From Yoonia sp. (GTDB taxonomy: Bacteria; Pseudomonadota; Alphaproteobacteria; Rhodobacterales; Rhodobacteraceae), in contig NZ_JAFMHJ010000008.1 of assembly GCF_017854565.1 (NCBI RefSeq), positions 1 to 64,000 of the forward strand: a stretch of DNA of 64,000 nt, in the 5' to 3' direction. Below the pieces are notes generated by a model. That model was not told where the DNA came from and ran no database searches. It saw only the letters and a program-made list of their open reading frames with translations. Both the position numbers and the translations under genes were made by a program. This document shows, piece by piece, positions 1 to 64,000 of the stretch; within the stretch, counting starts at the first letter, position 1; each line of letters begins with the position of its first letter.

Positions 1-188
1 CCCTCTGAACAGCCCCGAACAAACCATCAAACCCCACAATTGCCCGTGCCGGCGTTCCTGATATGCCGCCGACATACGTCGCGTTCCCGGCACGCCATTT
101 TGCAGTGAAGCGGAGCGGTCCAAATTTTGCTATCGTCAGACAGCACCGCATGACCGCCGCTTTGATCAAAGAATCGACGATTGCAGGC

Positions 189-3100
189 TCAACCAGATTT
201 CAGAAAAATCTCAAGATCCGCCTCGCTTAGCGGCTTTGCGAACAGATGACCCTGAAACACATCGCATCCCAGCTTGCGCAAGGTATCAGCCTGCGCCTGC
301 ATTTCGACACCCTCTGCGACGATGCGAATGCCAAGAGCACCTGCAATTTGAATGATCGCTTTCACCAATTTTGCCGACGCCTCTTTTTCTGCAACGTGCG
401 AGACAATGCGCTGATCAATTTTCAACGCGGTGGGCAGAACTTCCATCAGGCCGATAATTGATGCATGTCCTGACCCGAAATCATCAATCTCAATGTCGAT
501 GCCGGCATCGCGAATACGCGACAGGTGTCTTTTGAATTCGACGCTTTCCTCTTCGACCAAAATGGATTCGATCAGTTCAAATGTCACCCGTGTCTCGCCT
601 TTTGAAATCTGTTGCGCCTCGGCTATGATTTCAGGATCCTGCATTCTGCCCGAACTGACATTGAAGCTGATCTTTGGCACAAAGACGCCCTTTTTCCGAA
701 GCCGGGCGAGCGATTCCGTCGATTTTTCGACCATCATACGGTCGATATCCGCAACAACTTTCAATTGCTCCGCTGTCTTTAGAAACTTATTCGGCGTCAA
801 TAGACCCTTTTTAGGGTGCTGCCAGCGCACCAAAGTTTCGACCCCGATGACGCTGCCATCTTTGGCTGATATCTGCGGCTGGAAAAATGGCACGAATTCC
901 TTGTTTTTCAGGGCATCATGTAATTCGCTTGCCAATGACTGACCATCAATGAAATCGCGGTGCATATCGGATGTGAAAAACTCCATCCGATTACGGCCTT
1001 TTTCTTTGGCACGATAAAGAGCCGTATCCGCAAATGACTGAATTTCAATGCCCGGGGCGGTAATATCCGCGACATAGGCCACCCCAAAACTTGCGTGTAA
1101 ATGGCATTGCCGCCCGTTGAATGTCAGCGGGATCGCCATCAACGCCTGAATACGATCGACAAGACACTTTGCCTGCCTGTCCAAGCTGCCGGGTGACAGA
1201 ACAATCGAGAACTCATCGCCACCGACACGCGCGCTGAAATCGCTGCCACGCACGCTTTCGCGGAAAATGTCGGCAATCCTGATCAGAACCTGATCGCCGG
1301 CCTCATGGCCCATTGTGTCATTCACGTATTTGAAACGGTCCACATCAACGCGAATAAGCACGCAATCTTTCGGCCCCTCGCCCAATTTTGCGGCCGCCAG
1401 CCGATCCTCGAGGTGCTGATCAAAGTAGCGGCGGTTCGGAAGCCTGGTCAATACGTCATGCAGCGCCTGTTTTTCATTTTCCGCGCGCATTTGCTCGGCT
1501 TCATGGTGCGCCTGCCGCAACTCTGCCTCGCGATGGACATCGTTGGTCACGTCATAGATCGCGCCTGCCGAAATCACGGTTCCGTCGATGTGCCGTTTTG
1601 GGGTCGCGGAGCCTGCGAGCCAAATCAGCCCCCGTGTCGGATGTTCCCAGCGAAACCTGTGATTCCACTGCGTCAATGAGGACGTAGATGCTTGCATGGA
1701 CGCCATAAGCTCAGCAAGATCATCGGGATGCACGCGTGCAAAAATACCCACCTTCAAGGTTTCTATCTCATCGCGGGTGTAGCCCAAAAGATCACCGAAA
1801 CATGCGCTTGTATAAGGGAAATCCGGTTCGCTGTTTGGGTGCCAGCGAAATTCATATAGCCCGGCAGGCGCGTTGTCAGCGATCGAGGTAAGGCGATCAC
1901 TGATCTGATTTGCGGCCGCTGCGGCCTCGGCCAACCGCGCCTCATTCTCCTTGAGGTGGCCAATCGGCGTCGTTGCACCTGCGATCAGAAAAGGCAGATC
2001 CTGCGCCGACCTGTCAATCTTGCGGGCGATTCCGCGATACCAATGATAGGTGCCATCCTTGTGGCGCAGCCGATGTGCATAGTCGTAAACCTCTGCGCGG
2101 TCACACACCAGGTCTTCCATGGCCGCGACACCCCCAGCCAAATCATCGGGGTGAAACAGGCTGCGCCAGCCGATGTCATCTGGTACAAATTCGCCGGGTC
2201 GGTATCCGAACATGCGATAGGTCACGTCCATCATCCAGCAGTCACCCGTTGCCGGACAGACGTTCCAAGGGCCGATTGCACCGCTCACGGCTGACGCACG
2301 TAGCATGTCTTCGTTACCCTGTGCCAAAACCCGTGCGGCCAATGCATCGTCGCGCGCCTGTTCGGCCTCATGCAATGCAGCTTCAAGTTGTTGTTCGAAC
2401 GCCTTGCGCGTTGTAATGTTTCGCATACTCCCGCAGATCAGCGGATGAAGCCCAATCGCCTCGCGCGAGACAAGGCGCGCCGTCGATTCGCACCAAACCC
2501 AACTGCCATCCCTCGTCTTCAGGCGGAAATCGGTGTGATATACATCTGCGTCCCCTGCGATCAGTTCATTCATGGATGTGACCGCGACAGATGCATCATC
2601 GGGATGAATAAGCGCGCGAAAAGCGGCAGAGGTGCCAGCCAATTCATCATGATCATAGCCCAGAAGCGCATAAAATGCGTCGCTCCACCAGGCGTCCCGG
2701 GTGATCGGATCTATATGCCAAGGGGCGATTCCACCACTTTGCGTTGCGACGCGGTGTGTTTCCTCTTTGTATGCGATCAGCGCTTTGGTCGCCTCGGACT
2801 CGCGCAGCGCGTTCTCCAGACGTTCCTCATCCGCTTTGCGGACAGAAATATCCATCACGCTGCCATAGATGATTGGCGAAGATGTCAAATGATCCAATGG
2901 CTTCAGAAACCCGGTCGCTTGGCACCACTTCCACGCTCCATCCTTGCAGCGCAGGCGATAATCAACGCGGTACACATCGCGCTTGCCCGCAATCATGTCT
3001 TCAATCTGGCGCGTCGCCTCCGGCAGGTCATCGGGATGGATTTGCGCACGCACCCAAGTGGAATCAAGCGCGATCGCACCCGGCCGATAACCCAGCATCT

Positions 3101-3614
3101 CAAAATAGTTGTCTGTCGCAAACATTTGCCCGGTGTCGGGGTCTGAATACCATGCGGCGACACCAGCCGTTTCGGTCACCATCTGCAGGATGTTGCGATG
3201 ATGTCGCATCTGCTCGTCCGGCAGATTTTCGTCGAGCGCGCCCAGCGCGCGCGGACTATCCTGAATACGTATGCGACCGAATATCCCGACCAACTGCCCG
3301 TTGGACATGACCGCCCGACAGATGCAATCGCACCTGTGTTCCAGCCCCGCCTTGCCCTGAAAACACAGTGTGATATTTCTGTTTGGCGCAGGGTTTTCCA
3401 AAAACCTTCGGCGCAGATCGTCCAGCGCACCATCAGTCTGCACCACGGCAATTTGCAGGTCGTCAAACTCGCCCAACTGCGTCTCGAGGCCCATCAAATT
3501 TTCAAAGGCAAGGTTGCTGCACAGCAATTCACCAGCCACGGTCGCAAGCCATGTCGGATAGGCTGAGTCCCGCAAATATGGGCCAAAGGGCAATATTTGG
3601 TGGCCATTGGCCAT
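189..3614 (-). CDS. Multi-PAS GGDEF/EAL cyclic-di-GMP signalling protein
   Basis: About 1141 aa if started at the ATG at 3614, which follows a GGGGGGAAG ribosome site; the ORF-track start at 3638 is a TTG. Seen: four consecutive PAS/PAC-like units (roughly residues 140-700), each with an MLGYRPG- or LLGYDHD-type motif and a 'W.W.' element. A GGDEF domain follows (about 720-880) with intact VGGDEF and an RGSD inhibitory-site motif five residues upstream, then an EAL domain (about 895-1135). The EAL signature reads ETLVR, but IDDFGSG, LKID and AEGVE are present. Family knowledge: GGDEF makes and EAL degrades c-di-GMP. With both motif sets present it may be bifunctional. No signal peptide or membrane helix was noticed, so it is probably cytosolic. 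It is monocistronic at the left edge and its ligand is unknown. Confidence 0.93.
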   Translation of the reverse strand: MANGHQILPFGPYLRDSAYPTWLATVAGELLCSNLAFENLMGLETQLGEFDDLQIAVVQTDGALDDLRRRFLENPAPNRNITLCFQGKAGLEHRCDCICRAVMSNGQLVGIFGRIRIQDSPRALGALDENLPDEQMRHHRNILQMVTETAGVAAWYSDPDTGQMFATDNYFEMLGYRPGAIALDSTWVRAQIHPDDLPEATRQIEDMIAGKRDVYRVDYRLRCKDGAWKWCQATGFLKPLDHLTSSPIIYGSVMDISVRKADEERLENALRESEATKALIAYKEETHRVATQSGGIAPWHIDPITRDAWWSDAFYALLGYDHDELAGTSAAFRALIHPDDASVAVTSMNELIAGDADVYHTDFRLKTRDGSWVWCESTARLVSREAIGLHPLICGSMRNITTRKAFEQQLEAALHEAEQARDDALAARVLAQGNEDMLRASAVSGAIGPWNVCPATGDCWMMDVTYRMFGYRPGEFVPDDIGWRSLFHPDDLAGGVAAMEDLVCDRAEVYDYAHRLRHKDGTYHWYRGIARKIDRSAQDLPFLIAGATTPIGHLKENEARLAEAAAAANQISDRLTSIADNAPAGLYEFRWHPNSEPDFPYTSACFGDLLGYTRDEIETLKVGIFARVHPDDLAELMASMQASTSSLTQWNHRFRWEHPTRGLIWLAGSATPKRHIDGTVISAGAIYDVTNDVHREAELRQAHHEAEQMRAENEKQALHDVLTRLPNRRYFDQHLEDRLAAAKLGEGPKDCVLIRVDVDRFKYVNDTMGHEAGDQVLIRIADIFRESVRGSDFSARVGGDEFSIVLSPGSLDRQAKCLVDRIQALMAIPLTFNGRQCHLHASFGVAYVADITAPGIEIQSFADTALYRAKEKGRNRMEFFTSDMHRDFIDGQSLASELHDALKNKEFVPFFQPQISAKDGSVIGVETLVRWQHPKKGLLTPNKFLKTAEQLKVVADIDRMMVEKSTESLARLRKKGVFVPKISFNVSSGRMQDPEIIAEAQQISKGETRVTFELIESILVEEESVEFKRHLSRIRDAGIDIEIDDFGSGHASIIGLMEVLPTALKIDQRIVSHVAEKEASAKLVKAIIQIAGALGIRIVAEGVEMQAQADTLRKLGCDVFQGHLFAKPLSEADLEIFLKSG

Positions 3615-3705
3615 GTCTTCCCCCCTTTGGTCCAGCAAATGCCTGTGTACTTGGAGGGACTTTCGTGCAATTTACTTGATGATCATTTAAGCTGGTATCG
3701 CGAAA

Positions 3706-3743
3706 TATATAAAATCTGACAGGCCAGCGTACCGCCCTGTCAG
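3706..3743 (-). terminator. Intrinsic terminator after the SPFH gene
   Basis: On the minus strand an inverted repeat CTGACAGG...CCTGTCAG (3743 to 3716) is followed by an AT-rich tract (ATTTTATATA). It lies just downstream of the SPFH gene and would end the long minus-strand unit that begins near 13.1 kb. Confidence 0.7.
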
Positions 3744-3759
3744 CGCTTTCAATGTCGCA

Positions 3760-5265
3760 CTATTCTTGTGGCTCGGCAGGTTTCGGCGCCAGCGATTTTT
3801 GCACATCAATCCCGATGGCATCGCCGATCTTTTGCAGGGCGGGCATTTGCACAGCCATCCCCATGATCGCGTCAAGCGCCTGATTCAACGGCGCCTGCGC
3901 GGCCGACCCATCCGTCCGTTGCGCCGACAGGCCTGCGCCGCTGAGTTGGTGGATATTGATGGCATTGATCTTTTCGGCGGGCTTGACCATCTGCGCAATG
4001 ATGTCGGGCTGCGCCAGAATGCGGGCCTTTTCCAGCTCCATCGCGATCATCGCGTCAGAGCGCGTGTTCTCCGCCTCGATCCGCGCGCGTATCGCATCCG
4101 CTTCGGCCAATTTCGCCAGCTTGTTGGCTTGTGCCTCGATCCCCACCGCCTCTGCCTTGTCCTTGGCGGTTGCCTTGGCCGAACGCGCCGTGATCTCGGC
4201 GCGCGTTGCGGCCGCTTCGGCCTCTTGCCGGGCCAGCAGCAAGGCTAATGCCTTTACCCGCTCAGCGCCGGCCATTTGGCGGGCCGTACTGATCGCCTCT
4301 TCGGCCTCAACGGCAGCGGCTTTGGCCATATTGGCCTTGGCAGTCGCCGCGCTCTGGCTCTCGCTTTGGGCGGCCACTGCGATTTCGCGGGCGATTTCTG
4401 CCGACTGAATGTCCTGCTCCATCTTGATCCGCGATGCCGCGACGCTGCGCTCACTGTCTGCTTTGCGCGCGGCAACTTCGGACAACTGCGCCGCCATCAG
4501 CGTTTCCAGCTCCTGACGCTGCGCAATTTCCGCGCGGCGTTCTTCAAGATCAATCTCCATCTTGCGGCGATTTGCCTCCATCGCGGCCCGGCGCACGCTG
4601 ACATCACTGTCGCCCTGGATTTCGGCGCGCTCTTTCTTGGACGCCGCGATAACCTCGGCTAATTTCCGCATGCCAACGGCATTGAAGGCGTTGTTTTCAT
4701 CCAGCGCGCTGAACGGCGTCTGGTCCAGTTCGGTCAACGACACGGAATCCAGATGCAAACCATAGCGCAGCAGCGTGTCCTGCAACGCCGTGCCGACCTC
4801 TGCCACGAACCGCGCGCGGTTTTCGTGCAATTCGTCCATGGTCATCTGCGCCGCCACACTGCGCAGCGCGTCAATCATCATCCCGTCAATCAGGCTTTTC
4901 AACTGATCGGCCTGAAAGACACGTTTGCCCAATGTCTGTGCGGCGCGGGTGATCGCGCCGGCCTCGGGTATGACCGACGCATAGAACTCCGCCCCCACAT
5001 CCACGCGCATCCGGTCCTTGGTGATCAAGGAACTGTCACCGGACCGGCGCACATCCATGCGGATCGTCTGCATGTTCACACGGCTGATCTCGTGGAAATA
5101 GGGGATGGCAAGGGTGCCGCCGTCAATGACCACCTTGCGCCCACCGACGCCTGTGCGCACCAGCGCGACCTCGTTTGTGGCGCGTTCAAACAGCCACGCC
5201 GCGACGCCGATAAGGATCGCAGCGGCGATAACAACAAGAATGATCCAGGTCAGTGCGGTCGCCAT
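3760..5265 (-). CDS. SPFH/band-7 (flotillin-like, YqiK-type) membrane protein
   Basis: 501 aa. One N-terminal transmembrane helix (about residues 5-26, ALTWIILVVIAAAILIGVAAW) precedes an SPFH/band-7 domain (about 30-220). A long Ala/Glu/Lys-rich coiled coil follows (about 220-430, many AEAAATRAE-like heptads), then a Pro-rich tail ending KPAEPQE. This order is that of flotillins, which scaffold membrane microdomains. The start has a clear AAAGGAG site. The gene lies 60 bp downstream of an aldehyde dehydrogenase on the same strand, so it may be the last gene of the transporter operon. A terminator hairpin follows. Its link to the transport genes is inferred from position only. Confidence 0.88.
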   Translation of the reverse strand: MATALTWIILVVIAAAILIGVAAWLFERATNEVALVRTGVGGRKVVIDGGTLAIPYFHEISRVNMQTIRMDVRRSGDSSLITKDRMRVDVGAEFYASVIPEAGAITRAAQTLGKRVFQADQLKSLIDGMMIDALRSVAAQMTMDELHENRARFVAEVGTALQDTLLRYGLHLDSVSLTELDQTPFSALDENNAFNAVGMRKLAEVIAASKKERAEIQGDSDVSVRRAAMEANRRKMEIDLEERRAEIAQRQELETLMAAQLSEVAARKADSERSVAASRIKMEQDIQSAEIAREIAVAAQSESQSAATAKANMAKAAAVEAEEAISTARQMAGAERVKALALLLARQEAEAAATRAEITARSAKATAKDKAEAVGIEAQANKLAKLAEADAIRARIEAENTRSDAMIAMELEKARILAQPDIIAQMVKPAEKINAINIHQLSGAGLSAQRTDGSAAQAPLNQALDAIMGMAVQMPALQKIGDAIGIDVQKSLAPKPAEPQE

Positions 5266-5325
5266 CTGACAAGCTCCTTTCGGTTGGGTGGGGCACAGGT
5301 GGCCCCTATTTTCATACGAACTGGC

Positions 5326-6801
5326 TTAAAATACCGGCGGATAAGGGCGATGCCCCCGGTCCAGCGTAATCCAGCGGGTTTCCGTGAATGTCTCAAGCGA
5401 CCACTTGCCGCCATGACGCCCAAGACCAGACGCTTTTGATCCGCCGAAGGGCACATGCGGTTCATCGTTGATCGACGAACAATTGACGTGGCACATGCCG
5501 GTTTCCAGCTTGCGGGACATATCAAGCGCGCGATGCTCGTCTGCGGTGATGATCCCGGCAGACAGGCCATATTCGGTGTCATTGTTCAGTGCGATCGCCT
5601 CTTCATCGGTCTTGAACGGCACCACGACCGCCACAGGGCCAAAGGTTTCATCGCGCCAGACATCCATATCGGCGGTGACGTTGGTCAGGATCGTGGGCTC
5701 CACGAAACGATCCCAGACTTTGCCGCCCAAAACGGCCGTCGCCCCCTTGGCCAAGGCATCCTCGATCTGGCTCCGCACCCGGTCCACCTGCCGTTCGTTA
5801 ATCAGCGGGCCGATCACATTGCCCTTGTCCGCCGTATCGCCGGTCTTGAGCTTGGCGGCACGCGCCACGAATTTCTCCATGAATTCATCGTAAATACTTT
5901 CGTGGACAAGGATCTTTTCAACGCTCATACAAATCTGGCCCTGATGCATGAAGGCGCCAAAGCTGGCGGAAGATGTCGCGCGCTCCATGTCGGCGTCTTC
6001 CAACACGATCAGGCTGTCCTTGCCGCCCAGTTCCACGCAACACTTCTTCAGGTGGGCGCCCGCCTTTGCGGCGATCTGGCGTCCGACAGGGGTGGACCCG
6101 GTGAACGAAATCCCCTTGACCTTGGGGTTCTCGATCAGTTCATCACCCATGTCCTGCACGTTCTCGCGGGCGCAGGTCACGACGTTGAACACACCTTTGG
6201 GCACGCCAGCTTCTTCCAGAATTTCCGCAAAGAAAAGCCCGCCCGCATAGGGCGTATCCTCGGATGGTTTCAGAACGATGGTATTGCCCGCAGCCATCGG
6301 AAACGCAAAGCCCCGGCTGGTCAGAATGCCGGGCATGTTCCAAGGCGAAATCACCGCAACGACACCCATTGGGAACCGTGTGGCGGTGGAAATCTTGCCG
6401 TGCTCTGACGGCAGCACCTCGCCGATGGCACCATAAAGCACGCCCGCCGCCGCGCGAAACACCTCGGCGACATAGCCCGCCTCGAACATGCCTTTGCCGA
6501 ACCAACCGCCGCCTTCGGCTTGGGCGGCGGCTACGAAATCGGGCGCGCGCTTTTCCCAGATGTCGGCGCATTTCAGCATCAGATGCGCACGCTCCTGAAA
6601 CATCAGCTCCGACCAGGCGGGAAACGCGGCATGCGCGGCGTCGATCGCGGCGCGGGCCTCGGCGCGGCCACCATCGGGGACCTGCGCGTAAACAGCCCCG
6701 GTTGACGGGTTTATATCGGCGAATGTCCGTGTCGATGGAATCCACTCACCGCCGATATACATGCCTTTGATTGCTTGGATGCCTGTCGCTTTGTCCAACA
6801 T
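5326..6801 (-). CDS. NAD(P)-dependent aldehyde dehydrogenase, aromatic-aldehyde type
   Basis: 491 aa, normal length for the ALDH superfamily. Visible motifs: cofactor-site FTGSTPVGR, general-base CCVELGGKD, and the catalytic cysteine in GQICMSVE. The C-terminal block GMCHVNCSSINDEPHVPFGG resembles the benzaldehyde/vanillin/salicylaldehyde dehydrogenase group. It oxidises an aldehyde to the acid with NAD(P)+; the substrate cannot be fixed from sequence. It starts 17 bp after the LivF-type gene with an AAGGA site, so it is almost certainly cotranscribed with the ABC transporter. A paralogue sits at the head of the same operon (11661-13097), suggesting two successive or alternative aldehydes. 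Confidence 0.92.
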   Translation of the reverse strand: MLDKATGIQAIKGMYIGGEWIPSTRTFADINPSTGAVYAQVPDGGRAEARAAIDAAHAAFPAWSELMFQERAHLMLKCADIWEKRAPDFVAAAQAEGGGWFGKGMFEAGYVAEVFRAAAGVLYGAIGEVLPSEHGKISTATRFPMGVVAVISPWNMPGILTSRGFAFPMAAGNTIVLKPSEDTPYAGGLFFAEILEEAGVPKGVFNVVTCARENVQDMGDELIENPKVKGISFTGSTPVGRQIAAKAGAHLKKCCVELGGKDSLIVLEDADMERATSSASFGAFMHQGQICMSVEKILVHESIYDEFMEKFVARAAKLKTGDTADKGNVIGPLINERQVDRVRSQIEDALAKGATAVLGGKVWDRFVEPTILTNVTADMDVWRDETFGPVAVVVPFKTDEEAIALNNDTEYGLSAGIITADEHRALDMSRKLETGMCHVNCSSINDEPHVPFGGSKASGLGRHGGKWSLETFTETRWITLDRGHRPYPPVF

Positions 6802-6818
6802 TGGTCCTGTCCTTCTTG

Positions 6819-7823
6819 CTATTTCAGCTGTGATGTTTTGCGCCGCGCACGCACGGCAGCGTTTTCAATTTCGCGCAGGGCGGCGGTCAACCGATCACCA
6901 TGCGCGGCCATGTCCGGCAGCGTCGCATCGGCGACATGCCCCCGGCGTTGTGCGACCGCCTGTGCATCGCGGCTTGCGGCCTGTGCCACCAAATCAGCCA
7001 CCGACCGCCCCAGCACCGCATCGGCAGACCGGGTCTGTTGCGACCTGGGCCGCACTTCGAATTTTGGCGCCATACTGGCCGCAATCGCCACTTTGACCGG
7101 CTGCGTACCCGCGCCCAGATAGGCGGCCTTGACCGCCGGATCGTTGCGCAGACTGGCCGCGCTGTCCTCGTGGATGATATGGGCATTTTCCAGCAAATAC
7201 CCCCGGTCCGCAATCGCAAGGCTCTGCCTGGCGTTTTGTTCCACCAGCAAGATGCCGATGCCCAGATTCCGGACCAGCTTCAGGTTCGCAAACAGCTCTT
7301 TGCACAAGAGCGGCGACAGGCCCAACGACGGTTCATCCAGCGTCAAGACCTGCGGGTTGGACATCATCGCGCGGCCAATCGCCACCATCTGCTGTTCACC
7401 ACCCGACATCGTGCGGACCACCTGCCCGCCGCGTTCCATCAGTTTGGGGAACAACCGATAGACCCGTTCCAGATTGGCGGCCTCTTCGTCACGGGCGCGG
7501 CGGCTGTACGCGCCCAGCGTCAGGTTCTCGCGGACGGTCAATTCGCCAAACACGCCGCGCCCTTCGGGGACCAGCGCGATGCCTTCCTCGACAATCCGGT
7601 CGGCGGACAGTTGGGTCAGGTCCGTGCCGCCCAGCATCACGTCGCCCACGACCTTGCCTTCGCAAATCCCGCTGATCGCCTTGAGCAGTGTCGATTTTCC
7701 CGCCCCGTTGGCGCCAAGGATTACCACGATCTCGCCGCGGTCCAGCCGGATCGCAGCATTGTCCAGCGCGCGGTGCTGGCCATAGCTGACAGATAGGTTG
7801 CGCACCTCAAGCATCGTCGTCAT
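6819..7823 (-). CDS. ABC transporter ATPase, LivF type, with C-terminal extension
   Basis: 334 aa. The first 235 residues are a complete LivF-like ATPase: Walker A GANGAGKST, signature MSGGEQQ, Walker B LTLDEPSLGLSP, and the switch region LLVEQNARQ. Ordinary LivF proteins stop near the YLG motif (here AAYLGAG). This one continues about 95 residues with an Ala/Arg-rich tail of no recognised family. It energises uptake by the adjacent hydrophobic amino-acid-type permeases. It overlaps the upstream LivG-type gene by 17 bp. A second start, MLEV at 7814, is possible. Confidence 0.93.
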   Translation of the reverse strand: MTTMLEVRNLSVSYGQHRALDNAAIRLDRGEIVVILGANGAGKSTLLKAISGICEGKVVGDVMLGGTDLTQLSADRIVEEGIALVPEGRGVFGELTVRENLTLGAYSRRARDEEAANLERVYRLFPKLMERGGQVVRTMSGGEQQMVAIGRAMMSNPQVLTLDEPSLGLSPLLCKELFANLKLVRNLGIGILLVEQNARQSLAIADRGYLLENAHIIHEDSAASLRNDPAVKAAYLGAGTQPVKVAIAASMAPKFEVRPRSQQTRSADAVLGRSVADLVAQAASRDAQAVAQRRGHVADATLPDMAAHGDRLTAALREIENAAVRARRKTSQLK

Positions 7824-8544
7824 CCCCCAGATACGCGCGGATTACTTCGGGGTCGGTCAACACGGCCGCAGGCGGCCCTTCGGCAATCTTGGTGCCCGAC
7901 GACATGACCACACAGGTGTCGCACAGCGACCGGATCGCATCCATGACATGTTCCACCAGAATGATCGTGCGCCCTTCGTCGCGCAGCGATTTGATCAGGT
8001 CGATCCCGGTTTCCAGCTCGGTCGGGTTCAGCCCCGCCAACCATTCATCCAGCAACAACAGCTTGGGATCGGACGCAAGCGTGCGCGCCAATTCCACCCG
8101 CTTAGTATCAATATAGGTCAGTTGCCCGACCCGTGCGTGCGCCTTACCGCCCAGACCAACGCGGTCGATCAGCCCCATGGCATAGGTGCGCGCCTCGGCT
8201 CCCCAATGCCGCTTGTGACCGAAAACCGCACCGGCCATGACGTTTTCAAGCACATCCATTGACGGCAGCAGCCGCACCAATTGGAACGTCCGCGAAATCC
8301 CCCGGCGGGTGATATCCTTGGCGGCCATCGTGGTGATATCGGTGCCGCGCAGGGAAATGGCACCAGCGGTCGCGGGCAACGCCCCGGAAATCAGGTTCAG
8401 CGTCGTGGATTTACCCGACCCGTTCGGCCCGATCAAACCCATGACTTCGCCCTCGGTCACGTTGAAATCCATCGCATTGACGGCCACAAGTCCCCCGAAC
8501 CGCTTGGTCACGCCCCGCAAAGACAGAACCGTATTCTGCATCAT
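7807..8544 (-). CDS. ABC transporter ATPase, LivG type
   Basis: The ORF-track start is too long; ATG at 8544 overlaps the livM-type stop in an ATGA and gives 245 aa (MMQNTVLSL), the usual LivG size. Walker A is GPNGSGKST. The signature segment reads LTYIDTKRVELART rather than LSGGQ, and Walker B is LLLLDEWLAGLNP with Trp where most members have Pro. Such relaxed signatures occur in this transporter class, so it is likely functional. It pairs with the LivF-type ATPase downstream and the two permeases upstream. Confidence 0.93.
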   Translation of the reverse strand: MMQNTVLSLRGVTKRFGGLVAVNAMDFNVTEGEVMGLIGPNGSGKSTTLNLISGALPATAGAISLRGTDITTMAAKDITRRGISRTFQLVRLLPSMDVLENVMAGAVFGHKRHWGAEARTYAMGLIDRVGLGGKAHARVGQLTYIDTKRVELARTLASDPKLLLLDEWLAGLNPTELETGIDLIKSLRDEGRTIILVEHVMDAIRSLCDTCVVMSSGTKIAEGPPAAVLTDPEVIRAYLGDDDDA

Positions 8545-9473
8545 AAAGCCCCTTCCGTCCGGCGCATCCGGGCCTTGGCGTCTTCGATCAGCCCCACGAA
8601 GCCGCGCGGCAGAAGATAGACAATGACCAGAAACGCAACACCAAGCGCCAGCGTTGTCTGGTTGGGAAAGTTGGACGCGATCGCTTCCAGAAGGAAGGTG
8701 AATGGGATCACGCCCACCAGCGGGCCCCACAATCGCCCCGTGCCGCCAAGCAAGGCCATGATGACCACTTGGAACGACAGGATCGGCGCAAATGCGAGCG
8801 AGGGTTCGATATAAACAAAGCGTGGCGCCAGAATTGCGCCCACCATGGCCGCAACACCACCCGACACCATGAACAGCAGAACTTTGGCCAGAGCCGTGTT
8901 GATGCCTGAATGGGCCGCCACGGTTTCATCGTCGCCAATGATGCGCAGCGCGAAACCAAGCCGCGACCGGGCAATCAGCCAGCCCGCCAGGAATACGGCC
9001 GCCGCCAGCCCCAGCAACTGCCAGTAAATCCCCGCCTCGGTCATATCTGTCAGCACATAAAGGCCCTTTTGGCCGCTGCGGTTCTGGCTCCACGTGATGA
9101 TCTGGCGCACCAGTTCGGCCAGACCCAGCGTAAAGATCACGAAATAGACACCCGACAGGCGCAACGTCGCCAGCCCGACCAACCCCGCCAGCACCGCACC
9201 TGCGACACCGGCAATCAACGGCAAGGTCCAATACGGCAGCGCCTCGAACCCCAGCCCGGTGACATAGGTCCCGACCCCAAAGAACGCAGCAGTGGCAAGC
9301 GAGATATAATGCGTTGGGCCCGAAAACAGCGCCCAACTGGTCGCCAGCACCGCGAACATCGCAATGGTGATGCCAAGGCCCAGATAATACCCGCTGCCAC
9401 TATAGGGGAGCAGCGCCGCAAGTCCGAACAGAACAGCCGCGCCGCCCACCGTTTTCCAATCTGGCAGGGTCAT
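8541..9473 (-). CDS. Branched-chain amino-acid-type ABC permease, LivM type
   Basis: 310 aa, polytopic, with about eight to ten hydrophobic segments starting near residue 8. The segment beginning GLNP-type loops and the cytoplasmic EAA-like region (RLGFALRIIGDDETVAAHSG) are characteristic of LivM permeases. Inner-membrane subunit partnering the LivH-type gene. Its start overlaps the stop of that gene in ATGA (9470-9473), and its stop overlaps the LivG-type start, so translation is coupled along the operon. Substrate unknown; the neighbouring aldehyde dehydrogenases suggest it may not be an amino acid. Confidence 0.93.
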   Translation of the reverse strand: MTLPDWKTVGGAAVLFGLAALLPYSGSGYYLGLGITIAMFAVLATSWALFSGPTHYISLATAAFFGVGTYVTGLGFEALPYWTLPLIAGVAGAVLAGLVGLATLRLSGVYFVIFTLGLAELVRQIITWSQNRSGQKGLYVLTDMTEAGIYWQLLGLAAAVFLAGWLIARSRLGFALRIIGDDETVAAHSGINTALAKVLLFMVSGGVAAMVGAILAPRFVYIEPSLAFAPILSFQVVIMALLGGTGRLWGPLVGVIPFTFLLEAIASNFPNQTTLALGVAFLVIVYLLPRGFVGLIEDAKARMRRTEGAL

Positions 9474-10336
9474 GTCGGTTTGCGCCCAAAAAGGCCCTGC
9501 GGGCGGAACAACAAAATGGTGATAAACATCGCATAGGCGGCAGCCAGCGTCAGACCGGGATCAATCAGCGCGGCGACAAAGCTTTCCAGCACCCCCAGCA
9601 GCAGCGCAGCCACAATCGTGCCGCGCACATCACCGACGCCACCCATAATCACGATGATCAGCGCCTTCAGCGTGAAAACCACACCCGTGGAGGCATCCAG
9701 CGTCAGAAACGTCGAAATATAGGCCCCGCCCACCGCCGTCACCGCACCGCCCAGCGCAAACGTCAGCGCCGACAGCCTGCGCACGTCAATACCCACCAGC
9801 CGCGCCGCATCGGGGGCGGTCGCAATCGCGCGGATCGACATGCCTGCCCGTGTGCGGTTCAGCCACAAATAGATCAGACCGCAGATGATCACCGCCATGA
9901 CAAACGCCATGACCCGGTTCAGCGCATAGGTATCCCCGACGATCCTGATCGGGACCGCCAGATAGGAATAGTTGAAATAATCGCCCCCAAAGACCGCGAG
10001 CATCAGCCCGACCAGCACAAAGGACAGACCAAAGGTCGCAAGGATACTGTCCACCTCCAACTGCCCGCGCGTCTTGGCGCGTTTGACCAGCGGCACCATC
10101 ATCACTCGATAGATCAGCCAGTTCAGCCCAAAGGCGACGGGGGCCAGAATGAACACGGTCAACAGCGGGCTCAACCCGATATTGGTATGCGCCCAGAACG
10201 CGCTGAAGCCACCGATCACCAACATCTCGCCATTGGCAAGGTTCATGATACGGGCGACGCCGTATTGCAGGTTCAGGCCAATCGCGATCAGGGCATACGT
10301 CCCCCCCAACAACAGGCCGGTGATCAAAATATCCAT
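9470..10336 (-). CDS. Branched-chain amino-acid-type ABC permease, LivH type
   Basis: 288 aa, the usual LivH length. It opens with MDILITGLLLGGTYALIAIG, the typical first helix, followed by the LQYGVARIMNLANGEM motif, and has about eight hydrophobic segments. Forms the inner-membrane channel with the LivM-type subunit. It is separated from the binding-protein gene upstream by 73 bp that contain a 7-bp GC hairpin, a layout that usually lets the binding protein be made in excess. Confidence 0.94.
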   Translation of the reverse strand: MDILITGLLLGGTYALIAIGLNLQYGVARIMNLANGEMLVIGGFSAFWAHTNIGLSPLLTVFILAPVAFGLNWLIYRVMMVPLVKRAKTRGQLEVDSILATFGLSFVLVGLMLAVFGGDYFNYSYLAVPIRIVGDTYALNRVMAFVMAVIICGLIYLWLNRTRAGMSIRAIATAPDAARLVGIDVRRLSALTFALGGAVTAVGGAYISTFLTLDASTGVVFTLKALIIVIMGGVGDVRGTIVAALLLGVLESFVAALIDPGLTLAAAYAMFITILLFRPQGLFGRKPT

Positions 10337-10368
10337 CCGGGTCTTTCCGTAGGTTCACGGTGTTTGAC

Positions 10369-10389
10369 CCCGGCGCATGACACGCCGGG
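10369..10389 (-). promoter_or_regulatory. Intercistronic hairpin between binding-protein and permease genes
   Basis: CCCGGCG and CGCCGGG flank a 7-nt loop with no following T-run. By position it may stabilise the upstream binding-protein mRNA or partly attenuate downstream expression. Seen in sequence; the role is inferred. Confidence 0.45.
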
Positions 10390-10409
10390 ATCACGTCGTG
10401 CTGCGGGAC

Positions 10410-11624
10410 TTATTCCCAGCCGGTCTTGATCTTGACATCCACAGCGCCTTCGCGCCCGGTGGATGCGACACCCCGAAACACACCGTCCTGCCACTGGCCA
10501 ACGGTCCAGAAAGAGGCGTTGTTGTTCTGCGCATCGAAATCAATCGTACCGACGACCGTTTCGAACGCATTGTCTTTGATGTATTGCGACACGACCGCGC
10601 GATCTATCGTGCCCGCACCTTCAATCGCCTGCTCAAGCACCTGCAACGACGAATACATCATTGCGCTCGCCCAGTAGTCAGGCTCGGCACCGGTCGCGGC
10701 CATATGGGCCGCACGGTAGTCCTGAAAGGCCTGACTGTCGGCATTCACACCACCGGCACCGATGATATTTTCAGCCGCCGCGCCAAAGCGACCGTAATAG
10801 GCGGGGAATGATGCGCCGACCGCGGTGTAGAACACTTTGACGTCCATGCCCTCGATCTGTGAAAGCTCGGTCAGGGCAAAGGTGTCACCGGGGTATGACC
10901 ACGCCAGAAACGCATCCGGGCCCGCGTTCGCGGCACCTTTGACGACAGGCGACAGGTCTTGGGTGCCCAGTGGATAAGAGCTGTCATAGACAATATCGAA
11001 CCCGGCAGCCTCCAGCGCGGGACGGGCCGCTGCGGCCAGTTCGATGCCAAAAGCGTCGGCGACATTGACCATCGCCACTTTGCTGCCGATGTCGCCCGCA
11101 TCGCGCAGGTTCACCAGCACCTCAACCGCACCCTCGGCCAGCCCCTTTGACCCGCCCAGCGTAAAGAACATGTTGGGGAATTGCGCGGACAGTTCGGCCA
11201 CCTGATCGGTGATCGCGGTGGATGTGATCTGCGGATAGCCATAGCGCGCAAAAATCGGCGCCGCCGCGATGTTCAGACCGGTGCCATAAGGCGCAAGGAT
11301 AAAGTCCGCCTCGTCCTGCGTCGCCAGACGCTGCACGGCTTTGATCGTCTCGCCGGGATTGGTCTGATCGTCATATTCGATAATCTCGACCGGGTGCATC
11401 GTGCCACCCACATTCAGACCGCCGCGCGCGTTGATCTGACCCGCCCAAAGCGCGATGTTCGGCCAATGGCTGACTGTGGACCCCCCCGCCAGCGGGCCGG
11501 TCTTGGGCGCCACGGCCCCAATCACAATGGGGTCCACATGGGCGTCGGCAAATGCCGGGCCATGCATCATCGACAGGGCAAGGCTGGTTGCCGCCGTGAG
11601 TTTCATAAGGGTCCTGCGTTTCAT
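10410..11624 (-). CDS. ABC transporter periplasmic substrate-binding protein (Leu/Ile/Val-binding family)
   Basis: 404 aa. It has an N-terminal signal peptide (MKRRTLMKLTAATSLALS..., cleavage probably after AFA near residue 26) and then a type-I periplasmic fold: IVIGAVAPKTGPLAGG at the start, VEIIEYDDQTNPGETIKAV, and the C-terminal GTIDFDAQNNNAS. Captures substrate in the periplasm for the LivHMGF-type importer encoded downstream. It starts with a strong GGAGGAGA-type site 36 bp after the aldehyde dehydrogenase 11661-13097. The ligand is unknown; binding proteins of this family also take aromatic acids and amides. Confidence 0.93.
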   Translation of the reverse strand: MKRRTLMKLTAATSLALSMMHGPAFADAHVDPIVIGAVAPKTGPLAGGSTVSHWPNIALWAGQINARGGLNVGGTMHPVEIIEYDDQTNPGETIKAVQRLATQDEADFILAPYGTGLNIAAAPIFARYGYPQITSTAITDQVAELSAQFPNMFFTLGGSKGLAEGAVEVLVNLRDAGDIGSKVAMVNVADAFGIELAAAARPALEAAGFDIVYDSSYPLGTQDLSPVVKGAANAGPDAFLAWSYPGDTFALTELSQIEGMDVKVFYTAVGASFPAYYGRFGAAAENIIGAGGVNADSQAFQDYRAAHMAATGAEPDYWASAMMYSSLQVLEQAIEGAGTIDRAVVSQYIKDNAFETVVGTIDFDAQNNNASFWTVGQWQDGVFRGVASTGREGAVDVKIKTGWE

Positions 11625-11660
11625 TTTATCTCCTCCACTGATGATTTTCCGGTCAACACG

Positions 11661-13097
11661 TCACACGGGATCGTGAATCGCGATCCAGCGCGTTTCCGTG
11701 AATTCACGAATGGCGCCCGGTCCGCCGAAACGGCCATAGCCTGATGCCTTTGTGCCCCCGAACGGCATGTTGGGGTCGTCGTAAACGGTGGGGCCATTGA
11801 TATGGCACATGCCGCTGTCAATCCGCCCCGCCACCCCAAGCGCGCGGTCCACGTCGCGGCTGAACACCGCCGCCGACAAACCAAATTCGGTCTCATTGGC
11901 GATCGAAACCGCCTCGTCCTCGTCTGCCACGCGCATCACGGCGGCAATCGGGCCAAAACATTCGTCATGATAAAGCCGCATCGCCGATGTCACATGGTCC
12001 ACCACCGTGGGCTGCATCACCGCCCGATCAGCAGAGCCACCTGCAACCACCTGCGCCCCGCGCGTCACCGCATCTTCGATCAAACCGCCCAACCGCAGCG
12101 CCGCTTCGGCACTGATCAACGGACCCAGTTGCGCGCGGTCGTCACGCGGGTTTCCCGCGCTCATCGCACGCGCACGCGCGCCCAGCTTGGCCACAAACGC
12201 ATCCGCGATGCTGTCGACGACGATCACCCGCTCGGTGGACATGCAAATCTGACCCTGATTGAAAAACGCCCCAAACGCCGCCGCCTCGGCCGCCGCATCC
12301 AGATCCGCATCCTCCAGCACGATCAGCGGCGCCTTGCCGCTCAGTTCCAACAGGCACGGCTTGAGACTTTGCGCCGCCATCCGCGCAATCTCGCGGCCCA
12401 CCCGTGTTGATCCCGTGAAATTCACCCGGCGCACAGCGGGATGACCGATCATCGCCTCTGCGATCTCGGTGGCCTGCGCCGGGGCATGGGTGACGTAGTT
12501 CGCGACACCCGCAGGCAACCCCACATCATTAAGCAGCTCAACCACCAGCTGATGCGTGCGCGCGCACAGTTCCGACCCTTTCAGCACAACCGTATTGCCA
12601 CAGGCCAGCGGTGCCGCAATCGCCCGAAAGCCCAGCGTCAGCGGCGCGTTCCAGGGGGCGAACCCCACAATCACGCCCGCCGGTTGATGGCGGATAATCG
12701 ACTGGGTGCCCGCAGCGGCGTTCTGCACACGCTCGTCCTGCATCAAGGCGGGCAATTCCGCAGCTTGCCGCAAAATCCCCTGCGCCAGTTTCAGGTTAAA
12801 CCGCACCCAGTCACGCGATGCGCCAACTTCACCGGCCATATGATCAAAGAACGCATCCTCGCGGTCGCCCAGCGCATCCGCCGCCTTCAGCAGCAGCGCC
12901 GCCCGCGCGTGGCCGGGGGTCGCAGACCAATCGCCAAATGCAGCGGCGGCGGCGTTCACGGCCTTCAATGCCTCGGCCGCGCAGGCCGCAGGCGCCCGCG
13001 ACACCACCGCATCGCTGAACGGATCACGCCGGTCAAACGTCAGCCCGCTGGCCGCCGCATACCGTTCCCCATTGATGACAAGACTTGCCTCCTGCAC
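11661..13097 (-). CDS. NAD(P)-dependent aldehyde dehydrogenase, vanillin/benzaldehyde-dehydrogenase-like
   Basis: 478 aa. FTGSTRVGR, the general base in CLLELSGKA (Ser where most have Gly), and the catalytic Cys in GQICMSTE are present. The C-terminus GMCHINGPTVYDDPNMPFGG is the hallmark block of the aromatic aldehyde subgroup. It is probably the first gene of the minus-strand operon (ALDH, binding protein, LivHMGF, ALDH, SPFH) and is divergent from the AraC regulator across a 133-bp gap. Oxidation of an imported or P450-generated aldehyde is an inference. Confidence 0.92.
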   Translation of the reverse strand: MQEASLVINGERYAAASGLTFDRRDPFSDAVVSRAPAACAAEALKAVNAAAAAFGDWSATPGHARAALLLKAADALGDREDAFFDHMAGEVGASRDWVRFNLKLAQGILRQAAELPALMQDERVQNAAAGTQSIIRHQPAGVIVGFAPWNAPLTLGFRAIAAPLACGNTVVLKGSELCARTHQLVVELLNDVGLPAGVANYVTHAPAQATEIAEAMIGHPAVRRVNFTGSTRVGREIARMAAQSLKPCLLELSGKAPLIVLEDADLDAAAEAAAFGAFFNQGQICMSTERVIVVDSIADAFVAKLGARARAMSAGNPRDDRAQLGPLISAEAALRLGGLIEDAVTRGAQVVAGGSADRAVMQPTVVDHVTSAMRLYHDECFGPIAAVMRVADEDEAVSIANETEFGLSAAVFSRDVDRALGVAGRIDSGMCHINGPTVYDDPNMPFGGTKASGYGRFGGPGAIREFTETRWIAIHDPV

Positions 13098-13230
13098 CGT
13101 GTCCCTCCCAAGACATGCGACTCAAGCGAAGCCGCCGGTATTTCCTCCGCCCCCCCACTATCCCCGGAATTTTCGCAAAAAAAACACCATTATTTGGTTC
13201 ATTTTTGCCGATATCTGGTATCGTTGACGG

Positions 13231-14136
13231 ATGATTCAGGTGTTAGCGCCAACATCACTGACCTTCGATCTGCATGCCGAACATGTGGTCTGCGATATCC
13301 GTGACCGCTTTTTGGGCGGGCTGGTCCGCTTTGACCGGCAATGTTGGCGGGCGGTGCTGGTCGTGTCGGGGCGCGTGATCGCGCGGACCCCGGACCAGAA
13401 CGATCTGGTCATCGACGGGCCCGCCATCGCGTGGCTGCCGTGGTCTGCGGGGATGCGATTGATCGGGCGGGCCGGGTCAAACTGCTTTCACCTGCTCCTG
13501 ACCGAAGTCACGCTGGCAAACGCCATCGGCCACAAACCCGAATCCACCGACCTGCGCGATCTGTCACACCGGCCCCACATCGTGCGCCTGACCGAAACCG
13601 ACACCGATTTTGCCCGCCTGATCCAGTGCTTTGAAACCATCGTGGACGAAATCACCGAAAACGGCCCCGGCACGGAAATCGTGGTCGAAGTGCAGGTGCG
13701 CATGATCCTGATCCGGCTTTGGCGGCAAAGCTTGCGTGACACCAAAGGGCCCCGACCCGCACGGCGTCAGCACTGGATTTTGCCAGCGTTTCGCCAGTTG
13801 ATCGAAACGCATTTCCGCAACCGCTGGACCGTCAGCCAATATGCAGACGCCATGCACATCACACCCGACCGGCTGCATGACATCTGCACAAGGGCGCTGG
13901 ACCGGGCGCCCAGTGTCCTTGTCCAGCAACGCCTGATCTACGAAGCGCAGTTGTTATTGGAACGGTCCAGCAAATCAATCGACCAGATTGCGCATGATCT
14001 GGGGTTCAAGACCGCCGCCCATTTCAGCCGGGCCTTCCGGACCGCCACCGGCGCGCCTCCGGCCCGCTATCGCAAATCACTGCAAAGGCAAATCAACGCC
14101 CCAACCCAAAGCCAAAGCTTTGCCGACTGGCCCTAG
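13231..14136 (+). CDS. AraC-family transcriptional regulator
   Basis: 301 aa. The C-terminal ~100 residues contain the double helix-turn-helix of AraC/XylS (WTVSQYADAMHITPDRLHDI and IDQIAHDLGFKTAAHFSRAF). The N-terminal ~170 residues look like a cupin-type ligand domain, as in HpaA/PobR-like aromatic regulators. It is divergent from the ALDH/transporter operon, whose likely promoter lies in the shared gap with TTTGGTTC and TCTGGTATC half-site-like repeats about 20 bp apart. It ends 1 bp from the convergent P450 stop. Control of the operon by a substrate is inferred. Confidence 0.92.
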   Translation: MIQVLAPTSLTFDLHAEHVVCDIRDRFLGGLVRFDRQCWRAVLVVSGRVIARTPDQNDLVIDGPAIAWLPWSAGMRLIGRAGSNCFHLLLTEVTLANAIGHKPESTDLRDLSHRPHIVRLTETDTDFARLIQCFETIVDEITENGPGTEIVVEVQVRMILIRLWRQSLRDTKGPRPARRQHWILPAFRQLIETHFRNRWTVSQYADAMHITPDRLHDICTRALDRAPSVLVQQRLIYEAQLLLERSSKSIDQIAHDLGFKTAAHFSRAFRTATGAPPARYRKSLQRQINAPTQSQSFADWP

Positions 14137-14137
14137 G

Positions 14138-15322
14138 TCACGCCAAGACGACCGGCAGGTTGATCGGCCCCCGGAAGCCGAAACCACGCCATTTTACATC
14201 TTCGGCATTGGCCAACCGCATATTCGGGAACCGCTCAAACAGCATCGGCAGCATCACAACGCCCACCGCACGCCGGGCAACATGGGTGCCCTGACAGAAA
14301 TGCGGGCCATTCCCAAAGGCCTGATGGGGGTTCTTGTCGCGGTACACGATAAAATCCTCGCCATTGTCGAACAGGTCCTCATCGCGGTTGGCCGAGGCTT
14401 GAATGGTCATCACCGTATCGCCCTTGGGGATCAGATGCCCACGAATTTCAGTGTCTTCCGTGACCAGCCGCGATGACGCCTGAATCGGCGCGACCCAGCG
14501 CACGCCTTCTTCAAACGCCTTGCTCCAGTCCTCTCGGGCCTTCACCTGTTCCAATTGGTCGGGATTGGTCAGCAGGCCGTACAAAACGGTACACAGCGCA
14601 TCGCGCGGTTCGTTAATCCCGCCACCGATGGCGATCTTGATATTGGCAAATATCTGCGACATCGGGATCGGGTCATCCGCGTTCAGCATGACAGAAAGCG
14701 CGCTGCTGTTAGGTTCCGCCCGGTGCCGGTCCTGCAATTTGTCAAACAGCGCATCCATTTCGGCGTTAGCCCTGTCCGACTGCGCGAACGGCTCTGGGAG
14801 CCAGCCGAAATTCCCGGCCCCATCAATCAACGCCTGCGACCAGTCCGCCATCTGGGCATCTGTCGCGGCTTCGGTTCCCAACAATACGGCCAGCCCACGC
14901 GACGCATAGGGGGCCGCCAGTGCGCTGAACAAATCCACCACCTCGCCTTTCGGCAGACGGTCCAGATAGGCGCTCGCAATCTCGCGGTAGCGCGGAATCC
15001 ATTCGGTCTGGATCGTCTTGGCACTGAATGCAGGGGCCATCGCATTGCGTTCGCGAAGGTGCTCTTCGCCGTCCTTGCGCATCAGAGTGTGGGCCAGAAA
15101 CGCGCGCTTCATCGGCGTGTTGCGGTCATTCGAACTGAACAGCACCGGATTGTCTTTGACAGCCTTCGTATCTTCGGCTTTGGTCAGCAAAGTCCGGCCA
15201 ACCGATTGCACCCGCAACACCGGGCTTTGCGCCCGCAGGCGCCGGTAGATCGGATAGGGGTCCATCACCAGCTGATCAATCGTGATCGCCGTATCAAGCG
15301 GTGCAAGTGCAGTGTCAGTCAT
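14138..15322 (-). CDS. Cytochrome P450 with atypical I-helix
   Basis: 394 aa from ATG at 15322, which has a GGGGAT site; an alternative ATG at 15337 gives 399 aa. The heme-thiolate loop FGNGPHFCQG is intact and the K-helix ExxR is EGVR. In the I-helix, where most P450s have AGxDT/AGxET, this protein reads GGGINEPRD, so the usual proton-delivering Thr is missing. Soluble bacterial class; it needs a ferredoxin and reductase not encoded nearby. It is convergent with the AraC regulator and divergent from the GntR gene. Possible roles include O-demethylation or hydroxylation of a substrate processed by the neighbouring aldehyde dehydrogenases, or a peroxide-driven reaction; none is proven. Confidence 0.92.
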   Translation of the reverse strand: MTDTALAPLDTAITIDQLVMDPYPIYRRLRAQSPVLRVQSVGRTLLTKAEDTKAVKDNPVLFSSNDRNTPMKRAFLAHTLMRKDGEEHLRERNAMAPAFSAKTIQTEWIPRYREIASAYLDRLPKGEVVDLFSALAAPYASRGLAVLLGTEAATDAQMADWSQALIDGAGNFGWLPEPFAQSDRANAEMDALFDKLQDRHRAEPNSSALSVMLNADDPIPMSQIFANIKIAIGGGINEPRDALCTVLYGLLTNPDQLEQVKAREDWSKAFEEGVRWVAPIQASSRLVTEDTEIRGHLIPKGDTVMTIQASANRDEDLFDNGEDFIVYRDKNPHQAFGNGPHFCQGTHVARRAVGVVMLPMLFERFPNMRLANAEDVKWRGFGFRGPINLPVVLA

Positions 15323-15486
15323 CGCAAATATCCCCATTGTTGGTCGGCCACCGGGATCGGATAAACCACAGCGGCATCATTTTGTCGACAATTACGCCGG
15401 ACGCCACGTTGATCAAGAACATTTCACACCGCATTTTGCCTGATAACCCGCATTGGACAGGAAAATGGGTGACATGCAAAAATAAC

Positions 15487-15494
15487 TGTATACA
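15487..15494 (+). promoter_or_regulatory. Candidate GntR-family operator (TGTATACA)
   Basis: A perfect 8-bp palindrome TGTATACA in AT-rich context lies 26 bp before the proposed GntR start. Many FadR/FCD-subfamily regulators bind GTATAC-centred sites, so autoregulation and control of the divergent P450 are possible. Short, so chance occurrence is a real alternative. Confidence 0.35.
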
Positions 15495-15519
15495 AATTTC
15501 CAAAACACGGGGAACCGAC

Positions 15520-16284
15520 TTGGCCGAGATCGAAAAGAAAAAAAGCTTTCAACGCGCCCTGATGGGTCTCAGAGAGCGGATTCTTGTCGGTGACCTTGTC
15601 AAAGGTGATCGCGTGTCCGAAGTCGCGCTTGCCGACGAACTTGGCATTTCGCGCACACCCCTGCGCGAAGCGATGCGCGAATTGGTCGATCAGGGCCTGT
15701 TAGAGCGCGTCCCGACCGGCGGTTGCCGTGTCTGCAGCCTGACCCGTCGGGATGTGCGCGATTGGATTGAATTGCGTGGCCTGCTGGAAGGCAGCGTTTT
15801 CCGTCTGGCCGCCGAACGCGGAATCAGCCTTGATCAACAGCACACCTGCGAGGCGATTATCGCCGACATTGATCTGGTGCTGGGTCATACCGCCGATACG
15901 ATCGACTTTGACCGCTACGTGACCCTGAATGAAAAATTGCATGCAAAACTGGCCACGCTGTGCGACAGCCCGGTGATGCTTGCCGAACTCAAGCGGGTGA
16001 ACAAACGGCCCATGGCCAGCCCCAGCGCGTTTTTGCACGGCCAATCCATGGCCCCCCAAACGCTGCGGTCACTTTACATCGCGCAGGACCAGCACAAGGC
16101 GATCCTTGACGCGATCTGCGCCCGCGAAGGTGCCCGCGCAGAGGCATTGGCCCGCGAACACGCGCGTCTGGCGCACCGAAATCTCGACTTTTTTCTTGGC
16201 TCGGAACAACGGGTGATCGCACAGATCCCCGGCCTGACCCTTGTCCAGAACGATGTCGGATCGAATACCAACAGACTTTCATAA
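15520..16284 (+). CDS. GntR-family regulator, FadR/FCD subfamily
   Basis: The ORF-track start is inflated by upstream non-coding sequence. A TTG at 15520 with a GGGGAA site six bases upstream gives 254 aa (MAEIEKKKSFQRAL). The winged HTH (VALADELGISRTPLREAMREL) is followed by an all-helical FCD ligand domain with the metal-site-like residues FDRYVTLNEKLHAKLA and the downstream His in HARLAHRN. It sits 17 bp upstream of the TRAP operon and probably regulates it, with the TRAP substrate or a metabolite as effector (inference). Another start, ATG 15563, would cut into the domain. Confidence 0.9.
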   Translation: MAEIEKKKSFQRALMGLRERILVGDLVKGDRVSEVALADELGISRTPLREAMRELVDQGLLERVPTGGCRVCSLTRRDVRDWIELRGLLEGSVFRLAAERGISLDQQHTCEAIIADIDLVLGHTADTIDFDRYVTLNEKLHAKLATLCDSPVMLAELKRVNKRPMASPSAFLHGQSMAPQTLRSLYIAQDQHKAILDAICAREGARAEALAREHARLAHRNLDFFLGSEQRVIAQIPGLTLVQNDVGSNTNRLS

Positions 16285-16301
16285 ACCCTTGGGAGGAAAA
16301 C

Positions 16302-17345
16302 ATGAAAATCTCTAAACGCAAACTGGCGCTTCTATCCGCCGCCGCGCTGACCTTTTCGGCGACATTTGCACAGGCACAGGACTACACGTTCCGCCTGCAC
16401 CATCTGCTGGGCGCAAAAGCACCGGCACAGACACAGATGCTGGAACCTTGGGCCGCCGCAGTCGAGGAAAATTCCGGTGGGCGCGTCAAGATCGAAATCT
16501 TTCCGGCGATGACCTTGGGGGGCCGTCCGCCCGAACTGATCCAGCAGGCCCGCGATGGCGTGGTCGATCTGGTCTGGACCGTGAACGGCTATACCCCCGG
16601 TCTGTTCCCCCGCACAGAGGTGATGGAACTGCCGACCGTGTTCAAGAACGATCCGGTCGCCGCCAACCTTGCGCTTTTTGACATGTTCGAAAGCGACTTG
16701 CGTCAGGAATATCAGGGGCTTGAGGTAATGTTCCTGCACGTCCATGCCGGTCAGGCCCTGCATATGAAAGACATCGAAGTCCGCAGCCCCGCCGATCTGG
16801 CAGGGACCAAACTGCGCATCCCGACGCGCACCGGCGCATGGGTGATCGAGGCGCTGGGCGCATCGCCCGTCGCCATGCCCGTGCCCGAACTGCCGCCATC
16901 GCTGCAAAAAGGTGTCGTCGATGGGGCCATGATCCCGTTCGAAATCATCCCGCCGCTGGCCATTCAGGACCAGACCCAGTACCAGATCGAAGGCTTCGAA
17001 GAAGAGCGGTTCGGCACCACGACTTTCCAGGTGTCCATGAACGGCGACCGCTGGAACGGGCTGCCTGAAGACATCCAAAAAGCGTTCCGCGACGCATCTG
17101 GTCGCGACTGGTGGGGGCAGGTCGGCGAAGTCTGGCGCGCGACCGATGATTTCGGGATCAACATGGCCGTTGAAGCCGGCAACACCCACGTCATCCTGAC
17201 CGACGAAGAAACCCAGGTCTTCCGCGATGCGATGGCGCCGGTGGTTGACCGTTGGATCGCTGAAGTCAGCGCCAGCGGCATTGACGGCGCGGCGCTTGTC
17301 GAAAAGGCCCGCGCGCTGATCGCGGCAAACGCAGGCGACATGTAA
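16302..17345 (+). CDS. dctP: TRAP transporter periplasmic solute-binding subunit
   Basis: 347 aa. Signal peptide of about 25 residues ending FAQAQ, then the DctP fold: FRLHHLLGAKAPAQTQML, GRVKIEIFPAMTLGG, and the conserved carboxylate-binding Arg region GTKLRIPTR. Delivers an organic anion to the DctQM permease, driven by the sodium gradient. Strong GGGAGGAAA site, 17 bp after the GntR gene. The gene is followed immediately by dctQ (no spacing). The substrate is unknown; the symbol denotes the family role, not dicarboxylate specificity. Confidence 0.94.
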   Translation: MKISKRKLALLSAAALTFSATFAQAQDYTFRLHHLLGAKAPAQTQMLEPWAAAVEENSGGRVKIEIFPAMTLGGRPPELIQQARDGVVDLVWTVNGYTPGLFPRTEVMELPTVFKNDPVAANLALFDMFESDLRQEYQGLEVMFLHVHAGQALHMKDIEVRSPADLAGTKLRIPTRTGAWVIEALGASPVAMPVPELPPSLQKGVVDGAMIPFEIIPPLAIQDQTQYQIEGFEEERFGTTTFQVSMNGDRWNGLPEDIQKAFRDASGRDWWGQVGEVWRATDDFGINMAVEAGNTHVILTDEETQVFRDAMAPVVDRWIAEVSASGIDGAALVEKARALIAANAGDM

Positions 17346-17858
17346 GTGTCCGATGTGACAACCATGCGCCGCACTGGATGGTCCAGTGCGGCGGCACAAC
17401 TGATCACGGCATGGGCCATCCTTGGTGGCTTTGTCTTGCTGCTGGTCGTGGCGATGAACGTCGCCTCGGTCATCGGCGGGATCGTCTGGAAACCGTTTCC
17501 GGGTGATTTCGAAATGACCCAGGTCGGCGTTGCCGTCGCCGTGTTTGCGTTCCTGCCCTACTGCCAGATCAACGACACGAACGTGACGGCTGATATCTTT
17601 ACGCAGCGCGCCCCGGCGCGGACGGTGCTTTGGCTGAAACTGATCACCGCCATGATCGCGCTGGGCTTTGCGGTCTTGCTGCTGTGGCGGATGTTTGGCG
17701 GGCTGCAAAACCAACGCGACTACGGCTACACCACAACGATCCTGCAATTCCCGATCTGGACCGCGTTTGTCCCTATCCTCGTTTCTCTTGCGCTGCTTGC
17801 ATTGGCCGCACTTGTATCGCTGTCAGACAATGCGCAAGCCCTAAAGGAAATCCCATAA
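17346..17858 (+). CDS. dctQ: TRAP transporter small permease subunit
   Basis: 170 aa from a GTG immediately after the dctP stop; ATG at 17364 is an alternative. Four hydrophobic helices (near residues 20-40, 55-75, 95-115 and 135-155) and the motif FEMTQVGVAVAVFAFLPYC are typical of DctQ. It links the binding protein to the large DctM subunit in the inner membrane. It is adjacent to dctM with 1 bp between. Confidence 0.92.
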   Translation: MSDVTTMRRTGWSSAAAQLITAWAILGGFVLLLVVAMNVASVIGGIVWKPFPGDFEMTQVGVAVAVFAFLPYCQINDTNVTADIFTQRAPARTVLWLKLITAMIALGFAVLLLWRMFGGLQNQRDYGYTTTILQFPIWTAFVPILVSLALLALAALVSLSDNAQALKEIP

Positions 17859-17859
17859 T

Positions 17860-19215
17860 ATGGACCCGGTCACCTTAGGCCTGATCGCCTTTGCCGTTCT
17901 TATCGCGCTGATCGCCGCGCGGATTCCCATCGGCTATGCGATGATACTCGTCGGCGGCGGCGGCATTGCCCTGCTCAATGGTCCCGGCATCTTGTTGAAC
18001 CAGATGAAGACCCTGGCCTATGGGCAGTTCTCGATCTACGACCTGTCCGTCGTACCGATGTTCATCTTGATGGGCGCACTTTCGTCACGCGCGGGCCTCA
18101 GTACGGCGCTTTTCCGCGCCGCGAACGCATGGCTGGGCTGGATGCGCGGCGGCACGGCGATGGCCGCGATTGCGGCCTGTGCGGGTTTCGGCGCTGTCTG
18201 CGGGTCGTCACTGGCGACCGCATCGACAATGGGCCGGGTCGCCCTGCCAGAGCTGAAACGCTACAACTATTCCGGTGCGCTGGCGACGGGAACGCTGGCC
18301 GCGGGCGGCGTGCTGGGCATCCTGATCCCGCCGTCCGTCGTGCTGATCATCTACGCCATTATCGTCGAGGCGAATATCGTCACCATGTTTGCCGCCGCCC
18401 TGCTGCCCGGCCTGCTGGCGGTGCTGCTATTCGTGCTGACAATCGCAATCTACGTGATGATCTGGCCCCAAGCAGGCCCGCGAGGCGAAGCCACCGACCG
18501 CGCCAAATTCCGCGCTGCCACGCTTGGCGTGATCCCGGTCGTGCTGATCTTTGGCGTGGTGCTGGGCGGTATCTACGCGGGGTTTTACAACCCAACGCCC
18601 GCCGCATCCATCGGCGTGGCGATGGTCTGGGCCTATGGCGCAGCCCGCCGCACGATCAAATGGCCCGAACTGATTGACAGCATTAAGGAAACCGCCGGCA
18701 CCACCGGCATGATCTACCTGATCCTGCTCGGTGCCGAACTGATGAAAATCCTGATGTCCCGGCTTAGCCTGCCACAGGCAACGGCGGAATGGATCCTTGC
18801 CTCCGGTTACGCGCCGATGACGGTCATGGTCCTACTGCTGATCGCCCTGATCCTCTTGGGCTGCCTGATGGACAGCCTGTCAATGATCCTGCTGGTGATC
18901 CCGTTTTTCTGGCCGGTGCTGATTGATCTGAACGGCGGCATCTACCAAGGCGCCGAAGGTGCCGGCTTCGGGATGAGCACCGAAGACCTGAAAATCTGGT
19001 TTGGCATCCTGGCGCTCATCGTGGTGGAACTGGGGCTGATCACGCCCCCTGTGGGGATGAACGTCTTTGTCATCTCGGCGCTGGCCAAGGACACCCCGAT
19101 GATCGAAACCTTCAAGGGCGTGATGCCGTTCTTCATGGCCGAACTTGTGCGGGTCGGCTTGCTGCTCAGCTTTCCGATGATGGCGCTTTGGCTGCCCCGG
19201 CTGCTGGCAGGATGA
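17860..19215 (+). CDS. dctM: TRAP transporter large permease subunit
   Basis: 451 aa with about twelve hydrophobic helices, beginning PVTLGLIAFAVLIALIAAR. The DctM signatures GAVCGSSLATASTMGRVALPELKRYNY (quoted in part: GSSLATASTMG) and LIPPSVVLIIYAI are present, as is the C-terminal LITPPVGMNVFVIS. This subunit carries the transport path. Its stop overlaps the start of the thiamine-diphosphate enzyme in ATGA, implying that the enzyme acts on the imported compound. Confidence 0.94.
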   Translation: MDPVTLGLIAFAVLIALIAARIPIGYAMILVGGGGIALLNGPGILLNQMKTLAYGQFSIYDLSVVPMFILMGALSSRAGLSTALFRAANAWLGWMRGGTAMAAIAACAGFGAVCGSSLATASTMGRVALPELKRYNYSGALATGTLAAGGVLGILIPPSVVLIIYAIIVEANIVTMFAAALLPGLLAVLLFVLTIAIYVMIWPQAGPRGEATDRAKFRAATLGVIPVVLIFGVVLGGIYAGFYNPTPAASIGVAMVWAYGAARRTIKWPELIDSIKETAGTTGMIYLILLGAELMKILMSRLSLPQATAEWILASGYAPMTVMVLLLIALILLGCLMDSLSMILLVIPFFWPVLIDLNGGIYQGAEGAGFGMSTEDLKIWFGILALIVVELGLITPPVGMNVFVISALAKDTPMIETFKGVMPFFMAELVRVGLLLSFPMMALWLPRLLAG

Positions 19216-20921
19216 CCGCCATGGGACCTGAAAAAGTCACGGCAGGCGGGGCGATCTTCCCCCGCCTCCAAGCGCTGGGTATCGACTATGTTTTCGTCAA
19301 CTCCGGCACGGATTTCCCCCCCATCATCGAAGGACTGGCCCAAGCCGCCCAGACCGATCATCCCCTGCCGCAGGCGGTTGTCGTCCCCCATGAACATGCC
19401 GCCATGGGGATGGCGCATGGTTACTACCTGATGTCGGGCCGTGCGCAGGCGGTTTTGCTGCACACCAACGTCGGGCTGGCCAACGGGGCCATCGGCGCAT
19501 TGAACGCGGCCTGCGACCATGTGCCGATGCTGCTGATGTCCGGGCGCACACCGGCGACGGAACAGGACCGCTTTGGCGCCCGCACCGTGCCTATCGGCTG
19601 GGGTCAGGAAATGCGTGACCAGACCGCGCTGGTCCGTGAAGCGTGCAAATGGGATTATGAACTGCGGTTCCCCGAACAGATCGCGCCCATGCTGGACCGC
19701 GGATTTGCCATCGCCAATTCGACACCCAAAGGTCCGGTCTACCTGAACCTGCCCCGCGAAGTGCTGTGCGAAGAAGTCCCCGCCGGCACCCTTGGTGCCG
19801 CACCCATGCTTGCGCCGGTCGCAATCGCCCCGGACGAAAACGCCATCACGGCTGCGGCGAACCTGCTGGCCGACGCCAAGCGCCCGCTGATCATCGCCCA
19901 GCGCGGCGCGGGCAACGCACGGACCTTTGCCGCCTTTGGTGATTTCGTCGCGCGCCACGGCATTGCGGTCAGCAGCTGGTGGGCGACGCATCTGGCGCTT
20001 GCCACCGACCATCCCTGCCACATCGGACAGGACCCCGGTGCCGCAATGGCCGATGCAGATGTCGTGATCGTTCTGGATTGTCTGGCCCCATGGTGGCCCG
20101 ATAAACACAAACTGCACCCCGACGCCAAGGTCATCCACATCGGCCCCGATCCATTATTCAGCCGGACGCCGACGCGCGGCTTTCGGTGTGATCTGGCGAT
20201 TGCGGGCGAAACGGACGTGACGCTTGGCCGCCTGATGCAGGCCACCGATCAGCACGGCACCGACCCCGGCCTTGCTGCCCGGCGACACCAAAGCGTCCGC
20301 GCACTGCACGACCGCTATTGCGCCGATATGGACCACCTGACCGCACCCCGGCCTGACGGTGCCCTGACCAAGGCGCGGGTCAGCCAACTGCTGGGATCGG
20401 CGCTTGCCGGGACGCCCTCGACAGTCTTTTCGGAACTGGGGACGATGCTTGGCCCATTGCCGCGCCAAGACCACCAATCATGGTTTCAGGAACCACATTC
20501 CGGCGGCTTGGGCTGGTCGTTTCCCGCCGCGATGGGGGCCAAACTTGCCAGCCCCGACCGCACCATCATCGCCACCATGGGCGACGGGTCGTATATGTTC
20601 GCCAACCCGACCGCCTGCCACCAAATCGCCGAGGCCCTGGGTCTCGCCATCGTGATTATCGTGCTGAACAATGCCGAATGGGGGGCCGTCCGGCAATCTG
20701 TCAAAGGGATGTATCCAAACGGCAGCGCGGCGCGGGCCAATACCATGCCACTGACCGATCTTGCCCCGTCCCCGGACTTTACCAAGACAGCGCAGGCAAG
20801 CCGCGCCTGGGCGGTTTGCGTATCCGACGAAACCGGCCTGATCACCGCATTGACCGACGCCCTTGCGCAGACCACGGCGGGGCGGGTGGCCCTGATCGAA
20901 GCCCGAATTTTGCCGGACTGA
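19212..20921 (+). CDS. Thiamine-diphosphate-dependent enzyme, acetolactate-synthase/benzoylformate-decarboxylase superfamily
   Basis: 569 aa from ATG 19212 (MTAMGPEKV), which overlaps the dctM stop. Three-domain layout: an N-terminal Pyr domain with the catalytic Glu in VVVPHEHAAMG, a central domain, and a C-terminal PP domain with the diphosphate motif GDGSYMF...NN. It should form or break C-C bonds at a 2-keto acid, but it lacks neighbours typical of branched amino-acid synthesis (no ilvH), so it is probably catabolic. Translational coupling to dctM suggests its substrate is related to the TRAP solute. A GTAC-rich repeat begins right after the stop. Confidence 0.87.
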   Translation: MTAMGPEKVTAGGAIFPRLQALGIDYVFVNSGTDFPPIIEGLAQAAQTDHPLPQAVVVPHEHAAMGMAHGYYLMSGRAQAVLLHTNVGLANGAIGALNAACDHVPMLLMSGRTPATEQDRFGARTVPIGWGQEMRDQTALVREACKWDYELRFPEQIAPMLDRGFAIANSTPKGPVYLNLPREVLCEEVPAGTLGAAPMLAPVAIAPDENAITAAANLLADAKRPLIIAQRGAGNARTFAAFGDFVARHGIAVSSWWATHLALATDHPCHIGQDPGAAMADADVVIVLDCLAPWWPDKHKLHPDAKVIHIGPDPLFSRTPTRGFRCDLAIAGETDVTLGRLMQATDQHGTDPGLAARRHQSVRALHDRYCADMDHLTAPRPDGALTKARVSQLLGSALAGTPSTVFSELGTMLGPLPRQDHQSWFQEPHSGGLGWSFPAAMGAKLASPDRTIIATMGDGSYMFANPTACHQIAEALGLAIVIIVLNNAEWGAVRQSVKGMYPNGSAARANTMPLTDLAPSPDFTKTAQASRAWAVCVSDETGLITALTDALAQTTAGRVALIEARILPD

Positions 20922-20922
20922 T

Positions 20923-20965
20923 GTGTACGTACGCTGGATGTACAGGGTCTGTACGCGGTCTTGCA
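20923..20965. repeat. GTAC-phased intergenic element, copy 1
   Basis: Begins 1 bp after the preceding stop codon and carries GTAC at offsets 4, 11 and 11 bp apart (GTGTACGTACGC, then ATGTACAGGGTCTGTACGCG). The reverse complement of copy 2 (32779-32820) matches it at about 34 of 43 positions. Lies between the convergent thiamine-diphosphate enzyme and ugd. Function unknown. Confidence 0.7.
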
Positions 20966-20993
20966 GTTAATTTACCGCGACCCGCCCGGCGGT

Positions 20994-22316
20994 TCAGCTG
21001 GCCGACCGCTGCGCCCGCCCGATGGACGCATAGGCCTTGAACCCGGCTTTCAGCACGTCGTCAGGCGAATAAATATTGCGCAAGTCAGCCATCAGCGGCG
21101 TTCGCATACTGCCTGCCAAACGCGTCAGATCAAGCGCACGGAATTCATTCCACGCCGTCAGCAGAACCAACAAATCCGCCCCCTCCGCCGCGTCATATGC
21201 ATTTGCAACCCACGTCACACCCGGCAATAGCGCCTCGCCCTCGGCTTTGCCATGCGGGTCCGTTACCCGCACAGTCGCGCCGCCGCCAAGCAATGCAGGC
21301 ACAATCGTCAGCGCCGGGGATTCGCGCATGTCGTCGGTATTGGGTTTGAATGTGGCACCCAGAACCGCCACCGTCTTGCCGGCAAAGCTGTCGTCGCAAA
21401 GATCACGCAGCTTTTCAATCATCCGCCGTTTGATTTGCTCATTCACCTCGATCACGGTTTCCACGATCCGCATGGGCACGCCATGCTCTTGCCCGATACG
21501 GGCCAAAGCCTTGGTATCTTTGGGAAAACAGGACCCGCCAAAACCCGGGCCTGCGTGCAGAAACTTGTTCCCGATCCGACCGTCATAGCCAATACCCTTT
21601 GCCACCTCTTTGACATCCGCGCCGGTCCGTTCGCACAGGGAGGCGATTTCGTTGATAAAGGTGACCTTGGTCGCCAGAAATGCGTTGGCGGCGTATTTGA
21701 TCATTTCTGCGCTTTCGAGATCGGTCCTGACGATGGGAAAATCACGCAAGAAAAGCGGGCGGTAGATGGCTGCCATCACAGCCGCCGCGCGGTCGGTTTG
21801 AACACCGACAATAATGCGGTCCGGGCGCATGAAATCATCAATGGCAGCACCTTCGCGCAGGAATTCCGGGTTGGATGCCACGTCAAAGTCCAAATTTGGA
21901 TTGGCCGCTTTGATCACCTCGGCCACCTTGCGATTGGTGCCGACGGGAACGGTTGATTTCGTAACGACGACAACATAGTCAGTGGCCGCCCGCGCGATTT
22001 CTTGCGCCGCAGCAAGCACATAAGACACGTCCGCGTGGCCATCACCACGGCGGGTCGGCGTCCCAACCGCTATAAAAACAGCCTCGGCCCCAGCGATGGC
22101 AGTCGGCAGATCACGGGTAAAGGTCAGACGCCCCGCGGCCGTGTTACGGGCCAGAAGCTCATCAAGGCCCGGCTCAAAAATCGGGATATCGCCGCGTTCG
22201 AGCATATCAATCTTGCGCTGATCCTTGTCCACGCAAACGATATCGTGGCCAAAATCAGCAAAACATACCCCCGACACAAGCCCGACATATCCAGTTCCGA
22301 TAACCGCGATTTTCAT
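20994..22316 (-). CDS. ugd: UDP-glucose 6-dehydrogenase
   Basis: 440 aa. N-terminal Rossmann motif IGTGYVGLVSG, catalytic cysteine loop GPGFGGSCFPKD, and the C-terminal UDP-binding domain with GATFKPNTDDMRESP. Oxidises UDP-glucose twice to UDP-glucuronate for exopolysaccharide or envelope glycans. It lies downstream of ppsR on the same strand, with a 116-bp gap, so it probably has its own promoter. Nothing in the sequence connects it to photosynthesis. It could also act on a related UDP-sugar. Confidence 0.95.
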   Translation of the reverse strand: MKIAVIGTGYVGLVSGVCFADFGHDIVCVDKDQRKIDMLERGDIPIFEPGLDELLARNTAAGRLTFTRDLPTAIAGAEAVFIAVGTPTRRGDGHADVSYVLAAAQEIARAATDYVVVVTKSTVPVGTNRKVAEVIKAANPNLDFDVASNPEFLREGAAIDDFMRPDRIIVGVQTDRAAAVMAAIYRPLFLRDFPIVRTDLESAEMIKYAANAFLATKVTFINEIASLCERTGADVKEVAKGIGYDGRIGNKFLHAGPGFGGSCFPKDTKALARIGQEHGVPMRIVETVIEVNEQIKRRMIEKLRDLCDDSFAGKTVAVLGATFKPNTDDMRESPALTIVPALLGGGATVRVTDPHGKAEGEALLPGVTWVANAYDAAEGADLLVLLTAWNEFRALDLTRLAGSMRTPLMADLRNIYSPDDVLKAGFKAYASIGRAQRSAS

Positions 22317-22432
22317 GATATTTCCTTGGCTATGATACCCAAGCCTTGTGCCATGTTGGACCGGTCAGGCAAAGGGGGTCAGAATTACGTTTGCATCCGG
22401 CCAAGATGCGGCAGGGGCGCGCCCGGCATTGC

Positions 22433-23860
22433 CTAGCTATTGTCACCACCATCACGACTAAGCAGGTCAAACTTGCGCAATTTGACATAAAGCGACTGCC
22501 GCGAAAGGCCCAGCATCTCGGCTGCGGCGACACGGTTGTTCATCGTCAGCTTGACCGCCGTTTCGATACACATTTTTTCGACCACATCGGTCGTTTCGGC
22601 GACAATGTCCTTTAGCGTTGCACTGCCGACAAGTTCGACAACAGAACGCATGTTTTCGTCGCTTGTCGGGCTAACCGTCGTGCGGCTGGCATCGGCATGG
22701 CTGGCATCGCGCATCACAAAGGCAAAAACCGCGTGAAGACCCGCATGAAGCTTTGTCACCGATATTTCAACCGCACGTGGGCTGCCATATTCGCCAGCGA
22801 TCTTGGTGGCGTACATGCGCATCCGCCCGGCGCGGGTTGCGTTGTCGATCATCACCTTCAGGTCGATGCTACCGCGCTGCAGATAGTCCGCAAGATTACG
22901 CCCGCGCAGGTTAATGTCATGCGCAATATCAATCAATTCAAGGAACGAATCATTGGCCGACAAAAGATCGCCGGCGTCCGACGCAAAGACAATCGCATCA
23001 GGGCTGCTGAGGTAGAAATCATGCGTGGTGCGTGTGAGATCATCGGGTTTTGCATCACTGTCGCCCGTGCGCGCAAGCCGACACAGCAATATCCGTTCAC
23101 CCGCCGCCCGAAACAAGGTCGGCATGATATTCACAGCATGACCGCTGCCGCGGAGTTCACTTTTTGTAGCACTGTTTTTGGCGCAAATCGCCTGTGCCGC
23201 GAGGCCATCAACCAGATCACCACGCCTTCGCCCGTCAAAGCAGCTCGCAAATGGGTGGCCGACAAGGCTTTCGCGCGGCTGGTCAAGCAAGGATACCGCC
23301 GCTGGATTCGCTTCTGTTATTTCACCGGTTTGGACCGACACGAACATGACCGCCTCGGATGTGCTTTCCATCAGAACCCGAAACCGCGTGTCATATTCAC
23401 GCTGCATTTCATAGTCGCGTTCAAGCGCCAATTGCGCTTTGACCAATTGCTGCTGCATCTCAGCGATGGGGCGCAGGTCGCGCCCCAGCAACAGGATCGC
23501 GCCATCTGGCCCGATGCGGTGGAAGCTATAGCGCACAGGGAATTCCCAGCATCCGACTTCATCGGAATGGTTCAGCTCGACGGGGCGGACACTGGCTTGA
23601 CCGGACAAAAATGCGGCCAGCCTGCTTTCAAACTTTGGGACGCTTTCAATTGTCAGCGCGCTGCGGATATCCTTGTTTTCCCAATGCTCCAGCTTGCGAA
23701 ACGTCTCGTGGGCGGGGTTGGCAAGAACCGACAAAACGGTCCCGCTATCCGAAATGACGATGCTAAGGTCGGCCACCTCAGAAATGATATCGCCCAGAAT
23801 CTCGGGTGCGATAAGGGGAATAGCGCCGCTATTCCAATATTTCGTCCCGCGCGACGTCAT
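22433..23860 (-). CDS. ppsR: Photosynthesis gene repressor PpsR (CrtJ)
   Basis: 475 aa. Three PAS-like units (about 20-130, 155-265, 280-390) with a coiled Q-linker (EMQQQLVKAQLALERDYEMQ) precede a Fis-type helix-turn-helix at the C-terminus (NRVAAAEMLGLSRQSLYVKL). Known for the family: binds TGT-N12-ACA and represses bch, crt and puc genes in air. Cys431, just before the HTH, and Cys260 occupy places equivalent to the two redox cysteines described in Rhodobacter PpsR/CrtJ (positional estimate). It is 35 bp downstream of aerR. Four matching operator boxes occur in this window. Confidence 0.96.
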   Translation of the reverse strand: MTSRGTKYWNSGAIPLIAPEILGDIISEVADLSIVISDSGTVLSVLANPAHETFRKLEHWENKDIRSALTIESVPKFESRLAAFLSGQASVRPVELNHSDEVGCWEFPVRYSFHRIGPDGAILLLGRDLRPIAEMQQQLVKAQLALERDYEMQREYDTRFRVLMESTSEAVMFVSVQTGEITEANPAAVSLLDQPRESLVGHPFASCFDGRRRGDLVDGLAAQAICAKNSATKSELRGSGHAVNIMPTLFRAAGERILLCRLARTGDSDAKPDDLTRTTHDFYLSSPDAIVFASDAGDLLSANDSFLELIDIAHDINLRGRNLADYLQRGSIDLKVMIDNATRAGRMRMYATKIAGEYGSPRAVEISVTKLHAGLHAVFAFVMRDASHADASRTTVSPTSDENMRSVVELVGSATLKDIVAETTDVVEKMCIETAVKLTMNNRVAAAEMLGLSRQSLYVKLRKFDLLSRDGGDNS

Positions 23861-23895
23861 CGCAAGGGTGCCCCAGATGGTCCCGTTCCCACTAT

Positions 23896-24693
23896 TTAAG
23901 CCCTGCGCATCATAGTCGCGTCATCACGCGAATGTGTTCCCAGACCACAAAGTCGTATGGCCTCGGCTGATTGTGTAGTCGCATAGTCGGCGCCCGTAAA
24001 CGCGATAATGCTCTGGTCAGTTTCGACGGCGAGCAGCGACCCGCCAATAACGACCGGAGGTGATTGATCTGTTGCCGTCTTCACAACACCAACCAGCCGC
24101 CGCAGTGCTTCCCACGTTTCGCAAGGCGCGGCGGATATGAATACCGCATGAAATTTGGTCCGCTGCATCCGGCAGGTCACATCTTCGGGGTTGGCTCCCA
24201 ACACGACCCGCACCGAAAATCCTTTGCGGCGCAATTGCCCCGCAAGAACCATTGCGCCCAGCGTGTGATGCACATCGTGCGGCACGACCAACATGATCGA
24301 CGGTGCGCCTGCGTCAGCAGAGCTGTCACCAGCCCAGCTTGGGCCGAGATCACGCAGCATGGCCTGAAGGCGCGATACGCCGATGGTGACGCTGGCAAAT
24401 CCCAGCGCGTCCCGGGACCATGCGTCGCCCATGCGCCGCGCAAGTTCCGGAATATAGAAATCGGCAATATCCTCGGGGCAGGTTCCGGCCGACACCGCCT
24501 CGCGAATGGCAACCGCGCATGCCGCGGATTGCGCGCTGAGCGCTGCGTCGTGCAGCTTTTTCATGATGTCAGGGTCAAGACGACACCGGGCACCGTCCGC
24601 CAATGCGACGGCAACTGGCGCTGCTGATCTGACGATCTGGCACATAGGCGCATCCAATTGCGCCCAGACCTCTATGCTCCGGCGGTCGGCCAT
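23896..24693 (-). CDS. ppaA: B12-binding antirepressor PpaA/AerR
   Basis: 265 aa from ATG 24693 (MADRRSIEVW), preferred because of an AAAGGG site; the ORF-track start at 24804 would reach into the promoter. The C-terminal half is a cobalamin-binding-like domain with the motif VPHDVHHTLGAMVLAGQL. A His here (H142/H143) sits where AerR of Rhodobacter capsulatus ligates cobalt. The family senses light through adenosyl-B12 and modulates PpsR/CrtJ. It is divergent from bchF, with two PpsR boxes in between, and upstream of ppsR in the same unit. Confidence 0.92.
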   Translation of the reverse strand: MADRRSIEVWAQLDAPMCQIVRSAAPVAVALADGARCRLDPDIMKKLHDAALSAQSAACAVAIREAVSAGTCPEDIADFYIPELARRMGDAWSRDALGFASVTIGVSRLQAMLRDLGPSWAGDSSADAGAPSIMLVVPHDVHHTLGAMVLAGQLRRKGFSVRVVLGANPEDVTCRMQRTKFHAVFISAAPCETWEALRRLVGVVKTATDQSPPVVIGGSLLAVETDQSIIAFTGADYATTQSAEAIRLCGLGTHSRDDATMMRRA

Positions 24694-24773
24694 CCACGCA
24701 CCCTTTGGCTGAATCTGCGTATTTGGGCTGCAATTGCAGCAATATCTCACATTGTCCTTTGCGACAGAATAAA

Positions 24774-24791
24774 TGTCAAAGAAAATTGACA
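24774..24791. promoter_or_regulatory. PpsR/CrtJ box, aerR-proximal
   Basis: TGTCAAAGAAAATTGACA, an exact TGT-N12-ACA palindrome with extended TGTCA/TGACA arms. It lies 81 bp upstream of the aerR start. Consensus is from Rhodobacter work; the match is direct. Confidence 0.75.
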
Positions 24792-24814
24792 CATTGATCG
24801 CCATAGGCCTCCAG

Positions 24815-24837
24815 TTTTACATTAGTACACTGTAAAA
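24815..24837. promoter_or_regulatory. TTTTACA/TGTAAAA dyad in the aerR-bchF promoter region
   Basis: TTTTAC and GTAAAA arms flank an ACATTAGTACACT-like centre between the two PpsR boxes. It does not fit TGT-N12-ACA or the FNR consensus. It may be another operator or part of the divergent promoters; no assignment is made. Confidence 0.35.
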
Positions 24838-24897
24838 TAAGCATAATTTTGCGTATTTGGACCTGTTGGCCGCTGGCAGATTTAGCGCACACCAATG

Positions 24898-24915
24898 TGT
24901 AAGTTAAAGTTGACA
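24898..24915. promoter_or_regulatory. PpsR/CrtJ box, bchF-proximal
   Basis: TGTAAGTTAAAGTTGACA, TGT-N12-ACA, 54 bp upstream of the bchF ATG. Its centre is 124 bp from the aerR-proximal box, which would allow cooperative or looped repressor binding across the divergent region. Confidence 0.75.
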
Positions 24916-24969
24916 CATGCCTATATTGCCCCCTAGTCTTAACCCACACGACTGTCAGAGGGCGTTTTC

Positions 24970-32778
<7,809 letters not shown>

Positions 32779-32820
32779 TGCACAACGCGTACAGACCCCG
32801 TACGGACCGCGTACGTACAC
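32779..32820. repeat. GTAC-phased intergenic element, copy 2
   Basis: Starts at the base after the bchL stop. GCGTACAGACCCCGTACGGACC followed by GCGTACGTACAC (GTAC spacing 11, 11, 4) is the reverse-orientation partner of 20923-20965. It fills most of the 67-bp bchL-bchM gap, so it is transcribed within the superoperon. Confidence 0.7.
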
Positions 32821-32845
32821 CTACCCTGCGTGGGGGCCGTTTGGG

Positions 32846-33538
32846 ATGACCAACTATGCCGCCACACGTGACCGGGTCGAACACTACTTTGACCGTTCCG
32901 CCACCAAGGTCTGGGAGCGGCTGACGTCAGACGCGCCGGTGTCGGGTATCCGTGCCACGGTGCGTGCGGGTCGCGACCGGATGCGGGCGCTGATGCTGGC
33001 CCAACTGCCCGATGATCTGCGCGGCGCGCGGATTTTGGATGCGGGTTGCGGCACCGGGGCGATGGCGGTGGAACTGGCCCGGCGCGGGGCAGATGTTGTC
33101 GCGGTCGATATCTCGCCTGCTTTGGTCGATATCGCACAAAAGCGGATGCCGACCGGCATGCCCGGTGCGATTGAATGGATCGCGGGTGACATGCTCGAGG
33201 CGACCAGTGGTCGGTTCGACCACGCGCTGGCGATGGATTCGTTGATCTATTACAGCGCGCCGGATATTGCCGCGCTGCTGGGCCGTGCCGTCATGCGGGT
33301 CGATGGCAAATTCATCTTTACCCTGCCGCCACGGACACCCGCGCTGATGGCGATGTGGCGTATTGGCAAGCTGTTTCCACGGGCCGACCGCAGCCCCGTC
33401 ATGATCCCGCAATCCACCGCCGGTGTCGCCAATGCCCTGCGGACCGCAGGTGTCAAAGGCAACCTGCGCGAGGTCGATCGGATCAAGTCAGGTTTCTATT
33501 TTTCAAGCGCACTGGTGTTTGAGGGAGCGTCCAGATGA
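32846..33538 (+). CDS. bchM: Magnesium-protoporphyrin IX methyltransferase
   Basis: 230 aa from ATG 32846 (MTNYAATRDRVEHYF), with a GGGGG site; the earlier ORF start overlaps bchL and is rejected. SAM-binding motif ILDAGCGTGAMAVELARRG and DISPALVDIA. Methylates the C13 propionate of Mg-protoporphyrin, the step between Mg-chelatase and the AcsF cyclase. Its stop overlaps the lhaA start in ATGA. Confidence 0.96.
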   Translation: MTNYAATRDRVEHYFDRSATKVWERLTSDAPVSGIRATVRAGRDRMRALMLAQLPDDLRGARILDAGCGTGAMAVELARRGADVVAVDISPALVDIAQKRMPTGMPGAIEWIAGDMLEATSGRFDHALAMDSLIYYSAPDIAALLGRAVMRVDGKFIFTLPPRTPALMAMWRIGKLFPRADRSPVMIPQSTAGVANALRTAGVKGNLREVDRIKSGFYFSSALVFEGASR

Positions 33539-34965
33539 TTTTCAAAGCGTCCGCCCTGAAAAAGCTATCGGTCAATCTGCTGCCGTTTGGCGAAGCGGTC
33601 AGCGATGATCTGCCGCTGGGGCAATTGTTACGGTTGTCGCTGTTTCAGGTTTCGGTGGGCATGGCATCGGTGATGTTGCTGGGCACGCTGAACCGGGTGA
33701 TGATCGTGGAATTGAACATTGCCGCGATGCTGGTGGCGACAATGATCGCCATTCCGGTGCTGGTCGCGCCGTTCCGGGCGCTGGTCGGGTTTAAATCCGA
33801 CAACTATAAATCCGCGATCGGCTGGAAGCGCATTCCCTATCTTTGGTTCGGCACAATGTGGCAGTTTGGCGGCTTGGCGATCATGCCGATGGCGCTGCTG
33901 GTGTTGTCGGGCGACCGGGCGCTGGATGTGGATTGGGCCGGGTATGTGGGTGCCGGTCTGGCGTTCCTGCTGACCGGCATTGGGATGCATATGACGCAGA
34001 CTGCGGGGCTTGCTCTGGCGGCTGATCGCGCGACCGAGGAAACCCGGCCAAAGGTCGTTGCCCTGCTATATGTGATGCATCTGGTCGGCATGGCGTTTTC
34101 GGCGATTATCATTGGCGCCCTGCTGCGGGATTATTCTGCGCTGCGGCTGGTGCAGGTGGTGCAGGGCACCGCTGTGATCACGCTTTTGCTGAACCTGACC
34201 GCCCTGTGGAAGCAGGAAAGGGTCAGCCCGATGACCAAGGCCCAGCGCGCCGAAGCGGCCCCGACGTTCCGCGATGCCTGGACCGATCTGGCGCGCGGTG
34301 GAGATGCGGGCCGTCTGCTTGCGGTCGTGTTCATCGGAACGATGGCGTTCAATATGCAAGATGTGTTGCTGGAGCCATATGGCGGCGAAATTCTGGGCCT
34401 GTCCGTGTCGACGACGACCCTTTTGACGGCGATGTGGGCCGCCGGTGCATTGGTGGGGTTTGCCATGGCCGCCCGCTGGCTGGGGCAAAATGTTGATCCG
34501 TACCGGATGGCCGCACGCGGCATTCTGGCCGGGGTTGCCGCGTTTTGCGCGGTGATTTTCGCGGCACCAATCGGGTCGCCGGCCTTGTTCTATCTGGGGG
34601 CGATCCTGATCGGATTTGGGGGCGGACTGTTTGGCGTGTCCACGCTGACCGCCGCGATGACCATGCCGACGATGGGCAATGCCGGGCGCGGTCTCGCGCT
34701 TGGTGCGTGGGGGGCCGCGCAGGCCACCGGCGCCGGTCTTTCGATCTTTATCGGGGGCACGATCCGTGACCTTGTGAACCATGCCGCCGGGAGCGGTACC
34801 TTGGGAGAGGCGCTCGCCACGCCTGCCACCGGCTATTCGGTCGTTTATCACACTGAAATTGGCCTTCTTTTCATTACCCTTATTGTGCTTGGGCCGCTGG
34901 TGCGCGTCCGGGCCATGACAAGCGGGGGCTCTGCCAAGCTGGGATTGGCAGATTTCCCGACCTGA
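33535..34965 (+). CDS. lhaA: Light-harvesting 1 assembly protein LhaA (PucC family)
   Basis: 476 aa with about twelve transmembrane helices (major-facilitator-like BCD/PucC family). Motifs [21 protein letters not shown] and [22 protein letters not shown] are typical. Assists LH1 assembly and bacteriochlorophyll delivery. It lies directly upstream of puhA (20-bp gap), and in Rhodobacter the puhA promoter is found within this gene. Family member most like LhaA by position; PucC is the alternative but would normally sit with pucBA. Confidence 0.94.
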
Positions 34966-34984
34966 CCACCGAAAGGATACCGCT

Positions 34985-35752
34985 ATGGTTGGAAATACAT
35001 TCTTTGGAAACTTTGATTTGGCGAGTGCTGCGATCTGGATGTTCTGGATCTTTTTCGCGGGCCTGATCTACTATCTTCAGACCGAGAACATGCGCGAGGG
35101 CTATCCGCTTGAGGATGAGGTGGGCAACGCCGCCCCGAACCAAGGGCCGTTCCCGGTGCCTGCCGACAAGACGTTTCATCTGCGCGATGGCCGGGGCGCG
35201 TTGACGGTGCCAAGTGGCCAGCGGGGCGACCGCGAAGATCTGGCCTTGGCGCAGTCATCGGTTGCTGCCGGATCGCCCTATGTGCCTACGGGTGATCCAA
35301 TGCTGGACGGTGTCGGCCCGGCAAGCTGGGCCCCGCGCCGCGATGTCGCCGAACTGGATGCGCATGGCCATGCCAAGATCAAGCCGCTGTCGCTGCTGCC
35401 CGACTTTCATGTGTCAGCCGGGCGTGACCCGCGCGGCAAGCCGGTTGTCGGTGGCGACGGAGAGGTCGTGGGGCGGATCACCGACATGTGGGTCGATGTG
35501 CCGGAATCGATGGTCCGGTATCTGACCGTCGATCTGAACCCCGAAGGCAGCGGCAAGACCCGGCTGATCCCGATGACGATGGCCAGGATCGACAGTGACC
35601 GTGTGACGGTCCGCGCCCTGCACGCCCATAACTGGGAGGGGCTGCCAACCATCCGCAAGGCCGATGAGGTCACGCTGCTGGAAGAAGACAAGATCTGCGC
35701 CTACGTCGCCGGCGGCACGCTTTATGCTGATCCAAATGCGATGAACGCCTAA
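34985..35752 (+). CDS. puhA: Photosynthetic reaction centre H subunit
   Basis: 255 aa, standard length. A single N-terminal membrane helix (about 12-31) is followed by [15 protein letters not shown], the conserved exit segment, and a PRC-barrel cytoplasmic domain with [12 protein letters not shown]-like sequence, [14 protein letters not shown] and [11 protein letters not shown]. Caps the L/M core on the cytoplasmic side and shapes proton delivery to QB. The L and M genes (puf) are not in this window. A perfect 10-bp hairpin follows the stop. Confidence 0.97.
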
Positions 35753-35757
35753 GCACC

Positions 35758-35784
35758 GTGGCCCCGGTTCGCCACCGGGGCCAC
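35758..35784 (+). promoter_or_regulatory. Strong hairpin between puhA and puhB
   Basis: GTGGCCCCGG and CCGGGGCCAC form a perfect 10-bp stem with a 7-nt loop and no T-run. It resembles the intercistronic hairpins that protect puf mRNA segments from 3' decay in Rhodobacter, so it may raise puhA over puhB expression. Role inferred. Confidence 0.6.
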
Positions 35785-35806
35785 CAGACACCAAAGGGGA
35801 CCTGTC

Positions 35807-36445
35807 ATGAGCCACGACGATTTCAAATTCGAACCCATCCGCGGCCTGCCAGAGCAGTTACCCGCCGATGAGCATATTCTTTGGCAGGGGTCGCCCGCGC
35901 CGCGACATCTGGCCCGCGAGGCGCTGAACCTGCGCTGGGTGGCTGGGTATTTCGGACTGCTTGCTGTGTGGCGGGTCGAGGTTTCGTCGGCTGACTTTTC
36001 GCTGGGCGTGTCGCTGATGCATGGGCTGCCGTTCGTGGTTGCGGGGCTGATCGCGTGCGGCATCCTTTATGGCATCGCCTATGTGCAGGCGCGGTCCACC
36101 GTTTACACATTGACCAACAAGCGGGTCGCGATGCGTATTGGTGCCGCGCTGACCATGACGCTGAACCTGCCGTACACATGGATTGGCACCGCCAAGCTGG
36201 ACCTGAAGCCATCGGGCAACGGCACGCTGGCGTTCGAGCTGATCGGGGACACGCGGGTGTCGTATCTGATGACCTGGCCGCATGTGCGCCCTTGGTACAT
36301 GTCGCGGACGCAGCCCGCGCTGCGCTGTATTCCCGACGCCACGACGGTCGCGCGCATTTTTGCTCAAGCCGCTGAAACGCGGATATCCGAACCCCGTGTA
36401 GAACGCATCACGGAACACGGCAGCAATGCCATAGCTGCGGAGTAA
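35807..36445 (+). CDS. puhB: Photosynthetic complex assembly protein PuhB
   Basis: 212 aa with about three transmembrane helices and a PH-like (bPH) domain: PADEHILWQGSPAPRHLARE, then YTLTNKRVAMRIGAAL and LDLKPSGNGT. Known role of the family: assembly of the reaction centre and LH1. Follows puhA by 54 bp and precedes puhC by 5 bp, matching the conserved order. Confidence 0.94.
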   Translation: MSHDDFKFEPIRGLPEQLPADEHILWQGSPAPRHLAREALNLRWVAGYFGLLAVWRVEVSSADFSLGVSLMHGLPFVVAGLIACGILYGIAYVQARSTVYTLTNKRVAMRIGAALTMTLNLPYTWIGTAKLDLKPSGNGTLAFELIGDTRVSYLMTWPHVRPWYMSRTQPALRCIPDATTVARIFAQAAETRISEPRVERITEHGSNAIAAE

Positions 36446-36450
36446 CCGAT

Positions 36451-36909
36451 ATGTCCGACGTGCAGACACCGATCCGCCACCGTGACCGCGATATGGTCCC
36501 AAGGGCGCTTGTTCAGGGCATGTTCGGCCTGATGTTCGCCACGACCGCGCTGGTTGCCTTTGCAACATTCACCGACCGCCCGCATTTGGGTGTTCTGGTC
36601 GAGGCACCGATTGCGGCGTCGCTGCAGATTGTCATGACGGGGGACCGCGCAGGGATTTATCAGGTCCATGATCTGGCCGGGAACCAACTGGCCCTTTCAA
36701 GCGAAAACAAGGCCGGATTTATTGGTGTTATCGGGCGAACCTTTGACCGAGAGCGCCAGCTACGCGGCGTGACATCAGACGAACCCGTAACCGTCTTGCG
36801 CCGCGAAAACGGCCATATCGCGATTGTCGATGAAACCACCGGCATGTCAGTCGAGCTGATTGGCTATGGTGTTGATAACGTGGCAGCCTTTGCCCGGCTG
36901 CTGGACTGA
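36451..36909 (+). CDS. puhC: Photosynthetic complex assembly protein PuhC
   Basis: 152 aa. One membrane helix near residues 23-42 (ALVQGMFGLMFATTALVAFA) and a periplasmic domain containing GVIGRTFDRERQL. PuhC is required for full LH1-reaction-centre formation in Rhodobacter. Sits between puhB and a 98-aa gene of unknown function. Confidence 0.92.
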   Translation: MSDVQTPIRHRDRDMVPRALVQGMFGLMFATTALVAFATFTDRPHLGVLVEAPIAASLQIVMTGDRAGIYQVHDLAGNQLALSSENKAGFIGVIGRTFDRERQLRGVTSDEPVTVLRRENGHIAIVDETTGMSVELIGYGVDNVAAFARLLD

Positions 36910-36960
36910 AACCGCATTGGGTCAGCCACCCGTATGCCAGAGATGTGAAAGGGAACTCAC

Positions 36961-37257
36961 ATGGGACTATTTTTAAGAACGCAGGAAACCGCACCTTGCA
37001 CGGTGACGATTTCCCATCGGTTTGAGGAACTGTCGGCACATGTCCGGTTGGACAACGGCGCAGTGATCTATCCCGGCGATACGGTGCAGGTGCAGGGCCC
37101 CGAAATTATGGCCGCCTTTGGTGAATTGATCGAAGAAAAGCGCATGGCGACGATCACGCGCGCATCAAAGCTGGAACAGCTATGGACCCGCGCGACGGGC
37201 GATTTCGAATTCATGGAACTGTGCGAATTTTCATTCAGCGAAGAGGTGATGTCATGA
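36961..37257 (+). CDS. Conserved hypothetical protein of the puh-acsF region
   Basis: 98 aa, begins MGLFLRTQETAPCTVTISHR after a GAAAGGGAAC site. No signal peptide or membrane helix; predicted small and soluble, with a beta-rich first half (RLDNGAVIYPGDTVQV) and an acidic helical end (FEFMELCEFSF). A small gene occurs at this place in many Rhodobacterales clusters, but I know of no assigned function. It overlaps acsF in ATGA, so it is translationally coupled to the cyclase and could be an accessory subunit or chaperone for AcsF (inference). Confidence 0.82.
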   Translation: MGLFLRTQETAPCTVTISHRFEELSAHVRLDNGAVIYPGDTVQVQGPEIMAAFGELIEEKRMATITRASKLEQLWTRATGDFEFMELCEFSFSEEVMS

Positions 37258-38372
37258 ACATGCACTCATCCGAAGCCACGACCGCAGAAGAAGCGATCGC
37301 CGCGCAAGAGGCGCTGCCGCCGCTGACCAACGAAGCCGCGACCGCCGTTGCGATGCAGAACACCCTGCTGACGCCACGGTTCTATACCACTGATTTTGAA
37401 GAAATGGACGCGATTGATGTGACCCCGGTGCGTGCCGAATGGGACAAGCTGATTGCGGCCATGAAGGCCGACCCCAACAAGGGCCACTTTAAGAAGAACG
37501 AAGACTGGGATCACGTCGATTGGGACCGGATGGAGCCAAAGCTGAAGGCCGAGTTCATCGACTTTCTGATCTCAAGCTGTACGGCGGAATTTTCGGGCTG
37601 CGTGCTGTATAAAGAGATGAAGCGGCGCGGGTCGAACGAAGATATCACGACCCTGTTTCAGCTGATGGCCCGTGACGAGGCGCGGCACGCCGGGTTTATC
37701 AATGATGCCCTGCGCGAAGCCGGGATTGCGGTGAACCTTGGCTTTTTGACGCAAGCCAAGAAATACACCTATTTCCGGCCTAAATTCATCTATTACGCGA
37801 CTTACCTGTCGGAAAAGATCGGGTATGCCCGTTACATCACGATTTACCGCCACCTTGAAGCGCACCCCGAAAAGCGGTTTCACCCGATTTTCAAATGGTT
37901 CCGCGAATGGTGCAACGATGAGTTTTCCCATGGCGAGGCCTTTGCCCTGCTGCTGAAAACCGATCCAAAGCTGACACAAAGCCGGATGAACAAGATGTGG
38001 ATCAAGTTCTTTCTGACGGCGGTGTTTTCCACGATGTGGGTGCGCGACCATCAGCGGCCAGAATTTCACAAGGCACTGGGCGTCGATCCGGCGTGGTATG
38101 GCCAAGAGGTGTTCCGCAAGACATCCCAGATCACCAAACAGGTGTTCCCGATGACGCTGGACATTGATCATCCACGCTGGATTCCGACGCTGAACCGGAT
38201 GCAGGACGCCAATGTGCAGATTGCGCTGGGCCGCAAGCAAGGCGGCGTTGGCGGCTGGCTGAAACGCATGGCGGGGTCGGCGAAGGCTGGTTTTGCCTTT
38301 GTGTCGCTGCTGACCATTCCGGCGGAAAAGAACGCCGTCCCGCAAAACCCCCGGCTGGAGCCCGCATACTGA
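37254..38372 (+). CDS. acsF: Mg-protoporphyrin IX monomethyl ester oxidative cyclase (aerobic)
   Basis: 372 aa from ATG 37254 (MNMHSSEATT), which overlaps the preceding stop. Di-iron ligands lie in TAEFSGCVLYKEMKRR, MARDEARHAGF and EWCNDEFSHGEAF. It builds the isocyclic ring using O2, the oxygen-dependent alternative to BchE, of which no copy is seen here. That agrees with an aerobic phototroph. Overlaps puhE by one base (TGATG). Confidence 0.97.
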   Translation: MNMHSSEATTAEEAIAAQEALPPLTNEAATAVAMQNTLLTPRFYTTDFEEMDAIDVTPVRAEWDKLIAAMKADPNKGHFKKNEDWDHVDWDRMEPKLKAEFIDFLISSCTAEFSGCVLYKEMKRRGSNEDITTLFQLMARDEARHAGFINDALREAGIAVNLGFLTQAKKYTYFRPKFIYYATYLSEKIGYARYITIYRHLEAHPEKRFHPIFKWFREWCNDEFSHGEAFALLLKTDPKLTQSRMNKMWIKFFLTAVFSTMWVRDHQRPEFHKALGVDPAWYGQEVFRKTSQITKQVFPMTLDIDHPRWIPTLNRMQDANVQIALGRKQGGVGGWLKRMAGSAKAGFAFVSLLTIPAEKNAVPQNPRLEPAY

Positions 38373-39157
38373 TGACTTCGCCTTGGATCGCATCGCTGTT
38401 GGCAATTTTCGTCTGGTGGTTTTCCACCGGGGCGATTTTGCTGGCGGTGCGCCGGGCAGATCGGGCAGGCACCCACCGGCTGACTGTGATCAAGGGCCTG
38501 CCATTGCTGATATTGGGTGGCGGGGCGGTTCTGGCGTCTTTGGCGAATGCCAGTGTGCTTGGGGTTTATCTGGGATTTTTCGGCGCGCTGGCCATCTGGG
38601 GCTGGATCGAACTGGCGTTTCTGGCAGGCGTCGTAACGGGGCCGATGCGCGACGAATGTTTGCCCGGATTGTCAGGCCGGGACAGGTTTTTCCGGGCATT
38701 TGCCACTGTGGCCTATCACGAATTGGTGTTGACGGTGGCCTTGCTGGGCTTGGTTTCGGTTTCAAATGGGGCGGCGAACCGCATGGCGATGGCGACCTAT
38801 CTGGTGCTGTTTCTGGCCCGTATTTTTGCAAAGCTGAACCTGTTTTACGGCGTGCCGCGCATCAATACGGAATTTGTGCCCGCGCGGCTGGCGCATCTGA
38901 AATCATATTTCCGTCGGGGGCCGGTCACGCTGGCATTTCCGGCGGCGATTACCGCGTTGACCGCGCTGCTGGCCGTCTGCGCCGAGCGGCTGTGGTCGGC
39001 GGGATCGGACGAAACGATTGCGGGCTTTGCCCTGTTGACCGCATTGGCGGCGCTGGCCCTTTTGGAACACTGGCTGATGGTGGTGCCGCTGCCTGATGCG
39101 AAACTATGGCGTTGGATGTTGCCCGCGCCCAAAACGATGACCAAAGAAGAAAGATAA
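38372..39157 (+). CDS. puhE: PuhE family protein (putative photosynthetic complex assembly protein 2)
   Basis: 261 aa, about seven transmembrane helices, starting WIASLLAIFVWWFSTGAILL. PuhE is a membrane protein conserved in the puh/acsF region of purple bacteria. Rhodobacter work connects it with bacteriochlorophyll production or complex assembly; its biochemical role is unsettled. It lies directly between acsF and hemA (3-bp gap). Confidence 0.92.
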   Translation: MTSPWIASLLAIFVWWFSTGAILLAVRRADRAGTHRLTVIKGLPLLILGGGAVLASLANASVLGVYLGFFGALAIWGWIELAFLAGVVTGPMRDECLPGLSGRDRFFRAFATVAYHELVLTVALLGLVSVSNGAANRMAMATYLVLFLARIFAKLNLFYGVPRINTEFVPARLAHLKSYFRRGPVTLAFPAAITALTALLAVCAERLWSAGSDETIAGFALLTALAALALLEHWLMVVPLPDAKLWRWMLPAPKTMTKEER

Positions 39158-39160
39158 GCC

Positions 39161-40375
39161 ATGGATTTTGATACACTTTTCAATGACCAGCTCGATGTAC
39201 TGAAAGACGAGGGCAACTATCGCTATTTTGCCGAGCTGGAGCGTAAGGCCGGCAAATTCCCGCGTGCAGCCAATCATGCCGAAGACGGTGTGCGCGATGT
39301 CACGGTCTGGTGTTCCAATGATTATCTGGGAATGGGGCAGCATCCGCAGGTCATCGCGGCAATGTGCGAAGCGGTTGAGCGGACAGGCACCGGCGCGGGC
39401 GGGACACGCAATATCAGCGGCACCAACCATGACCATTTGTTGCTGGAGCGCGAGCTGGCGGATCTGCACGGGAAAGAAGCCGCGTTGCTGTTCACCAGCG
39501 GCTATGTGTCGAACTGGGCCGCGCTTTCGACGCTGGGCAGCCGGTTGAAAGACTGCGTGATCCTGTCGGATGCGGGCAACCATGCCAGCATGATTGAGGG
39601 CATCCGCCACAGCCGCGCCGACAAGGTGATCTGGAAACACAACGACGTACATGATCTTGAGATGAAGCTGCGCGCCCTGCCGCGCGACGTTCCCAAGATC
39701 GTCGCATTCGAAAGCGTATATTCGATGGACGGCGATATCGCCCCGATCCGCGAGATTGTCGAAGTCGCCGAGAAGTATGGCGCGATGACCTATCTTGATG
39801 AGGTCCACGCCGTTGGCATGTACGGCCCACGCGGCGGCGGCGTGAGCGAACGCGAGGGGCTGGCCGACCGGATCACCCTGATCGAAGGCACCTTGGGCAA
39901 GGCGTTTGGCGTTGTCGGCGGGTATATCACCGGATCGGTCGCGCTGTGTGATTTCATCCGCAGCTTTGCATCGGGGTTCATCTTTACGACGGCCCTGCCC
40001 CCGGCGGTCGCGGCAGCGGCGCGGACATCCATTGCCTACCTCAAAACCTCCGAAATGGAGCGGGCCGGACAGCGCCGTCAGGTCGCCCGCCTTCGGGCCG
40101 CCCTGGACCGCGAGGGAATCCCCCATATGGCAAACGAAAGCCATATCGTGCCGGTTCTTATCAAAGACCCGGTGAAAACCCGGATGTTGGCCGATTATTT
40201 GATGCGCGAATGGGATATTTATGTCCAGCCGATCAACTATCCCACGGTTCCAAAGGGGACAGAGCGGTTGCGATTCACCCCGTCACCCCTGCACACAGAC
40301 GAAGATATCGAACATCTTATCAATGCGTTAAGAGTATTGTGGAAGCAATGCGCCTTGGCACATGCGGTCGCTTGA
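39161..40375 (+). CDS. hemA: 5-aminolevulinate synthase
   Basis: 404 aa, typical size. PLP-dependent alpha-oxoamine synthase: [25 protein letters not shown], and the PLP lysine in GTLGKAFG. Condenses glycine and succinyl-CoA, the first tetrapyrrole step in alphaproteobacteria. Placing it in the photosynthesis operon feeds the bacteriochlorophyll pathway. A second housekeeping copy may exist elsewhere. Followed by a 114-bp gap before cycA. Confidence 0.97.
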
Positions 40376-40489
40376 GAGGGATCACACAAACTTTTGCATC
40401 CCAGGGGTGGACCAAGCGGCCCCATGCATTACATTGCACGCAGACCGGGGCATACGGTCACAGAACCAGGATCGAAAAGGAATACGGTC

Positions 40490-40936
40490 ATGAAGAATTT
40501 TACAATGGCAGCCGCGTTTGCAGTACTTGCGGCGCCTGCATTTGCAGCCGGCCACGCATCCAGCCAAGGCGATGCAGCCGCCGGTGAAGAGCAATTTAAC
40601 CGTCAATGCGTCGCCTGCCACGTTGTGCAGGATGCATCCGGCGAGATCCTTGCCGGTCGCAACGCCAAGACCGCCGGGCCGAACCTGTTCGCCTTTGCCG
40701 GTCGCCCCGTCGCGTCAGCCGAAGGGTTCCGCTATGGCGATTCGATCGCTGAAGTTGGTGCACGTGGCGACGTTTGGACAGAAGAATCATTCGTCGAATA
40801 CGTGCAGAACCCAACAGATTGGCTGCGCGAAACGCTGGAAGACCGTCGTGCACGTGGCAAGATGGCCTATCAGGTACGTGAAGAGGCACAGGCCTATGAC
40901 CTATATGCCTTTCTATCGACATTCACTGCCGAATAA
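40490..40936 (+). CDS. cycA: Soluble periplasmic cytochrome c2/c551 family
   Basis: 148 aa from ATG 40490; the earlier ORF codons are upstream leader. Signal peptide MKNFTMAAAFAVLAAPAFAA, one heme site CVACH, and a probable axial Met in RGKMAYQV. Expected to shuttle electrons between the bc1 complex (petABC at 57.7-60.4 kb) and the reaction centre. Located at the end of the bch-puh run after hemA, as in related clusters. Followed by a hairpin-T terminator. Confidence 0.93.
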   Translation: MKNFTMAAAFAVLAAPAFAAGHASSQGDAAAGEEQFNRQCVACHVVQDASGEILAGRNAKTAGPNLFAFAGRPVASAEGFRYGDSIAEVGARGDVWTEESFVEYVQNPTDWLRETLEDRRARGKMAYQVREEAQAYDLYAFLSTFTAE

Positions 40937-40952
40937 GGCCGCATTACAGTTT

Positions 40953-40990
40953 CAAAAAGGCCGTCAGAGGATGCTCTGGCGGCCTTTTTT
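40953..40990 (+). terminator. Rho-independent terminator after cycA
   Basis: AAAGGCCGTCAGA / TCTGGCGGCCTTT stem (one G-T pair) with a 6-nt loop and TTTTTT. The run ends exactly at the bchO stop codon, so it closes the plus-strand superoperon and abuts the convergent gene. Confidence 0.88.
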
Positions 40991-41835
40991 CATGTCGCCG
41001 TGATCAATGCGGCAATTGTCGCCGCATCCTCTTCGTGGGCGAGGTGGCCAAGGTGGGGCAGCTCTGTCAGCCGCGCATTGGCAAGCAGGGCAGCCGCATC
41101 CCGGCTGGTTTGGGGCGGGACAGATTTGTCGCCAAGCCCGGTGATCAGATGCACGGGCGCGTCAATGCGACCCAGCCGCGCCAGCAACCCGTCCAGCGAC
41201 CATTGCGCCATCATCGCCAGGGTCGCATCGACATGTGCGCGGTCCGTCGCGAGCCGATAGTAAAGGTCGATACCGGCTTCATCCAGCGTTGATCCGGTGC
41301 CTTGGATCAGGGTGCGCACGGAATTGCGCGTTGTCGTCGCCGCAAAGATCCGTGCGCTGAAGGGAGTTGCCGCCAAGACTTTGGCCATCATCGGAAACAG
41401 CCAGCCCGCCACCCCTTTGAAGGTGCCCAAGGCCGCGTTGATCCCAACGATCCCGCGAAGGGGCCGCACGCCCAGTTCCCACATCCGCAACGCAATCGGC
41501 ACCCCCGCCGAATGGCCAACGATCAGCGCCGGTTCCCAGTTTTCATGACGGCAGAGCGCCACCAGATCCTGGGCCATGTGATCAAGCCCGCAGCGGTGTT
41601 GCGCGCCACATTGGGTGAACCCCTGCCCCGGCAGATCGACAGCGATAACGTGGTGATTCTGGGCCAGCAGGGGAAACAGGTTGCGAAAGCTTTGGGTGGC
41701 ACCGCCCGCCCCGTGGATCAGCAGGATTGTATCACCAGCGCCGTGTTCCTGCACATGCCAGCGGTGGGGCCGACACAGGATCTGGCGCGAATACCGGGCA
41801 AGCGGCCAAGTCTGCTGATCTGGGGGCCAACGCAT
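40990..41835 (-). CDS. bchO: BchO, alpha/beta hydrolase associated with Mg-chelatase
   Basis: 281 aa. Alpha/beta-hydrolase fold: oxyanion HGAGG, nucleophile elbow GHSAGVP, late His in LPHLGHLAHEE. BchO genes accompany bchI and bchD in purple bacteria; the exact role (Mg-chelatase accessory) is unproven. Last gene of the minus-strand crtA-bchI-bchD-bchO unit, 3 bp after bchD. Its stop lies at the edge of the cycA terminator. Confidence 0.92.
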   Translation of the reverse strand: MRWPPDQQTWPLARYSRQILCRPHRWHVQEHGAGDTILLIHGAGGATQSFRNLFPLLAQNHHVIAVDLPGQGFTQCGAQHRCGLDHMAQDLVALCRHENWEPALIVGHSAGVPIALRMWELGVRPLRGIVGINAALGTFKGVAGWLFPMMAKVLAATPFSARIFAATTTRNSVRTLIQGTGSTLDEAGIDLYYRLATDRAHVDATLAMMAQWSLDGLLARLGRIDAPVHLITGLGDKSVPPQTSRDAAALLANARLTELPHLGHLAHEEDAATIAALITAT

Positions 41836-41838
41836 CGT

Positions 41839-43482
41839 TCAGTCGCCAAGGACGGCGGCGACGGATTGCGACAAGCGCTGCGCGTCGGCGCGCGGCAGCG
41901 GCAGATACGGGGCGTTCAGCGTTGCCGCAAGGGCGCGCAGCGCCGGTTCGGGCCGGTTCCCGGTGTCGATGACCAGCGCATCAATACCCTGACTGCGCAG
42001 GACGCGCGCGATGTGTTGCGCATCGGTGGCGGCCAGCTTGCGGTTCGCTGTCCCATCAAGCGCGATATTGGCCCGCCCGTCGGTAAGGATCGCGATTGTG
42101 GGCGTCAGGCCGCGCCGTCGGGCCTGTGTTGCCTGATCAAAGGCCGTGACCATGCCAGCGGCCAACGGCGTGCCGCCGCCGCCGGGCAAAGCCGCAAGCC
42201 GCCGTTTGGTCTGGACGAGTGACCGGGTGGGCGGCAGCAAAAGCTCGGCCTTGGTGCCGCGAAAGGCGACCAGCGCCACATGATCGCGGCGGGCATAGGC
42301 CTGTGCCAGAAGCAGTTCGACGGCGCCTTTCGCCTCGGCCAGACGGCTAAGTGCGGCCGAGCCGGACGCGTCAACCGCGAAGATCAGCAGCCGGTCAGAG
42401 CGTTCTTCGAACCGTTTCAGCCGGATGTCCGCAGGACGGATGTGCAACCCGTCGCGCCCGCTGGCGTGTTTACGGATTGTCTGCAATGGGGCGGCGGCGC
42501 GCAGGGTGCTGATGATATCAATCCGCGCGCCATCGCAGATTTTGCCGGCGCGCGATGACAGCGGCCTGCCGCGCCGGTTACCTTTGCGGGCCGCACCGGT
42601 CCCGTTGCCGCGGCCCTTCCGGGCCTTTTGCGCAGCTAGCCGTTCCAGCAGATTGTCAGGCAACAGCGCCTTTACCGCATCAAGCAGCAGGTCGTCGGGC
42701 AGGTCCGGCGTATTTGGATCATCGCGGTCGGATCGGGTGTCAGCGGGCGGCGCGTCTGGTTCCGGCACCTCTTCGGCTGGAGTGTCGGGGAATTGGGTCG
42801 CACGGTGGGCCAGCGTCAGGGCGCAGGCGATTTCCAGATCAGCCGATGTGACACTAACATGGCCCGAAAGCGCTGCATGTGCCAGCGCGGCGCGCAGCGT
42901 AAACAAGGGCGCACGCACGCTGTCGATCCCGCATTGCGCAGCGATGGTCGCGATTTGCAGCAAGATGTCGGGATCGTGCGTGACCGTTGGCAGGCGATGC
43001 TGCGCCGCGGCCAGATCGGGGCATTCGCTTGGCCCGGTATCATGGATGCCGATGTCGGAAAGATCGGCGTCGAACGCAAGGCGTTCCGCCAGCTTTGGGT
43101 TCAGCATCTCGTCCGGCGCGGTGCCTTCGTCAAGCGCGATCAGGCTGTGGATTTTACTGCGATCCAGCGTCAAGGCAAGCCGCGCCGCGAGCGCAGTAGA
43201 CACCCGTTCCGCCATGGTCAAGATCAGCGCGCCGGGCGTCGCAAGTAGACCCTGTTCCTGCACAACATGCCCCGTTGCGAGCGTTGCAGACAGGTCTAGC
43301 CCGCCAAAAAGCGCATCGTCCGAAATCGCGGGATGCAATTTTCTGGCGTTCGGATCGACCCATTGCATCAACTGGTCACGGACCGGGCCAGACCGGGCGC
43401 GGACGCGCATCCCGCCAAGTGCCGGGTCAATCGCCAGCAATTGCAGCGCAAGCGTGGCGCGGGTCCAGTTGGCGCTAGGCAA
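41839..43482 (-). CDS. bchD: Magnesium chelatase subunit D
   Basis: 547 aa if started at TTG 43482, which has GGAAGAAG upstream and places WTRATLALQLLAID near the N-terminus as in Rhodobacter BchD. The ORF-track start lies in bchI and is rejected. Degenerate N-terminal AAA-like half, then an acidic Pro-rich linker (EEVPEPDAPPADTRSDRDD). The C-terminal VWA domain has a MIDAS motif DASGSAA. Platform of the ATP-driven motor with BchI. Start codon overlaps the bchI stop by 8 bp. Confidence 0.94.
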   Translation of the reverse strand: MPSANWTRATLALQLLAIDPALGGMRVRARSGPVRDQLMQWVDPNARKLHPAISDDALFGGLDLSATLATGHVVQEQGLLATPGALILTMAERVSTALAARLALTLDRSKIHSLIALDEGTAPDEMLNPKLAERLAFDADLSDIGIHDTGPSECPDLAAAQHRLPTVTHDPDILLQIATIAAQCGIDSVRAPLFTLRAALAHAALSGHVSVTSADLEIACALTLAHRATQFPDTPAEEVPEPDAPPADTRSDRDDPNTPDLPDDLLLDAVKALLPDNLLERLAAQKARKGRGNGTGAARKGNRRGRPLSSRAGKICDGARIDIISTLRAAAPLQTIRKHASGRDGLHIRPADIRLKRFEERSDRLLIFAVDASGSAALSRLAEAKGAVELLLAQAYARRDHVALVAFRGTKAELLLPPTRSLVQTKRRLAALPGGGGTPLAAGMVTAFDQATQARRRGLTPTIAILTDGRANIALDGTANRKLAATDAQHIARVLRSQGIDALVIDTGNRPEPALRALAATLNAPYLPLPRADAQRLSQSVAAVLGD

Positions 43483-44476
43483 GGACTTCTTCCACGACGC
43501 GGATGACGCGGGTGCCGCTGCCCGCCTCGTCCAACGGATCGCGGCGCAAGCGGTGGCGCAGGGCCATCGGCGCGGCTGCACGTATATGGGCGCGGGTCAG
43601 CGCCGTGTCATCACGCCAAGCGGCAAAGGCGCGGGCGGCCTTGAGCAAGGTCAGCTCGCCCCGCAACCCATCGGAGCCAAGAGCAAGGCAAAGCGCGGCC
43701 ACATCATGCAGGGCCTTTTCGGGCGTTGTGAGGCGTGTCAGAGCCTTGCGCGCCGTCAAGATACGATCGCGGATCGCGGCATCTTCGGCCTGCCAGCGCA
43801 ACATGAAGGCCGCGTTGTCGTTTTCAAACGCATCGCGGCGCTTCATTACTTCGACACGGGTTGCGATGTCTTTTGGCGACGCGACCTCGACCGACAGGCC
43901 AAAGCGATCAAGCAGTTGCGGGCGCAACTCTCCCTCTTCGGGGTTGCCAGAGCCGACGAGGACAAAGCGCGCGGGATGCCGGATCGACAGGCCTTCGCGT
44001 TCGACCACGTTTTCACCCGATTGCGCGACATCGAGAAGCAGATCGACGATGTGATCTTCGAGCAGATTCACCTCGTCTATATAAAGATAGCCACGGTTCG
44101 CGCGCGCAAGCAGGCCCGGCTGAAATGCCTTTTCGCCTTTGGTCAGCGCCTTTTCGATATCCAGCGCACCGGTCACCCGATCTTCGGTCGCACCCAGCGG
44201 CAGATCAACGACAGGCGTGGGCGTTTCATGCAGCGCTTTTGTGTCTAACATGGCCCAGTCAGGCACATTTTCGGCCCGTTCACTGTTCACAGGGCAGCCC
44301 TTGATCGCATTGATCGGCGGCAAAAGCGCGGCCAAGGCACGCACGGCAGTGGATTTGCCGGTGCCCCGATCACCGAAAACCAGCACGCCGCCAATGCTGG
44401 CGTCGATGGCTGTCAGGATCATCGCCTGTTTCATTTCGTCCTGACCGACGATGGCAGAAAAGGGAAATGGGGTCAT
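43475..44476 (-). CDS. bchI: Magnesium chelatase ATPase subunit I
   Basis: 333 aa from ATG 44476 (MTPFPFSAIVGQDEMK), which overlaps the crtA stop in ATGA. Walker A GDRGTGKST, Walker B YLYIDEVNLL, sensor region GSGNPEEG. AAA+ hexamer that powers Mg2+ insertion with BchD and BchH. Length and start match the family. Confidence 0.97.
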   Translation of the reverse strand: MTPFPFSAIVGQDEMKQAMILTAIDASIGGVLVFGDRGTGKSTAVRALAALLPPINAIKGCPVNSERAENVPDWAMLDTKALHETPTPVVDLPLGATEDRVTGALDIEKALTKGEKAFQPGLLARANRGYLYIDEVNLLEDHIVDLLLDVAQSGENVVEREGLSIRHPARFVLVGSGNPEEGELRPQLLDRFGLSVEVASPKDIATRVEVMKRRDAFENDNAAFMLRWQAEDAAIRDRILTARKALTRLTTPEKALHDVAALCLALGSDGLRGELTLLKAARAFAAWRDDTALTRAHIRAAAPMALRHRLRRDPLDEAGSGTRVIRVVEEVLA

Positions 44477-45174
44477 GCGGCCTCCAGTTTTGCGAGGGGG
44501 GATGTGCCGTTCCATGTGCCATGATCGGAGTGGACGGCAAAGCGGGCATAAAGTTCCTCGCGAAACCAGCCTTGGTCGCGGACGGCACGGATGGCGTCAG
44601 CGTGGGGGCCGGTGCGGGCGAAACCTGCCATTGCGGTTTCGGATGGCCAGATGGAAAAGGTGACCTGATGCAGCATCGGCACCTCGCCGATGCCGATCTT
44701 GAAGGCGACGTTGGGGTCGCGGCCGATCATGTCCGATATCCGGGGAACGCGGCCCCAGAAACGCGCAAGGATACGGGGTTTGATCGTGGCACGGGTCAGC
44801 GCGGCAAGGGGTCCGGCGGTGGCGCCGAGGCTGGGGATAAAGGGGGTTTGCCCCGCCCATTGGCCGCGTGCGGCTGTCGGTTGCAGAAATACGGTCCAGT
44901 CTTCGGTGGCGCGGCGGATATAGCGGGCGAAGACGCCTGTTCTGGTCCGCGCCCGCGCCGTTTCCGCGTCAGGCCATGTGGCAAGGATGGCGTAGACGGC
45001 AGTGTTGGGAAACGGCGTGAAACCTTCCCCGGCGCCAGACCCGCACAGTTTCCAGAAGCCGATGTCGGGCGTACGCGACAGCGGTAGACGCGCCGCTCCC
45101 ATCATGCCCAATGCCCAGAGCCGCGCAAGCGGACCGGCAAAGCGGTAAAAGGAAAGGCTGACGATCTGCGGCAC
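44473..45174 (-). CDS. crtA: Spheroidene monooxygenase
   Basis: 233 aa from GTG 45174 (MPQIVSLSFYRF), chosen because an AAGG lies 8 bp upstream and the N-terminus aligns with Rhodobacter CrtA (MQTVTLSIFRF). The ORF-track TTG at 45198 lies inside a PpsR box with no ribosome site. Contains the family block GSGAGEGFTPFPN and VAFKIGIGEVP. Uses O2 to convert spheroidene to spheroidenone. Drives the bchIDO genes from a PpsR-controlled divergent promoter shared with crtI. Confidence 0.93.
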   Translation of the reverse strand: MPQIVSLSFYRFAGPLARLWALGMMGAARLPLSRTPDIGFWKLCGSGAGEGFTPFPNTAVYAILATWPDAETARARTRTGVFARYIRRATEDWTVFLQPTAARGQWAGQTPFIPSLGATAGPLAALTRATIKPRILARFWGRVPRISDMIGRDPNVAFKIGIGEVPMLHQVTFSIWPSETAMAGFARTGPHADAIRAVRDQGWFREELYARFAVHSDHGTWNGTSPLAKLEAA

Positions 45175-45192
45175 GGGCAAAACCTTGGTTAG

Positions 45193-45210
45193 TGTCAACT
45201 TAGTCTGACA
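45193..45210. promoter_or_regulatory. PpsR/CrtJ box, crtA side
   Basis: TGTCAACTTAGTCTGACA, TGT-N12-ACA with TGTCA/TGACA arms, 19 bp upstream of the proposed crtA start. Confidence 0.82.
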
Positions 45211-45269
45211 TACAGCTTTAGGTAAGTGAAGGCTTCCTTGTTCTTTACAAATGCATTGGCAATAATAAT

Positions 45270-45287
45270 TGTCAACTTAGACTTACA
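45270..45287. promoter_or_regulatory. PpsR/CrtJ box, crtI side
   Basis: TGTCAACTTAGACTTACA, TGT-N12-ACA, 16 bp upstream of the crtI ATG. It shares TGTCAACTTAG with the crtA-side box, 77 bp away centre to centre. Confidence 0.8.
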
Positions 45288-45303
45288 CTACTAGGGTTGG
45301 TTT

Positions 45304-46848
45304 ATGCAGACACATCATCACGATCAGAGCAAAGAGAATGCGGCGATTGTCATCGGCGCGGGTCTTGGTGGTTTGGCGGCAGCAATGCGGCTTGGCGCCA
45401 AGGGATATGCGGTCACGGTTCTGGACCGGCTGGATCGGCCCGGCGGGCGCGGATCGTCGGTGACGCAGGACGGGCACCGATTCGATCTGGGGCCGACGAT
45501 TATTACCGTGCCGCAGGTTTACGAGGATTTGTGGCGCGCGTGCGGGCGGGATTTTCATCACGATGTCGATCTGCGCCCGATGGATCCATTCTATGAGGTG
45601 CGCTGGCAGGACGGGTCGCGTTTCACCGCGCGGCAGGACACCGATGCGATGCTGGCAGAGGTGGCCCGGCTAAGCCCCGGTGACGTAAAGGGGTATCGGC
45701 GGTTCTTGCGAGATAGCGAGACGTGCTACAAGGTCGGGTTCGAGGGCATGGTGGCCAAGCCAATGCATAAGCTGTGGGAGACGATCAAGGTTCTGCCGAC
45801 GTTTGCGATGCTGCGGGCGGATCGGTCGATTCTGGGTTTGGCAAAGGCCCGGGTCAAGGATGCCCGGCTGCGCATGGCATTGTCGTTTCACCCGCTATTT
45901 ATCGGTGGCGACCCGATGCATGTGACGGCCATGTATTCGCTTGTCGCGTATCTCGAAAAGGAATTTGGCGTGCATTACGCGATGGGCGGGGTGCAGGCGA
46001 TTGCCGATGCGATGGTCAAGGTGATCGCGGCACAGGGCGGGCGCGTGCGCCACGGTGTCGAGGTGGATGAGATTTTGGTCAGCGATGGTGCCGCGTGGGG
46101 TGTGCGGCTGGTCGATGAAGAGGTGATTTACGCCCCTTTGGTGATCAGCAATGCCGATGCGGGGCACACGTACCAGCGGCTGTTGCGCAATCTGCCGCGC
46201 AAGCGCTGGACCGACAGGAAACTGGCTTCGCGGCGCTGGTCGATGGGGCTTTTTGTTTGGTATTTCGGCACCAAGGGCACGGCGGATATGTGGCCCGACG
46301 TGGGCCATCATACGATCACCAATGCGCCCAGATACGAAGGTTTGCTGCGGGATATCTTTATCAAGGGCAAGCTGTCGGACGATATGAGTCTTTATATCCA
46401 TCGCCCTTCGCGGACTGATCCCAGTGCAGCACCTGCGGGCGATGATACCTTTTACGTGCTGTCACCCGTCCCGCATTTGGGGTTCGCCAATCCGGTCGAT
46501 TGGGACAGCGCATGTGCCGCCTACAAGGCCAAGGTGCAGGCCGAGGTCGCAAAGACGATACCGGGCTTTGCGGCGCGCATCACGACCGAGATGGTTCTGA
46601 CGCCCGCGGACTTTCGGGATCGGTATCTATCGCCCAATGGGTCGGGATTTTCGATTGAGCCGCGGATTTTACAATCTGCCTGGTTTCGACCGCATAATGT
46701 CAGTGAAGAGGCCAAGGGGCTGTATCTGGTGGGCGCGGGCACGCATCCCGGTGCCGGGGTGCCGGGCGTGATTTCCAGCGCAGAGGTGCTGGGAAAACTG
46801 GTGCCGGACGCGCCTATGGCAGCAAAGATGAAGGTGGCGGCGGAATGA
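45304..46848 (+). CDS. crtI: Phytoene desaturase
   Basis: 514 aa. FAD-binding VIGAGLGGLAAAMRLGAKG at the N-terminus and the C-terminal CrtI signature VGAGTHPGAGVPGV. Desaturates phytoene to neurosporene (three steps) in the spheroidene branch. AGGG site 8 bp before ATG. Stop overlaps the crtB start in ATGA. A PpsR box lies directly upstream. Confidence 0.96.
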   Translation: MQTHHHDQSKENAAIVIGAGLGGLAAAMRLGAKGYAVTVLDRLDRPGGRGSSVTQDGHRFDLGPTIITVPQVYEDLWRACGRDFHHDVDLRPMDPFYEVRWQDGSRFTARQDTDAMLAEVARLSPGDVKGYRRFLRDSETCYKVGFEGMVAKPMHKLWETIKVLPTFAMLRADRSILGLAKARVKDARLRMALSFHPLFIGGDPMHVTAMYSLVAYLEKEFGVHYAMGGVQAIADAMVKVIAAQGGRVRHGVEVDEILVSDGAAWGVRLVDEEVIYAPLVISNADAGHTYQRLLRNLPRKRWTDRKLASRRWSMGLFVWYFGTKGTADMWPDVGHHTITNAPRYEGLLRDIFIKGKLSDDMSLYIHRPSRTDPSAAPAGDDTFYVLSPVPHLGFANPVDWDSACAAYKAKVQAEVAKTIPGFAARITTEMVLTPADFRDRYLSPNGSGFSIEPRILQSAWFRPHNVSEEAKGLYLVGAGTHPGAGVPGVISSAEVLGKLVPDAPMAAKMKVAAE

Positions 46849-47867
46849 TCGGACCCGATGATCTGGAACACTGCCGCGCGGCGATCCGCCATGGGTCGCT
46901 GTCATTTCATGCCGCGTCCAGATTGCTACCCGCCAAGGTGCGCGATCCGGCGCTGGCGCTGTATGCGTTCTGCCGGTTGGCCGACGATGAGGTTGACGAG
47001 GGCACGCATCAGGCGGGCGCGGTTTTGCGGCTGCAGGAGCGGCTTGATCTGGCGTATGCCGGCAAGCCCCGCAACGCCCCGGAGGACCGCGCGTTCGCCG
47101 CGATTGTCGAAGATTTCGGAATGCCGCGCGCGTTGCCCGAAGCCTTGCTTGAAGGGCTGGCATGGGACGCCGCAGAGCGGCGTTATGACAGCTTAAGCGG
47201 CGTCAGAGACTATTCCGCACGCGTCGCCAGTGCCGTGGGTGCGATGATGTGTGTGCTGATGCATGTGCGTGATCCAGATACGCTGGCCCGCGCCTGTGAT
47301 CTGGGTGTTGCGATGCAGCTGACCAATATCGCGCGCGATGTCGGCGAAGATGCACGGATGGGCCGGATTTATCTGCCGCTGGAGTGGCTGGCCGAAACGG
47401 GGATTGATCCGCTGAATTTTGTCCGCGAGCCGCTGCCGACGGACGCCGTGCGCGTGATGGTCAAGCGACTGCTGCGCGAGGCCGATCGGTTGTACTGGCG
47501 GTCAGAGGCCGGGATCAATGCCCTGCCACGCAATGCCCGGCTGGGCATTTGGGCGGCGCGGTTGATTTATGGGGGGATCGGGGCGCAGGTGCGCCGCAAC
47601 GGCTATGACAGTATTTCAATGCGGGCGCGGACCTCGACCCGGCAAAAGCTGGGTTGGATCGCGCAATCGGGGGCGCGGACGGCGTTTTCGATGGTGATGC
47701 CACGATCCGCCGTGATTTATGCGCCACCGCTGGACGAGGTCGCGTTTCTGGTTGATGCCGCAGGGCGCGCCAAACCGCAGACGGGGCGGTCGCAGGCCGT
47801 GCTGGCGATACTTGCGGAACTCAAGGCGCGTGAAGCGGGCCTTGGAACCGATCGCCCGCTGGCCTAG
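46845..47867 (+). CDS. crtB: Phytoene synthase
   Basis: 340 aa. Squalene/phytoene synthase family with both Asp-rich motifs: RLADDEVDEG and NIARDVGED. Joins two geranylgeranyl diphosphates. No crtE (GGPP synthase) is present in the window, so GGPP must come from elsewhere. Coupled to crtI, followed 31 bp later by tspO. Confidence 0.96.
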   Translation: MIGPDDLEHCRAAIRHGSLSFHAASRLLPAKVRDPALALYAFCRLADDEVDEGTHQAGAVLRLQERLDLAYAGKPRNAPEDRAFAAIVEDFGMPRALPEALLEGLAWDAAERRYDSLSGVRDYSARVASAVGAMMCVLMHVRDPDTLARACDLGVAMQLTNIARDVGEDARMGRIYLPLEWLAETGIDPLNFVREPLPTDAVRVMVKRLLREADRLYWRSEAGINALPRNARLGIWAARLIYGGIGAQVRRNGYDSISMRARTSTRQKLGWIAQSGARTAFSMVMPRSAVIYAPPLDEVAFLVDAAGRAKPQTGRSQAVLAILAELKAREAGLGTDRPLA

Positions 47868-47898
47868 ATTGCATGGGTCACTGTGAAAGGGACCGTTC

Positions 47899-48378
47899 AT
47901 GGATATTTTTCTATTTCTCATCTTTCTTGCCGCGACATTCGGCGCTGGGGCGACTGGGGCGTTATTCCCGACGGGTGACTGGTACAAGTCGCTGAAAAAG
48001 CCATCATGGGTGCCGCCGAACTGGGTGTTCCCGGTGGTTTGGACGTCGATTTACGTGCTGATTTCCGTTGCGGGCGCGCGGGTCGCGGTGTTGGAGGGCA
48101 GCGCCTATGCAATGGCGTTTTGGGCCATGCAGATCGCGTTCAATGCGCTATGGACGCCGGTGTTCTTTGGCTTGCGCCAGCTCAGAGGGTCATTGCCGAT
48201 CATGGCCGCGCTTTGGGTTGCGGTGCTGGGGGCGACGATCACGCACTGGCAGTTGGATTTCTGGGCCGGGTTGGCGTTTGCACCCTATTTGTTGTGGGTC
48301 ACGATTGCGGCAGCTTTGAACCTGTCGGTCGCGCGGCTGAACCCCGATCAGCAGCCCTTGGCGATTGGCAAGCTGTGA
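47899..48378 (+). CDS. tspO: Tryptophan-rich sensory protein TspO (CrtK)
   Basis: 159 aa, five hydrophobic helices, conserved WYKSLKKPSWVPPNWVFP and Trp-rich helices (AFNALWTPVFFGL). Outer-membrane tetrapyrrole-binding protein that in Rhodobacter sphaeroides negatively modulates photosynthesis gene expression. Third gene of the crtIB-tspO unit, a standard arrangement. The next gene is the purine enzyme ade, marking the right edge of the photosynthesis region. Confidence 0.95.
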   Translation: MDIFLFLIFLAATFGAGATGALFPTGDWYKSLKKPSWVPPNWVFPVVWTSIYVLISVAGARVAVLEGSAYAMAFWAMQIAFNALWTPVFFGLRQLRGSLPIMAALWVAVLGATITHWQLDFWAGLAFAPYLLWVTIAAALNLSVARLNPDQQPLAIGKL

Positions 48379-48417
48379 CCCCCTTGAACGTCACCGCAAA
48401 GGGTGACAATTTTGCGG

Positions 48418-50217
48418 ATGGAACATCACATTAAATCTTGGGCCGAAGCGGCCCCCCGTCTGGTCGCTGTTGCTGCGGGGCGCGCACCGGCGGATATGGT
48501 TATTCGCGGTGGCGCGCTGGTCAACGTGCAGTCCCGCGAGGTGCTGGACGGCTGGCAGGTGGCGATTGCCGATGGCCGCTTTGCCTATGTCGGGCCGGAT
48601 GCCGGCCATTGCATCGGGCCTGACACGCAGGTGATCGAGGCCGATGGCCGCTATCTGATTCCCGGCCTGTGCGACGGGCACATGCATATCGAAAGCGGGA
48701 TGCTGACACCGGCTGAATTTGCCGCGGCAGTGATCCCGCACGGCACGACGACGATGTTCACCGACCCCCACGAGATTGCCAACGTGCTGGGCCTGCGCGG
48801 TGTGCGGATGATGCATGACGAGGCGCAGATGCAGCCGGTCAACATCTATACGCAGATGCCGTCCTGCGCGCCGTCCGCACCCGGACTGGAGACGACCGGA
48901 TTTGAGATTTCAGCCGATGATGTCGCCGAGGCGATGGGCTGGCCCGGAATCATCGGCTTGGGCGAGATGATGAATTTCCCCGGTGTGATCAATGGCGACC
49001 CACAGATGCTGGCCGAAATGGCGGCGACGATGAACGCGGGCAAGACGGTAGGCGGGCATTACGCCAGCCCCGATAAGGGCAATGCGTTTGCCGCCTATGT
49101 GGCCGGTGGCCCTGCGGATGATCACGAAGGCACCGCCGAAGCGGATGCGATTGCACGTGTCCGTTTGGGGATGAAGTCGATGATGCGGCTTGGGTCCGCA
49201 TGGTACGATGTCAAAAGCCAGATTACGGCCGTGACGGAACGCGGCCTTGATCCGCGCAACTTTATCCTGTGTACCGATGATTGCCATTCGGGGACGCTGG
49301 TTAACGACGGGCATATGAACCGGGTCGTGCGCCATGCGATTGACTGTGGCTGTGATCCGCTGATCGCGTTGCAGATGGCGACGATCAATACCGCAACGCA
49401 TTTCGGGCTGGAGCGCGAGCTGGGATCAATTGCGCCGGGGCGCCGGGCGGATGTGATCCTGACATCGGATCTGACGACCCTGCCGATTGAACATGTGATC
49501 GCGCGCGGGCAAACGGTGGCGGTGGATGGCACGATTACCGTGGCTTGCCCGCATTACGACTGGCCCGCCGATGCGCGCCAGACGGTACGGATGGGCAAGA
49601 CGCTGGGCGCTGCGGATTTTGGGATCGCGGCACCCCAAGGGGCGAACACCGTGACGGCCAAGGTGATTGGCGTTGTGGAAAATCAGGCCCCGACCGAGGC
49701 CCTGACAGCCGAGCTGCCTGTTGTGGATGGGCTGGTCGAGGGGCAAGGCGACACCTATCAGATTGCCTTGGTGGAACGGCACCGGGGCACGGGCGGCGTT
49801 GTAAACGGCTTTGTCTCGGGGTTTGGCTATACCGGGCGGATGGCAATGGCCTCGACCGTCGCGCATGACAGTCACCATATGATTGTCGTCGGCACCGATC
49901 GCGCGATGATGGCGCAGGCCGCGAACCGGCTCGGTGTGGTTGGCGGCGGCGTGACCGTGTGGAAAGACGGCGCAGAGCTGGCGCTGGTGGAACTGCCGAT
50001 TGCCGGGCTGATGTCGGATCGTCCTGCCGCCGAGGTGGCCGCGAAGGCCGACCAGATGGTCGCGGCGATGGCCGCCTGTGGTTGCACGCTGAACAATGCG
50101 TATATGCAACATTCGCTTTTGGCGCTTGTTGTCATCCCGGCGTTGCGGATTTCTGATCTGGGGCTGGTAGATGTCACGAAATTCGAAATAACGGAACTTT
50201 TTGAGGAACGCTCATGA
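48418..50217 (+). CDS. ade: Adenine deaminase
   Basis: 599 aa from ATG 48418 (MEHHIKSW); the ORF-track GTG at 48403 lacks a spaced ribosome site. Amidohydrolase features: LIPGLCDGHMHIESGM metal motif, TTMFTDPHEIANV, and CTDDCHSG; the C-terminal domain has GYTGRMAMASTVAHDSHH. Converts adenine to hypoxanthine plus ammonia. Its stop overlaps the AMP nucleosidase start (ATGA), which makes a two-step AMP-to-hypoxanthine route. Confidence 0.94.
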   Translation: MEHHIKSWAEAAPRLVAVAAGRAPADMVIRGGALVNVQSREVLDGWQVAIADGRFAYVGPDAGHCIGPDTQVIEADGRYLIPGLCDGHMHIESGMLTPAEFAAAVIPHGTTTMFTDPHEIANVLGLRGVRMMHDEAQMQPVNIYTQMPSCAPSAPGLETTGFEISADDVAEAMGWPGIIGLGEMMNFPGVINGDPQMLAEMAATMNAGKTVGGHYASPDKGNAFAAYVAGGPADDHEGTAEADAIARVRLGMKSMMRLGSAWYDVKSQITAVTERGLDPRNFILCTDDCHSGTLVNDGHMNRVVRHAIDCGCDPLIALQMATINTATHFGLERELGSIAPGRRADVILTSDLTTLPIEHVIARGQTVAVDGTITVACPHYDWPADARQTVRMGKTLGAADFGIAAPQGANTVTAKVIGVVENQAPTEALTAELPVVDGLVEGQGDTYQIALVERHRGTGGVVNGFVSGFGYTGRMAMASTVAHDSHHMIVVGTDRAMMAQAANRLGVVGGGVTVWKDGAELALVELPIAGLMSDRPAAEVAAKADQMVAAMAACGCTLNNAYMQHSLLALVVIPALRISDLGLVDVTKFEITELFEERS

Positions 50218-51695
50218 ATGTCGAGCAGAAGATAATGATCAGGACACCCGATGTGCCCGCCGCCGAAGCCTTTAGCGATGCGGCCAAGGCCGTGGCGCGG
50301 CTACAGGAATTATACACCACCGCGATTGGGTTTCTCAGCGAACATTTCACCGCCGCCGTGGCGCATGGCCAGCCCGAAACGCGGGTGCGTGCGTATTACC
50401 CCGAAATTCGGCTGACCACGACAACCCATGCCAAGACGGACAGCCGATTGTCGTTTGGGCATGTGGCCGAACCGGGCGTTTATGCAACAACGGTGACGCG
50501 ACCTGATTTATTTGCCGCGTATCTTGAACAACAGATCGCTCTTTTGATCGCCAGCCATGGCGTCCCGGTGATCATTGGAACGTCCGACACTGTGATGCCC
50601 GTGCATTTCGCGGTGGCGAATGACCCGTCGGTCATGGTGCCGCAAGATGGGTCGATGGAATTCAATCTGCGCGATAATTTCGACGTTCCGGACCTTAGCA
50701 CGACGCATGATGACATCGTGAATGGTGCGGGGTTTGTCTATCCTGATGGCGCAAGGCCGCTTGCGCCGTTCACGGCGCAGCGGATAGACTATTCGCTTGC
50801 CCGGCTTTCGCACTATACCGCCACCGCGGCCGAGCATTTCCAGAACCATATCCTGTTCACGAACTACCAGTTCTATGTGGAAGAGTTCGAGGCCTATGCC
50901 CGTCACATGCTGGCCGATCCCGACAGCGGATATACCAGTTTTGTCAGCACCGGAAATGTCGAAATTACGCAGGCTGATGCGCCGCTGCCGTTGCCCGCCA
51001 AGCTGCCGCAGATGCCGACGTACCACCTGAAGCGCGCGGGCGGTGCGGGGATCACGTTGGTAAATATCGGCGTCGGCCCGTCAAACGCCAAGACCGCGAC
51101 GGATCACATCGCGGTGCTGCGCCCGCATGCGTGGCTGATGGTGGGGCATTGCGCGGGCCTGCGCAATTCGCAGCGTCTGGGGGATTTTGTGCTGGCGCAC
51201 GCATATCTGCGCGAAGATCACGTGCTGGACGATGATCTGCCGATCTGGGTGCCAATCCCGGCGCTGGCGGAAATTCAGATCGCGCTGGAAACAGCCGTGG
51301 CTGACGTGACCGAGCTTGAGGGGTACGAGCTGAAGCGGATCATGCGGACAGGAACGGTGGCCACGATCGACAACCGCAACTGGGAACTGCGCGAGCAGGC
51401 AGGCCCGGTGCAACGGCTGTCACAGTCGCGGGCCATCGCGCTGGACATGGAAAGCGCCACGATTGCCGCCAACGGTTTTCGGTTCCGGGTGCCTTATGGG
51501 ACATTGCTTTGTGTCAGTGACAAACCGCTGCACGGAGAGTTGAAATTGCCCGGAATGGCGTCTGAATTCTACAAAACACAGGTCGCCGCACACCTGATGA
51601 TCGGTATTCGCGCGATGGAGCGACTGCGCGAAATGCCACTGGAACGCATCCACAGTCGCAAATTGCGTAGCTTTGAAGAGACAGCTTTCCTGTAA
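50214..51695 (+). CDS. amn: AMP nucleosidase
   Basis: 493 aa, standard length. N-terminal Amn-specific domain (RVRAYYPEIRLTTTTHAKTD) and a C-terminal phosphorylase-like domain (MVGHCAGLRNSQRLGDFVLA; ALDMESATIAANGFRFRVPYGT). Splits AMP into adenine and ribose 5-phosphate, regulating AMP level. Translationally coupled to ade, which removes the adenine. No terminator was recognised in the 133 bp that follow. Confidence 0.95.
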   Translation: MNVEQKIMIRTPDVPAAEAFSDAAKAVARLQELYTTAIGFLSEHFTAAVAHGQPETRVRAYYPEIRLTTTTHAKTDSRLSFGHVAEPGVYATTVTRPDLFAAYLEQQIALLIASHGVPVIIGTSDTVMPVHFAVANDPSVMVPQDGSMEFNLRDNFDVPDLSTTHDDIVNGAGFVYPDGARPLAPFTAQRIDYSLARLSHYTATAAEHFQNHILFTNYQFYVEEFEAYARHMLADPDSGYTSFVSTGNVEITQADAPLPLPAKLPQMPTYHLKRAGGAGITLVNIGVGPSNAKTATDHIAVLRPHAWLMVGHCAGLRNSQRLGDFVLAHAYLREDHVLDDDLPIWVPIPALAEIQIALETAVADVTELEGYELKRIMRTGTVATIDNRNWELREQAGPVQRLSQSRAIALDMESATIAANGFRFRVPYGTLLCVSDKPLHGELKLPGMASEFYKTQVAAHLMIGIRAMERLREMPLERIHSRKLRSFEETAFL

Positions 51696-51828
51696 TGCGA
51701 TGAAGAACGCCCGAAATCATGCAGTTTTCCCTTGTAATGCGACACTAACAGTTGTGGTGTGCCACTACATACCGTTAAATATGCAGGTAGAGGCCCCATA
51801 GAGCGGGCGAACGAGGGAGACCAGAAAA

Positions 51829-52119
51829 ATGGCGACAAAACCAATGACGAAAGCGCAGCTTGTTGCTGCACTTGCCGAAGAAACAGGCATGGACAAAAAA
51901 GCAGCAGGGTCTGCTCTTGATGCCGTGACCGGTATCATCACCAAAGAAGTTGCAGGCGGCGGTGCCGTGACCCTTCCCGGTGTTGGCAAAATTTATTGCC
52001 GCGAGCGCCCAGAGCGCATGGTCCGCAACCCTGCAACGGGTGAGCAGATCAAGAAAGACGCCGACAAGGTTGTCAAAATGACAATCGCCAAGGCACTGAA
52101 AGACAGCGTCAACGGCTAA
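51829..52119 (+). CDS. HU/IHF-family histone-like DNA-binding protein
   Basis: 96 aa. Bacterial histone-like fold; KAQLVAALAEETGMDKKAAGSALD at the N-terminus and the DNA-binding arm containing RPERMVRNPATGEQI with the Pro intercalation site. GGGAGA ribosome site. Monocistronic, with a clear terminator. HU versus a divergent paralogue cannot be separated here. Confidence 0.93.
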   Translation: MATKPMTKAQLVAALAEETGMDKKAAGSALDAVTGIITKEVAGGGAVTLPGVGKIYCRERPERMVRNPATGEQIKKDADKVVKMTIAKALKDSVNG

Positions 52120-52151
52120 GCCATCGGGCCTTGTGCCGGATGCAGGATTAA

Positions 52152-52184
52152 GAAAGGGTCGCCCCAAACGGGCGGCCCTTTTTG
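52152..52184 (+). terminator. Rho-independent terminator after the HU gene
   Basis: AAAGGGTCGCCC / GGGCGGCCCTTT stem (one G-T pair), short CAAAC-type loop, and TTTTT. Confidence 0.9.
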
Positions 52185-52195
52185 CGTGAGGCACT

Positions 52196-53056
52196 ATGGA
52201 TATCAAAGCAATCTTCATGGGGCTGGCCTTTGCCGCAATGTGGTCTTCGGCGTTCACGTCGGCGCGGGTCATCGTAGAATACGCGCCACCGCTGACGGCA
52301 TTGGCGCTGCGGTTTCTGATATCGGGGATATTGGGTGTCGTGATCGCATGGGCGCTGGGCCAATCGGCGCGGTTAAGCCGCCGACAATGGCTGGGCGTGC
52401 TGGTCTTTGGGGTCTGTCAGAACGCGCTGTATCTGGGTCTGAACTTTGTCGCGATGCAGACGGTTCAGGCGTCGCTGGCCGCGATTATCGCGTCGACGAT
52501 GCCACTGTTGGTGGCCCTTGCCGGCTGGGTCGTGCTTGGCACCAAAGTACGGCCACTGGGCATTGCCGGGCTGATCGCAGGCGTGATCGGTGTGACGCTG
52601 ATCATGGGGGCGCGGTTGCAGGGGGGCGTCGATCCGTTTGGTCTGATGCTGCTTGTGATCGGGGTTATCTCGCTTACGGCGGCGACGCTGGCGGTGCTGG
52701 GCGCATCATCGGGGGGCAATGTGCTGATGATTGTCGGGCTGCAAATGCTGGTGGGCAGTGCGCTGCTGTGGGGTCCGGCGCTTGCGTTTGAAACATTTGC
52801 AGTGACGTGGAACTGGCAGCTGGTGGTCGCGTTCATCTATACCACGCTGGTGCCGGGGTTGGCGGCGACGCTGGTGTGGTTCTTGTTGGTGGGTCGGATC
52901 GGGACGGTAAAGGCATCCACCTTTCACTTTCTCAATCCGTTCCTTGGTGTGGCGATTGCGGCTGTTGTTTTGGGGGAAACGATCGGCGTGCTGGATGTGA
53001 TCGGCGTCGCGATCATCGCAGGCGGCATTTTGGCTGTGCAGCTTTCAAAAACGTAA
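52196..53056 (+). CDS. EamA/DMT-family transporter
   Basis: 286 aa, ten hydrophobic helices in two EamA repeats (about 5-135 and 150-280). N-terminal FAAMWSSAFTSARVIVEYAPP and the second repeat VWFLLVGRIGTVKASTFHFLNP are typical. Inner-membrane metabolite exporter of unknown substrate. Starts 12 bp after the HU terminator. Its stop codon TAA lies within a palindromic repeat shared with aroC. Confidence 0.9.
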   Translation: MDIKAIFMGLAFAAMWSSAFTSARVIVEYAPPLTALALRFLISGILGVVIAWALGQSARLSRRQWLGVLVFGVCQNALYLGLNFVAMQTVQASLAAIIASTMPLLVALAGWVVLGTKVRPLGIAGLIAGVIGVTLIMGARLQGGVDPFGLMLLVIGVISLTAATLAVLGASSGGNVLMIVGLQMLVGSALLWGPALAFETFAVTWNWQLVVAFIYTTLVPGLAATLVWFLLVGRIGTVKASTFHFLNPFLGVAIAAVVLGETIGVLDVIGVAIIAGGILAVQLSKT

Positions 53057-53078
53057 GGTGGATTGAAATCCACCCTAC
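53053..53078. repeat. Stop-codon palindrome, copy 1
   Basis: GTAAGGTGGATTGAAATCCA followed by CCCTAC. GGTGGATT/AATCCACC arms. It contains the TAA of the DMT gene and, on the minus strand, the TAG of aroC. Near-identical to the reverse complement of 57577-57601. Could act as a bidirectional transcription or mRNA end. Confidence 0.75.
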
Positions 53079-54178
53079 CCGATGGACCCACGCACGCCGC
53101 CTGTCTGGCCACGATCCAGCAACAGATGATCCAAAATCACGCAGGCCATCATCGCCTCGCCCACAGGGACAGCGCGAATGCCGACGCAGGGGTCATGGCG
53201 ACCTTTGGTAATCACCTCGATCGGGGTGCCGTCCATGCGGATGGATTTGCGCGGCGACAGGATCGACGATGTCGGCTTTACGGCAAAGCGCACCACGATG
53301 TCCTGACCGGTGCTGATCCCGCCGAGGATTCCACCCGCGTGGTTGGATGAATACTCCGGCCCATTCGGCCCCATGAAAATCTCGTCCGCGTTATCGCGTC
53401 CGGTCAGGGCGGCCGCCGCCATGCCTTCGCCGATTTCAACACCTTTCACGGCGTTGATCGACATCATCGCGGCGGATAGATCGGTGTCTAACTTGGCATA
53501 GACGGGGGCGCCGATCCCGGCGGGCACGCCACGCGCGACCACCTCGATGATGGCCCCGACGGAATTGTGGTCATCCTTGCGCAGCCATTGCAGATATTCT
53601 TCCCATTCACCTGCAGCCTGCGCGTCGGGGCAAAAAAAGTCGTTCTGGTCGATCTGGTCCCAATCCATCCGGTCACGGTCAATCTGCTTCGTGCCCATCT
53701 GGGTCATATAGCCTTTGATCTGCACACCGGGGGCAATCGCGTTGATCGCCTCGCGCGCGACACCACCGGCGGCCACCCGAGATGCCGTTTCACGCGCCGA
53801 CGACCGGCCGCCGCCACGATAATCGCGGATACCATATTTTTGGTGATAGGTGATATCGGCGTGACCAGGACGGAAAGTATTGGCGATATCGCCATAATCC
53901 TTTGACCGCTGGTCGGTATTGCGGATCATCAGTTGAATCGGGGTGCCGGTCGTTTGCCCGTCAAACACGCCCGACAGAATTTCGACTTCATCCGCTTCTT
54001 GACGCTGCGTCGTGTTCTTGTTCAGGCCGGGGCGACGTTTATTCAGCCACTGCTGGATCATCGCCACGTCAAGCGGGATACCCGGCGGGCAGCCATCGAC
54101 GGTGGCCCCCAGGGCGGGTCCGTGGCTTTCGCCCCAGGTGGTGAACCGGAACAGGTGACCGAAGCTGTTGATCGACAT
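53075..54178 (-). CDS. aroC: Chorismate synthase
   Basis: 367 aa. Signatures GESHGPALG near the N-terminus, [13 protein letters not shown], and the C-terminal RMDGTPIEV and [13 protein letters not shown]. Last shikimate step, EPSP to chorismate with reduced FMN. Monocistronic and convergent with the DMT transporter gene. Confidence 0.97.
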
Positions 54179-54271
54179 GAGTATCCCCTTTGCATGCAGG
54201 GTCTAGCCCCCGCGACAATCAGGCTCAAGAGGTTTCCCTTGTCACTGCGCGCAATCCACCCTAGCTAAGAT

Positions 54272-54354
54272 GTACCTCGGGGGGCCTTTATTGGCTGAGA
54301 TGCGCAAGCGGACCCGTTGAACCTGAACCGGTTAAGACCGGCGGAGGGAAGGTA
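54272..54354 (+). promoter_or_regulatory. TPP riboswitch (THI element)
   Basis: Contains CTCGGGGGGCC, GGCTGAGATG, ACCCGTTGAACCTGAACCGG and GGCGGAGGGAAGG in order, the canonical thi-box core. It lies 49 bp upstream of thiB. Downstream, TATCCCCCCAA (54367-54377) can pair with TTTGGAGGATA (54391-54401), which holds the thiB ribosome site, so translation control by sequestering is likely. Confidence 0.95.
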
Positions 54355-54403
54355 TGGCCATCGCGCTATCCCCCCAATCCGCCCGTCGCATTTGGAGGAT
54401 AAG

Positions 54404-55393
54404 ATGCATAACCCACTCTTTCTGCCAGCTGTCGCGGGACTTGCCCTTTGTGCCACAGGCGCATTGGCCGAGACCCCGGTGCTGCAAGTACTGACCTATG
54501 ATAGCTTTACCAGCGAATGGGGACCCGGCCCCGCCGTCGAGGCCGCGTTTGAAGCGGTTTGCGCCTGTGACCTGCAGTTTGTGGGTGCCGGCGACGGTGC
54601 CGCGCTGTTGGCGCGCCTGCAACTGGAAGGGCCAAGCACCGACGCGGATATCGTGCTGGGACTTGATACCAATCTGACGCACGCTGCCCGCGCGACCGGC
54701 CTGTTTGCACCGCATGATGTGGATGCAACCCTTGATCTGCCCGTCGCGTGGACCGACACCACGTTTCTGCCGTTTGACTGGGGTTACTTTGCCTTTGTCG
54801 GGAATGTCGGGGCGGCGGCGCCGACATCATTGCAGGCGCTGGCAGCGAGCGATGTGAAAATCGTTATTCAGGACCCCCGGTCGTCTACCCCCGGTCTGGG
54901 CCTGCTGATGTGGGTCAAAGCCGCGTATGGCGATGCTGCGGCATCGGTTTGGGCCGATCTGGCCGACAATATTGTCACCGTCACGCCCGGCTGGTCCGAG
55001 GCATATGGCCTGTTCTTGGATGGCGAAGCCGATGCGGTGCTGTCTTATACCACATCGCCCGCCTACCATCTGATCGCCGAAGAAGACGCCAGTAAGGTCG
55101 CGTGGGGCTTCGACGAAGGCCACTATATGCAGGTCGAGGTTGCCGGAAAGCTGGCAGGCACCGACCAGCCCGCACTGGCCGATCAGTTCATGGCGTTCAT
55201 GGTGTCGGACGCGTTCCAAGGCGTGATCCCCACGACCAACTGGATGTATCCGGCGGCCACGCCAAGCGCAGGTCTGCCCGATGGGTTTGACACGCTGCTG
55301 ACCCCGCAAAAAGCATTGTTGTTTTCACCACAGGATGCGGCGGCCGTCCGCGATGTGGCGGTTGACGAATGGCGCGCGGCGCTTTCGCAGTAA
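54404..55393 (+). CDS. thiB: Thiamine/TPP ABC transporter periplasmic binding protein
   Basis: 329 aa from ATG 54404, with GGAGGA upstream. Signal peptide (PAVAGLALCATGALAE). Then TPVLQVLTYDSFTSEWGPGP and FLPFDWGYFAFV, both usual in ThiB, and a C-terminal PTTNWMYPA. Binds thiamine forms for import by ThiPQ. The riboswitch ahead of it supports the assignment. Its end overlaps thiP by 25 bp. Confidence 0.95.
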   Translation: MHNPLFLPAVAGLALCATGALAETPVLQVLTYDSFTSEWGPGPAVEAAFEAVCACDLQFVGAGDGAALLARLQLEGPSTDADIVLGLDTNLTHAARATGLFAPHDVDATLDLPVAWTDTTFLPFDWGYFAFVGNVGAAAPTSLQALAASDVKIVIQDPRSSTPGLGLLMWVKAAYGDAAASVWADLADNIVTVTPGWSEAYGLFLDGEADAVLSYTTSPAYHLIAEEDASKVAWGFDEGHYMQVEVAGKLAGTDQPALADQFMAFMVSDAFQGVIPTTNWMYPAATPSAGLPDGFDTLLTPQKALLFSPQDAAAVRDVAVDEWRAALSQ

Positions 55394-56898
55394 CCCCGCG
55401 CTGGCCCGGCGCCCTGACTGGGGCGCTGGTGCTTGTGCTGACGCTGGGCACATTGGCCGCTGTGGCACTGCGCGCGCAGTGGGACGGCGGCCTTTCCACA
55501 GCGGATTGGGCCGCGATCCGATTCACCGTGTTGCAGGCCGTGGTTTCCGCCGGTCTGAGCGTCCTTCTTGCCATTCCGGTCTCCCGCGCACTGGCGCGGC
55601 GGCGTTTTGCCGGGCGGCAGGTACTGATCACGCTTCTCGGCGCGCCGTTCCTGCTGCCGGTGATTGTGGCCGTGCTGGGCCTGCTGTCGGTCTTTGGGCG
55701 CGGCGGCATCTTGAATGCGGGCCTTGGCGCGCTGGGGTTCGCGCCGCTGTCGGTCTATGGATTTCACGGCGTTGTTCTGGCCCATGTGTTTTTCAACCTG
55801 CCGCTTGCCACGCGCCTGATCTTGCAGGGCTGGCTGGCCATCCCCGCCGAACGGTTCAGGCTGGCGGCCACGCTGAATGCGCCCGTTGGCCGTTTGTTGG
55901 AATGGCCGATGCTGCGGGCCGTTGGGCCGGGTGTGTTTCTGGTCGTGTTTCTGATTTGCCTGACCAGCTTTGCTGTGGCGCTGACCTTGGGCGGCGGGCC
56001 AAGGGCCACTACGGTCGAGCTGGCGATCTATCAGGCGCTGCGGTTTGATTTTGATCTGGGGCGCGCGGCGCTGCTTGCCTGCGTGCAATTTTCGCTGTGT
56101 GCGGGGGCTGCCGTTGTCGTCTGGCGGATAACCGGACAAGACGCGATGGGCGCCGGGTTTGACCGCGTCGTGCAGCGCTGGGACCGGGGCCGGGCGATCG
56201 TGGATGGGCTGGCGATTGGGCTGGCTGCCATATTTTTGCTGGTGCCGTTGGGGATGATCGTGCTGCGCGGGCTACCGGGGCTTGGGGATTTGCCGGCAAG
56301 TGTCTGGATTGCCGCAGGACGGTCCATTGTGGTCGCCACCATTTCGGCCACGCTGTGTGTCAGTATGGCGCTGTCGTTGGCCCTGTGGGGCGGACGCGCG
56401 GTTGCGGTGATCGGCGTACTGCCGTTGGCGGCGTCCGGTTTGGTGGTCGGGACCGGTGCGTTCTTGATCGTTTATCCATTTGTGAACCCGGCCCGGTTGG
56501 CGTTGCCGATGACGGCGCTGGTCAATGCCACGTTGGCGCTGCCTTTTGTATTGCGGTCCGTGGCGCCAGCCGTCGCCGGGATACAGACGGATTTTGGACG
56601 TTTGGGGGCGGCATTGGGCCTGCGCGGCTGGGCATGGTTGCGCATTGCGGTCTTGCCACGGATCGCACGACCGTTGGGATTTGGCGCGGGTTTGGCCGCC
56701 GCGTTATCCATGGGCGATCTGGGCGTGATTGCGCTGTTTGCCGGTGATGCGCAGGAAACGCTGCCGCTGGCCATGTACCGCCTGATGGGCGCCTACCGGA
56801 TGGAAAGCGCGGCGGCGGCGGGGTTGCTTTTGCTGGCACTCAGCCTGTTGATGTTCTGGATTTGCGACAGAGGGGGGCGGGTCGATGCTGACATGTGA
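55369..56898 (+). CDS. thiP: Thiamine/TPP ABC transporter permease
   Basis: 509 aa, about twelve hydrophobic helices in two binding-protein-dependent permease halves, each with an EAA-like loop (NAPVGRLLEWPMLRAVGPG and LRGWAWLRIAVLPRIARP). Starts inside thiB, the only in-frame start of reasonable length. Inner-membrane channel of the ThiBPQ importer. Confidence 0.94.
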   Translation: MARGAFAVTPRWPGALTGALVLVLTLGTLAAVALRAQWDGGLSTADWAAIRFTVLQAVVSAGLSVLLAIPVSRALARRRFAGRQVLITLLGAPFLLPVIVAVLGLLSVFGRGGILNAGLGALGFAPLSVYGFHGVVLAHVFFNLPLATRLILQGWLAIPAERFRLAATLNAPVGRLLEWPMLRAVGPGVFLVVFLICLTSFAVALTLGGGPRATTVELAIYQALRFDFDLGRAALLACVQFSLCAGAAVVVWRITGQDAMGAGFDRVVQRWDRGRAIVDGLAIGLAAIFLLVPLGMIVLRGLPGLGDLPASVWIAAGRSIVVATISATLCVSMALSLALWGGRAVAVIGVLPLAASGLVVGTGAFLIVYPFVNPARLALPMTALVNATLALPFVLRSVAPAVAGIQTDFGRLGAALGLRGWAWLRIAVLPRIARPLGFGAGLAAALSMGDLGVIALFAGDAQETLPLAMYRLMGAYRMESAAAAGLLLLALSLLMFWICDRGGRVDADM

Positions 56899-57589
56899 TG
56901 GGCTGCGACTGGCGCAGGATGATTTTGCGCTGCGCGCTGATCTTCGGTTGCCCAAGGGGCGCGTGACGGCCCTGATTGGTCCATCTGGTGCTGGCAAATC
57001 AACTCTCTTGTCCGCGCTTGCGGGGTTTCTGGCCCCCGTTGCTGGTCACATCGCATGGGATGGCGTAGATTTGACGGACCTGTCACCCGGTGCGCGCCCG
57101 ATCAGTATCTTGTTTCAGGACAATAACCTTTTTCCCCATTTGACGGTTGCCCAGAACGTCGGCCTTGCGTTGCGGCCCACATTGCGCCTGTCCAACACCG
57201 AGAAGGCGCAGGTTGCTGCGGTATTGGATGCCGTCGGTTTGACCGGGCTTGGCGGGCGCAAACCCGGTGCCCTGTCAGGGGGTCAGCAAAGCCGGGCTGC
57301 GCTGGCGCGTGTGCTGCTTGGTGATCGGCCCGTGGTTCTTTTGGATGAACCCTTTGCTGCGCTGGGGCCGGGCCTGAAGGCCGAGATGCTGGATCTGGTG
57401 CGTCTCAAGCTTGCAGGACCCGAGCGGCTTGTCGTGATGGTGACGCATGATCCAGATGACGCAAAGCGAATCGCGGATGACGTCGTGGTCGTGGCGGATG
57501 GGCATGCAGCCGCGCCTGTGGCGACCGCCGCACTGTTTGATCATCCACCGCAGGCACTGGCCGATTATCTGGGCAAGAGGGTGGGTTGA
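56885..57589 (+). CDS. thiQ: Thiamine/TPP ABC transporter ATPase
   Basis: 234 aa. Walker A GPSGAGKSTLL, signature LSGGQQSRAALAR, Walker B VVLLDEPFAALGP, H-loop MVTHDPDDA. Short ThiQ length. Overlaps thiP by 14 bp. The stop codon and last two codons lie within copy 2 of the palindromic repeat. Confidence 0.95.
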   Translation: MLTCDGLRLAQDDFALRADLRLPKGRVTALIGPSGAGKSTLLSALAGFLAPVAGHIAWDGVDLTDLSPGARPISILFQDNNLFPHLTVAQNVGLALRPTLRLSNTEKAQVAAVLDAVGLTGLGGRKPGALSGGQQSRAALARVLLGDRPVVLLDEPFAALGPGLKAEMLDLVRLKLAGPERLVVMVTHDPDDAKRIADDVVVVADGHAAAPVATAALFDHPPQALADYLGKRVG

Positions 57590-57601
57590 AACCCACCTTA
57601 C
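57577..57601. repeat. Stop-codon palindrome, copy 2
   Basis: GAGGGTGGGTTGAAACCCAC followed by CTTAC; the reverse complement matches copy 1 (53053) apart from the arm bases. The thiQ TGA lies in its loop. As with copy 1, it sits between convergent genes. Confidence 0.75.
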
Positions 57602-57608
57602 GCCACGC

Positions 57609-57636
57609 AAAAGGCCCGCCAAACGGGCGGGCCTTT
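57609..57636. terminator. Bidirectional terminator between thiQ and petC
   Basis: Perfect AAAGGCCCGCC / GGCGGGCCTTT stem with A-runs and T-runs on both sides. It serves the convergent thiBPQ and petABC units. Confidence 0.85.
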
Positions 57637-57656
57637 GTGTTATCTTGCAAAGCGGA

Positions 57657-58514
57657 TCAGTGCTTTTTCTTATGGGGCGCCCAGATCCGTTTGTTGGTCA
57701 GATACAGCAGCACGGACAAGAGCGTCAGGAAGATGACACCCGTCAGGCCAGCCTGCTTGCGGGCCATCATCTTGGGTTCTGCAGTCCACATCAGGAAGGC
57801 TGAAACATCCTGTGAGACATGGTCCAGCTCTGTTGAATGGCCATCGGCATATTCAACGTCGTCGCCATACAGCGGCTGCGGCATGCCGATCCAGCTGCCG
57901 GGTACCATGCGGTGACCGTGTTCATCAATGCAGCTTTCGGGAAAGCCCCCCGGCGCGAAGGCCACGTTATAATAGCCGTCCATCGGCTCGCCCTCGAGCG
58001 CGCATTCGGGTTCTTCGGCGTAGCCGGCAAGCAGGGACGCGATGTATTCCGCGCCGCCCATGCCGTTCACGAATTGGCTGATCCCCGTACCGGCAGGCCC
58101 GTGAAAGCCAGCGCGCGCCTTGGCCATCAGCGACAGGTCAGGCGCGTTGGACAATGCAGAGCCGGGGAATTTATCAGCCGGCGTGGCCGTGCGGAAGTCA
58201 CCCTCGCCACCAAGCAGGCTTTGGTCGAACACTTCGTAAAATTCAGCGTAGGCACGCATCTGATCTTCGGGCAACGCGGGGCCGCCTTCTTGATGCAGGG
58301 TGCGGAATGCGACCAATTCCAGCCCGTGACATGACGCGCAAATCTCGGTGTAGACTTGCAGGCCACGCTGAAGCTGCATCTGGTCGAAGCTGCCGAACGG
58401 CCCTTCGAATGAGAATGCAAAATCCTCGATCTCTGTTTCAATTTCGGCCGCCGATACCTGCACAGCGGTCATGGCAAGCACTGCGGCGGCGGTGAATGTG
58501 AGTTTGCGGAACAT
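57657..58514 (-). CDS. petC: Cytochrome c1 of the bc1 complex
   Basis: 285 aa from ATG 58514, with AAAGGA seven bases upstream; the ORF-track GTG is rejected. Signal peptide ending VSAAE, heme site CASCHG, a methionine region GMPQPLYGD, and a C-terminal membrane anchor ([20 protein letters not shown]). Accepts electrons from the Rieske protein and passes them to the soluble cytochrome (cycA here). Last gene of petABC. Confidence 0.96.
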
Positions 58515-58528
58515 GGCTTTGTCCTTTC

Positions 58529-59869
58529 TCACTCGGCCGGGGCGGCGGCAGCTTTGCCGTCAGCCGTCGGCGCGTAGTGCGCGTTGAAATCATCTTCGAT
58601 GGTCGCCGGTGGTGTCAGCGGCTTTTCGATCACACCCAACAGCGGCAGGATCACCAAGAAGTAGCCGAACCAATAGGTTGCCGCGATCAGCGAAATGTAC
58701 GGGTAAATCCCTGTCGTCGGCATGGCACCAACCCACATCAACACGATGAAATCGACAACCAGCAGCGCAAACCACCACTTGAGCATCGGACGATACCGGG
58801 CAGAGCGGACAGAAGACGTGTCCAGCCAAGGCGCCAGCGCCATGACGGCAATCGCGCCGAACATCGCCAATACACCAAAGAATTTGGCGTCGATGATGCC
58901 GAAGCTGATGAAGTTCACAAGCTGAACGACCCACACATCTGCGGTAAAGGCCCGCAAGATCGCGTAGAATGGCAGGAAGTACCATTCAGGCACAATGTGC
59001 GATGGCGTCGCCAAAGGGTTGGCCGGGATGTAGTTGTCCGGGTGGCCCAGGTAGTTTGGCATAAAGCCGACAACCGCCATGAATATGGCCAGAATAACGG
59101 CCAGCGCGAACAGGTCCTTGATCACGAAGTACGGCCAGAACGGCAATGTGTCCTTGGCTGCGTCTTCTTTGGATGTCCGCCGCACTTCGACACCGGTCGG
59201 GTTGTTGTTGCCGGTCGTGTGGAACGCCCAGATGTGCACGATCGTCAGGCCAAGCAAGACAAATGGCAGCAGATAATGCAGCGAGAAGAAGCGGTTCAGC
59301 GCAGGCTGGCCAACGGCAGAGGCACCCAGCAACCACGTTTGGATCGATTCGCCGATAAACGGAATGGCGCCGAACAGGCCGGTAATCACGGCCGTGCCGT
59401 GGAACGACATCTGGCCCCAAGGCAGCACGTAACCCATAAAGGCGGTGCCCATCATCATCAGATACATCAGCATGCCGATGATCCACGTCACTTCGCGCGG
59501 GGCTTTGTAGGACCCATAGTAAAGCGAACGGAACATGTGCGCATAGACCGCCACAAAGAACAGTGACGCACCATTCGTATGGAAATAACGGATCATATGG
59601 CCACCGTTCACGTCGCGCATGATGTGTTCGACCGAATTGAACGCCATGTCGACATGCGGTGTGTAGTGCATGACCAGCACAACGCCGGTGGCAATCTGCA
59701 ACACCAGCGTGAATGTCAGAACGATACCCCAGATCCACATCCAGTTCAGGTTCTTTGGCGTGGGTAGCATCAGCGTGTCATAAAGCAAACCAACGATGGG
59801 CAAACGTGCGTTCAGCCACTTTTCACCGTTTGATTTGGGTTCGTAATGGTCGTGGGGGATACCAGCCAT
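58529..59869 (-). CDS. petB: Cytochrome b of the bc1 complex
   Basis: 446 aa, the size of the alphaproteobacterial form. Eight or nine membrane helices, His ligands in the [20 protein letters not shown] and [14 protein letters not shown] regions, and the Qo motif [14 protein letters not shown]. Quinol oxidation and the proton-motive Q cycle. 12 bp after petA and 14 bp before petC. Confidence 0.97.
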
Positions 59870-59881
59870 GGCGCTCTCTCC

Positions 59882-60442
59882 TTAACCGAGTTGAATTGTT
59901 GTTTCGTCCACGAAGGACGCAACAGGAATAGGAAGATTGCGCGGCGCGGGCCCTTTGCGGATCCGGCCAGCGGTGTCGTAGTGCGACCCGTGGCAGGGGC
60001 AGAACCAGCCGCCGAAATCGCCCTGTTCACCCAGAGGCACGCAACCAAGGTGCGTACAGACACCCATCTGAACCAACCACGTGCCGTCTTCCGACAAGGA
60101 CCGGTTTTCATCGGTGGCGGCAGCTTCACCGACCAGATTTGCGTTTTCCGCCATCGGATCGGGAAGCGTTTCGACATCAACGGCGCGCGCTGCCGCGATT
60201 TCTTCTTCGGTACGCGAGCGGATGAAAACGGGCTTGCCCTGCCACAGCACGGTAAGCTGGGTTCCGGGTTCAACCGCACTGATATCGACGCGAATTGACG
60301 AAAGCGCCAGAACGTCAGCGGATGGGTTCATTTGGTTAACCAAGGGCCAGACAGCCGCGCCCGTTACGACAGCGCCGGCACCGGCGGTTGCGTAATAAAG
60401 AAAGTCGCGGCGTGTGCCCTGGTGATCGTCTGCATGTGACAC
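59882..60442 (-). CDS. petA: Rieske iron-sulfur protein of the bc1 complex
   Basis: 186 aa from GTG 60442 ([23 protein letters not shown]), preceded by GGAG at 8 bp. This aligns with Rhodobacter PetA (MSNAEDHAGTRRDF); the longer ORF versions are leader. A twin-arginine-type [11 protein letters not shown] signal/anchor and cluster ligands CTHLGC and CPCHGSHYD. Promoter expected in the 429-bp gap shared with the divergent barrel gene. Confidence 0.96.
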
Positions 60443-60871
60443 GGGGTGCATCTCCGAAATTTTGTGGGCCTTTGCCCGCACGAACAATGAGACCGATGTT
60501 GCCACCCGTCTATCCGGGCGGTGTTTAGCCATCAAATGCTGAGACGTCCAGCGGACATTCGGGCGCAGGGGGTTATTGACGGTGCTGATCGCAGAAAACA
60601 ACGAAGACATCGTGAACGCCGCAGGGGCGCAACAGGGCCATGCGGCAGGCGATTCGTCGGTGGATTTGGCAAAATCACGGGCAAGGACAAAATCAATTCT
60701 TTGTCATGGCCCGCCAAATTCGGCCCAAAGACCGGTCACACAAGCGATGTTTGTGACAGCGGTGACACAGAAAGGTGCGATTGATTGAACTTCACGTTGT
60801 GTTTTATTGTTATGTTAGCGTCGGTGTTTTATCAAAAAGGCCTGACCACTCAGAACTCGGGACAATTTCTG
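60443..60871. other. 429-bp divergent intergenic region, petABC / outer-membrane protein
   Basis: No coding sequence accepted; the small plus-strand ORFs here have Arg-rich, low-complexity translations. The region holds GTCACA-N11-TGTGAC (60735-60757) followed by a direct repeat GTGACAGCGGTGACA, which may be a regulatory site. Both promoters should lie here, but no confident -35/-10 was found. Confidence 0.45.
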
Positions 60872-61519
60872 ATGATACGCGCTGCCGCCGTTTGCACGAT
60901 GCTTGTTGCTGTACCTACTTTTGCCACGGCGGAAGTAGAGCTTAGCTTTTATGGGGGCATTCAGTCGGCGGCGTCGTCGGACGTGGCGATTCGCGGTGAC
61001 AGCGAGATCTCCGATGATAATTTTTCGATGGACTGGGAAGGCCGGTCGTTCGATGCGCCGCCATATTATGGCATCCGGGCCACGAATTGGCGCACCGAAA
61101 GCTTTGGCTACGGGATCGATTTTTCACACAACAAGATTTACCCCAAGGATGGCGAGCTGCCTGTGGGTTACGATGTGCTGGAATTCACCGATGGCCTGAA
61201 CACGTTGACCATCAACGCCTACCGCCGCTGGGATGGGGCGTTTGGGGAAATGACACCCTATGTGGGTGGCGGGCTGGGCATTGCGATACCGCATGTCGAG
61301 GTGACCAATGGCACATCTGAAACGTTCGGCTATCAACTGACCGGGCCAGCGGCGACGTGGATCGCGGGCGCGACATATCCGATCAATGATCGGTGGTCCG
61401 TTTTTGGCGAATATAAAGGCACTTACTCTGCCAATACCGCAGATCTTGACACCGGCGGCACGCTTGAAACCGACGTTTTCACCAATGCCGTCAATCTGGG
61501 CGTCAGCTTTAATTTCTGA
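60872..61519 (+). CDS. Outer-membrane beta-barrel family protein
   Basis: 215 aa from ATG 60872 (MIRAAAVCTML); the ORF-track start adds 29 upstream residues. Signal peptide ending ATAEV, then alternating hydrophobic strands (VELSFYGGIQSA, TPYVGGGLGIAI, WSVFGEYKGTYSA) and a C-terminal NLGVSFNF ending in Phe, the outer-membrane insertion signal. Small eight-stranded type; function unknown. Divergent from petA. Confidence 0.83.
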   Translation: MIRAAAVCTMLVAVPTFATAEVELSFYGGIQSAASSDVAIRGDSEISDDNFSMDWEGRSFDAPPYYGIRATNWRTESFGYGIDFSHNKIYPKDGELPVGYDVLEFTDGLNTLTINAYRRWDGAFGEMTPYVGGGLGIAIPHVEVTNGTSETFGYQLTGPAATWIAGATYPINDRWSVFGEYKGTYSANTADLDTGGTLETDVFTNAVNLGVSFNF

Positions 61520-61522
61520 AAA

Positions 61523-62122
61523 CTAGGTGGCCGTCGCGACCATGCTGTCGCGCAGCACCCATGCAGCGTGCCAGGCTGCCAGATCCGCGTTGCCTGCGCG
61601 CCAGTTGCGCAGGTCATGCCGCAGATCAAGGTAAGACAGCGCGCAGCCGACGGAAATTTGCCCTATGTTCACCGGTCCGGCCAGATGGCCCATCCAGCGG
61701 TCATTGATCGCGGCGACCGCGCGGCTGGCCTTGGCCCATTGTGCTTCGGTCCATGCGGCGGATTGCTGGGCCTCGGGGCGAAAGCGAAGTTCGTAGGTCA
61801 TCAGCACGGCGGCTTCCATGATGCCATCTGCCGTGGCTTCCAGCGTCAGAACATCCCAGATTTGACCTTCCGGGTAGAGCGCGGCACCGGCGACCTCGTT
61901 CAGGAACCGGGTGATCACCCGGCTGTCGTAAAGTGCGGGGCCATCATCGCGCATCAAAGCGGGTATCTTGCCGATGGGGTTCACCGCCAGAACGGTTGGA
62001 TCGGACGCAAGGGGCGTCGTGGTCACGTTCACCTCTTCGACCTGGTCCAAAAGGCCGGTTTCACGCAGCAACACGCGTACTTTGCGCACAAAGGGTGATG
62101 CGGGAGAGATAAGCAGTCTCAT
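61523..62122 (-). CDS. Glutathione S-transferase family protein
   Basis: 199 aa from ATG 62122 (MRLLISPASPFVRKVRVLL); the ORF-track start lies within the upstream GST gene. Thioredoxin-like N-terminal domain with NPIGKIPAL cis-Pro loop and DSRVITRFL, then an all-helical C-terminal domain. Uses glutathione for conjugation or reduction of an unknown substrate. 11 bp after the neighbouring GST-like gene, so cotranscribed. Confidence 0.92.
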   Translation of the reverse strand: MRLLISPASPFVRKVRVLLRETGLLDQVEEVNVTTTPLASDPTVLAVNPIGKIPALMRDDGPALYDSRVITRFLNEVAGAALYPEGQIWDVLTLEATADGIMEAAVLMTYELRFRPEAQQSAAWTEAQWAKASRAVAAINDRWMGHLAGPVNIGQISVGCALSYLDLRHDLRNWRAGNADLAAWHAAWVLRDSMVATAT

Positions 62123-62133
62123 GGCCGGGGTCC

Positions 62134-62778
62134 TTATGGGGTCGTTTGCGGAAACAAGACCCGATCTTGGTCGGCGTGCCAAGGTGCATATTTCACCATG
62201 ACCGCCGCGAACGGGTCGGACGCCAAAAAGGCATCGAGCCAGCGGGTCAGGGGCGACATCTGTTGGGCATTAAACCACGCCCTGTCGATATTCGCAAACT
62301 GCCGCACAAAGGGCAAGATCGCCATATCGGCAAGGCTACGGGTTGGTCCCATCAGAAACGGGGCACCTGTCAGACGATCATCGAGGTGTTGCAGGAATTC
62401 CATCGCCTTTGCGCGCTCTGCCGCGACGTCCAGATGGGGATAGCGGACAGCATATTTCGTGTGATCCAGCGCCCGCTTGAACGGACCGTCACAGCTGTCA
62501 ATCAGCGCGTGCCCTTCGGGCGCCATATCAAGCCAGCCTTCGGGGTCGCATTGGCGCAAGGCCCAAAGCATGATGTCCCGGCTTTCGGCGATGATCCGGT
62601 CGCCGCTGTGCAAGACGGGCACGGTGCCTTTGGGTGATGTGGCAAGAAACATGTCCGGTTTGTCGCGCAACAGGATTTCGCGCAGTTCCACGGCCAGGCC
62701 GCTGGCACGGATGGCCAGCCGCGCGCGCATCGCGTAGGGGCAGCGCCTGAAGGACCACAAGATCGGAAGAGTTGGCAT
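62134..62778 (-). CDS. Glutathione S-transferase-like protein with CPYAMR motif
   Basis: 214 aa. N-terminal thioredoxin fold with FRRCPYAMRARLA, a glutaredoxin-like Cys-Pro-Tyr site, cis-Pro loop SPKGTVPVL and AESRDIM, then a helical C-terminal domain (MGPTRSLADMAILPFVRQF). Cys at the active site suggests a thiol-transferase (omega/beta-like) rather than conjugation. Upstream partner of the second GST gene. Confidence 0.92.
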   Translation of the reverse strand: MPTLPILWSFRRCPYAMRARLAIRASGLAVELREILLRDKPDMFLATSPKGTVPVLHSGDRIIAESRDIMLWALRQCDPEGWLDMAPEGHALIDSCDGPFKRALDHTKYAVRYPHLDVAAERAKAMEFLQHLDDRLTGAPFLMGPTRSLADMAILPFVRQFANIDRAWFNAQQMSPLTRWLDAFLASDPFAAVMVKYAPWHADQDRVLFPQTTP

Positions 62779-62788
62779 GGGTTTGGAT

Positions 62789-62807
62789 GCCTCCGGCGGG
62801 GATATTT
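62789..62807 (+). repeat. GCCTCCGGCGGGGATATTT 19-mer, intergenic copy
   Basis: Lies between the GST-like gene (start 62778) and mtaB (stop 62823). Exact match to 28091-28109 in bchB. I associate similar CTCCGGCGGG-ATATTT motifs with Rhodobacterales intergenic regions (recollection, not checked). Confidence 0.6.
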
Positions 62808-62822
62808 AAGCTCGGAAGAACT

Positions 62823-64000
62823 TTACGCGGTGAGCGTCTGATCTGCAAAGCCTGTGATCCGAGCCCGGACAATCTGGCTTTCGGGCTGATCGCTGGCAAA
62901 GGTGACTTCGGTGAATTGCTCGGTTCGGCCCATGCGCGGGTTTTCCATCAGGATATCGTGCGTCTTGCCGATTTGCGCCTTGAGGTGCGCGGTGACCTGA
63001 GCCTGACCGGCGGCACGCAGCTGTGCCGCGCGGGATTTGATCAGTTTGCCATGCACCGGCGGCATCCGGGACGCGGGCGTTCCGGGCCGGGGCGAGTACG
63101 GAAAGACGTGCAGCCAGGTCAGGTTGCAATCACGCACAAGGGCCAGCGAATTGGCGAACATCGCGTCGGTTTCGGTTGGGAACCCGGCGATGATGTCGGC
63201 CCCGAAAGTCATGTCGGGCCGTAGTTTGCTGGCTTCTTGGGTAAAGCGGATTGCGTCGTCGCGCAGGTGCCGCCGTTTCATCCGCTTCAGGATCATATCG
63301 TCGCCATGTTGCAGCGACAGGTGGAGGTGGGGCATCAAGCGGGGCTCGGTCGCGATGGCGGCGAGCAGGTTTTCGTCGACCTCGATACTATCAATTGAGC
63401 TGATCCGCAGGCGCGGCAGATCGGGCACCAGTTTCAGGATGCGCATCACCAGATCGCCCAGCTTGGGTGCGCCGGGCAGATCAGCGCCCCAACTGGTCAG
63501 GTCGACGCCTGTCAGCACCACCTCGTTATAGCCGGTATCGACAAGCCGCTTGATCTGGTCGACGACAACGCCTGCGGGGACCGAGCGGGAATTGCCACGC
63601 CCAAACGGGATAATGCAGAAGGTACACCGATGGTCGCAACCGTTCTGGACCTGAACATAGGCGCGGCTGCGGGTGCCAAACCCGTCGATCAGGTGCCCGG
63701 CGGTTTCGGTGACGGACATGATGTCATCGACCTGCACAGGTTCGGTCTTGCCGATCAGGTCAGGGGCCATGCCCGCCCATGTGGCCCGGTTCATCTTTTC
63801 GGTATTGCCAAGCACCACGTCAACCTCGGCCATGTTGGCGAAGGTATCAGGTTCGGTCTGGGCGGCACAACCGGTGACGATCAGCGTTGCAGTGGGGTTG
63901 TCGCGGCGCAGTTTGCGGATGTCTTGGCGGGCCTTGCGCACTGCTTCGGCGGTGACGGCGCAGGTATTCACTATCACCGCGTTTTCGACGCCCGACGCGG
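62823..64000 (-). CDS. mtaB: tRNA (t6A37) methylthiotransferase MtaB, 5' end outside the window
   Basis: At least 392 aa visible; the reading frame runs off the right edge, so the start is missing. MTTase N-terminal cysteines in VIVNTCAVTAEAVRKARQD and VTGCAAQT, radical-SAM cluster NGCDHRCTFCIIPFG, the core with GVDLTSWGADL, and a C-terminal TRAM domain after AHLKAQIG. Adds a methylthio group to t6A37 in ANN-decoding tRNAs. MiaB/RimO are relatives, but the VNTCAVTAEA start and domain length fit MtaB. Confidence 0.92.
   Translation of the reverse strand, partial: ASGVENAVIVNTCAVTAEAVRKARQDIRKLRRDNPTATLIVTGCAAQTEPDTFANMAEVDVVLGNTEKMNRATWAGMAPDLIGKTEPVQVDDIMSVTETAGHLIDGFGTRSRAYVQVQNGCDHRCTFCIIPFGRGNSRSVPAGVVVDQIKRLVDTGYNEVVLTGVDLTSWGADLPGAPKLGDLVMRILKLVPDLPRLRISSIDSIEVDENLLAAIATEPRLMPHLHLSLQHGDDMILKRMKRRHLRDDAIRFTQEASKLRPDMTFGADIIAGFPTETDAMFANSLALVRDCNLTWLHVFPYSPRPGTPASRMPPVHGKLIKSRAAQLRAAGQAQVTAHLKAQIGKTHDILMENPRMGRTEQFTEVTFASDQPESQIVRARITGFADQTLTA

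Follow-up and report, generated by a model that had tools for sequence, protein, structure and literature searches.

Two phased GTAC arrays and the family around them

The window, the whole stretch of 64,000 nucleotides from a Yoonia sp. contig analysed here, carries two copies of a tandem array in which GTAC tetramers recur at 11-bp steps (20925-20954 in copy 1 and 32789-32818 in copy 2). Copy 1 (20923..20965, minus strand) lies downstream of a gene for a thiamine-diphosphate-dependent enzyme (TPP_enzyme_N/M/C; 19212..20921, plus strand), whose stop codon, ending at 20921, lies 1 base away from that core, and faces a convergent UDP-glucose/GDP-mannose dehydrogenase gene (20994..22316, minus strand). 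Read from 20965 to 20923 on the minus strand, it is TGCAAGACCGC GTACAGACCCT GTACATCCAGC GTACGTACAC (model match E 2.0e-8), and consists of a degenerate pseudo-unit 1 (20955..20965; RTRYARANNGC is kept among copies), unit 2 (GTACAGACCCT, 20944..20954), unit 3 (GTACATCCAGC, 20933..20943) and a terminal GTACGTAC (20925..20932), the family form of which is GTAYRTAC. Copy 2 (32778..32820, plus strand; ATGCACAACGC GTACAGACCCC GTACGGACCGC GTACGTACAC; model match E 2.8e-9) is built likewise, with unit 2 (GTACAGACCCC) at 32789..32799, unit 3 (GTACGGACCGC) at 32800..32810 and the terminal GTACGTAC at 32811..32818, all on the plus strand. As the first-pass annotation had reported, copy 2 is placed within an operon; it lies between bchL (NifH/frxC family; 31882..32778, plus strand) and bchM (Mg-protoporphyrin IX methyltransferase; 32846..33538, plus strand).

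The 11-bp phasing claimed earlier is borne out, as GTAC-N7-GTAC occurs four times in the window, only within these two copies, where shuffled sequences lead one to expect 0.16. The same is true of the opposite orientation of the two copies, of their common end in GTACGTAC and of their start directly after a stop context (gacTGATG precedes both), while their likeness holds at a slightly lower figure, about 32 rather than about 34 of 43 aligned positions. GTAC itself is not generally depleted, with an observed to expected ratio of about 1. The window also shows a depletion of CTAG that is frequent in bacteria (14 observed versus 30 expected), and, at 54268-54366, a match to the TPP riboswitch (RF00059) that exceeds the gathering score.

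Both copies are members of a dispersed repeat family larger than the first-pass annotation had reported. In the 3.5-Mb genome to which the window belongs (G000, a draft of 108 contigs), the three-fold phased GTAC pattern has 17 matches and a reversed control pattern has none, and a model trained on the sequences of 24 copies finds about 54 matches at E<0.01, with the 11-bp spacing kept among the copies of the genome. The first-pass annotation had named two refuting outcomes, a genome with just these two copies and a spacing that varies among copies, and neither was found. Two relatives, G022 and G266, carry about 75 and 83 copies, respectively; very degenerate copies would be missed in all these searches, because the models were derived from the family itself. 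The family consensus is RTRYAKANNSY-GTACAKANNSY-GTACAKANNSY-GTAYRTACR, that is, the unit GTACAKANNSY twice, preceded by a degenerate RTRYAKANNSY and followed by GTAYRTACR, so that four 11-bp units fall on one helical face. Core letters are 88-100% conserved in G022 and spacer letters are nearly random.

Distribution among genomes and placement along the chromosome

Nearly all members of the family were found in Yoonia, with some in a few neighbouring genera, and exact matches outside the G000 genome are nearly all in contigs of Yoonia or uncultured Rhodobacteraceae. A second model, applied across the genus with stricter filters, gave matches in 31 of 57 genomes (about 86-89 in G022 and G266, 52 in G000, 45 in G018 and 1-23 in the others) and none in the remaining 26, while among the 198 other genomes of the wider family, 4 had 1-11 matches. 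Copy number is thus uneven within the genus, with roughly 50-90 copies in the richest genomes, and the zero counts, which weigh against the binding-site proposal made below, mean that the arrays are dispensable or replaced where they are missing. An origin from phages was rejected on the grounds that the exact pattern has 0 matches among IMG/VR viral contigs. No description of the element was found in the open-licence literature.

The placement of the arrays was studied mainly in G022, which is assembled as one 3.90-Mb contig. Among 75 classified copies, 65 are intergenic although only ~14% of the chromosome is non-coding (coding fraction 0.86; P=4e-45), and part of the 10 copies called intragenic lie in small intergenic reading frames or in N-terminal regions; the gene calls come from a simple purpose-made caller, and single assignments may be wrong. 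Convergent gaps are enriched and divergent gaps depleted (convergent 19 versus 10.0 expected by gap length, same-direction 36 versus 35.8, divergent 10 versus 19.3; P=0.002). Within same-direction gaps of G022 and G000 together, the stop codon is nearer than the next start in 44 of 59 cases (P=2e-4), and the GTAYRTAC end faces the preceding gene in 40 of 59 (P=0.009). The median array-to-stop distance is shorter in G022 (18 bp) than in G000 (61 bp), where ~20 of the copies sit in a longer composite and raise the value. The adjacency to stop codons seen in the two window copies is a real trend across the family and not a rule.

Along the chromosome, copies are spaced more evenly than chance, and the richest genomes have an average interval of about 50 kb. 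Gaps below 10 kb number 4 versus 13 by chance in G022 (P=0.0006) and 2 versus 9 on the largest contig of G266 (contig 1; P=0.0014), two tests that are not independent as the genomes share sites, and this evenness could partly result from the shared ancestry of sites or from detection limits. Close pairs do exist: a single intergenic region of G000 (G000:C13:14498-14649, L056) holds two arrays separated by ~100 bp, and a similar pair is found in G266 (C2:550202 and 550308). No replichore polarity was detected in G022 (19+/10- on one arm and 22+/25- on the other; P=0.16, origin and terminus having been guessed from the GC skew of sampled loci), and no clustering of copies towards origin or terminus was seen. 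The genes beside the arrays are functionally mixed and of housekeeping type, and no transposase family is among the 25 commonest neighbour families. Autoregulation by an adjacent regulator was also considered and rejected, as the genes flanking copies in divergent gaps are non-regulators; a copper-type MerR gene has an array nearby in both G000 and G022, at a different place in each.

Conservation at orthologous sites and gain at bchL-bchM

We compared the sites between genomes, judging orthology by neighbouring genes up to 1.5-3 kb away. Among the 51 copies of G000 that were compared, 33 match a G022 copy in locus, side and orientation, where chance would give about 1.4; 22 of these shared sites are backed by two or more orthologous neighbours and the remainder by one. 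Against the same G022 sites, 16 of 20 copies in G266 and 9 of 17 in G265 also match. At the sites shared by G000 and G022, the core columns are 88.8% identical (88.2% in random pairs of copies) and the spacers 29.8% (29.2% in random pairs), and judging by these identities the sequence between the cores is fully replaced while the cores persisted. Persistence of place, orientation and core with randomised spacers points to selected protein-binding sites rather than decaying repeats. One array, immediately downstream of the ATG of a gene for a MauG-like protein, is kept in four species (L073, L194, L309 and L328) and there appears to be part of the coding region. The species also have their own, slightly different dialects, GTACATAC in copies of G265 and GTACAGAC in copies of G000, each common to the copies within a genome, and such joint change of the sites of one genome suggests a common trans-acting factor. 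The site orthologous to copy 1 is uninformative, because gene order around it differs in all relatives.

The bchL-bchM junction, gathered from 30 genus genomes by way of bchM, gives a view of how an array is acquired. In nearly all of these junctions the stop codon of bchL either shares bases with the start of bchM or directly adjoins it (TGATG or TAATG), and the 65-bp insert that carries copy 2 (32781..32845, plus strand), placed between the old and the new bchM ATG, is absent from the other genus genomes examined; by this comparison copy 2 is a recent gain. A 23-codon reading frame (32778..32849, plus strand) runs through the insert from the old bchM ATG, which overlaps the bchL TGA, to a TGA that overlaps the present bchM ATG. 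Translational coupling would be preserved, because this frame overlaps both bchL (TGATG) and bchM (ATGA), as if coupling had been selected. At this junction, four further genomes (G012, G015, G262 and G267) carry another insert, with a different 11-bp array (GTCGGCAAAGC GTCGGACAAAC GTCGGACTTGC GTATGGCAAGG), and in a poorly resolved BchM tree they are not grouped with G000.

This second, sparser 11-bp family has a GTCGGAC core (CGTCGGACTTGCGTATGGCAA) and is found in other Yoonia genomes, with some copies standing between bchL and bchM and others in intergenic composites (L289, L299, L303 and L304 in G012, L295 in G018, and L291, L293 and L294), with four exact copies of the GTCGG array in G012 and one in G018. 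Outside bchL-bchM these copies lie in a ~150-bp frame of the form GTTAA ... array ... GGTTAAC-GC-GGCGTGCGG ... GTTAA. The same frame surrounds about 20 of the GTAC arrays of G000 (L206, L208, L210, L215, L069-L072, L074, L076, L085 and others), in the order GTTAA, an A/T-rich stretch, the array, GGTTAACGCGGCGTGCGG and another GTTAA. A consensus fold of 20 of these ~150-bp composites gave no RNA structure, and they match no Rfam family. Together, the inserts at bchL-bchM and the common frame show that arrays can be gained and that the core can vary inside one frame.

Candidate binding sites and competing explanations

The arrays resemble several known systems in part. REP-type repeats have the same placement at gene ends without a known binding-site function everywhere, and this likeness counts against reading the arrays as binding sites. 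REPs occur as tens to hundreds of short intergenic copies close to 3' ends, mostly in convergent and same-direction gaps, with occasional intragenic copies and with copy numbers that vary between related species, and they are defined by a stem-loop plus a GTAG or CGTC tag (PMC3733652). The arrays are likewise extragenic, near 3' ends, rich in convergent gaps and variable in number by species, as are REPs and BIMEs, but they show no supported palindromic stem-loop of 5-13 bp and consist instead of head-to-tail 11-bp direct repeats, their ends are GTAYRTACR and RTRYARA with no GTAG or CGTC tag, and they have stayed at orthologous sites, their cores conserved. For the RAYT transposase associated with REPs, the 25 commonest neighbour families offered no candidate.

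In architecture, one parallel is the operator of CarH/LitR, a B12 photoreceptor of the MerR family. This operator has three to four tandem 11-bp repeats nnnnTnnACAn, of which frequently three are good and one is degenerate, and a tetramer binds them head to tail along a single face of the DNA (PMC9304148). The arrays similarly have four 11-bp direct repeats with a degenerate first unit. ACA is conserved in them, but TnnACA is found in only part of the units, the T being present in about 46-57% (G022) or 19-27% (G000) of units 2 and 3. However, CarH operators overlap promoters and are few per genome, whereas the arrays number 50-90 and lie behind genes. Four MerR_1 proteins were found in the G000 genome at E<1e-5, with open frames of 260, 178, 150 and 131 aa, and the 260-aa frame, the longest and the one that was read, is a short MerR beside fabH with no visible B12 domain. 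CarH was rejected on gene-end placement and on the probable lack of a CarH-like protein in the genome, although its architecture fits. The alphaproteobacterial LexA box (GTTC-N7-GTTC) shares with the arrays 4-bp cores in an 11-bp direct repeat (PMC3323433), but differs in having two units versus four and in its placement at SOS promoters rather than gene ends, and it was rejected as the array core is GTAC and not GTTC.

Chromosome-organising systems such as matS/MatP, SBS/SlmA, parS/ParB and KOPS/FtsK use tens of conserved intergenic protein sites across the chromosome. The arrays are also tens of conserved intergenic sites spread chromosome-wide, while they differ in the architecture of the site and in showing no ori-ter or replichore bias. 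A KOPS-like polar site was rejected, as array orientation in G022 does not follow the direction of replication.

Given a phase and layout like those of CarH in the wrong placement, and a placement like that of REPs without stem-loop and tag, we propose that the arrays are probably a chromosome-wide set of sites for a putative DNA-binding protein that oligomerises head to tail. A genus-specific protein, oligomerising as CarH does, would contact the GTAC(AKA) of each unit, with the four tandem units presented to it on one face of the helix, and selection would keep the sites where they are, for the most part immediately downstream of genes. Its role would be in chromosome organisation or in setting boundaries where genes end, as opposed to promoter control. 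Protein binding, oligomeric state and an organising or boundary role are what we infer from these patterns. The suggestion in the first-pass annotation of protein recognition on one DNA face has gained good indirect support from the comparison of sites, and its view that the arrays are not simple leftover sequence stands.

Among the competing explanations, we regard it as unlikely that the arrays are REP- or MITE-like mobile repeats that transpose into harmless gene ends and persist there passively, their conserved letters reflecting the needs of a mobilising enzyme. Such a repeat would account for the lineage-specific insert at bchL-bchM, the near-identical GTCGGAC copies (four in G012, and others at the same junction in other species), the strong differences in copy number among species and a placement as described for REPs (PMC3733652). 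However, old orthologous copies keep their core amid randomised spacers, which passive decay cannot yield, 33 sites have the same orientation, and neither a stem-loop nor an enrichment of transposases among the 25 neighbour families was found. Still less probable is a large regulon under an ordinary transcription factor, whether CarH, LexA or another: both of these are known to use operators made of 11-bp direct repeats (PMC9304148; PMC3323433), and array units contain ACA, often as TnnACA, but the arrays avoid divergent gaps, where promoters lie, and favour stop codons, their neighbours are mixed housekeeping genes, and none of the four MerR-type proteins of the genome is seen to be CarH-like.

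A 3'-UTR RNA element or a transcription terminator at mRNA ends seems very improbable, even though the arrays lie near stop codons, often in convergent gaps, and one weak terminator-like call overlaps copy 1. Folding of both window copies and a consensus fold of 52 arrays gave nothing significant beyond the self-complementarity of GTAC (5-bp), no covarying pairs were detected, and the dependence between columns concerns adjacent letters (27-28, 16-17 and 32-33, and more weakly 28-32) that are not pairing partners; the structured RNA offered by the first-pass annotation as an alternative was therefore not upheld. Neither copy 1 nor copy 2 matches Rfam, terminator-like hairpins are not commoner beside arrays (10/65 versus 48/191 in G022, and 11/55 versus 15/71 in G000), and the occurrence of arrays in both orientations relative to the gene, with some copies inside reading frames, also speaks against this explanation.

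Extending the binding-site proposal, the arrays may tentatively be seen as a lineage-specific chromosome-organising or domain-boundary system, which we consider possible but doubtful, with ~50-90 evenly spread 44-bp arrays behind genes, a new protein that binds them as a head-to-tail oligomer, a recognition sequence that drifts between species and is followed by every site, as the dialects suggest, and a second, GTCGGAC type of array in the shared ~150-bp frame in other species. Short repeats behind bacterial genes are commonly regarded as selfish debris. The retention of place, orientation and core in dozens of copies despite randomised spacers argues that these arrays must do something, and they offer clean bait for the candidate binding protein. 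In Yoonia, a marine genus, they would allow one to ask whether a bacterial genus can invent a chromosome-wide architectural code of its own, and how such a code drifts from species to species.

Follow-up and report, generated by a model that had tools for sequence, protein, structure and literature searches.

The gap between the divergent genes aerR and bchF very probably acts as a bidirectional control region repressed by PpsR. The aerR-bchF pair of PpsR operators is an already known and characterised control region in related bacteria, and here the operators, their overlap with predicted promoters, their conservation and the identities of the flanking genes are established in this genome. 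All coordinates refer to the window, the whole 64,000-nucleotide stretch of DNA that was analysed (Table 1).

Table 1. Features of the aerR-bchF control region and flanking genes
Feature	Coordinates	Strand	Remarks
ppsR (crtJ)	22433..23860	minus	TIGR02040, 421.8 bits vs cut-off of 275.4
aerR (ppaA), B12-binding antirepressor	23896..24693	minus	PF02310 above cut-off; ATG 24693 start conserved in the genus
aerR -10 element GACAAT	24751..24756	minus	17 bp from box 1 -35; conserved; from promoter scan
PpsR operator box 1, TGTCAAAGAAAATTGACA	24774..24791	.	exact palindrome; conserved; 18/18 match to R. sphaeroides ppaA ChIP-seq site
Third dyad of the earlier note, TTTTACA-N9-TGTAAAA	24815..24837	.	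probably chance
Degenerate counterpart TAGTACACTGTAA of the genus-conserved AT-rich IHF-like element	24823..24835	plus	6/9; element weak in held-out genera
PpsR operator box 2, TGTAAGTTAAAGTTGACA	24898..24915	.	exact palindrome; conserved
bchF -10 element TAGTCT	24934..24939	plus	N18 from box 2 -35; conserved TA..CT block
Degenerate PpsR-like box TGTCAGAGGGCGTTTTCA	24953..24970	.	5/6; covers bchF start codon
bchF, first gene of the bchFNB... superoperon	24970..25482	plus	TIGR02020 and PF07284

Genes flanking the control region

An AerR/PpaA antirepressor is recognised by a B12-binding domain and by a gene adjoining ppsR; the aerR product carries the domain (PF02310), and ppsR follows aerR after a gap of 35 bp. 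On the other side, bchN lies on the plus strand with bchF, and more bch and puh genes are found downstream. With ATG 24804 as the aerR start, the choice of the ORF caller, box 1 would fall within the coding sequence. In relatives, the frame upstream of ATG 24693 is variable and often closed, and the conserved start is the counterpart of 24693; box 1 is therefore intergenic. A start at ATG 24804, comparable to that of the long isoform of Rhodobacter capsulatus, was ruled out because the extension is not conserved: a search of the relatives for an in-frame N-terminal extension of the R. capsulatus type yielded no conserved one. We also observed that the bchF of one genus relative (genome G288, contig C16, 708898-709406) is split by an in-frame stop and was matched in two pieces, possibly because this photosynthesis gene is decaying or because of an error in sequencing.

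Two PpsR boxes overlap the predicted promoters

An earlier note on this DNA had described two exact TGT-N12-ACA palindromes 124 bp apart. Both were found, 124 bp from start to start within the 276-bp intergenic gap between the divergent aerR and bchF start codons, and both are genuine, exceeding chance expectation. By itself, the TGT-N12-ACA pattern carries little information, with 17 occurrences in the window vs 9 expected. The extended form TGTNA-N8-TNACA occurs six times in the window vs 0.33 expected, boxes 1 and 2 being among the six, and 30 times genome-wide vs 9 for a reversed control pattern. When the 276-bp region was shuffled, 1.1% of shuffles produced at least two exact boxes, and none of 5000 produced two extended ones. 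Further extended boxes lie elsewhere in the window. Two of them (45193-45210 and 45270-45287, 77 bp apart) lie near the divergent start of crtA and crtI, which, judging from the boxes, is likely a second PpsR-controlled divergent promoter. Another, TGTGAAAGGGAACTCACA, is a single PpsR-like box at 36944-36961, between puhC and acsF.

Each operator covers the predicted -35 element of its outward promoter. In minus-strand orientation, the left half of box 1 supplies the predicted aerR -35, TTGACA (24779-24774); the right half of box 2 supplies that of bchF, TTGACA (24910-24915). The corresponding transcription starts are predicted at ~24744 (minus strand) for aerR and ~24946 (plus strand) for bchF. 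The aerR promoter was the sole match in a promoter scan of positions 23700-25000, yet 0.9 matches were expected by chance; the bchF -10 element is a weak match, and the scan did not pick up the predicted bchF promoter. Conservation of both -10 elements is described below. A PpsR/CrtJ operator is expected to be a TGT-N12-ACA palindrome, to overlap photosynthesis promoter elements, to have a cognate PpsR in the genome and to recur at the same place in relatives. Here, the palindrome is present in two exact copies, a predicted -35 element lies inside each box, the genome encodes a PpsR that scores well above the TIGR02040 cut-off, and the boxes recur in relatives as follows.

Conservation and spacing in relatives

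Among 110 fetched bchF loci, 109 had a divergent aerR, and 104 of these 109 contained at least two exact boxes. In a second set of 100 genomes, one per genus and partly overlapping the first set, at least two exact boxes were present in 97; the box 1/box 2 pair pattern was found in 94 second-set loci, 14 of which were already in the first set. Alignment of the window's genus with close relatives showed that the best-conserved blocks are the two boxes and the two -10 elements, that of aerR appearing as a conserved CATTGTC on the plus strand. Positions A2 and T6 of the aerR -10 element were retained in 86 of 97 relatives; among the 29 with a box spacing of 122-124 bp, 23 had the complete GACAAT. 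The TTGACA of box 2 was present in 97/97 relatives, which had been selected with this box pattern.

As a separate observation, 28 of the 110 fetched loci (L038, L040, L043 and others) have an exact TGT-N12-ACA box over the Shine-Dalgarno sequence and start codon of bchF; in the window, the box at this place has one degenerate arm.

Known counterparts in related bacteria

In Rhodobacter sphaeroides, where PpsR is a repressor and the gene order is the same as here, PpsR ChIP-seq located one site at ppaA (TGTCAAAGAAAATTGACACC) and one at bchF (TGTAAGTCAGAATTGACACT) (PMC4344238, its Table 2). The first 18 bp of the ppaA site are identical to box 1 (18/18), and the bchF site has the same form as box 2, with three differences inside 18 bp. 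Comparison with a ppsR mutant revealed expression changes of 7.5-fold for ppaA and 36-fold for bchF (PMC4344238).

The ppaA-bchF region of Dinoroseobacter shibae likewise combines divergent genes with PpsR motifs. Of the four motifs predicted in this region, two span the bchF -35 and the -10/start, and mutation of two motifs raised bchF-lacZ expression to the level of a ppsR mutant (PMC10890935). In the window, by contrast, each of the two promoters has one exact box, and a degenerate box covers the bchF start codon. A published D. shibae primer sequence, sought in order to locate the D. shibae locus, had no match in 258 genomes.

R. capsulatus also resembles the present arrangement in having a divergent aerR and a CrtJ ChIP peak upstream of bchF (PMC5362033). 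It produces long and short forms of AerR from two start codons, with two promoters and FnrL sites (PMC5362033, PMC6199135, PMC4634722), and FnrL binds the aerR-bchF region (PMC4634722). The window differs: relatives do not conserve the in-frame extension upstream of ATG 24693, and there is no FnrL site at box 1, where the window matches TTGAYNNNNRTCAA at only 5 of 10 positions. A 10/10 match at box 1 was found only in L048, L050, L053 and L055. In these four loci, the right arm of the box shares sequence with a perfect FnrL-type site, TTGACATARATCAA, which suggests that FnrL and PpsR may compete at box 1 in some relatives.

Taken together, conservation, -35 overlap and the ChIP-seq and reporter results published for the orthologous sites strongly support control of both divergent promoters by the PpsR boxes.

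Repression, feedback and the relationship between the boxes

In the mechanism that we favor, PpsR would bind both TGT-N12-ACA operators. Since each operator's outward half doubles as the predicted -35 element (TTGACA) of the promoter on that side, bound PpsR would block RNA polymerase both at bchF, and hence at the bacteriochlorophyll superoperon, and at aerR(-ppsR). The repression would in turn be modified by AerR, which binds B12 and is a partner of PpsR, so that PpsR would restrain production of its own antirepressor. PpsR binding and repression have been demonstrated by others in relatives, and by analogy the same presumably holds in this strain.

The earlier note had further proposed that PpsR controls production of both AerR and PpsR in a feedback loop. 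For aerR, this proposal is supported by analogy with R. sphaeroides ppaA, which is bound by PpsR and changes in expression in the ppsR mutant. For ppsR itself, we can only infer feedback: the 35-bp gap and the description of ppaA-ppsR as an operon in D. shibae (PMC10890935) would favor it, whereas in R. sphaeroides ppsR is reported to be expressed at a nearly constant level (PMC4344238). Our search of the window for TGT-N12-ACA found no further exact box in the aerR-ppsR gap. We infer that in this strain the two boxes cooperate and that transcription reads through from aerR into ppsR.

The most serious competing explanation is that the boxes are independent: box 1 would serve aerR only and box 2 bchF only, the two would make no contact, and ppsR would be unaffected. 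That each box overlaps a different -35 element would fit this explanation, as would the near-invariant ppsR expression of R. sphaeroides. The spacing of the boxes can be read in either direction: it forms clusters at 122-125 and 142-148 bp and varies widely between genera, and we detected no significant helical phase in the relatives, but within the window's genus it is tightly clustered. Against independence, CrtJ of R. capsulatus binds cooperatively to distant sites 45-500 bp apart (PMC6199135), and in D. shibae ppaA and ppsR are described as an operon. On balance, we consider independent boxes a genuine possibility, although one we lean slightly against.

Elements in the spacer between the boxes

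In the genus, the spacer contains a conserved AT-rich element that lies 30-33 bp from box 1 and matches the IHF consensus, YAANNNNYTGATW. Matches of at least 8/9 at this distance occurred in 17 of 94 discovery loci; no other offset gave more than 3, and none of 400 column-permuted patterns performed equally well. These discovery statistics are optimistic because the motif was recognised after the alignment had been viewed. In held-out genera, the motif was at the predicted place in only 2 of 80, and 12 of 400 permuted patterns were equally good. The window's own spacer matches YAANNNNYTGATW at 6 of 9 positions at the conserved place, below what an IHF site calls for. The genome does have IHF alpha and beta genes, and the papers searched offered nothing useful on IHF at photosynthesis promoters. 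The element, strong in the discovery set and weak in the held-out set, is thus a weak lead. Given also the lack of helical phasing, we regard it as unlikely that PpsR at the two boxes makes contact by looping with the help of an IHF-like site that bends the spacer, and it is similarly improbable that in the window's genus an IHF-type bender at a fixed place causes aerR and bchF to be repressed through one shared looped complex. Separately, the window encodes a third, divergent HU/IHF-like gene (51844-52116), whose matches to the himA and hip models are below the cut-offs.

The earlier note had also pointed to a third dyad between the boxes. The dyad is literally present, but its proposed role as a regulatory element did not hold up, and we rejected it as an operator: inverted repeats with arms of at least 7 bp, that is, as long or longer, arose in 66 of 200 shuffles of the 276-bp region, and the dyad is not conserved in relatives (score of 8.5/14 vs 8.2 in shuffles). 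A functional operator for a further regulator is very unlikely, even though the dyad is a perfect 7+7 inverted repeat and the corresponding intergenic region is bound by PrrA and MppG in R. sphaeroides, where both give peaks (PMC4263372), and by FnrL in R. capsulatus (PMC4634722), since its arm order is opposite to that of a PpsR box and the relatives do without it; the dyad most likely arose by chance.

Implications

The PpsR-repressed region between aerR and bchF is a textbook control region of purple bacterial photosynthesis, and it proved near-universal among the phototrophs sampled in the family, with each PpsR operator now mapped onto the predicted -35 of the corresponding promoter. Because the conserved pair is so widespread, the loop by which PpsR acts on the gene of its antirepressor is probably ancient and conserved, and not a trait of a single species.
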